Of a stretch of 64,000 nt of DNA, positions 1 through 64,000 are shown piece after piece; within the stretch, counting starts at the first letter, position 1, and each line of letters begins with the position of its first letter. The translations under genes and the position numbers were made by a program. The DNA is from Dromaius novaehollandiae. Taxonomy: Eukaryota > Chordata > Aves > Casuariiformes > Dromaiidae. The stretch spans positions 140,499,517 through 140,563,516 of the forward strand of contig NC_088099.1 in NCBI RefSeq assembly GCF_036370855.1. Direction: 5' to 3'. The notes below the pieces were generated by a model. That model was not told the origin of the DNA, ran no database searches, and saw only the letters and a program-made list of their open reading frames with translations.

Positions 1-8
1 TACTCTAC

Positions 9-174
9 CTGCTTTTCACAGCATCTACAGCCCCCAGAAGCTTTCTTCATATTGTTTTCAACATCTAGAGCCCTTTTGGGATATGATCTTTCCTTTTTAG
101 TCACACTCCCCCGGCAGAGAGGACAATGTGTTCCACTTTCTCTGATAGCTGTCAAGAAGCACTTCCTGCAAAAC
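9..174 (-). CDS. RNF138: RNF138 coding exon 2
   Basis: 166 nt, preceded by AG at 175-176 and followed by GTAGAG at 8-3. It translates in frame to the second half of the RING (FCRKC, CPLCRG) and the start of the linker, ending in the CRCCEKQ segment that begins the first zinc-finger region. Confidence 0.93.
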
Positions 175-1321
175 CTAAATTGAAAAGTTACCACAAACAC
201 AGATTAACAAAGTGAAAGAAGCTGGATATTTTGTGTTAAAAGAGAGCTGCACGATTATTGGGGGGGGGAGATACATATCAGAATAAAGGTTTGCTGAATA
301 TAAAACCTTATAAAAATATAAGTAAAATAAAACAGTGGCACTTACAAAAATGTAACTGTAATTCCCCTACTGAAATTAGGGGAACTTGGCAAAGCATTTT
401 AGGTAGATCTTACTATTTACTGTCTACTGTTCCTAAACTGTGCATCAGATTGATCATTAATGAGATATTAAACGGTGTAGTTGGCATGCGATATTGCAAA
501 AGTTTTTATCAGTAACTCCTGTTTATTGTCCTCGAGCAGAGCCAAAAATAATGCAAAGCTTCATTTAAGTGTTACTAAAGATTTCAATTCATAAGCTTTT
601 GCATTTCTCCTTACCAGCATACAGACCATTTTCTTTTCCTTGAAGCAGAGTGTATCAACTGCCAAAGCTATTTTGTGTTTTTACAAACTATTAGTTTGTA
701 ATTAAATGTTTCTCTGAAAGAAAAAAAAAATACTTTTCCACTGTGAGCACAGAAACGGAAAGAGAGAACAGCTAAACTATGGTCATTTTTCGAAAGTGAA
801 CAGGAAACTATAAAATTAAAAATGCAAGTTTCGTTAGATTTGTAAGATGTTTTCAACTGCAGTAAAACTTGGCGATCATTTATAGGACTGACAGAGACAA
901 GATGTGGCTTTTTAAACTGATTAGTGCTCATTCACTACAAAAGAAACGGGTGAGAAAAAAACCAAACACTCATGTAACACTTGAGACGCAAGCTTTAAAC
1001 CGGGCCGTGACGGAGGCGTGTCCATCCACAGCGCAGGTGTTCCCGAGGGCTCAGCTGACCCGGCTGCCGCACGTCTCCTCTCCCAGGACGGCCGCTTCAG
1101 GCCGAGCATCAGAAAACGGGGGCGCAGAGCAGCAAGAGGCGCCCAGCCGGGGGGAGGCAGGCGCCGCTGGGGGCGCGGGGGGAGGCAGGGAGGGAGGCAG
1201 GCGCAGATACCCACACGTGCTGGCAGTTCATCGTCCTCACGGGCGTTTTGAACACCTCCTGGCAGACGGGACAGTAAAAGTCATCCTCGCTGAAGCACGC
1301 CGCGGCGGCCTCCTCGGCCAT
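9..1321 (-). CDS. RNF138: RNF138, E3 ubiquitin ligase, first two coding exons (gene continues left of window)
   Basis: RNF138 is a nuclear RING-type E3 ubiquitin ligase with C2H2-like zinc fingers and a C-terminal UIM, known for promoting DNA end resection and for modulating Wnt and inflammatory signalling. Here join(complement(1215..1321), complement(9..174)) encodes residues 1-91. The protein opens MAEEAAAACFSEDDFYCPVC, and the RING finger follows: CPVC pair, CQH, then FCRKC and CPLCR from exon 2. The start codon at 1321-1319 lies in a CpG island and gives the family's usual short acidic leader before DDFYC. Exon 1 ends in phase 2 at CACGT before a GTGGGT donor; exon 2 is entered after AG with a single G, restoring the run HVFCRKCF. 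Exon 2 ends CCEKQ in phase 0 before GTAGAG. Zinc fingers and UIM lie outside the window. Identity is secure from the match to human RNF138 as remembered; transcript ends are not visible. Confidence 0.95.
175..1214 (-). other. RNF138: RNF138 intron 1
   Basis: AT-rich for most of its length, with a short poly-A/T tract near 720. The part next to exon 1 (about 1000-1214) belongs to the CpG island and has clustered G runs on the plus strand at 1149-1204. No further exon recognised. Confidence 0.85.
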
Positions 1322-2450
1322 GGCAACACGTCCGGGCCTCTCTGTGGGTGCGGGGACAGGGGAAAAAAAAAAGAACAAAAAAAAAAATGTCCCACCCTGG
1401 CGGCCCCTGCGGCGGCCTGGGGGCGCGGGGGCCGGAGAAGATGGCGGGTGGGCACCTGGCACCAGGTGGGAGGCCGGGCCGCGGGGCGGGCGGATGGGGG
1501 AGGGGGCCCGGCCTGCCCCGCCTCCCCCCGCCGCCCCGCGAGGCGCCGCCGCCGCCGCGCTCCCCTCCGCCCCTCTACCTGGCCGTGCCCGCGCAGAGAG
1601 CGCCTGGGGCGGGTGCCGCCGCCGCCGCCGCCGGGGCGCGTCCGAGCCGCTCAGGCGCAGCGGCAGCCGCGTGCCATGCTGCGCCCAGGCCCCGCCGCTC
1701 TCCCGGGGGGCAGGGGCGGGACCGGGGCCTGGGGCGGGACCGGGTTTCCATGGCGATTGCCTCCCGGCCCGGCGGGACTGTTATGACACCACTGGGCGGC
1801 CTCCCTCCCTCTGCCCGCCCGAGGGCCGCCCCGCCCGGCAACGGCGCCGGCCCGCTCCCTCCCCGCCCCCGCCGCGCTCCCGCGGGGCCTCGCCGGCGCC
1901 GCGCACCTCCCCTTCCGCAGCAGCCCCCGGCGACGGGGCCGCCGGGCCGGGCCGGGCCGGGCCGAGGTCTCCCCGCCCGGGGGGTCGCGGGGGAGGTGCA
2001 CGGTCGCCGCTCTCGGCGTGTGCCCGGCGCGGGCCGCGGCTGCGGCGGCGCCGTCGCCCTTGTGCCCGGCGCGGCCGCGCTGCCCCGCGGGCGCCGCGGC
2101 TCCGGCACCGCGTAAACGCGGCGGGGGCGAGGGGTCTAGTGAGCGGGGCCCCCGGAGCAACCCCCCCTTCCCGTCCCGCTGCGGTGCCGCTGCCCCCCGC
2201 GGCGAGGGGCGGTTCGAGGGGCGGCGGGGAACAGCGGCCTGCGCCGCGGGGCGCCGCCAGGGACCGCCGCAGTGCCCGCCCCGCGCTGGGCCGCCGCGGC
2301 CCGGGCACCCGGCGTCGCCTCCCGGCAGGGCGGCGCGACTGCACGCTGCCCTCCGCCGCCGCGGCGTGGGGTGGTTAAGGCTTCCCGGCCCCGAAACGTC
2401 TCCAGAGAGCGAAGCCAGCTCTTGGCGAGGTCTTGGCATCTGGCCTTCCA
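1000..2450. promoter_or_regulatory. CpG island and promoter region of RNF138
   Basis: A very GC- and CpG-dense block covers RNF138 exon 1 and about 1.1 kb upstream of it on the minus strand, flanked sharply by AT-rich DNA. No TATA box stands out, as is usual for CpG-island promoters. A YY1-like core (AAGATGGCGGG) lies at 1438-1448 on the plus strand, about 120 bp upstream of the start codon and opposite in orientation to RNF138. The long reading frames on both strands here are a result of few AT-rich stop codons, not genes. Confidence 0.85.
1215..1321 (-). CDS. RNF138: RNF138 coding exon 1
   Basis: 107 nt, codons 1-35 plus two bases. It holds the first half of the RING finger (CPVC and CQH). 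The donor reads GTGGGT just left of 1215. The reading frame continues open past the donor, but the extra residues do not resemble the family, so the splice is preferred. Confidence 0.93.
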
Positions 2451-5400
2451 AGTGGGGCCCTTCAGATGGCGCAGTCCTTCCCGCTTTTTACATCCTTTCT
2501 CCATGGTCTAAATTCATTTCCATTTTGAACGTGCAGCTGCTGCCAACACAGATGTGAAAAAGAGCACAGGCCCCCAAAGCAGCTGCAGAGAGGGACTAGC
2601 AAATAGGTCTGGTGCAGGCACCATTACTCACTGCGAGATTAAAGACACACGACCAGCCAAACTGGACTGTTTGCACTTCTCATTCAGGTGGTGGCAGCTA
2701 AGGAAAAGTCTGTGAAACTATCTGACAGTAGGAAATCAGGAAAGTGTTCACCAGCAGCTTCTGCACAAATAGTAAAATAAGCCATTTCTGGACACTTCTT
2801 AATGACAAACTAGTTGTTCAGACTTTAATGCACTAACAAAATCATTAAACAAGTTTAAGCCAAATCATAACAGTCAGGAGCTTCAATTATTAACTAGGTG
2901 AATATTTTTCAGCTACCCTTTGTAGCACTACTAAATTTAGGACTTTATGTCAGGAAGCTCTTACAGGTGTTAAATGTTCAACACCAGGTATGGCATGGTA
3001 TATCGATGAAACTGGATTTTGCTAATATCTCTGCCTGAGAAAAGCTGACGCCTACGCAAAAGAACAAAGTATGTTTGTGCACTTCGCTCTCCCCTGTGGA
3101 AATGCTGGTGGAAACGCGCATGGCGTAGCCATGTATCTGTGCTAGCGGCATCAGCTGCCGAAAAAGGTTCAGATGATTTAAGGGAAGATGTGCCCGTGTA
3201 GCTTGCCACAACCTACTCAGGAATGCATCTGACATGTCGCTGTGGTGATCTGGATGTCACCCAGCATAAGCACCTCATCCCTTCAGCTCCGAGCAAGCCT
3301 GACAAACAGGGTGATTTACTGAGCGATTTACTTTCTGTGATGTATGTAGGCTCCATGTATGGAGCACTTTCCATACATACCTGTCCGCTGCCTATGTCAA
3401 AAATGTTTTTTTCTGGGTCAAAGACTTAATTTCTTAGGGTAAGAGAAAAATAAATTGCATTTACATATACATGGGTTTTGGGAAGGTTAGTTTAGTAGTT
3501 TTCAGAAAGTCATTTTTTGTAAATTGACTAATCCTAGCAGTAATTTTAGGTGTAGTTTTAGCAAAACTCCTAGCAGTAATTCAGCAGTATTCCTGTCCAT
3601 GTGCTTTTTTCCAGGAGGAGGGATTATGATCCTATTATTATAGTGGTATAATTATGTCATTGATTTTCTCTGAGTAGAGAAGACTTTGGACCCGTTAAGT
3701 ACCTCTAGCACTGACCTCCCTTGAATGTGGCAACCTCCCTTTAGTCAGCAGACTAAAAATAAACGCTGGTAATACTTTAAAAAGAAACAGATTTGTAGAG
3801 GTTATATTTGCACAGATTACATTAATTCATAGCAGTTATTTTAATTCATACTAAATCTGAGATTCAGGATTAGTCCTGGTCTCTCACACAAATCAAAGAT
3901 GTGGAGCAAGGGCTGAGGAGAAATGGACCGTTCACCTTCAGTTTCCCTATCTCCTTGGGACAGCAGCTGGCCATACCCCTTGTAGATGTTCAGAGATCAC
4001 TAGCTAGGGGGAGTCCCTCTCTCTAGTCTGAGATTAGGTTTTTAGGTAGGAGAGAGAGCACAAAACACTAAGCCCTGTGATTCACTTATGCCTAACAACC
4101 TCTAGCATTTCAAAACTGTTTAGGCTTCAGAGTCAGAGCTGTTCTTGCACCTGTCAGTGATGAGCAGCAAGATGCAGGTGAAGGATTTGGCTGTGTTTCC
4201 TTATTCAGGATCTGTGCCCATTACTATTAGCTCAGCTATGCTAAAAAATGGTAATATCTCCCATGCAGCTGGTTTTTATCCTTAAAAAAAGCAGAGACCT
4301 AACTAAAGTCAATGATTGCACTAAATACCTTCTTTCTAGACCATGTGAAGGCAAAATTTGAGTCCCTTTATGTACTGGGACATCTGAAATAATGAGTAGA
4401 AGCACCTCTGAGGTAATGGGTGCAGTGAGAGAGTTAAGTCACCTGTGCTGGGACATTTACTGCCTGTGCTTCATGCCAGGAGAAAGTCCAGTGCAAAAGG
4501 GCAGGGCTGGCTGGGCAGGACACCCACGGGAGAGGCCAGCTCTGGGTATTTCACGCATTGCAAACGCATTCCCTCACAGCTGGAGCTGTGCTAGCTAACG
4601 GGGGCATCGCTCCCCTCGTCACTGCTCTTCGGAGAGGCTGCGAAGGGTTAGCTGAGCTGTTCACGTGGATGCTCAGCAGGGGCTGGGCTTGCAAAGAACT
4701 ACTGTTTGCACTGATTAACTTTGCTCTTGTCTCAAATGAAGTAGGAAGCTGAGCCTGTAGATATGAGGGGTAATGAACAGCAGCTGGTGACGGTGGAAGT
4801 ACAGCCAGTCACCTAATTCCTCCTTGAGTAAATGGCCTGCTGCTGTTCTTGCTCTGTTCAGAACATTTTTTGTGCATTTTGTGTGTCAATTATGACTATA
4901 TATGCCTCAGCTGTACAGCTAATTTTGGTATGTCCTATCTATGCTGTCTGCAAATTACATTAAAAGGAAGAATTACAGAAGCCTCCACTGGGACACTATA
5001 AAACCTCCCTCTCTCACTCATTAGAAGGGAGGGCGCATGGCCTTCACCTGCAGTGCGGTGAGGGCTGGCATACGTGCATTTCCTACTCTTTTCAGTCATC
5101 TTGTGTGACTTCAGGCAAGCATGGCTTTATTTCTCAGTTTCCCAGTCTGTAAATAGGGAGCAGTTTTTAATCATTATATAGGGTTGTTATGAAGTTTAAT
5201 TAATTACTATAGGTAAAGAGGGCTAGGTGCTCTGAAGGCAAGTGTTAAACAAAGGCTGAGATTTATTACTAAAAGAACACGATAGGTCCATTTGAACTTT
5301 GTTCAGAAGACTGCAGTATTTATTGATTAGTAGCTTTTGGCAGGGGGAAGAAATTGTGCTGATGACCTCAAGGAAGTAAACTACAGGAAGATATGTGTGA

Positions 5401-7238
5401 AGGCCTATTCATGCTGTTGCGTGAACGTTATTGTAAATCTTGATCCTTTAATAAAGCTATGACCTTGAAGTTGACAACTAGTATGCCATGGAGCAATATA
5501 TAGCATGGTATCAGCCTTGTAAATCCTGCATAGTTTTTGCCATGGAGATAGACAACATGTAAAAAGAAATCGGGCTGCTGAAATTTATTAAACACATTTA
5601 TTTGAAGGAAAGCATTTTAAATCAGACTTTTTAGATGAAGTCAATGGTCCTACCAACTTTTTGTTCCTCATGATAAAACACATTTGCAAAATGCAATCTC
5701 AGCAATGAAAACTTGTAGAATTACTCATAAAATTTGGCGGTTTGCTGGTGGCAGCTGCTACTGAAAAGGCACACTTCAGATAGCCTGTATACAACTATTC
5801 TTTTGGTTGCTTATTTGGCAACAATGATCCTCTTACAAGAATAGTGTGTCTCCTTGTCAGTATGGGAGTGGTGGGTAGCTGGGGTTCTGTGGGAGCTGTC
5901 AGAGATTTAGGAGGGTGTAAGAGGAAGGACTATGAGAAAGCTGTGTAACTGCACAGACTAGAAGGTGCCACATGCAAGGGGAAGACTGTCCTTTGCTTTT
6001 GCTCATTGTATTTGTATCACTACCTACAGACAACATTTGCAGCCACAGATTAAACAGAAAAGAACATTCCTGAGGCAGTAACTTACTAAGAAATACATAC
6101 AAAAAATTCTCAATAAATTTTGAATGTGCAGGGAGCCATAAGCCCAACTATTTATATACCAATCTATTTGGCCCCTTGACTTCTGACAGAACAGAATTTT
6201 TTTAGTTACTCTTAAAATGAAATGTTCCCACAAGTTCCACACTTTGGACCAGCTCTGCCCATCTTTCTAATTGAGTTTTCATTTTCATCCAAGGACAGAT
6301 GTTAACGAGGAAGGAGAGGGAACTTCCCAGGCACATGAAACATTGAATCTTTCTGTCTCCCAAACAGAAGACTTTCCAATTTCAAAAGGAACTACTCCAG
6401 ACCTAAAGTCCCCCAGACATTTCCTTGTTAACATACTACCAATAAGCTACTTTAATCAGTGTACATGTTTCTATGCAAGAATGTGAATTTTAATTTCTTA
6501 CAGATCAACTGCATCTTTAAAAAATACTATGTTAAAACTGTACATATACAAAAAACTTCATAGTTTTCTTACAAAAATTAGATAAAATTTGTTAACTTAC
6601 ATGGTAAGAGAATACAGGTTAGTTAAACGACCCTGTCAACCTCCTCAACAGGTTTTCTTAATAATTATTTACTCACTCCTTGCTTTTTTTCCAAGATGGC
6701 TTTTACTTACCAATTGCTAAGTGTGACCCTCATCTTGCAAACACTGTAAATGAAATATATGCACGTTCCTATGGGGTTAGTAATACGTTATTGATACTGT
6801 TTCATTTTTTTGTTGTTGTTGTTCCAATTTGTTTGGTGCTGTAGAATCAGAAAAACTGTTGCTTGTCATCTGTCTCTAGCGTTGCACTGGCATCAGTATT
6901 TTGAGACTGGCCCAGATTGTAGCTGAAAACAAACAAGAGGGCTGCCGTAAAAGCCAGTGTATCCATATACTGGACAGAGTAAGCTCAAGCAAACAATGAC
7001 GATTCCATTGGAGGTGGAGAAAATGACAATATTTCTGTTTTTCCTTATTCTTTAAAACATTTTTGGACTAAAAAATTGAAATTTAATTAAAAATAATTAA
7101 GAAAAAACAAAACAATGCTTAAGAAAAAACATTTCTAGATGTAAGCGGGTTGCTGACACCCCATTAATTACAAAAAGCTAGACTTTACTCTCCATGGTTA
7201 ACCACAGAACATCATCTTCCATTCTTCCCCAGTACTTG
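2451..7238. other. Spacer between RNF138 and the RNF125 stop codon; contains RNF125 3' UTR
   Basis: AT-rich, without a recognisable exon. The proximal part must carry the RNF125 3' untranslated region, whose end is not fixed. Minus-strand AATAAA signals (TTTATT on plus) occur near 5584, 5597, 5323 and 5123, and a weaker ATTAAA near 6488. The most upstream strong pair, at about 5584-5602, would give a 3' UTR of roughly 1.6 kb. Nothing else supported. Confidence 0.5.
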
Positions 7239-7331
7239 TTACGTGCTGTTTGGATGATTTACATTCACATATTCTAAGAATGGCCTGTCTAGAACTGTTT
7301 CAATAAGAACTTCTTCAACAATGTTTATGTC
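7239..7331 (-). CDS. RNF125: RNF125 terminal coding exon (UIM)
   Basis: 30 codons and a TAA stop (7241-7239), after a TTCTTTCAG acceptor. The translation runs [20 protein letters not shown] then [10 protein letters not shown], aligned with the human UIM tail. The residue that is Ser in the human UIM (DRSLLEY) is Pro here, codon CCA at 7283-7281. Entry is compatible with phase 0, so exon 4 can also be joined to it directly in frame. Confidence 0.92.
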   Translation of the reverse strand, partial: DINIVEEVLIETVLDRPFLEYVNVNHPNST

Positions 7332-10300
7332 CTGAAAGAAAAAAGATATTTTATTGAATATCAAGATACCAATTAATGTGTTAATAGATATATTTTTGAC
7401 TGCTTAGTCTAAAATTCAACAAAATACTGGTTTCAGTGAGTTTACATCCATGTGTAAAGTTTAGTATTTGTTATAGTATTTGTTAATCTTTGCCTAGCTT
7501 TCTACTCCTTAGCGTTAACTGCAATGTAAAGGAAGAGAAATTTATTTAAAATAAGTAAAGGAGATCATCAAATGCAGACAAATAGATGAACTGATTATGC
7601 AAAACCCAACAATTCTAATGCTATTTATTAAAGAGTCCAATTCTGGTGATGCATGTTATACTATTACATATATAAATAAATACTCAGGCTATACTTTATG
7701 AAGATAAATGTGGGTGCTCTCATTAAAATGTGATCTACATATGTCTATTTCTGTTACATGCATGAACTATGGGTCAGAATCATAAAGATGATTCTTTACT
7801 GCCCCTTCCCCCACTTGAACATCATTTTCTTTAGTCCTTTTGTCCCGTTAAAAAAAAAAAAGTGCATCTTTATTTGGGATCTTGTCTGGGTAGGCCTCCA
7901 ACAAATATAGGGGAGCATTAACTAATGCTCTTGAGAAACTCCAATAGCATGCTAATACTTGCGAGGCATTTTCCAAGTTACCGTCCAGTAAGGTAACAAA
8001 CAGGTTCAGCACTTTTCAGGATTCAAGTAAAGCTGTATTGTCTTAAGTTCTTACAGAAAAAAAATGGGCTGTTTAAACAACTTTCGCTTGAAGTACATGG
8101 CTTTTTCATTAGATAGTAACAGAACTGAGGACAGATTCCATATGCTGGCTCCTCTGAGTACTAGACTGCTGTTTCCATAAACATCTGCTATGCTTCATGG
8201 CCTACTCATTTTTTTTTAATGATTCCTTGATCGTAAAAGAGGTGGAGGAGAATACACATAAAGAAATCAAGTCAGTAGCTTGCAAATACCGTTACTCTTC
8301 ATAATAGAATGTTCCTAGTTGAAGATGCCTTATAAAATTTCTGCTGCAATAGCTTGGGTCCCTCGGTCCCTCCTAAGTGTTAAATGACAAATTGGACAAT
8401 ACTATAAAGGGAAGGAGGTAAATATTGAGTTTTTATCTTGGCGTTCTTGCAGAAGAAAATATTGTGTGTTTAAAAAACAGAAATGTGAAATAAGTGGAGC
8501 CATTATGGTCAAATGGCATACTCTGAGCAACATGAATACTGTTAGGCAAAATGTACTTTCAGTCCAGCTGTCAATAATGCTAATCTCAGCTGTGTAGTTT
8601 GTGTTTGCAGACATCCCAGAGACTGTCAATTTATGCACACCGCACAGTTAACTCATTCACTTCTACTAGCTAACAAGAGAATAACCATGCCAAAGCTTTT
8701 GTTAAGTTCCCAAGCAGTCTTTGGATGATAGACTGCTTCAGGAAAACACACAGAATTTCTCTGGTTATCGATGACAAATTCATTCATCTGTGCACCTAAA
8801 ACAAAAGTGCCCTAATGCCCTTTATCAGAAGAAAATCTGAATTACTTTCTATCAGTGGATTCTCTGTAGTATAAATAAAAGTTGCAACTGCTGTAACATT
8901 TATTTCTTCAAGCAATACCACGAAAACACTATGTGCATACTAAAAAGACGATTACTGTGAAATATACCATGTGTGAATATACTTGTGTATAATACAATCA
9001 GCCTTATGACCCACTATGATAATGAACATGATACAATACACCAATTACTCCTCTGCCTTTCTTAGAGCTAACAGCCTGATCCATTTATTTTAGCATTTAT
9101 TCTAATGTTTGAAATAAGAGGTTGAAACAACTGGCCAGAATCACTTTATAACCTCAAACAAATTCACAGAAACAGGATCAAACATACCAAAACTTAAAAT
9201 ATACCCCAAAGGGATTTCAGAATTAAAGGGAAGGGTCAGTGTGTTGCAGAGGACAACGACGTGTTCCTCACAGCAGTTCCCACTGTTTGCTTTGTGTTAA
9301 TGGCGTAGTGTCTGTACTTTACATACCAACTAGAGGTAGATTTAGCACATGTATTTAGAGCAGCATGAGTTGGGGATCACTTTTTCAGTTCCCTGCTTAT
9401 GATTTTTTTTACATTATTTATGGGCAAACATAGTTCTGACTATTGGTTTTGCATTAGGTTTCAAAGAAATGTGCAATGAAAAGACCATAAGGCTGTATAT
9501 ATACAACTCTGGAGTTAATAAAGGAGTATTTTCTAAGTTTTAAGGCTTAATTCTGCTCCACAGCTATACAGTACAATCATTGATGAATTTGTTCTAAGTG
9601 GGAAAAATAAGAGAGTATAGTCTGATAGGTGTAATACAAATTATTGACAATTATTTCCATTGACAAAGTTAATGCAGAGTCCAATTTAAAAATACACAAT
9701 TTTCAAAATATTATTTGTTAAAGTATTAACTATGATAAAGGTGAACACAATATACACTTATGAGCAATTGTTTTCTTTATTTTACTCAAAACTCTGACTA
9801 CAAGCTAACTCATTAATTTGAACATGGTTAAAGTGATGAAAAGCTAAGCTGCAATGTAAGAGAAAATGGAGTGGGTTCCCCCCATCCCACCCACTGAAAT
9901 AGATGGAAGCATTGGCTGATTTGTGTACAAGCCATTCAGTTGTAACCTCTCAAAGTTCTCTTGTGTGGCACATTAGAACTTGAATATAAAGTGCCTGAGC
10001 AAATAATAATTAGGGGAGTAAACTATACCTGCTGAAGTTCTGGTCTACACATTATAGGACTCAATGCTACTAATTGGTTTGCACAGTAAGTTCGTAAATA
10101 AAGTAAAGTAAATAAAGTAATAAAGTTAAAAGTAAATTGGTTTGCACCTCTCAGCCTACCTGGGGGTTCAGAATTAAGCTGTTTAGTGAAGTTATCTTAA
10201 CTTAAAAAGAAAAAAAAAATCCCCCCAAACCCTGCAGAAGACTCCTGTATATGCCACATAAGCATTTCTCCAATTGTAACCCAAAACCACAGATTAGAAT

Positions 10301-13300
10301 AGACAGAGAATGCTGCACATGAAGCTGCGTTAGGTCAGTAGAGAGAAACGGTACATATGCAGATAAAAAGCAGGCAAGTCACTGAACCTAGTAAGGCTGA
10401 TTTTCTTTGCCTACTGGAAAAGCAAGCCATAGTCTAAGGGGCCAAACTTAACACTTTTTTGAAGGATAAGTAACCATTTGCTGTATCAATTGAAAGATTT
10501 CTTAATGCCATTTTCTAGTGCTCCTACCACTGCTCACAATGATAGGAGTGTTAATACGTATTACGTACACAGTCACTTGTCTGAGACAGAAGGGCAGAGA
10601 GAATGAATATAGGTATGGTTTTCCTCCACTGCCAAAGCCAATTAAGCAATCAATGTATTTTCTGTTTGCCTATTATCTTTTATCAGTAATGCCTGTAATT
10701 AAATAGACTTAATCAGTTTAACAGGTGACTTTAGTAAAATATATACTTATGCACATTACCACTGCTGTCCTTTCTGATCTGTGGTAGGTGAGACAATGGT
10801 CCATTAGATCATCCTCATCTACTTCGCACTGGCAAAAAGGACAAGAATATCTGGGAATAAGATGTAATATATTGTTAATAGCTGCAAATGTAAATGTAGT
10901 ATTTTTAATACTACAAATAATAAATTAATATTTAGATTTCTTTGGCCAGATGTCACTACAAACTTCTTTAACCACAGCTAAAACATAGCATGGGTTTATG
11001 GCATGTACCTAGGCATGATGTATGCCGAAGTTCAACCTTGCTAATGTACACTTTGAACACTGTAACAAAACTGTATGTGTCAGGATACTTATGCAGCAAA
11101 GCATTAACATAACCATGACTGCAGAATGGAATGGGTAAAATATTGAACACTACAGCTAAAGATGTTTGATAAAAATCATCAATTTAATCTCTGCGATACA
11201 CTTGGAGCCTGAGACCAAACCACCAACTCTCTGGAGCCCTCACTGAGTATTGACACTTCTTTGCAGAGGATTGCTACTTAGTTATCAGTACTGAGTATGG
11301 TCTTGTCACCTGGTGGAAGCAATGCTTTCACATTAGTGCAGTTTTCAAATATGGGTGCATAAAAGGTCTAGTCTTTCTGAGCATCAGAAGAAGAGCTGAG
11401 AAGTAGATGAGTCTTCTTAGCAAACAACCTGAACTATATGTCATTTTAGGAAATCAAATAGCAAAAAATATAGGGTCTTTAAATCATATAAATCATTTGC
11501 ATTAAAGACATTTTAATAATGATATCAAAAATTGTTCCTAATCTTTAATGGACAAAACTAAAGTCCACTGAACTTCAAGAACTCAGTCATTTTAGAATGG
11601 TCTAAATTCATTGATGCCTAATCGACTGATTTAGCAGGTCCTACCCTAAAAGAGAATGAAAAGGGACAAAGAATTTTGACCTTCTGACATACATATAAAC
11701 ATAAGAAAAGCTTATTCCCTGTCTTCTTTAGGGAATGCCACCAATTTATCACTATTTCCCTGCTAACACGAGTTCTACCTGAAAACTATTTATGAAGAAC
11801 AAATCACTACAAGATAGCCAATTACATTATTATTAGTCTTATTCCATTCTGGAAATGGCCAATATTTTCAAAGAGTTTTATTTGAAAGCAAATATCCTTT
11901 CCCCCTCACCACCTAAGAAAAATAGCAAAAAGCTGCTACTTATATTTTGTATTTTAACTTGTCAAAATACTGTTGTATCTACAAAATTGGCCATATGGAC
12001 CTAGAGTCTATCAAAAAAATGTAAAAAATGCAATCAAAATATATTACTTTATACTCATACTTAAAAAACCTTATCAGTGACCGTTTTAAGTCATATTTGA
12101 ATACAATGATTAAAAATATTAGAAGTGGATTCATGTTGTGTTCTATGAAATGGAAACATGTTCCAATTAAAAAAAAAAAAAAAGAGAGAAGATATTAGAG
12201 AATTTGTGAATGAATCAGAGCATTTTTTTCCAGACTGACTTTACTACTTTGTGATAACAAACTCTAAAGTATGTTCACAATGTCATCATCACTGAGGTCT
12301 ACCTTGTTACTGCATCTCCAGGCTCCTGTAGAGGTCCATATTTTTTTAGATATTCTTCACAAGTTCTTAAATGAGCTCTCATTTCACTCAGACATACCTA
12401 GGCAATGAGAAGAAGCAATTTGTTATGTTTTATACCATGACACACATAATTCATACATCACTCAATGTTTTCTAGTTCAAAGCCTTACTACAACATCATG
12501 GCTAAACCTAGGGAAAAGCTCATGAATACATGATTCCTTCTTTTAACTGGCCCAATTCCTCAAGCATTATGTTACTGGCTTAGTGTTGCTCTCATATACT
12601 TTATAATAATAACAGTCATCTTATGAGAGTAAAGTGAATTAGAGTGAAGTAATTCGTTTGTGGTGATTTTGTACGTTCCTTGGACTGGTCCTTCATATTT
12701 TGCAATGACATTTTGAAGTCAGTACAGAAACACTACTAGCTTGGGCAGGGAGGGGAAACCCTCCCAGGTAACAACTTGCTCTGTCTTAATGGTGCAAATC
12801 CAGACCAACTCCAGTAAAAATGAAAGTTTGCCAACTTGAAGGCCAAATTCTGATCTCAATGAGGCCAACAGCAAAACCTCCATTCATTATGTGTAAGATT
12901 TGTGTTTTATATAGATGGTGCTACTAGCTATCCTATTTCCTCTAATTCACAACCTTTTTATAAAAAAAATCTTATTAAGCACAATCATGAGGTGCTTTCT
13001 ATGAAGGGAAACAATATGAAGTGACATGAAATCACCATGCTGAGGTATTAAAAACAGAAATAGTGCAAAGGTATTTGTATTACTTATAGATCATTTCATA
13101 TTTTTAACCTTCAAACACTGTGATTTGCCCTGATGAATCTTGTCGAAGAAATTTAAAATAACCATGCCCTAGATGTCTGCTCTATCCCTCTATCACCAGT
13201 GATCTCCTGACATCAGATACAGCAGAATGAAATGTGCTCATGCCTCAATCACTTAATTGCAAGTTCCACTGTCCAAGTGGAAACTGCAAAAGAAATTAGG

Positions 13301-16300
13301 TTTATATTAACCCAGCAAACCTTGAATTGATGCCACTGAGACACCACAGCAGCATTTGCCAGGGGTAGTCTGCCAAATATCAGAAACAACATACAAAGAT
13401 ATCCTGATGCTATAAGGCGTTAAACGCACTCTCCTTCTCAATACATATTCAACATATCTTAGTGGTCTCATCGACAGTTTTACACACAAAATACAGCCAA
13501 TACTTCTACAGCCATAAGAAAGATTATAAACCACTGCAAATATCCATCCTCATTGTTGCAATCTGCTACTGAATATCAAAAAGCCATGCTCAAACTCTAC
13601 TAAGTATTGAGAAGCCCAGCTAAGCCATATGTAGCTCAGTAATTTTTAACAAAACTTTTAAATGTATTGCATTTTTGCAAAACCCAATTTTAAAAATAAT
13701 GAAGTAAAACTCAATATTTAACTACCGCCAATATCAAGGTGTTACACTTCATGCATTTCACTGTTAGCTTTAGGCAAAGCTTTACCAGATATAAAACGCA
13801 TGGCAAAAAGTTAAATAACTCATAACATTAACAACATATAAACATTCTTGCTACATTTCTCCTGTGTGCTGTAATTCCCCATAATCCTGCAAATAGCAGT
13901 CTTTCTGACGTTCACACCTTTACTTGCTGTTTTACATTTTTTTAGTATTTTCACACTGCCGCTGATGGACAAGAAAGTTTTAAGGGAATTTTGCAGTTAG
14001 CAAGACAAAGGAAACGATAAAAACCATAGATAGATCTAGTCACAGAAAAAAAACAAGAGACACACAAATGTAAACTGTATGATCTCTTTCCACTAAACAA
14101 CATATGAATAAAAATATGAGGGGAGAGGAAGACTGAAGAGTGTTCATTGTAACTGCGAGGCAATTCTGTGCCTACAGAAAGAGATATAAAAAGTAAATAT
14201 TCACAACCACCCCTGAAAATATTTGTTTTTATATAAATTTTCAAGTAAACATGTATGAATTAAATCTCAGTTAACTGTCTTCCCTATCCACATGTGCCCT
14301 GCCCCACAAAGTCCTGTGTACCTTTCAAGAAGAATTGCAAAGTCTCTTCTTCTATCACCTTGCTGCTGAGTTTCTCTATTTAGACATGCCCTTAAAAAGG
14401 GATCTTAATGCTGTCAGCTTTTGTGCATGAATAAGTCTCAGGAATTAGTTAGTAATTAATGTTCAAGGTTGCAAACCTGTGTTTCACATTCTGTGCAATT
14501 TTGGTATATTATCTTCATCTTCTTGGCAATATCAGTAGCTGGAATTCCTTCAGAAGACAGGTAAGCCCGGCAATAAGGGCATGTCCATGCATTATTCTTT
14601 AAACTTGTAGAAATACAGGAGTGACAGAATCTACACATAGAGAAAAAGCAAAACAAATGTGATAAGCCCCTGCAAAACATGCTTCAAATAAGGCAATGCA
14701 CATAAAAAAAAGAATCAAAATTTTGCACCTCATAATGACATCACTGGCATAACACTGCAGAATACTTGTTCCTACCACAATTGTCTGTCACTTAATAGCT
14801 ATTCTTTGATTGTATCAAATGTCAGAATTTCTTTGGATGATATGACAGTAAAAAAATGACATACTAGTGAATGCTCCTTTTATCTGTATGCTTTATACAC
14901 CAGAGATAAAAGCTGCTCCCAACAGGGGCTGCTAGCCTGGAGCTGGACCCTCTGTTGTTTGTTTAGCTGTACTGGTCAACATGAAGGGGAATGAATGATA
15001 CTGTCATGGTGCTGATCAATTTACTTATGTGGTAAATCCCTCAGTAAAATTTTTAATCTTCAATTCTTCTTTATGGATAAATCTTTAGACTTGGTAATGA
15101 ATATCTGGGATTGCATCTTCAATATAAAACCACGTACTACTGAAGAGCAAAATATTTGGCTTCAAAGCAAAATGTGGTTTTACTTTATATTTGATGTTGC
15201 CTATGGGATTAAATTATGATACAATTTACTCTACATGGGAAGGCATATGGGGCAGTAGGAATATAATGCAGAACCTGGAAATGAGAAAGTGGTTTGGGTA
15301 GTTGGTGTGGATACTTCCCCTAAAATGTCAGCCCCACCAGAAAGGCAAACAGCATTACGAACTACGAAGACAAGGAACACAGAACGAAACAAGGAACATC
15401 ACCAATATATAAATCCTTGGCACGCAGAGATAACATACGTAAGGCAATTCTGATCTCCCCTCCTCCAAAGATGCATACAGTAGAATCAGAAAAGGTAGAG
15501 AGATGCATCAGAAATAAAGAACTTCTGAAGAGCAAATAGGAAGCAGATGGTAACCTGAAACTGGAATCAGAGGTACATTAAATCAGGAATAGCACCAAAG
15601 CAGATGAATAGGGAAAGGTTGCGCACTGTTACTCTAACTCAGCTAGATGGCACCAATGCCCCCAGTGGCTGCATTGAGAAAGGCTCTCATGCTATCCATG
15701 AGCTAATTCCTAACTAATATTCCTGGCAGAGCCTGAGGACAGGACAGAGGAGAAGCTAGTGCACTGGGGACATCACCTTCATGTGTTAGCCGGGCACACC
15801 ACCATTTTCTACAAACGTGCAGAGGAGGAAGTTAGCAGCAGGAAGCATAGATACATCCACAGAGACCTGGGTGCAACTAGACAGATACTCCTCCGCCCTG
15901 CCCCAAAATCTAAGTGCAGAGCTCCAGAGGATGCCGGTGAAGGGGACGCACCCCCTTACAGCAGGTATCTCCAGCCAGGCTGGTGTTGCAATCCACGTGG
16001 TTTCAGGGGTATCTTTACAATCTATTAATATGAATTGGATGTAGAGGTATCATGTTACAAGGTTACTGAAAGACTTAAAAAGCCCTAAAGATACATTGTT
16101 TAAAGTTTCCAGGTATTGTTCCTGCAGTCCCTACTTGTGTTAAATAGAGTACTGAAAAAGGCAGGCAAATTGAGCTAATTCCTGGTATCACTGAAATCTA
16201 TGCAGTTCTTACTACTCATTTCAGAGCAAAAATGGGGAACCTGTTCCCCATGGGCTAGATAAAGCCTGCAGTGTATGATTTCAAAACCTGCCATAACAGT

Positions 16301-19300
16301 AGGGATAATTTCATTTTTTGTTCTTTGTGGATGTCACAAATATGCACATTGATATACAGCTTACTATAAGCCTTCCTGAGCCCACAATTAGAATACTCCA
16401 CACCATTCCTAGGAAGGAAAAGAATTTGATTTGTTAAGGTTAATGAATTTCTCAAATATGTGAAGAAATCAGGACTCTGGGAATTACCTTCTGAAGTTTT
16501 TAGCAGCAGCAGCCATATAGTAAATGTTGTTTCAGCCAATTTTGTGGACACACCTGATAAATGGCAAGTCTATCAGAGACTATCTCCAAGATGTTATGAA
16601 GCATGCTGAGATATTTTGTTTTCTTTAAAGTTGCTGTAGCAAAAACTGTATAAATGTTGCCTGTATTTTCCTCAAATCTCCCCGCCCTGTAAAATATGTT
16701 CTAGGAACCCAAAAAAGCAGAATGCGGAAACATATCTGGCATGCTACATGACAGTGTGCAACACAGTTTGTTCAAATACAGCTTTTCAGTCTTTACTTCA
16801 CTAAACAAAGGCTCTCAGTTCCAGATAACTATCTCAGTCAATGTTCAGTTCAAACAAATAAACACGTTTAATGTATTTTTAAAATTAGGAGATTACACGG
16901 CCATGTGTTAGGCCACATAAAATTATCTAGTTGGTCAGATGATGTTCAGTGATCCAAGGGGACATTCGAGCAGGAAGACTGATACAATAAAATATATAGC
17001 TGTTGTCCAAAGAGGGAAAAACCTTCAGATCTACTAGTTGTAATACTATCAAATGTTACAGCTTTACTAGTAGAGTGGGATCTGCAAAGCCCCTGCCACG
17101 TGAAAGAGCAAGCAATTACAAGAAATTGATAACTATGACTTCTTTCCAATTGCCCTGTGGTTAAAGTAACGGTTTGCAAACATATAAAGCCCCACCAGAA
17201 GAGCAAAAATAATTATGTTTGGAAGTAATTGCAGATAAATTCAGTAATGTATATTTTGTTCTTTTCTGAGTACATAAGGCATAAGTGGTTCTCTGATCTA
17301 GCTCTCACATGGCTTGGACCAGACAAAGGAACACCTACCTCTGGGAATGTTTTAGCCACTTCGGTACTCTAGTTTTAGCTATAAAAGCAGATTGGATTAG
17401 CACTTACTGCAGCTGCTTTGAAAGCTTTTTGTCAGTTAGGAATATGACAGATGAGCCCTGATGAATCTTCCTGTAGAGATTTAAAACATTACTGCCTTTC
17501 GCTATCCAAGCACAAGTGCAGAGCCTCAGTGCTAATGGGATGGAAGAGAGCCTTTTTTTGCATTAAATTACAGCTCCACTTCAAGTCAAATGATAGGGAT
17601 CTGAAGGGTCTCAGGTAGGGTCACAGCCTGGAGCTGCAAGAAAGGACAGAAGAAAGGATGCACGCTGCCTGCCAGCTGCTCTGGCTTGGCAGAGCTAGCT
17701 GTAACTGCAACCAGCAGTGAGCACATTGCCCATGTTGCACGAGTGCGAGGACAGCAGAGACATGTAAATGGTGAGGCGGCAAAAGTCCTTAAACCTCTAC
17801 GGTAAATCTGTACTTGTGCCCTTGTGCTAAATGTCACAGCTCTGCAGCAGAATCAGCAGGAGCAAGCTTATGTCCACAAATCCAGCCACATGAATGCAAA
17901 ATTTAGCTTAAATAAACCACTGACTTTGCACTGAAACAGATGAGGAGCAGGGACATGTTCTGTTTTGCCAGCTCTGCTCGGAGATTTAAATGCAGCAGCT
18001 TCTAGCAGGGGGGACACATGAAACCATAAATCACTGCAGTTGTTTGCCAGTCGCTCAAACCAGCTAATGCTGGTGTATCTAGCTGTGCCAATTTGGGCCG
18101 CTGCCACTCCTGTTTCCCTGAGCTGCCCCTTGCTGGAGGTTACCTCTTTACTTCTGCCTCCTCTCCCAGACCTCCAGATCAGCAGGGGGGATCACATGCT
18201 TGTCTCTCAGCTATGCTCAGTTTGGCATTTTAGTGCAAATCCACCTCCTTCACCAGTTTAAGCTAAAACACTAACCTTTGCACCAGAGCTCCCAAGTCAC
18301 AAGCCCACACTCCCCATCTGCCAGCTCTGCTGTGCAGATGGCAGCTCCAGCAGAGGAGCAGAGTTGGAAGCTGGGGCACAAACGTCTTAAACCACTGTAA
18401 AACAACTTGCCAAAGCTTGTCTGCCAGCGCACTTAGCAACCACATTTCTAACATACTAAACAGCCTGTGATCAATCTATAGTAGGGTTCCAAACGCAATC
18501 TCTTCTTTGGCTGTCCTGGGAGCCTTCCTCAAATAGCCTCATGGAGTCATCCAAAACGCAATCAAGTCGTAAGTTAGTCAGAAGGTGGTATTTTGCAGTT
18601 ACTTCATGCAAGTATGAATGATTACACAAAGTGCAAAGAGAGTACAGCCAAGACCCAAAATGCTCTCTGTCCAAGGATAAACTCTAAATTGTTATACATG
18701 ATTTGCCCACAGGCAGGTTTTAACTTAGATTATTCCTGTACTTTAGACAGAGTTGAAAAGGTTTCATTGTTTCCCTGACAAACAGAACAGTCTTCTCTAA
18801 ATACTCTGAACACAGTTCACACATGCTTTCTGAGAGCTTTCTCCTTTCCATGACACAAAATAAAAACTCAGATTACCCTTTGCCAGTTTGTTTGCTCTCA
18901 CCTTAAAATCATCAGTAGCAGAAAAAAGAAAAAAAATGTGATATAAGGATATAAGAATGGATGAATACTTCCACCCATGCATTATATACAAATAATCTAC
19001 TACTATTTGTCAGTGATTTGTTTTTATTGACTACAAAAACAATTTGAAAGTTAACATCAAAAAACCCTCCACCTTTAACTCAATCAGCTTTATTTGCTCA
19101 GGGCATACCTAAAGAGGTAAATAAACACCTCAAAACAGTTCAGGTGGAAGAAATAAAGGCCAGGCATCTCAGGATATTGTCCCTGGACACTGCTAGGCCC
19201 TATTTTTCCCTTTTCATAGTGCCTCCAAACAATTCACTGAAAATCTCTCGGTCGAGGCTGTACATACGCCTCTCAAGTCCAACTAGAGCTGATACACTAG

Positions 19301-20579
19301 TTCTTGAAGATAGTGAAAGTTCTGTGTAATTCAACAAGAAATCAACATTTTCAGACGTATTAAACAGCTGCATTTTAGACACACTTATGTGGATATTACA
19401 CAGATCAGGAGCACAGTATTTTCCATGAACTGCGACCTGGAATAAATAACGAAAACAAGCCTCCTCAGATGAGCAGCGGAGAAGGCACCGCTTCTTAGCT
19501 GGATTTCTGTACAGAAGGAAATCTGCAAAGTTGTTTATAATTTCGGAGACCAACAAGTGTCCTTCAGGAAACTGAAAAGCAGCACAGAAACCACACTAAC
19601 ATACCCTTTATCCTCTTTTTTCACAGAATTATTCCTAAACATCTGTGTAAGCCATATTTTTGGCTGCCGTTAACCCCAAAGGGGATGGCCACACTGGGAT
19701 AGATCACTAGCGGATACTTCACATTTGTTCTTGTGCTTTGCACCTGCATCGTTACTCTGTGCTGATTGCAAAGGGGCTCTTCATCCCCTGGTTGTGTCCG
19801 CACCAGGCTTGGATTAGGGGAATACCCAAGCTACAGCTCAAACTACACTTGTGATGACAATAACCTCTAGACCTGCTCATCTGGAATTTGAACCAAGAGA
19901 ACACATGCGCTCTAGAGTAACTGTTTTTACTGATTTTATAGCTGGCGCAGAATAACTAGCATTTTCCTAAAGCAGCTGTCCTGAAATTTCAAATATCCCT
20001 TTAGCTGGGATGAATCCTGACTTATTTCTAGGTACTTAACAGAAGTAGAGTGCAGGTGCCACAACTTCTCTTTACACTCGGTAGAGAAAGAAACACAGCT
20101 CACACAAGATAACTCAGACCCGAAGCAGGCTGACCCTCTGCAGCTGCTCCCCTGTGCCCGCTGAGTACAGAGGAAGCTTACGACAAGCGCTAACAGCGTT
20201 GCTGCTTTGTGCTTACGTATTTCTAGGTTATTTATGATAACAGATTACCCCATTTGAACGAGGAAATTTTTTTTAGTTAATTCGAAGTGGACCCCCCCCC
20301 CCATACACACACACACTTCTGCCTCGGGAGCTCACATGCTAACAGCACAGCCCTTCCCGGTCGGGGAAGCCCTGGCCATGGGCACCCCAAACTCCTCCCG
20401 CCCCCCGGCCACCTCCGGGCCACGCCGCCCCTACCCCCCCGCCGGGCGCAGCCCCCGCGCCGCACTCACACGTGGCCGCAGCGCGTCCGCACGGGGCGGT
20501 GCAGCACCTCCAGGCACACGGCGCACTCAAACGAGGCGGCCGCCGCCCGGCCCGCGCCGCCGCCCAGCGCCGAGCCCAT
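7239..20579 (-). CDS. RNF125: RNF125 (TRAC-1), E3 ubiquitin ligase; one expected exon not found
   Basis: RNF125 is a membrane-anchored RING E3 ligase known to ubiquitinate RIG-I, MDA5 and MAVS and so damp antiviral interferon signalling. Recognised exons are complement(20470..20579), complement(14477..14630), complement(12303..12397), complement(10760..10850) and complement(7239..7331). They join in frame to 180 residues plus stop. Order of parts: Gly2 for myristoylation (MGSALGG), RING finger (CAVC, CGH, FCHSC, CPYC), linker with the LSEMRAH block, a zinc finger (CPFC and HCLTYH), and a C-terminal UIM-like helix ending in [11 protein letters not shown]. Human RNF125 has 232 residues. About 17 are missing from the N-terminal leader, and about 35 correspond to a second zinc finger (FCPLC type) normally encoded between the fourth and last exons here; I could not locate that exon between 7332 and 10759. 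All visible splice sites are canonical and no stop interrupts the exons. Confidence 0.9.
7332..10759 (-). other. RNF125: RNF125 intron(s) between zinc-finger exon and UIM exon
   Basis: 3.4 kb where a roughly 108-nt exon for the second zinc finger is expected. I looked on the minus strand for an FCPLC-type start after AG and for a His-x4-His spacing and found neither. Otherwise AT-rich, with a small A-rich insertion-like repeat at 10072-10147 described separately. Confidence 0.6.
10072..10147. repeat. A-rich TAAAG repeat bounded by a 13-bp direct repeat
   Basis: AATTGGTTTGCAC occurs at 10072-10084 and again at 10135-10147. The 50 bases between are A-rich repeats of AAATAAAG/TAAAG type. The arrangement looks like a small insertion with target-site duplication or a slippage duplication inside an RNF125 intron. 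Confidence 0.8.
10760..10850 (-). CDS. RNF125: RNF125 coding exon 4 (zinc finger)
   Basis: 91 nt after a TTATTCCCAG acceptor, donor GTAATG, ending in phase 0. It encodes [20 protein letters not shown] followed by [10 protein letters not shown]: a CPFC pair, then the HC/H ligands of the first zinc finger and the conserved HRSER run. In human the next residues begin FCPLC from a separate exon. Confidence 0.95.
10851..12302 (-). other. RNF125: RNF125 intron 3
   Basis: About 1.45 kb of AT-rich sequence including an A-rich tract near 12170. No exon or element recognised. Confidence 0.75.
12303..12397 (-). CDS. RNF125: RNF125 coding exon 3
   Basis: 95 nt between a TTGCCTAG acceptor and a GTAGAC donor. 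The translation [20 protein letters not shown] followed by [11 protein letters not shown] matches the family linker closely. Ends two bases into an Arg codon completed by exon 4. Confidence 0.95.
12398..14476 (-). other. RNF125: RNF125 intron 2
   Basis: About 2.1 kb, AT-rich. No exon, RNA gene or mobile element recognised. Confidence 0.75.
14477..14630 (-). CDS. RNF125: RNF125 coding exon 2
   Basis: 154 nt after a pyrimidine-rich TCTATGTGTAG acceptor. It supplies the second half of the RING ([21 protein letters not shown]) and the following linker to NCTECETQ, ending in phase 0 before GTTTGC. The family pattern FCRSC reads FCHSC here; the changed residue is not a zinc ligand. Confidence 0.95.
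14631..20469 (-). other. RNF125: RNF125 intron 1
   Basis: About 5.8 kb without a recognised RNF125 exon. GC is a little higher at 15.64-16.02 kb and 17.56-18.46 kb. The latter contains a short inverted repeat, CCATCTGC (18315-18322) against GCAGATGG (18334-18341). A 118-codon minus-strand open frame at 19200-19556 has no recognised relative. Confidence 0.8.
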
Positions 20580-20760
20580 GGCGCCAGCGCCCAGCCCGCG
20601 GCACCGACACCGGCGCCGGCGCCGTCGGGAGCCCCGCGCCCGCCCCGCCCCGCCCCGCCCCGCCGCCGCGGGAGGCGCCGCCCGGCCCGGCCCGGCCCGG
20701 CCGCCTTGGCGCGGGGCTTGGGAGAGCGACCCCGAGGGCGGGGAACACAGCTGCAAATAA
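20370..20760. promoter_or_regulatory. CpG island and promoter of RNF125
   Basis: Dense CpG and GC boxes surround RNF125 exon 1. Tandem CGCCC pentamers (Sp1/KLF-type sites) lie at about 20640-20666, 60-90 bp upstream of the start codon, followed by CCCGG repeats at about 20684-20702. No TATA box is evident. The island is small compared with those of the two neighbours. Confidence 0.8.
20470..20579 (-). CDS. RNF125: RNF125 coding exon 1
   Basis: 110 nt, 36 codons plus two bases, donor GTGAGT. It starts MGS with Gly2 suited to N-myristoylation, although residue 6 is Gly rather than the preferred Ser/Thr found in human. The leader before the first RING cysteine pair is only 18 residues, about half the human length, and is Gly/Ala-rich. 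Ends CGHV in phase 2. Confidence 0.93.
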
Positions 20761-23700
20761 CGGGGAAGCCTCGGAGGGAAGCGTCACTCTTCCCGACGGA
20801 GCTCTGCCCCAGGGCGTGTGGCGGCAGGGATGCTGTGGACAGGGTGCTGCCTTCTGAAGTACCGACGCGGTAGGTGCGATCCTGAATTTCTCGAGAGCGT
20901 AACAAGCAGCAAAATGAACTAAACCCGATGTATCTGGATGAAACAAACCACAGACCTGCGAAATGCTAGTATTTTTTAAGTAAATTAGATTGCTTGCAGT
21001 GATATTGCTCTAACTACCAGGTCATCTCCTGTGCAGATGTAACTCACAAGCGGTTAAGATGGTGGCAGGCAGTGGCAGCTCATCTCTGCTGGTTTCTGAA
21101 GCTGATAGTTTGGTCAGCAATTGCTTTTTAAAATACATTTCCACAACCGTTACAGACACTGTTTTCTCGGAAGCAGACGCTGGTGGCCCAGATTCAGCGC
21201 TGCCAGCACACAAGGAGTGTAAATAACTCCCTTCGCTTCTCTTCCATCCTATTCCAACACCAAGTATCACAGGGTTAACGCTACAAATGCACCTATAAAG
21301 GACATGGATATAAATATGCAAAAAGCCCTTCCCAGCAATTTGGAGATTCTTCAGTTTCCAAAAGAGTCCTAAGATTGGCCATGAATGATCTCCTCATCCA
21401 GCTAACTCTGTGCCACAACAGCAGCTGCAATATCTTGGCTCCTGGTGGCAAAACCAGAATTCTGTGGTCCTCTTGTGGCAAATCCCACTGTAAACTCTGG
21501 AAATGTCCCAGTGGAGAAGCTCTCATTGTGTGGCTTTTTGGCAGGTTTCCTGCACATCCTAAACTCACCAGTAAAGGCTTTAAAAGAGTGAGATTATGAT
21601 ATGTAAAGGAAATTGTGAATTTCTGCTCTTAGAAGAATGTCCAAGGAATTTGGTGCTGTTTCTGAATCTTCAAACTTTTCAGTATCTTTAGTGTGTTTCT
21701 TATTTTAGCTGGAAGAAATTTTACCCATTTTACATGTGTAATTCTTGTTTCAATATGCCAGAACTATTGACGCCTTACCAAAGATAGCTTTTATCCAAAA
21801 TGTTCATCAGAGAGCATAATAACAAAAGAGCTATTAAAAATTAAAATAATGTGTTCACCGTTCTGAGAAAAAAATTACCTGCTTCTCTGAGATATTCACG
21901 AACTGAACTTTCAACATGTTATTCTGATGATTGTTTTTACTTCTCTAATTTTCCATTAACTATTGTTGGATAAAGAAAAACCAGAAAACTTTTGACAGAA
22001 GAAGATAGTATAGGTTAAAAAGAAACAAAAATGAGAACAAACTGATCCTCTAATGTTTTAAAAGAGATCTCTAACAGCTGAATCTTTAAAAGTCAGAAAA
22101 ATACAGGAAACAGAAAGACACCTTAAACAATTACTATCTGATTAGTTTCTGTATGCTCACTTTTTTTGGTAATCTTTTAAAATCTATTGTTGTTCTGCAA
22201 GTGACTAGTTATTTAGTTTCTGACTGTTTATGATCACAGTATCATTAGGTTTGTAGGAACTGTGAACAGTAGATAAATATTTATGTGTTTTTCACTAATT
22301 AACAGTCATTAATATCATAAAAGGAGACAACCTTTGTGTGAAAAGTTCAATACATTTATTATGTGAGAATTTATAAATTTTTTTTTTCAAGATTGACTCT
22401 TCTGCTTTATTACTCATTTAAAGAAGGTGGGAGAGCTGTCAAAGAAAACATAGAAAGATGTGATGCCTAAAAATGATAAACAGGGACAGCAGATATTTGG
22501 GAAAAATCCAGTGATCTCTTGCTCTGTGTACTGATAAAGTACAGAGATTTTCTGCTTTTCTTGTGTTTAGCCTCTTATTTTTTCATCCAGTCCTCTGATG
22601 ATAGGTGCTTCAGGAATGTCTGTGGCAAATAACACTGGGCAAGGGAAGACATAAGGCATGCCCTTGAGTTGGCTATTGCTAGACAAGGGGCGTCATCCCA
22701 CACTTCACAAACGTGGATTAATTCCAGTGGAAGCTAAGGAGCCCAAGGAGCGCTGAGCTGTTGAAACAAAGCTGTGCTTATTCTTGCCACGTCCCCTCGC
22801 CCGTGCCTCTCGCTGGGCAGGGACCTCCCCTGCCCACTGCGGCAACGACAGCGGGAGGAATTTGGGAGAGCCCAGGAAGGATCATGCCAGGAGTGAACGC
22901 ACACGACATCGTGCCGTGGGTTGATTGCAACTGTCAGAGCAACTGTTGGGTTCCTCCTGCCTGCTGCGAACAAAAGTAACAGCAGATTCCTTTTCAGTGC
23001 CCCCAGATAACGTGAACATCTGAAGAACAAAGGCAGCATTCTCAGTTACTCTACTAGCCAAAAAAGCACTGCAAACTTATTGATAAAACTTTCCTAATGG
23101 GTATAAATGCCTTGAAGTCTGTCCAGATTTTTCTCATTTGGCTAAAACTTACACCTGCTATGTCAGATACAATTGGAACCTATTTCAAATATTTTTATGT
23201 AGTGCATTTTTATTATAAAGAATTATTATTCTTTCTTAACTATGAGGAAATTTGAATATAGTATCACAAAGACTAATATGTATTCATCTCAGTATATGTG
23301 TGTATTTTCCAGTACCCAATGTATTTTCTTTAACTTAATATTTTTACAGATTCAAAATCAAGTATGACCCACTTCTGAGTAAGAAATAAAAATGGAAATG
23401 CAGTAGACTTGGCAGCTCCGAAGCATCTGCAGGCTTAGTATTTTTCAGTTTGCGTCTAGCCTGCAGTAAATCTAGTCATCTCCTGTCAAAGTGATTTTCT
23501 TGGAAATTTCCATCACAGATTTGTTTTTGGAGGAAGATATCACCATTTTCTGGGCTCATACTCTATAGTGATGATCATCTCTGCTGAACATTTAAACATA
23601 AACAGCTTTTGTAGTCATGTTAGTAACTTGCCAAATCAAATAGCAATATTTCCTGTGCACTTACTATTTGCTAATGTTACCCTACTGATGAATAATAAAA

Positions 23701-24699
23701 GCAAATGTAAGAAGAATTATATTTCATTTTTGGTAAAAACAACAAAAAAGCATGCATTTTTATAGGAACTGCAGCAAAATATATCCTAGCATACTTGAGA
23801 TCTGGTAAGTCAAAATCAAGCCAACGTTTTTGTCTTTGTCAGTTACTATTTTTCTTTAGCATCTGCTAAAGCGCAAGGAAAATTGTATTCCCATGCGGCT
23901 GGCTGTTTATACCTGTGTTACATTTGGTGTCACTTGGGTAAGATTTAGATCTCAGTTATACCCACTCAAATTCAATTTCAATCATTGCATTAATAATATA
24001 ATGTGATAAAATGTCATTAGCCACTGTAGGGTAATTAAGTACAAAGGCTATGCAAGAAAATCAGTGACTAAAACTAGTTTTTGTGGTAAATCACACTTAT
24101 GCTCAATTACAATCTGACTTAATGTAAATATGAATACTGTATGGAAAACATTACTCATGAAGGATAAAAGCAAAATGCTTTTTAAAAAAAGCATAAAAAA
24201 GCAAAAAAGCACGTAAGTGCCTGTCACTATCTTGTGGAAATAAAAACGGCATTGTTGTAGTTGATTTATGTAGAATGGAAGTCTCGCATAGACAGCGGTA
24301 AAACTGCATTAGAGTTTTTTTGAATGATCAATAATCATTTTCCAGTACAAAGTATGTTGCATTTGCATCGACCTGACTGTGACGGGTAAAGTTGGAATGA
24401 TAGCTGGACTGGAAGCCTCTGGTTGCCTGAAGACCACTGGTCACAACCAGTTATATCAATTAAGGGCAGACAGAGTACAGGCTCAACCAATATCTTATAC
24501 ATATGCACGGATTTATGGTCGACTAGGGTATTCAGGTATGTCTATGTATTTCTTTTTAGGTACACATATACAAATGCATTGTCTACATGTGCTTGATTAG
24601 GTTCCTAGGGTGCAGAAAAACTGAGAATGTATGAGAGGAGAAACTTAAAAAATACTAATAAAAAACAGGGTGTGTATCAGAAGACCGTTAGATGACAAG
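20761..24699. other. Intergenic DNA, RNF125 to CR1 relic
   Basis: Mostly AT-rich with no recognised gene. A short GC-richer stretch sits at about 22730-22990 and is unexplained. No exon, RNA gene or clear repeat boundary could be supported. Confidence 0.6.
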
Positions 24700-25850
24700 T
24701 GTTCCACAGTATTTTAAATGTTAAACAATTTTATTAAACACCCTTTCTGGAAAAGGAAGGAAAGATACTAGTTAGAAGTAGATAGCAATCATAACATAAA
24801 TATAGTAATAAAAATTAGCAAGCAAAGCCAAAGAAAATTCAAGGCTAGTAAAACTAGGGACAATAGAAGGAATTTTAAACTATAAACAAAAGAAAATAAA
24901 ACAGTATTTAAGGCTAAGTGCTTGGTAGATAGAAGAATGCTAACGATGCAAAGAAGAAGTGCTCAACAGTTAGTTATGGTATTTGATAAGGAGCAGAATG
25001 ATGTATTTATATCTGATCAAGATAACGGATAATTTGCCAGTCCATAATGACAGGTGGATATTAAACCACATTTATTAGGAATGAATATTTTAAAAGAGAA
25101 GGCAGAGATAACTTTCACCCAGGAACACTAAAAGAGTTGGCTGAGAAGTTTTCTGTCTTAGTGATAATTATTGTTAATAATTCTGAGCATACCGTGGAAA
25201 TCCTCCAAAAAGTGGACTCAAACAACAAGGCTGATCTAGTTATATGGTGGTTGGTCTGACATCATCAATAAGAAAATTAAGATTCAATTAAAAGATTAAG
25301 TTCAGTGACTAAAAATATATTAATGCTCATTAACATGGTTTTAGAAATAGGTCTTGGCAAGCTGAATTCAGTTTGTTCGCTGATGAACTTACAAATATAA
25401 TTGATACTGGTAATTGTGCAAAAGTAGACTTTTGTAAAGTATTTAACTCAGTACCTCATAGCCTTCAAACTAAAATAAATAAGCTTTATATAATATTAAT
25501 AGGCACATGGGAAATAAGAAATGCTAAATGACAGATCTTTCAAAGTAGTATCATTAAGTAAAACCATACATACTTGATCTTGGGTAATATTTTTATGAAT
25601 AATTTGGAAACAAGTATAAAATCATCAAGTGACTACATCTGCAGATGCCCAAGCTCTGATGAAATGGTAAGTCATGAGGACAAGACGTCATACAATGTGA
25701 TTTGGATTCTGCGATAAATTGGACCCATTCAAAGAAAATGCATTCTAATATAGTCAAGTACAAGCTCATACATCTAGGCATAATAATAATAAAAAAATCA
25801 TACTATACTTCCAGAACAGTAACTAGTGACAGAAAAGAGATGAGCAGCAG
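24700..25850 (+). mobile_element. Decayed CR1-type LINE, reverse-transcriptase region
   Basis: Conceptual plus-strand translation, allowing for stops and frameshifts, follows the CR1/L3 family reverse transcriptase. At about 25110-25140 it has a FHPGTLKELAEK-like run. At 25424-25470 it has VDFCKVFNSVPHSLQ, matching the family LDFxKAFDxVPH motif. At about 25587 comes NIFMNNLET and at 25641 a damaged counterpart of the FADD catalytic box, then an HxGxCKxxHLG-like end at 25735-25780. The copy is full of stops and cannot be active. Boundaries are approximate; the left part before 25080 is the weakest. Confidence 0.8.
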
Positions 25851-28800
25851 GGTGGGCAAACAGCCTGTACTTCCCTGGTAGCACTGCTATCAGTGCAGGG
25901 GCATGAATTCTAATGGGATAACAAGTAGTGAAAGCTGAAAATGAGGTTATTTATTGAGTTAGAGTCACTGCTCAAATAGCAGGAAAAGTGAAGGAACTTC
26001 TGTGCAACTCACCTAAAACAATTTTTTTTCTTAATTGAGAGAAGGAATTAAACCCTTTGGCATAGCTGTTGTCTATCTGAGTGCTGTGCACTTTCTACAC
26101 AATTTTGAAAGAAATAGCTGCATTACACCACTGCTCAAGTAGGGCAGAGTTAGGGATCTATTGATTCATATCAGACAGTTTTTTGTACTCAGAAATAAAA
26201 ATTTGATACATATCAATTCCTTATGTTCTAACCTTGAGAGCTTTGAGCATCATTAAACAAAGTATCTTGAAAAGTCACAAAACTTTAAGGGGATTCTTAT
26301 CTCTGAAGTGCCAGCGATACTTGTTCATGAGTTTTTAGTCTGGTGCCCTAAGGAAGGTAGAACAAAATAATCAATCATATTCTCTGTGCACATACAGATC
26401 TGCACATTCTCCCTAATTCCCCTCAGGCCTCACTGCCAGGGCCCATCCCACCCCACTGTGAGGGAGCAGGGCAGGTGGGACACCCCCACACCCCCAGCCC
26501 TGGGCATCGGGCACCACTGTGGGGATAGAGATGGGATAGGTGGTCACCTGCAGGTCAGGCTTGGCAGGGCGCGTGGCCATGGCAGAGCTGGAGACCAGCA
26601 AAAGATTAAATGCAGTAGTTTGGAATTTCCAGTAATGTGGAATTAAGACATTTAAGACAGAATTTACCATCCCAGTGCTCCTGCTGAGATGCTCCTTATC
26701 TTTGGAAGCACTTGAATTCAGATGGCATTTCCCTATTCAACTTCATAACTTCCGAGGCATATACAGATCATCTTTTGGGCATACTCGGAACTGTTCCTGT
26801 TCAAGCAGCCTTTCTGACCTCACGTGGAAGGTGGATTTCTTTCTTTTCCAGAAAATATGATTTAGTCCAGGCAGAATACTGAGCTCAGTGCAGAAGTAAC
26901 TGGATTCAATTTTATGGCTTGTATTGAGCAGTATTTCAGATTAGATGATTTTATAATATTTTATAATCTACATCTGTGAATAATCAGAACTGATGTGCAT
27001 AACAGCTAAGTAAACATTATTTTGAATGAAAAATAGGTGTATTTTCTTAGAATAATTAAAGGTGATATTAAGCCAGAATCTGGAAATGGATATCTTTGCA
27101 TTTTCAGGGACCTCAACTTGAATTTCTTACTCATATACACGAAACTTACTATTAATTGAGACAAAGTATTAGAAACCAGGAAAGCGCAGAGCTAAAGTGA
27201 CAGCGTCACCCTAGACCATTTCACTGTGTGAAGGTAACTCGATCCCTGAGGAACGGTGAGAAGAATTTGGCACATCATAACAACATAGCATGATGAAACA
27301 CTACACATTTTTCCCTCTTGGGTCCTTCATGTGGTTTCACAATCACTTCAGTCAAGAAATACCATAATTCAGATAGCCCATGCCCATAAGTAATCTGCAC
27401 AAAATTGGATTAAGTAAATGGGGATAATAGAAGGGTATCAGATACAGGGAGACTGTTTCAGAACAGAGGCTCTGGAATAAATTTCCCCCTGTATAACCTG
27501 TATAATAATCACTGCTGCTGAACCACAGAGCATTTTCCTACCCACAGATAAGCCATGGTTTTACATTTGAAAATAGGTGTTTAAATACAGTAACGGATGT
27601 TTGTCGACTGCCCTAAAAAGACCACACTGCACTGCCTTTCCTCCTTGTTCCCCCATCATAATAAAAAATGCTATGATTGTAGAGGATTTCCTCACATCAG
27701 TTTCCTGTCATTTATGCAGGGCACAGAGAGGCAAGTATTTCTCACTCTCAAAAGGGAGACACTAGAGAATACACGTAAGCAACACAGTAATGTTTCTGTC
27801 TTGAAATGTTAGTTTGAATTTCAGTAAGCTTGCTTACATGATGACCCTTCATCTACTTACCCGATTTTAATTAAACTATTGCATAAGAATGTAATCTCTA
27901 ACAAGGATATTATTCACTATAGCTTTCTAAAACTTTAATGCCTTGACCTTTATTAGATTGAGTAATAAAATTAAGTAATTGAGTAAGGCCATCTTAAGTA
28001 GACAAATACTGCCTGGCGACAGCATGTGTTTCCATGAAGCTGGTCATGTAGAACAAGAGTATAACCTCTAACTCGTAGTGCTTGTACCTTAAGGAAATGT
28101 GTAGAGTTTCCCCACAGAAAACCCCTGTGAGTTTAGCTAAAAAGATAAGTCATGTAAGTACAGATATTTTTAATAGCTAGAATTTTAAGAAAACAATTAA
28201 AATTCTGTTGTTAATTTCTGAAGTCACTTAGCTTCCACACTTTCATTTTATTCACAGGGAAGAGACAGAGAGGAAAAACAGTACCCGAAATTCATTTATT
28301 TTTGGTTATCAGTATGTAGGAAAACAATCACTTTGAAGCCAAATAACTTTAAAAATTTCCTTTGGTATTTTGATTTCTGTCAGTGCTTTTCATCTGCCTC
28401 CAGCTCTGACTCTGTCTGTTGCTATGGCTTTCAAGTAGAATCACCTAAATTCCCACCGCGGTCGCCATGGCTTTCCTTTGTGCTTATCCTTCACTTAACC
28501 TGAAGCTATTGCTCTGTCCTGTTCTGCTGATTATGATTTGGGTCCAATACTCTCCACTTCTTTGTAACCTAGCAATCCCTGTTTGCTAGTTTAGCTTCCT
28601 AGCTGTTTCTATTGCTCTTTCATGCAGTATTGCCCGATCAGTAGCACTCATTGCTTTCCCGATCAATTTGAAGGAGAAAAGACTTGTAACAACTCAATCA
28701 GTTAATTTTCTTTCTTCTGTGTGTATATGGGAATGCATGCTTGAGTGAACATTCAATTTTCTGTATACTCACATAACATTTTCTGCTGAAGAAATTTCCC

Positions 28801-31800
28801 CCGATAAAGGATCAGAAGGTCTGAGTCAGTGGTAAACTGGAGGATCCAGGCAGCATGCTCCATTAAGCTGTGCTGTCGGAAAATGAACTAGAGAGCAAGG
28901 AGGCCCCAGAGCCATCAGCAACAGAAGGGAGGAAGCAAGCCACCGCAAAGATTTTTACATCATTTAAAGAGGGTGTATTCACAGACCATACTCAGATTAG
29001 GGGCCCAACCCCTCTTTGCCTTCGGTTTCTGCAGTCACCTTGGGTCTGCCTGCATATTACAGGATCTGTAATTCCAAGAGGTGTGTTTGCAAGCCTTTCA
29101 ATTCTGACAGTCAAAAGAGTCTATATTTCCCCTTCTTTAGACAGTTCCCCATTTTAAAGGAAAGGGCAGTCTTGGCTCATGATCACTTTGGCGAAGTAGT
29201 GGCTGAAGATCTAACAGGTAAATGTAGTTTCTGTTTCTCAAGAAATGGCTTTATTAATTTTTTTCACTTTAAGCTTCAACAAAAGTTGAAATTTTGAAAT
29301 TTCCTACCAACTGGTATTTTTTTTGGGGGGGGGGGGGTCTTGTTTGACGTTAACTGGAATGTTTCATTTCAAAGAAGTTTCTATTTTGAATTGTCAATGT
29401 CATGATTTTGGTGTATAATTTACTCTGAGATGTGAAACACCTTTCTGAATTAAATGGCATTATTAAACCTAAATATTGAAACATGTCATTTGGAGATGGT
29501 TGAAATGTTTTTACTTTAGTTTGCCTCAGTAGTACACAACACAAGAAGTAGAAGAAAAAGCAATTATATCCTGTGTTCATGGCTTTCAAATTTGGGAGCC
29601 AACACTGTCAGACTCATTTAATACATTCCTTTTCCTTCCTCTGTTTCCCTTCTTTCCCAAACAGCAAAAACATAATTATCTATTCAGTTCTAGTTCCTAC
29701 CAGTGATAATGCTTCTCTTACAGGCATTATGCTATCTGGAAGCTGCTGAAATGGACCGTTTTGACTCCATCTCCCCCCTCATTGCCTTCCATCCCTTCCC
29801 AAGCTAAAGACTATATCCCCAAAATACTGGAGGAAATATCATGACTTATGTACTAAATTCATTAATTCCCAGTATAATCCAGATCAGAATTAATTCCTTT
29901 GAACTTCAGATAATAATGCAGCAATTCAGAAGTAGGACAATATTACAGAATGAAAATAATATTTCTTACATTCATCAGGAACACTTAAAGCAGAATAATA
30001 AATCGTAATAAACAAAGCTACATGTTCTCTGTTGTCCTGTTGTCAGTGCTTTGGCTCACTATTACTGAGCAAATAGCTGTGGCACTTTCAGTGTAGACAG
30101 TAGCAGTTGATTAAAGTTATCTCCCACAATGGAGCTAAAAGAAGGTAGTATGTGGCTATGTCTACATTAGCAAGTAGCGAAGCCTAATAGGAGTGGATTT
30201 TGTAGACTGGAACAGCTGAGGCTTTTTGGCTTGTGGGCTGAACACTCATTAGCTATTTGAGCTTATTAGCTGCACTCAGGGAAAACCTTTTCTAGTTTAG
30301 TTGCATCTGAAACTATTCATTCCCTCATGTCAACCCAAAGCATTGTGAGCAAGGACAAGCAAAGGATTGACATCAAAAGCACGCTTCTCATCCAAACCAA
30401 AAAAGTGACGTAGTTGTACCCTGTGTGTTGTCTCTGTAGTTCTAGCTCACACTAAGGAGCATTTCACCAATTCAGGGGTGGTTTTGTGGGTGGCTTAGGT
30501 TGCTCGTAGCCCAGGCTTCCTTTGAAAGGGCTGGTCCCATCTCCTGCCCTCAGCCACTGCCCCTTTCTTCTGTTCGTGCAGCTTTGGCCAAGTGGTAAGC
30601 TGGACCATTGAGTTGGTCCTACTGAAAACTAGCCTTTTAAAAAATACGGTTAATTTTCAGCTGCATTACCTCATTGTTCCAGCTGACTGTGTAACCACTT
30701 GAGAAACAGTGGTAGATTAACAGAGGTGAAAAGCGGTACAAAGAAGCACAAAGTGGAGAGCAGTTGGGGAGGGTTGAACTGCCTCTTTTGTCAGCAATCA
30801 AGGCTTGCCAATGCTTGAATGACTTGTGAATCTGCTCCTTAAATGGACATCCACATGGCAGCTCCTGAGATAAACAGAAACTCCCAGTAGTTATCTTTAT
30901 CGTTGATTTTATACAGCAAGTATTAGAAATGAAAAAATTAGACTGCTTAAAACGCATAGCTTTTACATGCTATTTGGACTATTCCAGGCTTTCCCCAAAC
31001 TCTCCAGGCACTCCAAATTCTGTTAATAGAACCTGCATGACAAAATGTCTGTTTGAAAATATTACTTGTCCCACCATTTGAATACAGTAAAGGCAGATTT
31101 TTAAATCTGTATTTCTTTCTCTTCAATCCGCCTGTGATGTGATAGATGAATTGCACCTATTTGACTATTGTGACTGTTTAAGTAAACTTTAGACGTCCTT
31201 TCTATGGCGACTTAGTTGCTTATAACATATCAACATATCTTTTGCAGTGAAAATCCTCAATCTATTCAAGGATTGAATTTCTTTAAATGATGAGGAAAAG
31301 TTTGTTTAGTCTTTTTGTTTTATTGATTTTTTTTTTTGCAATGTGATGAAAAGACAGTTGTTTGTGGAACGATAAAGAGAAGATTCTAATCATCCAAAAG
31401 ACCGGAAATCTCAAATTGATTTTTTCCCTGGAGTAATATCTGGTGAACAATAGAAAACTCTGATGTTATCGTCTCTAAGCATTTCATTATTATTGTATGA
31501 CTTTGCACCACGTACTGCTTTATTTATGTAACTAAAAACCTCGGAAAATACTTTGTGAGATAGGAAAATATTGATTGGTAAAGGACAATCTACTGTTTGG
31601 CTCATTTTCATCTTCTCCTTATGTCTCCAAGAGTAATTACTGAAATATCTAGAAAAGCAGAACTAGCAGTACTATCTTCAGTAAATCTATCTGAAGACAA
31701 CAGTAATGTGACACCATTCCCTTCTAACTTAAAAGATGAAAAAAAATCCTATTAAGATATCTTTGCAAGTTCCTCTACATTAAGCACATTGCCATTCAAC

Positions 31801-34800
31801 TTAAAATATTTAAATTTAACTGAATAACAAAAGTTTATAAATTAAGTATCTCAAATCTTAGTTTGCACAGGTGACATGAGAATTTTCAGCTTCTCTATGG
31901 ACATGAGTAACAAAATTGTATGCTAGAAATACAGTAATCTAGTGTTAAATCAGAACCAAACCCAACTGTATTTAAAATTTATTGCCTGCAACTGAAGCAA
32001 ATGATTGCTGCTAACTGCTGCCCTTCTGCTGTCTGTCGGTACTAGATGCAGTGTGTCAAATTGAAGTTTTGTCTCTGTAAGGTTGGCACAAGTCCAGGAT
32101 CTTATACGAGAGTGTTGCTTCCTTCCTGAAGAGAAAGTAAGGATAGAGTATTTCTCTTAAAATTCACCCCTATCAAGGTGCATCGACAGAACTGTCACCT
32201 CTCAAATGCTGGGCTGGGGGCTTAATGGTGAAAACAGCTCCTGACTGGCTAAAGTTTTACTTCTACCTAGCATGGAAGCAAAAAAATTCTTTACTTCTTC
32301 CTTTCCTTCAGTCTCACCTCCGTATCTGTGTCATTTGTGACTGCGTCCTATGTCTATGTCCTATATTGTTCCATCTTTTAATCTATAAACTTGTTGATGC
32401 AGAGAATGTCATTGACCATCCTAGTCCCCGCGCCTCACGTTGTGCGTGTGGTGGGCGTGCGCTCAAAAATCTCAACTGCTGGCACTGCGGTCAGTCTTGG
32501 TGCCAGCAGGCAACAGCACCATCTACTGTAGTCACTGCAGTCCACAGACTTAGGGATGACATCGGTGGGAGCTTTGCCACGCCAGGAAAGTAAAACAAAA
32601 CAAAACCACATCTGCATGAGCTTATGCTCCCCCCGGAGCTGCGTGACGGTGATGGAACGTGCTGGAAAAATTGTCTTGTAATGAAGCGTAATGAAGTTAT
32701 GTACGTGACGTATACTTAGGTGTAGCATTCTTCATACATGAGATAGTATGATCTAATTTAAGTAAATTTCTTGTAAACTAAAGAAAAAAGGTAGCTTTAG
32801 GTCAATATATATTTAGTATTTTCCTATATAGCATAGCACACAAAAGAGAACTTTATGTTAGACAGAAACACTGTATGTTTTCATGGCATAGCAAGGAAAA
32901 GGGATTAATTTCCTCTAAATTATAGAAAATTTTGATGTGAATTTACCTCAGGTGAACAGCTGCAGTATGTTCATGATTACATTAGTAAAAGTTTTGAAAT
33001 CACTAATCTCCTTGACAATGTATTTTCACACTCCCATCTGTCACCACATTTTAAGTTATTTATTGCCCCAGGGGATTTTTTTCTTTAGTTTGCTTAAATT
33101 TAACACCAGCAACTGACAGCTAAGCTAAGTGAAATCGGAGTGGAATTAAAGGACTTAAACTGGTTTTAATTCATACTTTTAGTTATTTCTCTACACTTTT
33201 GTGTATGTATAGTGTAACCATATCTTGATTAATATCCTTGTGGTACATACCTGATGGCCTCTATCTACATTTCTAAGCTGCACACTACCCATATGTGTAT
33301 ACTGATACCCATATATCCATATACTTACACGCACTGACATGGCCATAGTGGGATTGGCACATACTTGAGGCCTGTGGCACAGTTCTTACTGCCCTGCTGT
33401 GTTCATCTTCTTTCAAGAGCGGTTTTTCATTGTCTTTTGAAAAAATGTGAGTCCAATCTGGGCAATGCTCTTAGGCTGCCAGGACACTGCTGCTATCTGT
33501 TCTTGCTGATTGCTAGTGCCAAGTCATTGATTTAGGACAAGATGAATTGTTTTTGCTTCTGGCTTTTTTCTTTTTTTTTAACCAAGGTAGATGTCTTGCA
33601 AGCTGCTAAAAGGCATTTCAAGAGCTTTTCCTGATCTGTGGAAGACAGTGAAACTCAGAGGGCAAATTATGCATGGCAGACTGCAGAGACTATGGTAGCA
33701 GTTGATTGCCCATAGCAGTGGTTCTGGGGCAAAACAGCTAATGCCAATGATCACGTTATCCAGAAGACCTGAGAGGGCCATAAGCAAGACCAAAAGCTCT
33801 GCTTGCTGGATTAACCTTGAGGAGTTACGGCAAGACAGCAAACTAGCTGTAAATAGGCACTGATGTTTAACTTGCAATGATTTGTACATGTTGCACCTTC
33901 AGTTTGGTTTATTCAAAAAAAAAAAAAGATAAATATGCCTTTTGTCTAATTTTAGCTAAATCTTAAAACCTTCAAGTTATTATTATTCAAGTTATTCTTA
34001 TTTTCTTAAAAACTTCAAGTTATGCTGGGATGTGTCACTGTGGAAAACATCTCTTCTGTAACTTTGCAAAAGATTGCACTGAGCAAAAACACAAAATTGT
34101 CATTTAAGTTTGCAGGGAATTGGGAGTCCATGATGTAAATTTTCAAGAATACAGTTTAACCTGTAACTCATTTATAGGGAAATAGGCATGTTACATATTT
34201 GAGTAACTGCAAATGAAAACACCGGATTCAATTTCAGATTCCAACATTTGCAATTCTATAATCTTTTCCTCTGCATTAAACTTGCCCATTTTTTCCATTA
34301 TTTTGCTAACAGGTGAAGAATCCCTTTTCATCTGCCTCGAGAGCAGCTCAGTGCACCGGTAAGCTCCACGCTCCCTGGCTAGGTGATCCGCACAGAGGAA
34401 TCACAGAGCTTCTAAGCCTGGAAAGCTTCTAGCCCAAAGGAGTAACAGAGCACTCCAGCCAGTGAGAGGGAAGCAGAAGAGTAGAGGCTAAGGGCTTTCA
34501 GGCCCAAGTGATACAGTAGCATAAATTTTTTTACTATTTAAACTGTGGTCATATTTTTCTGTCTTGGTGATTTTTTGTTCTGGTCTGTTGAAGACACTCC
34601 CTCTTATTATTTGGTTTCTATTTTTCTGTTCTTTTCAGGACTCCCATGTTCTACCCTATACTACACAATATCACTTCTTTTCCTCTGTTCACCTGCTGTT
34701 TCTTTTGACCCATCTCTTCCTCCTTAAAAAAATAGTATTTTCAGTTAAATCATTCAGATGGCTAAATCATGGATTCACAATTTCTTATTACTAGGTCCCT

Positions 34801-36300
34801 TTCTACTTCTGTCCACTGTTCATTTTACTTACTAGCAGACTATCAGACTTTAAAAGCAAAATATTGTGCACAAATTGCCAGGCTTGGGAATGATGCAAAT
34901 AATTACCAATGATATAATATATCCCTTCTACTGTGTCTTCTGCCTTCTAAATAAATTTAATGCTATTTGAATCTTCTTTAACTATACTATTTTTAGCAAC
35001 AAATCTGGGATACAACACCCTGAGTTGCTGTGTTTATTGAAGATTGGGTTGTTTATCTTTCATTAGTAGGGCAGACAAGTCAGAGCCTGAATCAAAAATT
35101 CTAGGTCATGGGAAAACAGTAACTTGTGTTACTATAACACAAATCAGGAGATTGTGGAGTTATACAAAACTAGTATGACAGAATCAGTCCTTGCGACAAA
35201 GTCATACTGGAAAAGAACTGTTATTATCAAAGAAAGAAACTCTAAGGACAAAATTTCTAATGCTAGGTGAAGAGAAAATGTGTACAAGGTGTTTTCATAC
35301 ACTGAAAATATACTTTGAGCACACAAATGTAGATTTAGAATGCACAGTTACTCTAATAAGAAAACATTTACAAATCTTGCTCTATGAAAGCAAAAAAATA
35401 AATTTTGATTTCACATTCTGTAATGGCTACCAGTGATCATCAATAGTCATATACTGCCTGACCAGAGACCAACAAGTAAATAGAAATTGAATCTCTTCTA
35501 GAAAGACAAATGATGGTCAGCATTTGTATTTTTTATTGTTCATACGCACTTTAGTGAAAGTAAGTAAACAGAGTATCTTTTTTTCTTTTCCTGAAACAGA
35601 TTTTTAAAATAACTGTTAATGTCAATGCCTTTGCAGACAAGAGTGCGGCTTCTTCTGATTCACTTCAATCTACTGGATGTAATCCATAAACTGTTCTGAA
35701 GTAATGGATTAAGTGGAATGGGGAAGAAGCACTGTTGCTTCAGAGTGTCAGTGTGCAAGCTGTATTTTAGAATCTCTCTCCCTTTTGCTTCTTAAAGAAT
35801 CTTATACATGAAGATTTACCAGGAAAATTAGCTGTGCATAAACAGTAGTTATTGGCAGCAGGAGAAATGGTGAGGCTTGGCTTCTTGCCACTGTCTAGTC
35901 TTGTTTACAAGCTCCATCCTGAGGACTGTCCCTGATAGCACGTTAAAACCTCTCCCTGCTACAGCACTCGGTGAGAACATATTCGAAATGTACTCATTTT
36001 TCATTGCCACTGATCATCACCGTTGTCTTCCTTCCACGTCATCCATCCTCACCTGGGCCACAGATGTAAAAGTCGGGCCTTGTATAATATCATGCCGTAA
36101 TAGGCAAGTCTCAAAAATGAAGCCACATTGCGTGCTACAGAAACCCAAACAATTCTTCTCTTTCTAACCATTGCAGCTTTTTGTTAAAAAAACCCTCCAA
36201 AACTGTTCTAGTAGCTCTGCACTAAAAAAAGCAGCACTGCCAGCGCTGAACATTGCTCTGCAAAAGCATGACTGACTCTGCCTTCCTCTTTCCTCGCACC
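25851..36300. other. Intergenic DNA, CR1 relic to TRAPPC8 promoter
   Basis: About 10 kb without a recognised gene. It contains a GC-rich patch (26410-26600), a T/G homopolymer (29317-29337), hAT-terminus-like inverted motifs near 30091-30175 and an isolated CpG-dense patch (32425-32715). The rest is AT-rich and unremarkable. Confidence 0.6.
29317..29337. repeat. T8-G13 homopolymer junction
   Basis: Eight T followed by thirteen G. Length is likely variable and may include sequencing error. Confidence 0.9.
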
Positions 36301-36461
36301 TAGTCAGTAATAACCATTTATTCCGCGGGACAACTCGCACCGCCGCGTTCGTGCTCTGTCCCCCACAGCAGGGCTGCCCCAGCCCCGGTGGCGGCTGGCG
36401 GCCCGGGCCGGCCCAGCCCAGCCCAGTCTGCAGCCAGGCCAGCCCCGCTGTGCCTGACCAA

Positions 36462-36481
36462 CCCCCCCCCCCCCCCCCCCC
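36462..36481. repeat. C20 homopolymer
   Basis: Twenty consecutive C within the TRAPPC8 CpG island. Exact length should be treated as uncertain. Confidence 0.9.
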
Positions 36482-36749
36482 ACCGCGGCTGCTGCCCCAA
36501 GGCGGGGCGCAGGACCTCCCCAGCCGACTTCCCCGCGAGAGGCCCCAGGCGACGGGCGCGCCCTCGGAACGCCCCAACGGCCCGGGCAGCGCGAGGACGC
36601 CCCGCCCCGCCCCGCCCCGCCCCGCCGCAACCGCCGTCCCGGCCCCGCCCCGCGGCCGCTTCCGCCCCGCCCCCGCCGCCCAATCACATGAGCGAGCGCG
36701 GGGGCTGCCGGGAGCGGGCGCTACCTGATGGGCTCGGCTTAGGCGCGAC

Positions 36750-36773
36750 ATGGCGGCGGCGAGCGGTTGCTGA
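36750..36773 (+). other. Possible 7-codon upstream ORF before TRAPPC8
   Basis: ATG within the YY1-like ATGGCGG motif opens a short frame (MAAASGC, stop TGA), about 150 nt before the main start. It matters only if the transcript begins upstream of 36750, which the sequence does not tell. Confidence 0.4.
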
Positions 36774-36921
36774 GCGGCCGTGGCGGAGGCAGCGGCAGCG
36801 GCAGCGCGCGGGGGAGGCCGTGCCGAGGAAAGGCCGTGGTGGCGAGCGAGCGGGCAGGCAGCCGGCGGGGTGGGCAGCAGAGGAAAGTGGCGGGCCTGGC
36901 TGGGGCCCCCGAGTGGCGGCG

Positions 36922-37078
36922 ATGGCCCAGTGCGTGCAGTCGGTGCAGGAGTTCATCCAGGACTCGTTCGTGCCCTTGGTGGCCGCGCTGTGCAGTGAGG
37001 AGGCGGAGAGGCTCACCCGCAAGAACAACCTGAGCTTCGCCGAGCTGGTGAAGCCCTTCTGCCGCCTGACCTCGGAAG
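36922..37078 (+). CDS. TRAPPC8: TRAPPC8 coding exon 1
   Basis: 157 nt, residues 1-52 plus one base, donor GTCGGT. It encodes MAQCVQSVQEFIQDSFVP through FAELVKPFCRLTSE. The frame is open upstream for about 180 codons because of the GC-rich island; the chosen ATG is the one at the family N-terminus. Confidence 0.96.
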
Positions 37079-40000
37079 GTCGGTGCCGGGAGCGGGGCCG
37101 CTTGTTTGCGTGGGGGCGGGGAGGGCGGCGGCGCCGTCTTCCGCCCGGCCGGGCCGGGGCGGCGAGGGGGTCTCGCCCGCCTGGGCCTGGCGGGGCCGTC
37201 GCCGCCCCCCCGCTGTCCTGCCGCGGCTGCCCGAAGAGGGGGAGGCGGGCGAGACCCCCGCGCCTTGGCCAGGGCGGCGGCGGCAGCTGGGCAGCTTTTA
37301 GCAAGGGCGGGTGTCATGACGGGCTTTGCAGAGGCGCAAGTTTGCCGGGATTGCCTGGGGTGACTTGTAAGTCTGTCTAATTTTATTTCATCTCTTCTTC
37401 CCTGTGGAGCCATGGGTGTTAGGCTGCTCTTCGAGACTTCACAAAAGGCTGAAGGGAAAGATGGCTTTACATATGGCACTCTCTCTCTGATTTTTTTTTT
37501 TTTTTTAATATTGCACTGTTGTTTCATGAATACTTATACCTGGGACTTTTGCTATAGCTGTTTCTTGATTTCGTGCCTGAGGTAAGGCTGTTAAAAGGTA
37601 CCAGTTACTGAAAACATGAGTAATCTTTTAGAGTGTGAATTGTAACTTCAGCTGTAAGTCTCTGCCCTCTCTCCCTTGTAGTTCTATCAAATGTCGTTTT
37701 GTTGTTCTTTCTGTGTGTAAGACGTGCAAGCAGGAGAGGAGTGAACTGCTTATGTGGCATAGAGATAACATGACTATGTAAAATACTAGCAAAACTGGAA
37801 ATTGACCACTTTAGAGAAACCGTAAGGTTCTTTCACTGTAACACTTCTTAAAAAAAAAAAAAACCCAAAGAACGACTTAAACTAAGCTATGCTTTTCAAG
37901 ATACTGCTCGATAGAACAACATGCTGAACAGTAATCAGAACAGAAATGCAGAACTGTTCAACAGAATAGCAACACAGTGGTATTTGCCAGATTTGGTTTC
38001 TGGCAGGCACTCAGCTCCAAGGGATTTGTCTCTTGCGTTGAGGAAACATTTCAAGAAAATTAAGCTTGTACTGTCACTTCAGCTGAGTTTTTGCATTGCT
38101 GTTTAGGTGAATGGTGCCTACTTAAAAGCTAGTATGTGTTGAAATCTGTCTTAACTCTGCTGCAAGTCTTAGCAACTTATTAATCGTATTTAACTATAAG
38201 TTGTTTATGAATGTTTTTCCCTTTGTTCTTTAGCAACACTCATGAGCTACATGAAAATACAGCACAAATGAAAATAATAATGCAGAACCTCAAATCCTTG
38301 AAATCCTCAACTTGCTTAAACATCTCTTTAGATTTTTTTTTTTTTTAGCAAAAAGCTTTCAAAATTCGTTTAGCAAAAGTAACCAGGTAGTCGCTTCAGA
38401 ATGAAGTATTCATTCTGAAGAATATTTACTGTTGTCACTTAGTTTGTAACTATTTTTGTTCCAACCATTGTAACAGTTAAGGAACTTTCAAACCTGAAGC
38501 CTCTTCCATGTTTCCTGTGTAAGTGCCATAATACAACATGCCTATAAACAAAATTAGTCTTCATTCTCCTTTAAAATGGCTAAAGATCAGACTCCCTCCC
38601 TCTGTACAACATGAGATTTTGATTCTCCTTCTTGAGAGACTGTTATTGATTGTGAATTTCTGTGCTATTTTAAAACTTCTGTAGAAAAGCACTGCTATTT
38701 GATTTCAGTAACTTCTCTGAGTTCTGATGTTTCTGTAGTTGCTCTTCTGTAAATTCCATGATGTAGTAGCATAAATGAACACCCACATGAACTTGATCTA
38801 AATCCCAGTGATACAGTTTTCATTTCTTAATTTCATAGCTGTGACTGTGTCCTGGGGAGTCTCTGAAAAATAGCGTTCTTCCTGTTCTCTCTAGGCTTGA
38901 ACAGTCTAAATTATCCTGTTCAAAACCTGACTCATGGGTCAGAGAACTGAGAATTTGAAGCTCATAACAATGGGTTTTGTTGCTACACTATTTTCTAGAT
39001 ACTCTGATTCAATAGACTGCAAGCTTGCCTGCAGTTCTGTGCTCCAAGTGTGGCTTCTTCTAGTTTCATGGAAAATATATTATTGCGTGCTGTAAGTAAC
39101 TTTTCCTTGTCATGAAAGCCAGTGTGCATAAGGGTAGGAAAATCTGTACTAGGCTTTTGATTCAGGCGAAAGGATAGATCAGTGTGATAAAGTTTCTTGT
39201 TAAGTTTGCATAATGACAGACAATTTTCATAGCTCCAGAATTTGTGGGGCTTTATGAGAGGGGAAACTTAGCTTATCGCAATTTGTGCAAGCACCGTTAC
39301 ACTTACAGTCATAATGAGTGACACTGTTAATTTTATCTCTTGCAGAAGACCCTGGCAACATAGGATAGGTTCTTAAGTTGTACATTCGTAGGTTTGAACA
39401 GACTTATTAAAATTTTTCTGTGGTGCATGTAATGTCCAATTAAGAGAGGCATGATTAATGATCTGATCATAGAACAGCAGGGTGTGTGTGTATATATATA
39501 TGTATATGCATCTGAATAGCGTGTACAACTGTGGTGTGTTGTATTGCTTATGGTTGGTTTGGTAGCTTCAGTTTAAAGCTTTTTCTTTTTTTTTTCTTTT
39601 TTTCTTCCCCTTACAGGAGAAGGGAATTGTGTGTGGGTGGGTAGGTGGTGGGTGGCTGTTTTTGTGAATTGGTATTCCTGCCTTTATTTACTGGTGACCT
39701 CACTGAGTTTTTAATGTAAAATTCAGTTATTTTGTATTTCATCTCTTTGAAAGTTAGCTGTCTCTAGTACTCCTGCAAAACTTCAAATTATAAAGGAGAT
39801 GAGGAAGTACCATATGTGGTTCCAAGAGTTCAGTCACCTGTCTGCTACACTTCAAGTCTGGTTACAATACAGATTCTTCTCTGAAGTCTAGGACTTGCAT
39901 AGTTTGAGCTGACTAAATACTGCATCTTTATCAGTGTTCTAGTTCGGAGAAGCAGTGTAGTTTTGAAGCAAATCTCCTAAATGATGTGCGAAACAGTTGA

Positions 40001-43000
40001 TACACAGGAACTAGATTGAAAGCTTTGCACTGTGTGCACCAGTTGTCCCCTTTGCCCTAACAGAGATGTAAAGGCCCAGACCTTAACCAGTACTTAATCT
40101 GCTGATCAACTTTTGCCTGTGAATTACTTACCGCTGTTAGTGTAACCAAAAATACTTGTGCAGTATGGCAGATTGTCATGGTAGAAAGTTCTGAGCACAA
40201 GTTTGAAGTGTTCTTTGCCATAACTTCTAGCATTTCTGACTTTAAAGAAGTAGCTTTCAGTTGTTGAAGGAGAAATGATTTTAAAAAATGGTGAGAGCGC
40301 AACTTTATTGTCTCAGCAAGTCTTGACTTAAAGCAAACAAACAACTTTGCCCCTTCCCCCCCCCCCCCCCCCAAAAAAGCAAATGCTCTACAAACTTTGT
40401 TTTTACTTTCTAATACAGGAAACTGAAAACACGTTAATGGATTTTATACCTTCACATTCATTCAGAAGGCAGTGGTTTTTCATAACTGTACTGTGTGCTA
40501 GTAACAATTGGTGGCTAATTAAGCAAATGTATATATTGTGAATGGAGTTTTTCTTTAATATAGCATCTCATTTTTTAACAAGTTTTCAAAAATACCATTT
40601 GAACTAATATTGTCTTGGAGGTGAGGAGAGGATTACTGTGTGTATTTCATTCAGCTAGCAAGTGTCATTTTAACACAGTCTTGGTTGCTCTTGAACCAAA
40701 GGGTTTTATATTTCTTACTTAAAAAATGTTTCTGACAACTGTATATTTCATTCTTCTAAGTCTTGAACTTAGATATCTGTTGGAAGTGTAATGGGAACAC
40801 TGTTTATTTGATGAACTTAGTTTGATGTTAGGGTTTCCTTGTGCGTATTTTAGCCAACAGTGGGGTCATTTTGAATATTCACTTTTAATGTGAAGGATAT
40901 TGTTCTATTTCACGTTACTCCTTCTGCTATTCCAGAAGAATAACTTCCAAAATAATCTTACAGATGCTTTAAGGAAATATGTAACAGTAGTAGGTTTTTA
41001 TTAGGGATTAAGGCAAGACCTTTGTGGGATACTGAGTATGTCCTTTATATTGGTCCTTAGCCAGTTCATTGCGTGCATGCCAGAAGTATCGTTTGCATCC
41101 TGTATGGCGGTGGGTAAGATCTTCATTATTCACGGCTATTACGTTTTAGGTGAGTCAGCAAGAATGGTCGTGATTTTATAGCTACACTGGTAAAGACAAA
41201 TGTCCTTTTCTTGCTTTTCTAAAAAGCTTGTTTTGCCCTTAGCTGTTTATTTCTGCCACTTCCTTTGCATTTGATCCTTTCAGTAATCATGTGCCTCTAG
41301 AATTGATCAGTCTAGTTAGCCAGTTGGATGAAAAAACTCTCTTCATTTTTGCCCTCCAGGATCAGTGTTTCTGCTGGATGTGCCAGGCTGGATCCACTAG
41401 GTTGAGCCTGCACAGTTGCCCTCCTTTGTGTTGAGCTCTCAATCCCGTGGCTCCAGTTCGAGGAACTGTTTGGCTAAAAATTCCTTCTGGATTTGGGGGT
41501 TATTTTTGGCAGAATCATCTCTATGAACTGCTTCACTGCATGCTACTGTGAATTTCAGTGCTAGCTAAAAGGTTAGAAGCGGTCACAAGCCTGAGGAGAG
41601 TAGTACTATGCCAGTGCCAGCTGCGTTAACAGCTAAGACTCTGGACACATGTAGTCTCATCTGCGTGGTTCTTACTTCTGAAAAGACTTGGGGAAAAGGT
41701 TTGAAACTCTCTCAGCTGGGAGACAGACTCAATTTCAGACCTTCATGGTGTAAATCTTGTGGTTAGCTGAAAAACTAGAAGAACAAGAATCTTCCTTCGT
41801 GCTGTGCTCTGTATACCTTACTTCAGTGTACAGTGGTTTGTGTGAATGCAAAGTGGTCTAGGGCTGTACTGTGGGGCATGTGGTCATGCAAAATAGCTTA
41901 GGTAGGCATACCCAGTATATCCTGCCTGGATTTATTGCCTGGCTTGATGGCGTTTGTGGTTTGAAATGGGGAAACTGATCTGAAAAATCATGGAGCAGAT
42001 CAGTGTTCTAACTTGTGTGATATCTTTTGGAGAACGGGGTTCTGAAAACAGTTCTTAACCTAAGATAATAATGTTTATAGTATTAAATAAAAGGAAATAT
42101 TCATTTGGATGAAGTAATCCTATGCTATCCCTGTCAAGTTTATTGACTGCTACATTATTACGTACTAGAACTTTCTGGCAGACTCTGTGGAACATATGTT
42201 AATGGTGACATCCATATAGCTATTACAAGCTTTTGGTGCAACTTGTGTGCTCCACAAGGAGGAGGGTGTGGAGCAATGTAATTGGGTATGGGTTTTATGA
42301 GTACTTTGCCACTCATTTTGTGTTGGATAGTCTTATGAATTAAGACCCTACTTTCACTTTCATCAGTTTGTCTAAATAAGCCTAATGTGGAAATTGTTAT
42401 GGCAAAAAATGAAGTAATTTCTCCTTCCCTCTGCTCACTCCATCTTTTTCATACTTAAGTATTATGGGTTGTATTCTAAAACTGATGATGGATAGGTTTA
42501 GCTAACTAAGTATATCTTTAAAAAACAGAAAAGCTAACTTACAACTGTTTTAACTCTTTCTATTATACTGTTTAACAAAACCTATCTTTTCTTTTTTAGC
42601 TCACATGAGAGATCCTAATAATCAGCTTCACATAATTAAAAATCTGAAGATTGCTGTCAACAACATTATTACTCACCCACCTCAGCCAGGTGCCATTCGA
42701 AAGCTTTTGAATGATGTTGTATCTGTCAGCCAGCCTGCTGAAGGACTAGTAGCTAATGTGATCACAGCTGGAGATTATGATCTCAACATTAGTGGTATGT
42801 AATGATACTGTATTTTTCTGTGGTTTAAACTAGAGCTTTTTATTACAAAATTGAGATAGCAACCTGTTACACCTGATCTAGATCACAAAAATATATCAGA
42901 ACTTACAATATTGGTACTAATGTATGGCTTTACTTCAAAGTCAGTCATCCTGTTTTTTTGGTTGTTGTCTTACTCATTGCTTAATGCATAGAGTTCATAA

Positions 43001-46000
43001 CGTGCTCATAAAAAGTGGTTTTGCCATGAAACTCAGTGCTTCATATTTCACTGTCACAATGGTTAGAATATTCTGAAGATGAAAAAGTATTTGCAATGTT
43101 TTATTCCTTGGAGATCTGGAAAAAAAAAGTTGAGATGTGATCTTGAGAGCTGAGAAGATTAAACTCCTCCCAATTAAGGCACTAATCCACTAAAGCCTTT
43201 GAGTACCTGCTTAATTTAAAGCATATATGAATTGTCCTATTTAAACACGGGTAACTCATTGTTCTTAGTTTGGCATGCTTTAAGGAATTTGGCAGTGCTA
43301 TAAGAAAAGATTGACAGTTTTTAATATATATTTGGTAAATTCATGAGGATTAGTCGTAGATGCAGTAGCATTTATATTTTTTTGGCTATATGAATATAAA
43401 AAAAATCAAAATTGTACATCTTCAATTCCTGATTTACAAGCCACATCTGCAAGCTGATGTGAAATTTTGATAGTAAAGGAAAAGACTTGAGAGACTTAGA
43501 ATTCTAATTTTTGAAAGCTGCAAGTGGAAATTACACCTGTCTTCACAGGTTCCATGCCCCTGCTTATCTGTGGAATTAGTTCTCTGCTTAATGGCTTTTT
43601 TAATGTGAAAAATTTGTGAAGAGGTAAAGTCAGCTTGAATTGTTGGGGATTTCCAGTTTCTAGGAGTCAGAAATCTTCTGATGAAGAGAATCTTCTGTAA
43701 TGTTTTAAACATAATCAACTTAGAAGTGATGTTGGGGGGTGGGGGAGATGACTTTATCGAGCCATTTCTTGTGTAGTGGTGCAAGCAAATAGCCCTCATT
43801 TTTGTCTTTCCTATTTGCTGCTTGAGCCCCAGATGTACTAGTTATCATTCGTGACTCTCTTCAGATCTCTACTGTCTCTCAGCAGTTAGGTTCTTATTTC
43901 CATTCACACTGGACATATGCTTTCTTGACAACAGGAGGAGAACAGTGTAATCTCTATTTAAGATTATACTTGGGGACAAAAATCATGTAACAATTTAGTA
44001 ACCCCTTCATAGGGCTTTAGCAGGAAGCAGCATGGTATTCTTGATGATGAAACTTGGATCCCATTACATTCTAGCAGGACATGACAAAGTCCTTACCTTG
44101 TCAGATAGGAAATTATATATATTTTTTTAAAAGTAGAAAACGAACTCTAAGAAACTTCCTTCCTCCCCTTTCCCCCCAACTTTGTTAGAGCATTTTATTG
44201 AAAACCTGTGAAGCACTCATTCCTGATCAGATTTTTTTTAATGGAAATGTGAAATGCACAAATCTCTAATTTGCTGCTTTTCTTGTGGTGAATTAGTTTT
44301 CTATGATAGCAATAGTAAAGCCTATTTTCTTGATCTTTAATGATGATCAAGTGCAATATGTTTTCAAGGAAGATATCAACAGACTGTGTAAGAATGATAT
44401 GTGAGTGTCCCCTTTCGTGGGATCATGATCCTGCTTATTTAAGAAAAGTTTTGGAACTGCTGTGATAAGTTGATTTAACAGTTTGTAATCCTTCTTTGTT
44501 ACACTTTAATAGTCTCATTTGTAGTTCCATAATAATGCTGTACTGATAAGACTTGGATGGTTGCTGAGAGGGTGCTCGTATTCAGCTGTGCATGTCTTCC
44601 CTCTCCCATGTGCTGGCAAATGTGGAGAGTGAGTAAAAGTGATCCCACTGAAGACTTTTTTTTTTTTTTTTTTTCTTCTTCCTTCCTCTATTGCATCAGT
44701 TTTCAGCTGAATGGCTTCCTTGGTCCTGCTAATTCAAGGCTGCATGATGCTAATGCTGACATACAGAAATGCAGGACCATGACAGGGCTAAGGAGAAAGT
44801 TGGGGCAGCCACTTTCAGCAGCTAACCTCTTCAGTTACTTTACCTGTAGTGCTGCAGGCTGAGAAGTGTCCGAAATTAGTGGCTTATCTTTATTGTCTTT
44901 TCCAACTAGAAAAATAGAAATATATCTAAACATAACTCTCCAATTCTCTACAGCTTTATAGATTTCCATTGTTATTAACGCCAAAATTTGGGCTGAACTA
45001 GAAACAAATACTGAACTCTAAAGTACACTGTAAAATGTTGAGCCTGAAACATTTATAACTGAGGTTATCTGGATTAAAATGTCTTCAGTCCCTGACGGGC
45101 CTGAATATGGTACAGACTTCTACTTAATGTTACCAAAGCATAAAAGGCAATAGTGTGTTTGAACCTGAGCCTCTTTTAGTATAATAATACCATGTTTTTT
45201 CTATCAGATCGCTCAGTTAAAGCTAGTGTTCCTTGGTACAGTAATTGGAAAGAGACACTGATGGAACTGAACACATCTACGTTTTATTCAGGTATTTTTT
45301 GTGGTTGGTGCGGATTTGCCAAATTGCCCTTTATCCCTTTTCCGTGTGCCTCATCCACCTTTCTTTACCATCTGCTGCAACTGTTTAGCACTTTTCTTGG
45401 CATAGATGTGTGTTCCTCCATTTTTTCCCCCCAAATAAAAAAAAAACCTGTTGGTGGTGGTTGTTTAATTTTCTCTTATTCACAGTTCTAATCCTGTTAA
45501 CCTAAGTCATTTGGTCTTTCCATAAAGTCCAATAAGTGCAGAGTGGGGAAAAGCTGATTCTGATGCTGTAAAAGTGCCATCTTGTTTGATCCTGTAAGAA
45601 CTGTATACTGTCACTGTTCTGTATTCCAAATACAAATACTTCTGCTTCTCTTTAGAGTTTTCTTCTGTGTGGATAGTAGTGTTCAGTTTGAAACTAAAAT
45701 GTAACTGTATTTACATGTCTCTGCCTTACTGATATTTTCTGGATTATGACTTTCTTCAAAACAAGGAGTTTTATAATGCATTTTTGTCTAATTTCTATTA
45801 GACCTATTGCTGCCAAAAATGCATTGGTTGTTGACCTCTCGGTTTACAGTGAAGCTTTATGTTGTGGTCTATAAAATAGCTAGATCGTGATTTTTTTTTT
45901 TTTTTTTTTTTCAGTTTTAAATATTAACAAAGTTTATGCCTTCAGGTAGTCATAGCTATCCTTTCAATAGTGTCTGTTCAAATGCTGCTAAATGTTTGTC

Positions 46001-49000
46001 TTTTCTAAATGTGCTAAATACTGATACCTGTGAAATTGGTTTTGCTCAGTAAAATAATGAGGAAAGTACAAAACCTAACGAAGTAGATTTCTCATACAGA
46101 AGCTGTCTTGTACAAATAGAACTTATCTGTATTTTTTTTTCTTAATGGTTTCTGAACACATTAACAAGTTTATGTGAACTTGAGCTCCACTCATTTAGCG
46201 TACTGTATGTGTACTGGAGAAACATAAAACATACAGCTCTGATGCTTTGCACTGTTATAACACATGATGCATAACACTACGTTCTTGAAAATGTTGGCAG
46301 AAATACTGTTTGCTTTGAATAAGGTGTGTGTGTATTTTTGCAAGTATCTAATATAGATGATTATGGCCCTGTAAATGTGCTTGGGTGAGTAGTGTTGCAG
46401 TATGCTGGACTCTGTAGAGGAGAATACGGTTGCTTTTGTAGCCTCTTCCTAGTTTCTTGCTAGGCTGAATGAGAAATGAAACAGATAGGCATAGTACAAC
46501 CCTGTTTGTGGATCTGTCAAGTTGTTCAGCTTTTTTGCTGTGGTTCAACTGTATAATAATAGGAATGGAAAACAAATTGGAGCTTGAAACTAAAACATAA
46601 TAATAATTAATAGTTTAATAATGCTTGCTTTTGAACCTGACTACAGGGCTTCTTTATACTTGTGAAATACACACTAGAGTCATTTTTTTTCACGGTTTGT
46701 TTTTAATAACAAGCTGTGTTTTCTTTGATGTAAGTAATTCCACTATTTACATATTGGACTTGGTAAACGCAAGTGCATTTTTTTACCATAGATGAGTGCT
46801 CTAACCAGCTGATCTTTGAACATAGTTGCAAGCTAGAAATTTGCCTCTTAGTGATGTTTTTAATCACTGAAATATACTGGCAGATTGAGTTCAGTTGTAA
46901 AATGTGAGGATATTTGACTTAAATGTGTGGATGAAGTTGGTGTAAGATGGTCTGACAATGTAAGACTAAACAAAATAGATCAACTTTAATGCATTAGAAG
47001 ATATTCTCCCAAAGCCCTTTTTTTTTTGGGGGGGGGGGGGGCAAGTTGACAAAGCTTTAGGGAATTCTTAGGCAACTTAAATCAAGGAATGCATTTCTTT
47101 TGTCTTGGGCACTATAAGGAAAACAAATGTCTTGAGGGTTTTTTATTAATGCATTTTTTTCCTTGCCAGTTATTCTTTTAAAGTTTGCATGTGACTTTTT
47201 TCTGGTTTTCAGCTTACTGTGCAGTGTGGAATCAGGTTATTAGAAACAAACTGATTTATTTTGCCTTGTGTTTTTTTTGTACTGAGGTGAAGGAATTGCA
47301 GAATTGTGATGGCATAGAACAGTTCTTGAAAGGAGAAATAATATTTCATTTCTAGACTGATAGTTGGAGTGGAAAGAAATGGATAAGATTTTTAGGTTCA
47401 GAGGCTCTTCAGATGTCCCAGATATACTTGGTGTCTCTGTAGATCTTGCTTCGATACTCTGAAATAATTGACTCCCTTCTGCAAAAGGGCATTTTGAACA
47501 TGGCAGGGTATCCTTGTAAGGATTTAGTGGCACAACTCAGACCTGAGCTTTTTAGCATTTGTGTGTGGTGCGGTGTGTGTTGGTGTATGTTTATGGGTTA
47601 AGGGATGAAGGAGGAAGGTGACTACTGGCAAGTCACAACACTTGCAAAATGCTCTTGGCAAAACTGACAGGATAGTGATTTGGTAGTCCTTAGTTCCTCT
47701 GCATACTCCAAAATGAATTTAGCATCTCAGTCAGTTGTTGCAACCCTAGATGAGGTGAGTACAATGTTTGTGTTCAGAGGGCTGAAGTAGTAGTTACTCT
47801 GGTGTATATATTCAGTATAGGCTGACTATATGTGAGCTTAAAATACTGAAGGAGTTGATGCTTAAGATATTGTTATTCAGTTTCACGGGATTAATTTTAA
47901 AGTATCTTTCAATATCTCCCACCTGTATGTTTTCAGACTCTGTTTTCTAGAAGCTTTTCCTTAGACTGTTTTCCCTCTTCCCTCCTGCCTGGTTCCTGCA
48001 AAGCTTGTCAGAGTTTGCAAGTCTCTCTTACAGATGCAGTCTTTTGTAATTCCTTTATTTGAATGAATAAACAGAAGCTTGGCTACATGAGTAAATTTGG
48101 TCGTATCTTATTGTGTATTTCAGCTACTACTCCTTGGTTTGAGTCTTACAGAGAGAGCTTTCTTCAGTCCATGCCTGCATCAGATCACGAATTCTTAAAC
48201 CACTATGTTGCATGTATCCTTTGAGTGTTAGTCGTCTTTAGTGAAGACTGTTACAGCTAGCTGCAGAAATGTAATACAAGAGACTACAATTTTAGAATAA
48301 CTTTCTGCCAATGTGCTATGAAATATCTCTTAATAGATCTAACTATTCAGACTAATTGTGTAAGGGATTTCTTTGTAGCTGGAACCTTAAAGGGTGGGGG
48401 AGAGGAATACATACTTGTTTATACCTCAAACTGAACTATAACCTAATACCTGTAAACTTATCCTAGAATGTTTTCTACTGTGGCTCTTTAGGTACCTGTT
48501 GATTGTCTTCAGTGTATAGCAGAGGATTTTGTGCTGGAATGTGGTTGCAGCTCTTTATTAGCTTTTCCAGCACTTGAGAGGTGGGGAAGTGTTGAAAGGT
48601 TGTCTAAAATAATTAGAAGCTAGTCCAGAAAGGCTGTAAAGATATTTAAATACTTTTGGAGTAACTTTTTTGAGCAAAAGTTAAGCCTGATTTATCAACC
48701 CTTGGGGGAGGCGGGGAGTATGCTGTTTCATAATGTAGTTGGTGTTGACTTTACAGTAAAATTAATGCTGCAGGTTTCATAATGCTTACTCTGTTCCTAA
48801 CTCTGAACTGTACTTTATCATTCAGTATGGTGGCACAGCTATGTTTGAAATAACAATTTGTGCAGAATTAATTTGGCAAAATACTGATTCTGGCTCTTGA
48901 CTACTAAATTGTAGTAAGATTTTAAAATAAGACTTGCTTTTGGCTTCTCTAATTCAATGACTTTGGTTTGGTGAATAGAAGTAGCAAAGCAGAATTCCTT

Positions 49001-50992
49001 ATTCATGATCAGAGGCACACTGAACATACCTGCTTTTTAGTCAGATGCTGACATATTTCTTAATACTGGCTGTTAATGTGCTTGGTCAGGTAAAGCCTTA
49101 AAAAGAAAGTAATAGTTCTTTGAAAGTTAGCAAGTAAAATACATTGGGAAGGAACTTCAGTTATACTTGTGTAAACAGAAGTTTTACCTGTGAACAGATG
49201 ATCTTGATCTAAAATACCAAATGGACTACCAGCTTGAATTCCATGTCAAAACTGGAGAAAGCTCATGTTTCATCTCATGACACGGATACTAGTTAACTGA
49301 CCCTCTAAAAGCTTTAAAACATGGGTGTTTTTTGTGTTTCTTTTTTCCTCTCTCTCCCCTTAATTTGACCCAGGCCAAACTTTAGTTGCACAGGCTTTAT
49401 CCTGCTGTGTTTTACAGGCTTAAACAAGGGACATTTCTTGTTTTTACTGTATGATCACTGGCTGTTTCTGGTTCTTCTGATAAATGTCCTTAACATGAGT
49501 TTAGGTATGCTCGTAGTTTCTTCTAGTGAACCGGAGCCTGTGGAACAATTTCTGAAGCTGTCTCAAGAACAACATCGAATTCAGCATAGTAGTGAATATT
49601 TATATCCAAAATGGTTTATACCAAACACACTCAAATATTATGTATTGCTGCATGATGTAAGCACAGGAGAAGAGCAGAAGTGAGTTTTTGGTTTTCAGTG
49701 AACTTTTTTGACCAAAATGCATGTGTTATAAATTACTGTTAATATATTTATGTTGTGAGTTTAATCTTAACCCGTTTGCTGACTATAATTAAGGCAGATT
49801 TCCTTAAATAGTATTTCTAGATCAAATTCTTGTGTTCATATAAAATAAGCAGTAAGTTACAGCTTTTTGAGTTAATGATTTCTATGCCATCTCACTGAAC
49901 TAATTTCTTTTAGGAGAGTCTGTTTTACTCTTATGTAAAGGACTGATTAAAAAAAAAAAAAAGAACTTTTCTTTTAACCCCTGTGGATAATTGTCTAAAA
50001 TAGCTTGTTGCAGTACAGATTTAGAATTGGTATTATTGATAAGGCAGGGTAAATATTTTAATTTTTCAGAGCTGACTCCATTTATGAAGAGATGAAGCAG
50101 AGATATGGAACTCAGGGCTGCTATTTGCTGAAAATAAATTCACGGGTGTCTAACAGAGGAACAGATGAACAGATACCAGATCCTTGGAGTCAGTACCTTC
50201 AGAAAAACAGTATCCAGAACCAGGTATTACAGTATTCCTAAAACAATTTGTGCATGTTGATGCCTATTTTTGTTGCATTAACTTTTTCCTTAGTATTATG
50301 TATTTTTCTATGGATTATGATGAAGTAGTAAGGATACTTCAAACACTGTTTTACAGGATTCACTTTTTTTAACCTGATTTTCTGTATGGGCACAAGATGG
50401 GTCCTTATTCAAAGGACTATTATATATGCCACTTAAACTGATAGTAAAAAGCACTGAAATAATGCTTTCTGAAAATATTCCATTGGCACTAAGGTCTTGA
50501 CCTCCTGAAGTTGTTGCCCTGGTCAGTGCATATAAAGCAGAAGTGTCCTTTTCATAGTAAGCTTTTACCTTACTTTTGGTTAACTTTCTTCACTTTCAAA
50601 ACTGCTTTTCCAGGTCTCCTGTAGTTCACTAAGCAGCATAGTTGTGGGGTGTGTGTGTGTGTGGCTTGTTTTTTTCTTTTTTCTTTTTTTCTTTTCTTTT
50701 TTTTTTAAAAAACTTCCCACAATGTGATCTGATAGTCTGTTATCTGCCAAGGTGACAAATCAAAATATATGTTACAGTATTTAGTTCTGTTTGCCATTAA
50801 CATTGTAAATGGGCTTCAAGGCTAAACAGATTAATTGAATCTGCTTTTGACTGTCCTACAACTTTAACTGTATCTGTGGAATCAGTCCATCATCAAATCT
50901 AGCTGGCACTGAAAGGTCAAAGCCACTCCAATTCTTTATGCTGTTTGGAGGACCAAGAAGTTACGTTCCACCATAAGCTATTCCTGAGATTT

Positions 50993-51023
<31 letters not shown>

Positions 51024-51067
51024 GCAGGCTCCCCCCCCCCCATGCCAACCATTCTGCATGCATGCAC

Positions 51068-51105
<38 letters not shown>

Positions 51106-54100
51106 AATTTTTTGTGATAAGGTCTTTTCAGTAATTGTGTTTGGGAGTGTATTTACTCCTATAAGCGCTGCTATGTAAGAGTTAGACTCAGCTGTTGGAG
51201 ATGCTTACTTAAGTTGACAGTGAAGCTGTATGAACAAACTGGAGGGTATTTGCTTTGTCTGTGAATATAATTTTCATCTTTGCAGCTGGGAAAATCCTCA
51301 CAAACTTGGAAAAAATGAATGTATAAGAATGTCTATCTTAAACATAATTTCTTAATAATCCAGTGAACTGTAACTGAAGTTAACAATTACTGATGACTGA
51401 TTTTTGTGTTCTAATAGTCTTGAAATCCCACTTTTTTTTTCCTTGGTGTAGGATTGCTATGAAGACTATCCATATACTGTCATTTCAAATAAGAATGCCG
51501 ATCACTTGATATCAGATGGCTTAGATGATGAGATTAAAGGTATTTTTATAACTTCCATTAAAATGTTAATGTGATAGCATTTATAGAGCTGCTTAATGTC
51601 TTGGGTAGTAATTTGAACTCTGGGCAAGTTTTGATGTGCCTTTGTGTAGTTTATAGATACTGTTACTTTACAAGCATTAAATGTACTAGTTTTAAAACTT
51701 CACAAATTTGATTTTTAAATTTGATACTTGGATTAAGCTTGTGGATTTATGAAACGTTATCTCAAGTTATGGACAAGTGGCAGATGATCTCTGAACTGAA
51801 ATTAAAAGTAATTACAAATTTAGATTTTGTTAGAGTAGTCAAAGCAGTAATTTTCTAGATGCTCAGATATTTAATATGGTGTTCACAAAGGAAAACATAG
51901 TGCTGCTGATCCACTAGTTGGTGGATATTGGTGGATGTACCTTTAATGACATGGCTTCTGATTATATTAGGATCATATCATGTAAGAGTAAGCATATGGT
52001 CTCCAAACTCTGACTAATAAGTGAATAGTTTTCTTTATCGCAGAAGTGAAGACTGGTGTGCTTTAATGTAGCTTGGAATTTAATTTTTTTGTTCTTTTGT
52101 GGTTTTAAATCTGAAAATGACAAAGTAGTAAGGTATTTATGTAAGTTAGTCTGAGACAACTTATCTGGCAGATGAGCTCTCAGAGGGCATAGGAAACGGG
52201 ACAGTAACTGAAATTGCGTGCAAATTAAATTATGGCTTATTTTTAGGGAGGCTGTGTAGGCTACAGATGAGAAGCATCATCAAGTAAGGAAGAAGTGCAG
52301 ATACCCAACACTGGCCTGAATTGGCCCAGGTCACTCAGACCTGAGTTGAAAGGCACAGGGAGATGCAGCATGTGTAGGAGCCTGCAAGTAACTGAGCAAG
52401 CAGCCTGCTGAGGCCTCACAGGCCAGAGGTAGTCTGCAAGCTGCCATTTGAAGCTTACATACTAAGCTTTACACTTCTTGAGTAAAATCCTTTAAGGATT
52501 TGCTTTCGCGGTTCAGCTTTGCTTCCTGCTAGCTGGGCCAGCTGGGCCAGATGAAACAAGTTAAGTGTTCTTATGTAGGAAGGAAGTAGTAAGATCAAAA
52601 GTTATTAAAACTTTACTGAGCAAGACAATATCTTGGTATAGTTCAGATTACTAGAAACAGTAGTGGTCAGCCACTTACTGAAGTAAAGGGGCTTTAGAGG
52701 AGAGTAACACGCTTCATGATTATTAAGGGCATGGGAAACTAGTGTTTCTTTTTAAAACAGAAATAGAAAAGAACACTTGGATCCAGTGTTTCCACTGTAG
52801 GAATTCATGCATTTTCATCTTTCCGTGAATATTTATTTACCTTTGGTTTTTGACATTTTCATTGTTTACCTTGAATATTGTTGATACGGTTTAGCTTACT
52901 TGATGATTCTTTGCACTGTGGTCTAGAACCAAAAAAGTGCCTCTGGAACTACATGTCTGAGGAGATAGCATTCAGTTGGTTACCTTTAATGATGAACTTC
53001 ATATTTACTGGTTTTTTTTTTTTTTTTGGTTGTTTCAACCTTTTGACAGATGGCCTATCAAATAACTTTAAAACTCACCCCCTTCAACTGGATCATCCCA
53101 GCGGCAGTTTGGATAGCACTGACTACATGAAAGCTACTGCATCATTGCAAGAATCAAAGAAATCAAACTCTGGAATGCCTCATGGTGCTTGTTTAACACT
53201 CACAGATCATGATCGAATTAGGCAATTCATTCAGGAATTCACATTTAGGGGACTTTTGCCACATATAGAGAAGACAATTCGGCAACTTAATGATCAGGTC
53301 AGTTTTCCTTTAAGAACACTTCCTGCTGCAATAAGCCAAAACAGTTGTAGTATAAATCTAGCAATTTCAACACAGACTTTTGGATAACTACTTTCTTCTG
53401 CTTCTAATATTCAATGATTCTATTAAATGTTGTAAACAAACTTGAAGAGAAGTAGTAGAAGTTGTTTTGGGTCAGTTTGTCTTAAACAGCCCTCTGTGCT
53501 ATCAACAGAGCTTCAGGCTTTCATCAAGAAGCCACTTTATGCTATCTGGACTATTGTCAGGGGTATATGTCCTTGCTCCTAAAATCTTACTGTATCTTTC
53601 AATGTTTGAATAAACTGTTAAAGTTATAAAAAGTGTCTTCATCAATAGTTATCTCCAAAAAAAGCATTTCAGTTTGCTACTTTTTGGCAGGGGAATGCTA
53701 AATCATGCCATTCTGTTTTAGTTGCAAAAATTTCTGAAATCAAATAGTCTTCTTTTAAACTATTATTCTTTTGAAGTCTGGCAGTTAATACTATGCCTGT
53801 GTCAAGGCAAGGGCATGCGTTAAAGGTATTATTTTGTTAATGATAAGACTCACAGTAAGGAGTTTCATTTGTGTTAACCTAAGTCAGTCCATCTCTCTAG
53901 CTCTTTAAGTTGATATAAAATCAAATGACCATAATTAGTACTAGACCTGGACCCAAATATCAATCACTTAAGTCTATAGTCTAACTGGACAATTCAATTA
54001 GAATATAGTTTTAAGCATGATGGCTGCTGGTACTAAATACCATATGCTGTGAAGTGCAGTCTCTCCCTGGATGAACTCTTGGGAGTTTGTACATGCTGAC

Positions 54101-57100
54101 TGTGTTTAGACTGGAAAGGGGGAAAAAAAACCACAGGTGAACATCCTTACATGTAGGAATGTTAGTACCTGGTATTTGTAAGACTAGCATGATGGTATTG
54201 ATTTTAAAAGATAATTTTAAAAGGATCTTTAAAAAGAGATGTAGTCTGCTTAGATTGTATGAACTGTAACTCCTGTGGAAGTTCCCTTACTAGTGGGAGT
54301 GCATCTCTAAAAGAATAAATTATGTAAACTTGCTTGCAGGTATGACAATGGCATCCTCAGCACTAGACGTTAGTGTTTGCAATGTGGTGATGGGGAGAGT
54401 GTTCCTTCTGCTTGAAGTTTGTCCTCCTTCAAGAAGGAAGTAGTATTGACCTAAGGTGAACCAAGGCCAGAAGTTAGATTTTTTTTTTTTTTTTTTTAAC
54501 TTAATTCAAACAGATATATCAAACATTTCATCTCTTTTAGGACTGGGTTGTGAGAAGTCCACAGCAACAGTAATGAAGCTCAGCTATCTGAATAAATATA
54601 GGAACAACAACTTCTACCTTCTTATCAGTGATTCACTCCAAAGGAGTGTATTTCTGACCATTTTATTGAAAATAGTTCTTGGGCAATCCTAAAGAAGCTT
54701 GGGTTTCTAGATGGGTCTAGCTTGGTCTTGCAAAGCAGTGCTGTGATTTAGCTTGTCATCTCTTTGCAGTTAATATCCAGGAAGGGCTTGAGCCGATCAT
54801 TATTTTCTGCTACTAAAAAATGGTTTAGTGGCAGTAAAGTTCCAGAGAAAAGTATAAATGAACTGAAGAATACATCTGGCTTGCTGTAAGTAGCTTCGCT
54901 CAGTAAATTTAAACCTAAATGAAAAATGTACCTTTTCAGGGGGTGGGCTGCCTGTGTTTATTACATGGTATTCTTGAAAATGAAATAAAGCAACTGCACT
55001 GTAAAAAGCTTTCATTGGTGGGGGAATCGTAAAGTACTGTGTGTAAAGCTGTGCAATAAAGGAGTAGCAAGGCTTAAGAAAAAGGCGACTAAAGAAGAAA
55101 GGTAAGAGAAACTGTTCACCATCCTCCTGCTCTAAGCACTGTGGAGCTTAAGTAAAAAAGGACACATGTTTTAAAGAGTAATAATAAAAGAAAGCTATAG
55201 TCTGCCTTAAGGGGAATGATGCATTTTTAATCAGTCTAAGTTTTTTCTTTTTTAAACCAAACACATGTATAGGTGTTCTTATGTTTAGTCATGTGACTTA
55301 CTCCGGTTGATTATTCAGGCTTTTTGGAAGTTAGACTGATACCACCAACCAATAATATGATGTTTTACTGGTATCTAGCATTAATGTATAAATTAACTCT
55401 GTACTTTTCAGAACTTGTCTTGTGTTCAGTGTCCTTTTCCTATATCCTCTTAATATTCTTCGCTGAATGCTCTCCACTCTGGAATGTCAATGTGCAGGAC
55501 TTGATGGCCTTTGATTAACTTATCTGTAGTTTGTGCTGGTAGTGATGAAATCCTGGACAAGAAGTGGCATTTATATCCAGATGCTGACTATGTGGTTATA
55601 AGTGTCCTTTTTATCAACAATCCACATTCTGGAGCAGCATTCAGAAACTTTAATTCCCTTTTACCTCTCTTTTTTTTGTCCTGCTATCCTTATTTTAAGA
55701 AGCATTTCAGAACATTTAATGGCCAAACTATTGTAAGCCAGTCTCAAAATAATGCGCACAAGTGGTATTCAAAGTCTTTTCTGTGTTGGTAATTGCACTG
55801 TTTTCAGGTTTTTGTTTTGGTCGGTGAGGTTCTTTTGCAGAGGACAGGAACTTGCTGAGTTATTTGGCATAAGGTATAGCTAGGTAAAGAGTAGGGAAAC
55901 TTATTTTTCTTCTCATGCAGCACTGTTTAGGTCTAATTTAAGTTAGTTTAGCTGTAAGTTAGTTTTACTTGGTTCTTCTGATAGCTGCTTGCTTGTTTTA
56001 GTATTTCTTGATAAGAGGGAAGCTTTCTTTGAATGTCGGTGAATCATGTTAATTAGAAAGTGGGGGGAAACCAAGTTTTGTGGCAGAAAGGAAGCAGCCT
56101 TCTGTTTTCTTAGTAACCGTTCTTGGAGTAAAATTGAAGCAATGCAGTTCTTATTCCTGCCTTCTGAACAGAAATTAAGGTGAGAGGGGAAGACTTCATA
56201 CAGTGTGGTTTTTTTTCTTTTTGTTTTTTTTAAAGAAAGATTCATAACCTTGTGCCTTGCTCTGGTTATGGCTTTAAATGTGAATGTTTGTATTTCTAGG
56301 TATCCACCAGAAGCACCAGAGCTTCAGATCCGGAAAATGGCAGACTTGTGTTTTTTGGTGCAACACTATGAACTTGCATATAGCTGTTATCATACAGCGA
56401 AGAAAGACTTTTTAAATGATCAGGCAATGCTTTATGCAGCTGGCGCACTGGTTGGTACTTCACATAACAAATATTCTTTGAACTTTTCATAATAATCTCC
56501 CTATCTGAAAGTAAGGAAATGCAACCCTTTCCCTCAACCTCCAAATTTGTAAGGGTCTTACCAAATTTAATGCATATGTTAAGCAAATTTGAGTGTTCTC
56601 AAAGCTGTTTTATGAAAGAAATAAACTGAATAAAAACTGAAGAGTTTATTCTTAGTGTGAAACACTGAAAGTATTCCTGTAACTCAACCTCCAGCAAAAT
56701 GTATTAAGTTATCAGACTACAAGTTTAAAGATCCATGGAAAATATGGTGTATCTTTTAGACTTTGGCAAAATACTTGTCTTGAGTTCTTGGTAAATATAC
56801 TACTAAAAATATGGTATCGTACCATTTTTATTAATCCTTTTGAGGGATATTCTTTGAGTATGTGTCTATTGTCAAGTTCATCACCAGTAACATTCTCATT
56901 CATTAATTGATTTCCCTGAAGAGTGGAGACCTAAATGTAGGTGATTAAAATAATCTTCAATAAGATAAATGGGAACATTGGGGAAAAGTAAAAACCTAGT
57001 TTAACAATTTTTAGAGGCTATATTTTGTAATCTTTAGTCTGGTTAATTCAGTCAAGCTTGAAACCTTGCTTTTAGATCTAGGAAAACATTCTCGTACATA

Positions 57101-60100
57101 GTCCAATCTTGAATAAAAATCTTAATGTATTTTTGCTGTACAGACAGTTGTACTGTATTTGGCTAGTCTCAGAAGTTCTCTTAATTTCTTAAACTTAATG
57201 GTTTGTAGAGGTCTTAAGAATTTATGCAACCTACCGTTCTTAAGCTTTAGATACAGAGTAGGATAGCCAAGTTTTTCTGTAGTAAGTAAACATGTCCTCT
57301 GAAATCTTAGTTCTTTCCTTGCAGAGTAGAACAGCCAAATTTCTTTAGAAGGTGGTTAAATGAAATTACAGTCTTCAAAACCTGGAAAACAGCCTTCATC
57401 TTAAAATAGATGGTATTTCTACTGTATCAAAAAGATCATTCCTGCAATAGAAAACTACTTCTTGGACTTTTGCAGGAGCATTATTTCAGTACCACTTTAC
57501 AATGTTAGGGGTACCATCAGCTGAAAACAGGTGCTTGTATCAGTGCGTCTAACTTTCTTGCTGTGCTCTCATTAAATACAAGTGGAGCCATAAATAGGCT
57601 GTTCTATTAAACCTTTTGTCAGTTATAAAATGTTGGATGCCCTGTATATGCCAGTAACTGATTAGGTAAATAATTTTTTTTAGCAGCTGCTGAAATCTGT
57701 TTGGCTCCTTGAGGTTTAGATTTTGTTGGAAAAAGTTGTACTGATGGTGTATGTGTTTCCCTCTCCCCCCTCTCTCCCCCGCTTGCAGGAAATGGCAGCA
57801 GTATCAGCTTTTCTTCAGCCTGGAGCTACTAGACCATACCCTGCTCACTACATGGAAACAGCAATTCAGACTTACAGAGATATCTGCAAGTATGTTGTTT
57901 GTTTTCATACTGGTTCTATGAATGATGTAATGCCTAGTGGCTTAACTTTTCTTTCTGATAATGTCAGATATTTACAAGACCACAGAATGATGTTATAACT
58001 CCAGAAGAGTAAGATATGTTAATTTATCTGGGATAACATGGAAGAGGAGGCACTCTGTTCTTGACAAAGTAATTATTAAACTAGTTGCTGGTTGTTGGAT
58101 TTCTGGCTTATCAGATCATTTAGTTGGTATGCTGAAGGCTTTCATAAATAAGATATCATTTCCTCAAAAATGATCTCATTAGCTTTGACTTTTAAAAAAG
58201 CTGCCATTAAACTATAATGAGAAATATAATGGTGAAAGTGACAGTCTGCACATGGTTATTTTGTGGGGGAAGAACTTTTATTCTTTAAAGAATATAAACA
58301 ATAGAGCACTAATCTGATGCAATACAGAAAGAACTTGTCAGATTTGAGGTTAAGCTTTCCATGGTTTCTTTTGATAAATATTTATTAATATATTATGGTT
58401 TTGTTCTAGGAACATGGTTCTGGCTGAACGTTGTGTGCTGCTTAGTGCTGAAATCTTAAAAAGTCAAAGCAAATATTCAGAAGCAGCTGCTCTTCTCATT
58501 CGTTTAACCAGTGAGGTAAAACACTTAATAGCTTTTTCCACACTTGCCCTCCCCCCATTTGTTTACATACCCAAGCACTTCTAGGTTACAGTCTAGTTCT
58601 GTTCTTAAATTGAAACATCCAAAGATAGCAAATGACCAAGTATGAGGTTTGAAATGAAGTAAACTTTGTTTATATAGCAAGTGAAGCAGCTAGTACTTTG
58701 CGTGTTCTTTCTTTCAAGTCAAGTGACTTGTTTGACTTCTTTAAAGACCTGCTAAATGTGTATTTATCTTTTTTGACTTCATATTTAATTTCCTTTAACA
58801 TCTACTTAGCACCTGAGTGGCGTACTCTGTCAGCTAAAATTATGGCTAAAAATATTAGCTTGGCTTTCACAGCCGTGCTGGATACCATTCCACCCAATCG
58901 GTTCTTTATAGCTTAAGCAATGAAGGCACCACTGTAGCTCAGCTACTGTGAATCGTTAGAATCTTAGCCATGTAAGTGTTTAGTCCAGCTTTCACTCTTA
59001 TTATAGTAATTGGTGTAAATTGAGCATGGAATTGTGTGCTAACAGCCCAGAAAGGGTCTTGCTTGGGGAGGGGGGGGAGTATCTGTGATTGTGTGCATCT
59101 TTTGTGTAGCTGATAAAACAACCCAGATTTGGAGGAAAGTCTTAAGTGGTAGTTAGTTCTGGCTTTGCGACCAGCTGCACCAAATGTGATGCTTCTGATA
59201 CTTTTCCTGGGACAAATAAAACAGAATAAATTGCTTATTTCTACAGGTTGCTCTCCGAAGCATCTCTGTAGCTTCACTTTTGCCCTTTCAACTTAAACTT
59301 GTTTCAGAAAATTGTGTATATGAACAGAATAACTTATTTCAGCATAAATTGTTTAAACAGAATTTAAACACTGTTGGTTGTGCACAGTCATTTTACTAAA
59401 ATAAATGTACTTGTAGTGTCTTTTGGCAGTAGCAAGGAAGATTATCGTAGGATACCGTATAGGTCTTCCAGGTATACTCATAATCCAGACACTTGCATGT
59501 TGCTGATAACACAGAGATCAGTTTTAGTAAAACCAGGTAGATTCAGTTCTTATCAGTTAAAATAAACTCGGAGAAAAGAGATTATATTATTAAGAAGAAA
59601 TCTTAAATTATTAAGAAATTATCCTTGTTCTTGTGTGTTAAGTTCAGTAAGCTCCATTGTTATTTTTACCCTTAACCTATTAAAGCTGTTGTTCTTTGTT
59701 TCTAGCTTTAAAATTGGCAGGGAGATGGAGGGGAAAAGGTGTTAGAGCTCTTGAAAGTTAATAGTAAGTGTTAGAAATGGTACCTGGAGTAACTGAAGAG
59801 GCAGAAAGTATTTTCATTCATTTATTCTATTTCATTCACCTACTTCAGTATCTCTGCAGCTTGCAGAAAAAATACCAATAAATTTGGTATTGAACAGTTA
59901 TCACTGTATATATAATGAGGTAAATAATATATTCAAGTGTGTGTACATAGAACAAGAAAATAATGTTTGTATATAAAAGCATTTCCAACTTTTCTTTACA
60001 GATTTTTTTCTTTTTAGCATAAAAATAAGGCCACTGTTACTGAGTTATATTTTGATCTGAGAAGCAGAAACAATGCAAAAAGATCAAATTTTTTGAAATA

Positions 60101-62960
60101 TAAATTTTGTCTTGTTTCCAAAGTAGGTCCAAACTTATCCAGGGATTATCTGTGTGAATTGTCTCAATATAGACTTTACAACTGCATATTCTTATAACGG
60201 AGTCTACAAACTGTTTACACATGTGCATTTTCTTTAAAAGAAATTGAAATGTTACCGAATGTACTGTTTGGTTTTAGGAACTGAAATACTTTAGGACAGG
60301 TTTTAGGAACTGAAATTCTTTAGGACAGGAAAACCTGGTTGTATTATGAAGAGCTGGATAAGTAGGTGCAAATAATAGGTTTCTCTTACAGAACGGTAAT
60401 GTTCAAGTGTCATCTATCTTGTAGGGGCCAGTAGTGAATAGAGGAGTATGTTTATTTGGTGAACCTTTACTTCTGTATTCAGCTTTGAGACTAATTATCT
60501 TTTTTGCTTTTAAATAGGATTCTGATCTTCGCAGTGCACTTCTGTTGGAGCAGGCAGCTCATTGCTTTATAAACATGAAGAGCCCCATGGTTAGAAAGTT
60601 TGCCTTTCATATGATACTGGCTGGTCATAGGTTTAGTAAAGCAGGACAGGTAAATATATCTTTCCAAATGGGAAATATGAGTATTTTATATTTAATCTGA
60701 ATAGCATGCTAAATGTGAACATATCCTTCTGGAAGGAGATATTCTGCTTTGAACATCTTTGTATTAGAAGTACTGAGCTCTGATCTTCTGGAATGTGAAA
60801 ATGACTTCTGCATTAATCAATATGGTCTCTTACATCTATATGAAGTAATGCTGAGATTTCAGCAATAAATTTTCACTTCTAGGTGTCAGCTTTTTTTAAA
60901 TAGTGAAATACCATGTTTTTCATTTAGATAAAGATGTGTTATTACAGATGTATTGAGAATAAGAGTGAATTGCAGGAACTAGGGATTTGTTAAATTGTAA
61001 CTTATTAAAGTAGTAGCAAAACTTAGCCTGTTTTTTCTGGTGCTTTAACCACATGCTTTTCAGTGTAAAGGTACAGGTGTGTGAACAGTTACTACAAGGC
61101 AAACTGTAGCATCTCTTTATGGCTGCTTAGACTCAATTAGCAATTGAACTGATATCATATTGTTTTTTTCACTCACATTCCTGTGCAGACAGCTCTAACT
61201 ATGAGATAAATAGACTGAAAGTCTTTTGTACATAACTTGTGTTCTTTATTTCTGTCTCAGATGTGTAACAGACTTGCTAAATATAGATTGTGCCTGATCC
61301 CTGCTTGAGGTTAGCTGCAGGAGTTCAGTTACAGGGCTGTTCCTGAATACAGTCAATTTCAGTTTACCTATATGCTGCAAACTTGTAGCAAAGATCAATT
61401 TGTATTGCAAATCAACAATACAAGAGACCCCAGGCATCAAAATCCTATTTGAAACAAAATCCTTGCCTTCCCTCCGCCTCCCTCTTATTAAATCTAGTTT
61501 TAATCATTGTGATAAAGACCAAAGAAAGTATTGTTTTACTCCCAGCTTCTGTTTTTAAAATTAGATGTGAATACTACTAGGACTATTTTCCTCTTAACTT
61601 GGTTGTCTTGTTGCAGTAGGTTTCCTATCAGTTTTTCTGACAATATGTTACTGATAGTGAGCTGTTGATCAGTGTGTGCTTTTAATCCAGTTTCTCTGCC
61701 TAGAAAAGTATATACTTTGTAGAGCTTCATGGCTCTGTCTTCATGTAACATCCCTCTCACATTGTTTATATTTAACTTTTGTAGAGATTCTGGCTTCCAA
61801 GAAATGATTCTTTGTTTTGAAGTATTTGTAGATTATTTTTCCCATCTGCAGAAGCATTAAAATAAATGCTACTGGGAAAAAGTCAGCCAGGCTGCTCAGC
61901 TGTAATACTGCAATATTGTATTTTAAAGAGTGTCAGTAATATCTGCTGATGTTAAAGAATTATTGCTTGTATTCCATCATCACCATAGCTGTCTGAACAT
62001 TTCTTGGTTTTGCGCCCATCACTGCTGTAAATAAGGGAATGCTGTCCCCTTTTTTAAGAAGCCAAGACTTCCCTGTACAGTGAATGCCTATGCAGATGTT
62101 CAGTACCTAGATTTGGCATTGAATGCCTAGGTCCTGATGTATGTACAGGAAAGGAAACTGAGGAGCTGATTGGGAGCAGGGCATCTATCTCCCAATGGCT
62201 GATGTGATTGGTAATTGTCTCCTATGTACTATGGGGCCATGTGTGTTGGTTTGCTTGGCGTGGATCTTGTCCTACACGTTTCTTACCAAAGAACATGGAA
62301 TGGAGCTGTCGCACTGAAAGTTCTGTTACTGAAGTGAGGTGAAACGTGTCCTGAGGCTTGGCAGTGGAGTTGTGCAGACTCTAGCACTTGGTTCTAAAGC
62401 AACACGGAACGCTTAATTTTAACAGTAGACTTCTCATCCATTTCTTCGGTTAACATGCTGCCTGTTGCACTAGTTTTTGAAAACCAGAACTTAATCTGGA
62501 AACTATGCACTGTACTACAGGAGCAAACGATTGTTCTGCCCTTAGATTAATGTGGACTAAATATTATGAGGTACAATTCTGCAAGTATTACACTTAGCAT
62601 GGTGACATGGGAGAGGGGAAAGGTTTTTTTTTTAAAAAAATACAGTAACTTCTTTACTGTTTAGTTTTCCTAGTACTAAAACTGCATTGAGTGGTTAATG
62701 AGATTATTTGAGAACTAATCTTGTTGTTTTTGCAGAAAAAACATGCCTTACGTTGCTACTGTCAAGCCATGCAGGTTTACAAAGGGAAAGGTTGGTCCCT
62801 TGCAGAAGATCATATTAACTTCACTATTGGTCGCCAGTCCTTTACACTTCGTCAACTTGACAATGCTGTGTCAGCCTTCAGGCATATTTTGATCAATGAC
62901 AGTAAACAGCCTCCAGCTCAGCAAGGAGCTTTTTTAAGAGAATATCTGTATGTTTATAAG
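36922..62960 (+). CDS. TRAPPC8: TRAPPC8, TRAPPIII complex subunit, coding exons 1-13 (gene continues right of window)
   Basis: TRAPPC8 (KIAA1012, yeast Trs85 homologue) is a subunit specific to the TRAPPIII tethering complex, the Rab1 exchange factor for ER-Golgi traffic and autophagosome formation. Join of 36922..37078, 42600..42794, 48124..48213, 49505..49679, 50070..50223, 51452..51539, 53050..53297, 54770..54885, 56300..56450, 57789..57889, 58410..58515, 60518..60649 and 62736..62960 gives 1938 nt, 646 codons in one frame, ending YVYK. All introns are GT-AG. The start MAQCVQSVQEFIQDSFVP is the family start and has a strong context (GGCGATGG). Helical-repeat segments such as HYELAYSCYHTAKKDFLND and KHALRCYCQAMQVY are plain in exons 9-13; the Trs85 homology region spans roughly exons 4-13. 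Exon 6 and early exon 7 encode the least conserved stretch. The human protein has about 1435 residues, so a little under half is here. A candidate extra exon lies in intron 2 (see findings). Confidence 0.97.
39483..39510. repeat. (GT)n(AT)n microsatellite
   Basis: Short GT run passing into AT repeats within TRAPPC8 intron 1. Confidence 0.8.
40356..40378. repeat. C17-A6 homopolymer
   Basis: Seventeen C followed by six A in TRAPPC8 intron 1. Exact length uncertain. Confidence 0.9.
42600..42794 (+). CDS. TRAPPC8: TRAPPC8 coding exon 2
   Basis: 195 nt between CTTTTTTAG and GTATGT, phase 1 to phase 1. It encodes HMRDPNNQLHIIKNLKIAV and, further on, PPQPGAIRKLLNDVV to GDYDLNIS, nearly identical to human. 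Confidence 0.97.
45208..45291 (+). CDS. TRAPPC8: Candidate alternative TRAPPC8 exon (exon-3-like)
   Basis: 84 nt between a good acceptor (TTTTTTCTATCAG) and a GTATTT donor. It is entered and left in phase 1, exactly as exon 3 is. Translation from exon 2 gives DRSVKASVPWYSNWKETLME then LNTSTFYS. The run ASVPWYSNWKETL resembles ATTPWFESYRESF of exon 3, with A, P, W and E shared and several conservative pairs. Because phases agree, it could be included before exon 3, replace it, or be skipped, all in frame. Without transcripts it remains a candidate; it could be a dead duplicate or chance. Confidence 0.5.
47018..47041. repeat. T10-G14 homopolymer junction
   Basis: Ten T followed by fourteen G in TRAPPC8 intron 2. 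Length uncertain. Confidence 0.9.
48124..48213 (+). CDS. TRAPPC8: TRAPPC8 coding exon 3
   Basis: 90 nt after GTGTATTTCAG, donor GTATCC, phase 1 to phase 1. It encodes TTPWFESYRESFLQSMPASD and EFLNHYVA, matching the constitutive human sequence. Confidence 0.97.
48214..49504 (+). other. TRAPPC8: TRAPPC8 intron 3
   Basis: 1.3 kb, AT-rich, nothing else seen. Its acceptor (ATGAGTTTAG) has a poor pyrimidine tract. Confidence 0.85.
49505..49679 (+). CDS. TRAPPC8: TRAPPC8 coding exon 4
   Basis: 175 nt, donor GTGAGT. It encodes MLVVSSSEPEPVEQFLKLSQ, then EQHRIQHSSEYLYPKWFIPN and TLKYYVLLHDVSTGEEQ. The start of the Trs85-like region. Confidence 0.97.
50070..50223 (+). CDS. TRAPPC8: TRAPPC8 coding exon 5
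   Basis: 154 nt after TTTTTCAG, donor GTATTA, ends phase 0. It encodes ADSIYEEMKQRYGTQGCYLL through DEQIPDPWSQYLQKNSIQNQ. Confidence 0.97.
50224..51451 (+). other. TRAPPC8: TRAPPC8 intron 5
   Basis: 1.2 kb containing the composite low-complexity tract at 50992-51104 and a T-rich tract near 50670-50708. Confidence 0.85.
50992..51104. repeat. Composite simple repeat: (GT)n, G18, C11, (AT)n, (AG)n
   Basis: GT repeats run into G18 (51007-51024). After six bases comes C11 (51031-51041), then after a 26-base gap AT repeats (51068-51082) and AG repeats (51082-51104). The G and C runs face each other and could fold into a hairpin or a G-quadruplex. Confidence 0.9.
51452..51539 (+). CDS. TRAPPC8: TRAPPC8 coding exon 6
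   Basis: 88 nt after CCTTGGTGTAG, donor GTATTT. It encodes DCYEDYPYTVISNKNADHLI and SDGLDDEIK, a variable stretch that still aligns with human through YEDxPxTxxSNKN and DGLDxExK. Confidence 0.93.
51540..53049 (+). other. TRAPPC8: TRAPPC8 intron 6
   Basis: 1.5 kb. A GC-richer block at about 52240-52560, with a tandem AGCTGGGCC pair near 52532-52550, looks like a fragment of an unidentified repeat. A T run precedes exon 7. Confidence 0.7.
53050..53297 (+). CDS. TRAPPC8: TRAPPC8 coding exon 7
   Basis: 248 nt after CCTTTTGACAG, donor GTCAGT, ends phase 0. A variable acidic/serine-rich first half is followed by the very conserved ACLTLTDHDRIRQFIQEFTF and RGLLPHIEKTIRQLNDQ. Confidence 0.97.
53298..54769 (+). 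other. TRAPPC8: TRAPPC8 intron 7
   Basis: 1.5 kb, AT-rich, T run near 54479-54497, nothing else seen. Confidence 0.85.
54770..54885 (+). CDS. TRAPPC8: TRAPPC8 coding exon 8
   Basis: 116 nt after TCTTTGCAG, donor GTAAGT. It encodes LISRKGLSRSLFSATKKWFS and GSKVPEKSINELKNTSGL. Confidence 0.97.
54886..56299 (+). other. TRAPPC8: TRAPPC8 intron 8
   Basis: 1.4 kb. Contains a 93-codon open frame (55511-55792) with no recognised relative, probably chance. No exon recognised. Confidence 0.8.
56300..56450 (+). CDS. TRAPPC8: TRAPPC8 coding exon 9
   Basis: 151 nt after GTATTTCTAG, ends phase 0 before GTTGGT, a slightly weak donor. It encodes YPPEAPELQIRKMADLCFLV and the helical-repeat run HYELAYSCYHTAKKDFLND to MLYAAGAL. 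Confidence 0.97.
56451..57788 (+). other. TRAPPC8: TRAPPC8 intron 9
   Basis: 1.3 kb, AT-rich, with a strong C/T tract before exon 10. Nothing else seen. Confidence 0.85.
57789..57889 (+). CDS. TRAPPC8: TRAPPC8 coding exon 10
   Basis: 101 nt, donor GTATGT. It encodes EMAAVSAFLQPGATRPYPAH and YMETAIQTYRDIC. Confidence 0.97.
58410..58515 (+). CDS. TRAPPC8: TRAPPC8 coding exon 11
   Basis: 106 nt after TTGTTCTAG, donor GTAAAA. It encodes NMVLAERCVLLSAEILKSQS and KYSEAAALLIRLTSE, typical paired helices. Confidence 0.97.
58516..60517 (+). other. TRAPPC8: TRAPPC8 intron 11
   Basis: 2.0 kb. Holds a 29-bp perfect-length tandem duplication at 60270-60327 and no recognised exon. Confidence 0.85.
60270..60327. 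repeat. 29-bp tandem duplication
   Basis: Units 60270-60298 and 60299-60327 differ at one base (A to T). Each unit carries TTTTAGGAAC, so the duplication copies a weak acceptor-like TTTTAG about 190-245 bp before exon 12. Confidence 0.9.
60518..60649 (+). CDS. TRAPPC8: TRAPPC8 coding exon 12
   Basis: 132 nt, 44 codons, phase 0 to phase 0, donor GTAAAT. It encodes DSDLRSALLLEQAAHCFINM and KSPMVRKFAFHMILAGHRFS through AGQ. Being phase-symmetric it could be skipped without a frameshift. Confidence 0.97.
60650..62735 (+). other. TRAPPC8: TRAPPC8 intron 12
   Basis: 2.1 kb, AT-rich; no element or exon recognised. Confidence 0.8.
62736..62960 (+). CDS. TRAPPC8: TRAPPC8 coding exon 13
   Basis: 225 nt after TTTTTGCAG, donor GTAAAT, phase 0 to phase 0. 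It encodes KKHALRCYCQAMQVYKGKGW, SLAEDHINFTIGRQSFTLRQ and on to GAFLREYLYVYK. The next human residues (NVSQLSPDG) are not in the window, so exon 14 lies to the right. Confidence 0.97.
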
Positions 62961-63794
62961 GTAAATGTTTTTTTCTTCCCTCCTGCCCCCCTTTTTTATT
63001 CCTTGAGTAGTCTGATTCTATTGTCAGTAACACTTGTGTTAAGTCATTAAATGTATTTCAGTCATGTCTGCTTTGTTCTAGGGTCAGTTTTTTATTTATC
63101 TAGTTGACCTACTCATTTTTAACCTTAGGTTTCAAACACAAATTTGTTGTGTCTGTGTGTATTAGGACTAGTTGATTTCCACTGACAGCTAGTTTGATAC
63201 AATCTAGCATGTAGGGCACTAGTGTCATTCTTTGAATATGCTTTTATTGCAATAAAATGAATTCTTAATTTTGAGGTCAGTGGCTGAATTGCAGCCTGTG
63301 ATAGATCTGTCTCATTAAGAGTAAAAGGATTGGCTTTGTTATCTTCATTTGATAATGATCTTTGAGGTTTTTGGTAACAGATGTTTAATAAACTCTAGAT
63401 GTATGCATTACTCTCATGTGCCACTGACAAAACTCTGGATCTTGTGTCCTGCTAGATTTTTGAGTGTCTACATTTACTTATACCTCCTACATTTAATATT
63501 AACTTGCTAGCAGCAGCATTCTCTGAGTGATAAACTAGATTTCACTTAAAAATAGCTTAACTTGATTAAGGTTGGTACCAAGAATTTGGGAGAAGGACCA
63601 CTTGTAAAGTTAGTAAGTGTTCAGTTGCCTAAGTGAGTATGCTTTCAGCATAAATTTAATTCTTGGAATTATTTTGTTAGGTTTTAAATCTGGACTTATT
63701 TTTAAGCTAACAAGCTTACATGCAATAATTTTTCACTGCTTCTTGTCTGTCAAAAAAGACACTCTTAGAATTAAATTGCTTTCTGTCTGAGCAT

Positions 63795-64000
63795 GAGGAA
63801 AAACTTCTTTATTGTGAGTGTGACTGAGCACTGGAGCAGGTTGCCCGGAGAGGCTGTGGAGTCTCCTTCCTTGGAGATATTCAAAAGCTGTCTGGACACA
63901 GTCCTGGGCAATGTGCTCTAGGTGACCCTGTTTGAGCAGGGGGGTTGGACTAGATGATCTTCAGAGGTCCCTTCCAACCTCAACCATTCTGTGATTCTGC
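63795..64000 (+). mobile_element. CR1 non-LTR retrotransposon, 3' end (continues past window)
   Basis: The stretch matches the avian CR1 3' consensus almost word for word: GAGCACTGGAGCAGG, GAGAGGCTGTGGAGTCTCC, GTGACCCTG, GGGGTTGGACTAGATGATC, GGTCCCTTCCAACC and CATTCTGTGATTCTG. It is 5'-truncated near 63795, the usual state of CR1 copies, and lies in sense inside TRAPPC8 intron 13. This is the strongest sign that the DNA is avian. Confidence 0.95.

Follow-up and report, generated by a model that had tools for sequence, protein, structure and literature searches.

Does intron 2 of TRAPPC8 hold a second copy of exon 3, and could such a copy be used in the mRNA? The question arises from a preliminary description of the window, the whole 64-kb stretch of Dromaius novaehollandiae DNA analyzed here, in which an exon-like segment of intron 2 was taken for an old tandem duplicate of exon 3 that serves as an alternative or mutually exclusive exon. 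The peptide encoded by the joined exons 2–4 scores 136.2 bits against the Pfam profile PF12739 (TRAPPC-Trs85; cut-off 26.7), confirming that the gene is TRAPPC8/Trs85. The features of the locus are collected in Table 1. Elsewhere in the window, two GC-rich open frames on the minus strand, 1109-1462 (-) and 20466-20756 (-), carry RING-finger-like cysteine motifs. From the mammalian gene order, we take them to be probable first exons of RNF138 and RNF125.

Table 1. Positions of TRAPPC8 exons, the candidate cassette and associated splicing signals in the window
Feature	Position	Strand	Basis
TRAPPC8 exon 2	42600..42794	+	sequence, Pfam PF12739
Cassette pyrimidine tract and AG acceptor, TTTTTTCTATCAG, U2-like score 3.26	45195..45207	+	
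Candidate cassette exon, 84 nt, phase 1-1, peptide DRSVKASVPWYSNWKETLMELNTSTFYS	45208..45291	+	sequence, translation
45-nt core resembling the first 15 codons of exon 3, 24/45 bases, BLOSUM62 score 41	45222..45266	+	
Cassette donor GTATTTTTTG, U2-like score 1.47	45292..45301	+	
TRAPPC8 exon 3, presumed parent, 90 nt, phase 1-1	48124..48213	+	sequence, Pfam PF12739
U12-type donor of intron 3, GTATCCTTT, poor as U2 donor (-3.43)	48214..48222	+	
U12-type branch-point sequence TCCTTAAC, intron 3, 10 nt upstream of exon 4	49487..49494	+	
TRAPPC8 exon 4	49505..49679	+	sequence, Pfam PF12739

The candidate cassette is open in the frame dictated by exon 2 and encodes 28 residues. It is the sole strict pseudo-exon of intron 2 with phase 1 at both ends. 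Equal phase at the ends, an open frame and the splice-site letters give it the form of a cassette exon. The position, length, AG acceptor, GT donor, phase and open frame had all been described correctly. Scored with vertebrate U2 matrices that are approximate, the cassette acceptor falls between those of exon 2 (5.04) and exon 3 (1.47), and the cassette donor falls below those of exon 4 (3.92) and exon 2 (2.49). By this approximate measure the donor is a moderate U2-type site. The acceptor, which had been called strong, does carry its AG and is a good U2-type site, but not an outstanding one. The open frame around the cassette spans 103 codons (45180-45488) and extends past both splice sites. 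Intron 2 contains another stop-free frame of 108 codons (44536-44859), which is non-coding and scores below 36 against exon 3. Openness is therefore weak evidence for the cassette.

The resemblance between the cassette and exon 3, whose peptide is ATTPWFESYRESFLQSMPASDHEFLNHYVA, is confined to a core of 15 residues. The preliminary description had pointed to this peptide resemblance, and it holds, with a BLOSUM62 score of 41. The matching bases are distributed as 9, 7, and 8 of 15 over the three codon positions. The two exons are offset at their 5′ ends. Similarity begins 14–15 nt (5 codons) inside the cassette, where an AG at 45221-45222 matches the place of the exon 3 acceptor AG; the acceptor of the cassette itself is found 15 nt farther upstream. 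At the other end, nothing in the cassette corresponds to the 7 C-terminal residues of exon 3. When the DNA of the two regions is aligned with 150-nt flanks, the best match falls elsewhere, and alignment of exon with exon yields just 12/15 bases.

The donor letters of the putative tandem pair correspond. The cassette donor GTATTTTTTG and the exon 3 donor GTATCCTTTG are equal at 8 of 10 letters, GT included. Between 36 and 64 kb, 110 donors have a U2 score at least as high as that of the cassette; among them, only the cassette donor shares at least 8 of 10 letters with the exon 3 donor, GT included. Intron 2 and its surroundings contain 354 GT dinucleotides, 5 of which agree with the exon 3 donor at 8 letters. 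This likeness stands apart from the peptide evidence and weakly supports the idea that the donor was carried along in a duplication.

A serious rival, although an unlikely one in our judgment, is that the cassette is a pseudo-exon, intronic sequence bounded by splice-like ends, and that its peptide resembles exon 3 by chance. A bare peptide match of this kind does occur accidentally: when intron 2 was shuffled 4000 times with dinucleotides preserved, 11 of the resulting sequences scored at least 41 against exon 3 (0 of 400 in another run). The cassette joins the match to an open, spliceable phase-1 segment, and this combination appears in 1 of 20,000 intron 2 shuffles when at least weak splice sites are taken as spliceable. 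Above-chance similarity to a neighboring exon, as befits a tandemly duplicated exon, is thus found in the combined form. A set of 600 shuffles reaches at most 25 for segments with sites as good as those of the cassette and 32 for segments with weaker sites. The figure of 1 in 20,000 is somewhat optimistic because pseudo-exons are more frequent in real sequence than in shuffled introns, a point in favor of the chance reading. Pseudo-exons number 3.6 per real chunk of chromosome and 9 in intron 2, three of which are forms of the cassette, versus 2.1 per shuffle.

Real sequence from the same chromosome gives a top score of 34, and of 27 inside pseudo-exons, over 78 chunks. These derive from 80 chunks of 5.0-5.3 kb, taken at 20 places on both strands with neighbors overlapping by 329 bases, of which 2 containing N were dropped. 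A six-frame scan of the 64-kb window against the exon 3 peptide finds scores of at least 36 only in the cassette and in exon 3 itself. Against exon 2, no part of intron 2 scores above 27. The cassette also ranks first, with 41 and a runner-up at 35, among 21 comparisons of TRAPPC8 introns with their flanking exons, a set in which exon ends are approximate except for exons 2–4 and the exon expected between E5 and E7 is not placed. After 21 comparisons, the bare peptide match is marginal, but this does not apply to the match taken together with splice sites and phase. The chance reading would also account for a DNA identity of just 24/45, for cassette ends that do not correspond with those of exon 3 and for a frame open well past both ends, and the candidate was chosen after inspection of much sequence. 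The similarity of the two donors counts against it.

The profile PF12739 also speaks against a chance resemblance, in a swap test that shares information with the peptide match and is not independent of it. With the cassette swapped into the exon 3 slot, the protein scores 92.7 bits. Seven shuffles of the cassette in the same slot score 78.6–85.2 bits, an empty slot 77.3 and the real exon 3 136.2. With the cassette inserted at its natural site before exon 3, the score is 137.0 bits, compared with 132.7–134.4 bits for three shuffled inserts at that site and 121.1–127.4 bits for the cassette placed at four other sites. The scores indicate that the cassette resembles the family at the exon 3 position and that the insertion site tolerates extra residues. 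The longer frame around the cassette has no Pfam match. Shuffles, swap test and donor resemblance together support the old tandem duplication of exon 3 that had been proposed.

The intron downstream of exon 3 has a character that the preliminary description overlooked. U12-type introns have the donor consensus RTATCCTTT and a TTCCTTAAC-like branch site near the acceptor. Consensus donor and branch strings of this type stand at the two ends of TRAPPC8 intron 3 (48214-49504). By chance, 1.7 copies of the donor string and 2.8 copies of the branch string are expected per 64 kb on both strands. The acceptor of exon 4, like the intron 3 donor, is poor as a U2 site (-6.84). Judged by these letters, intron 3 is most likely a U12-type intron processed by the minor spliceosome. 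A literature search returned no paper joining TRAPPC8 with the term "minor spliceosome".

With a probable U12-type acceptor ahead of exon 4, the cassette might be thought to substitute for exon 3, the two forming a mutually exclusive pair as in MAPK8/9. The layout is JNK-like, with alternative exons right upstream of a U12 acceptor, an arrangement that accompanies mutual exclusion in MAPK8/9 (PMC8329584, PMC3584512). The lengths are nearly equal (84 versus 90 nt), the phases are equal and the frame is kept on a swap. A JNK-type pair needs a U12 donor on both exons, however, and by consensus this holds for exon 3 (GTATCCTTT) but not for the cassette (GTATTTTTT). In the cassette donor, TT replaces the two C of the U12 consensus and CAG precedes, so that it reads as U2-type. 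U2 and U12 splice sites are described as generally incompatible (PMC3584512). Joining of the cassette to exon 4 is thus unlikely, because a U2 donor would face a U12 acceptor. One skipping event that joins a U2 donor to a U12 acceptor is reported under failure of the minor spliceosome (PMC8329584). In addition, swapping lowers the profile score of the protein from 136.2 to 92.7 bits, a loss of 43.5. Mutual exclusion is therefore improbable. Of the alternative or mutually exclusive exon proposed at the outset, what stands is a simple cassette spliced in the order exon 2, cassette, exon 3; the either-or part is disfavored by the meeting of an apparent U2 donor with an apparent U12 acceptor.

A dead duplicate, that is, a genuine old copy of exon 3 that has lost its splicing, would agree with the diverged DNA, the shifted ends and the moderate donor but is less probable still, as frame, phase and both splice sites are intact and the protein similarity exceeds that predicted under neutral decay. 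In a simulation of neutral copies carrying an equal number of changes, 4 of 10,170 stop-free copies reach a score of 41; these remained from 20,000 copies drawn after those containing stops were dropped. If the cassette and exon 3 are homologous, the simulation points to selection at the protein level, a reading conditional on the cassette having been picked by its peptide likeness.

Several other origins find no support. An interspersed repeat is not indicated, as the cassette matches only itself in the 1.47-Gb assembly in a search that skips very common words. No direct-repeat family covers the cassette among the best 20 of 23, and, apart from the cassette itself, the strongest blastn hit in the window that overlaps it has an E value of 0.32. 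An RNA gene is not suggested either, with no Rfam match at the gathering score in the window. A TRAPPC8 retrocopy recording the spliced cassette was sought with the 181-residue form containing the insert, which matched four places in its own genome, all of them in TRAPPC8 (exons 2, 3, and 4 and the cassette). Shortly 3′ of the cassette, an AATAAA at 45434 is followed by a GT-rich stretch (45434-45466), a poly(A)-like arrangement. Use of the cassette as an alternative last exon is rejected, since AATAAA precedes the stop of the frame, which runs to 45488, and the mRNA would have no stop. Within about 300 nt of the cassette, the splicing-factor motif GCATG is absent, while YCAY and U-runs are present. 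Searches for relatives gave 42 pattern matches among genome contigs with exons 2–4 without the cassette as query, and 4 among viral contigs with a query including it; none was confirmed in either set.

On balance, we consider it probable from these sequence features that the cassette is an old duplicate of exon 3, still coding and usable as an added 28-residue cassette rather than as one of a mutually exclusive pair. In this model, an ancient tandem duplication would have placed a copy of exon 3, probably along with its splice sites, in intron 2, and this upstream copy would have remained coding. The original layout may have been like that of the JNK genes, with two exons bearing U2 acceptors and U12 donors ahead of a U12 acceptor. 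The donor of the copy would later have shifted to the U2 type; point changes can convert U12 donors to U2 donors (PMC3584512). In its present form the copy could then be spliced to exons 2 and 3, whereas splicing to exon 4 would hardly be possible.

Inclusion of the cassette would lengthen the N-terminal Trs85-like region by 28 residues, placed immediately ahead of the PWF motif that exon 3 encodes. Searches of solved structures gave no matching chain, either for exons 2–4 at E values up to 1 or for the cassette at values up to 10, and the position of the insert within the fold is therefore judged from the Pfam profile and a paper on Trs85 (PMC8204860). The N-terminal portion of yeast Trs85 is described there as a GTPase-like fold with insertions, and the insert probably sits in a loop whose length varies within the family. 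TRAPPIII is a Rab1 activator in secretion and autophagy (PMC8204860). If spliced, the cassette would give two forms of the subunit that sets TRAPPIII apart. The fuller scenario is more tentative. It holds that an unrecognized, conserved exon 3 duplicate beside a U12-type intron passed from a JNK-type pair to an additive cassette through a U12-to-U2 donor change, and that two TRAPPIII forms differ beside the exon 3 segment of the N-terminal Trs85-like domain. We regard it as unlikely to be right in its entirety. If true, it would be a natural case of a minor-to-major splice-site change turning an either-or exon into an added exon.

Searches of the literature on TRAPPC8 splicing, isoforms, minor introns, chicken, and TRAPPIII/Trs85 structure, covering mostly listings and the openings of abstracts, found no description of the exon, and the peptide string PWYSNWKET had no match in a literature search. 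The cassette would be a further example of tandem exon duplication, a known kind, in an unusual minor-intron setting, and three known systems invite comparison. Human clusters of mutually exclusive exons likewise consist of adjacent exons with similar peptides, and five such clusters show U2/U12 incompatibility (PMC5740500); TRAPPC8 is absent from the main text of that paper. In TMEM87A/B, exons 11/11a also include an alternative exon adjoining a U12-type intron, and in Tmem87b each of the two measures 72 bp (PMC6717393). However, exon 11a lies within the minor intron (PMC6717393), whereas the TRAPPC8 candidate lies in the preceding intron. In MAPK8/MAPK9 (JNK), the alternative exons 6a/6b stand in tandem close before a U12-type acceptor and carry U2 acceptors themselves (PMC8329584), an arrangement shared with TRAPPC8. 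Each of the JNK exons has a U12 donor, and the two exclude each other, whereas the donor of the TRAPPC8 cassette looks U2-type, which would permit addition of the cassette to exon 3.
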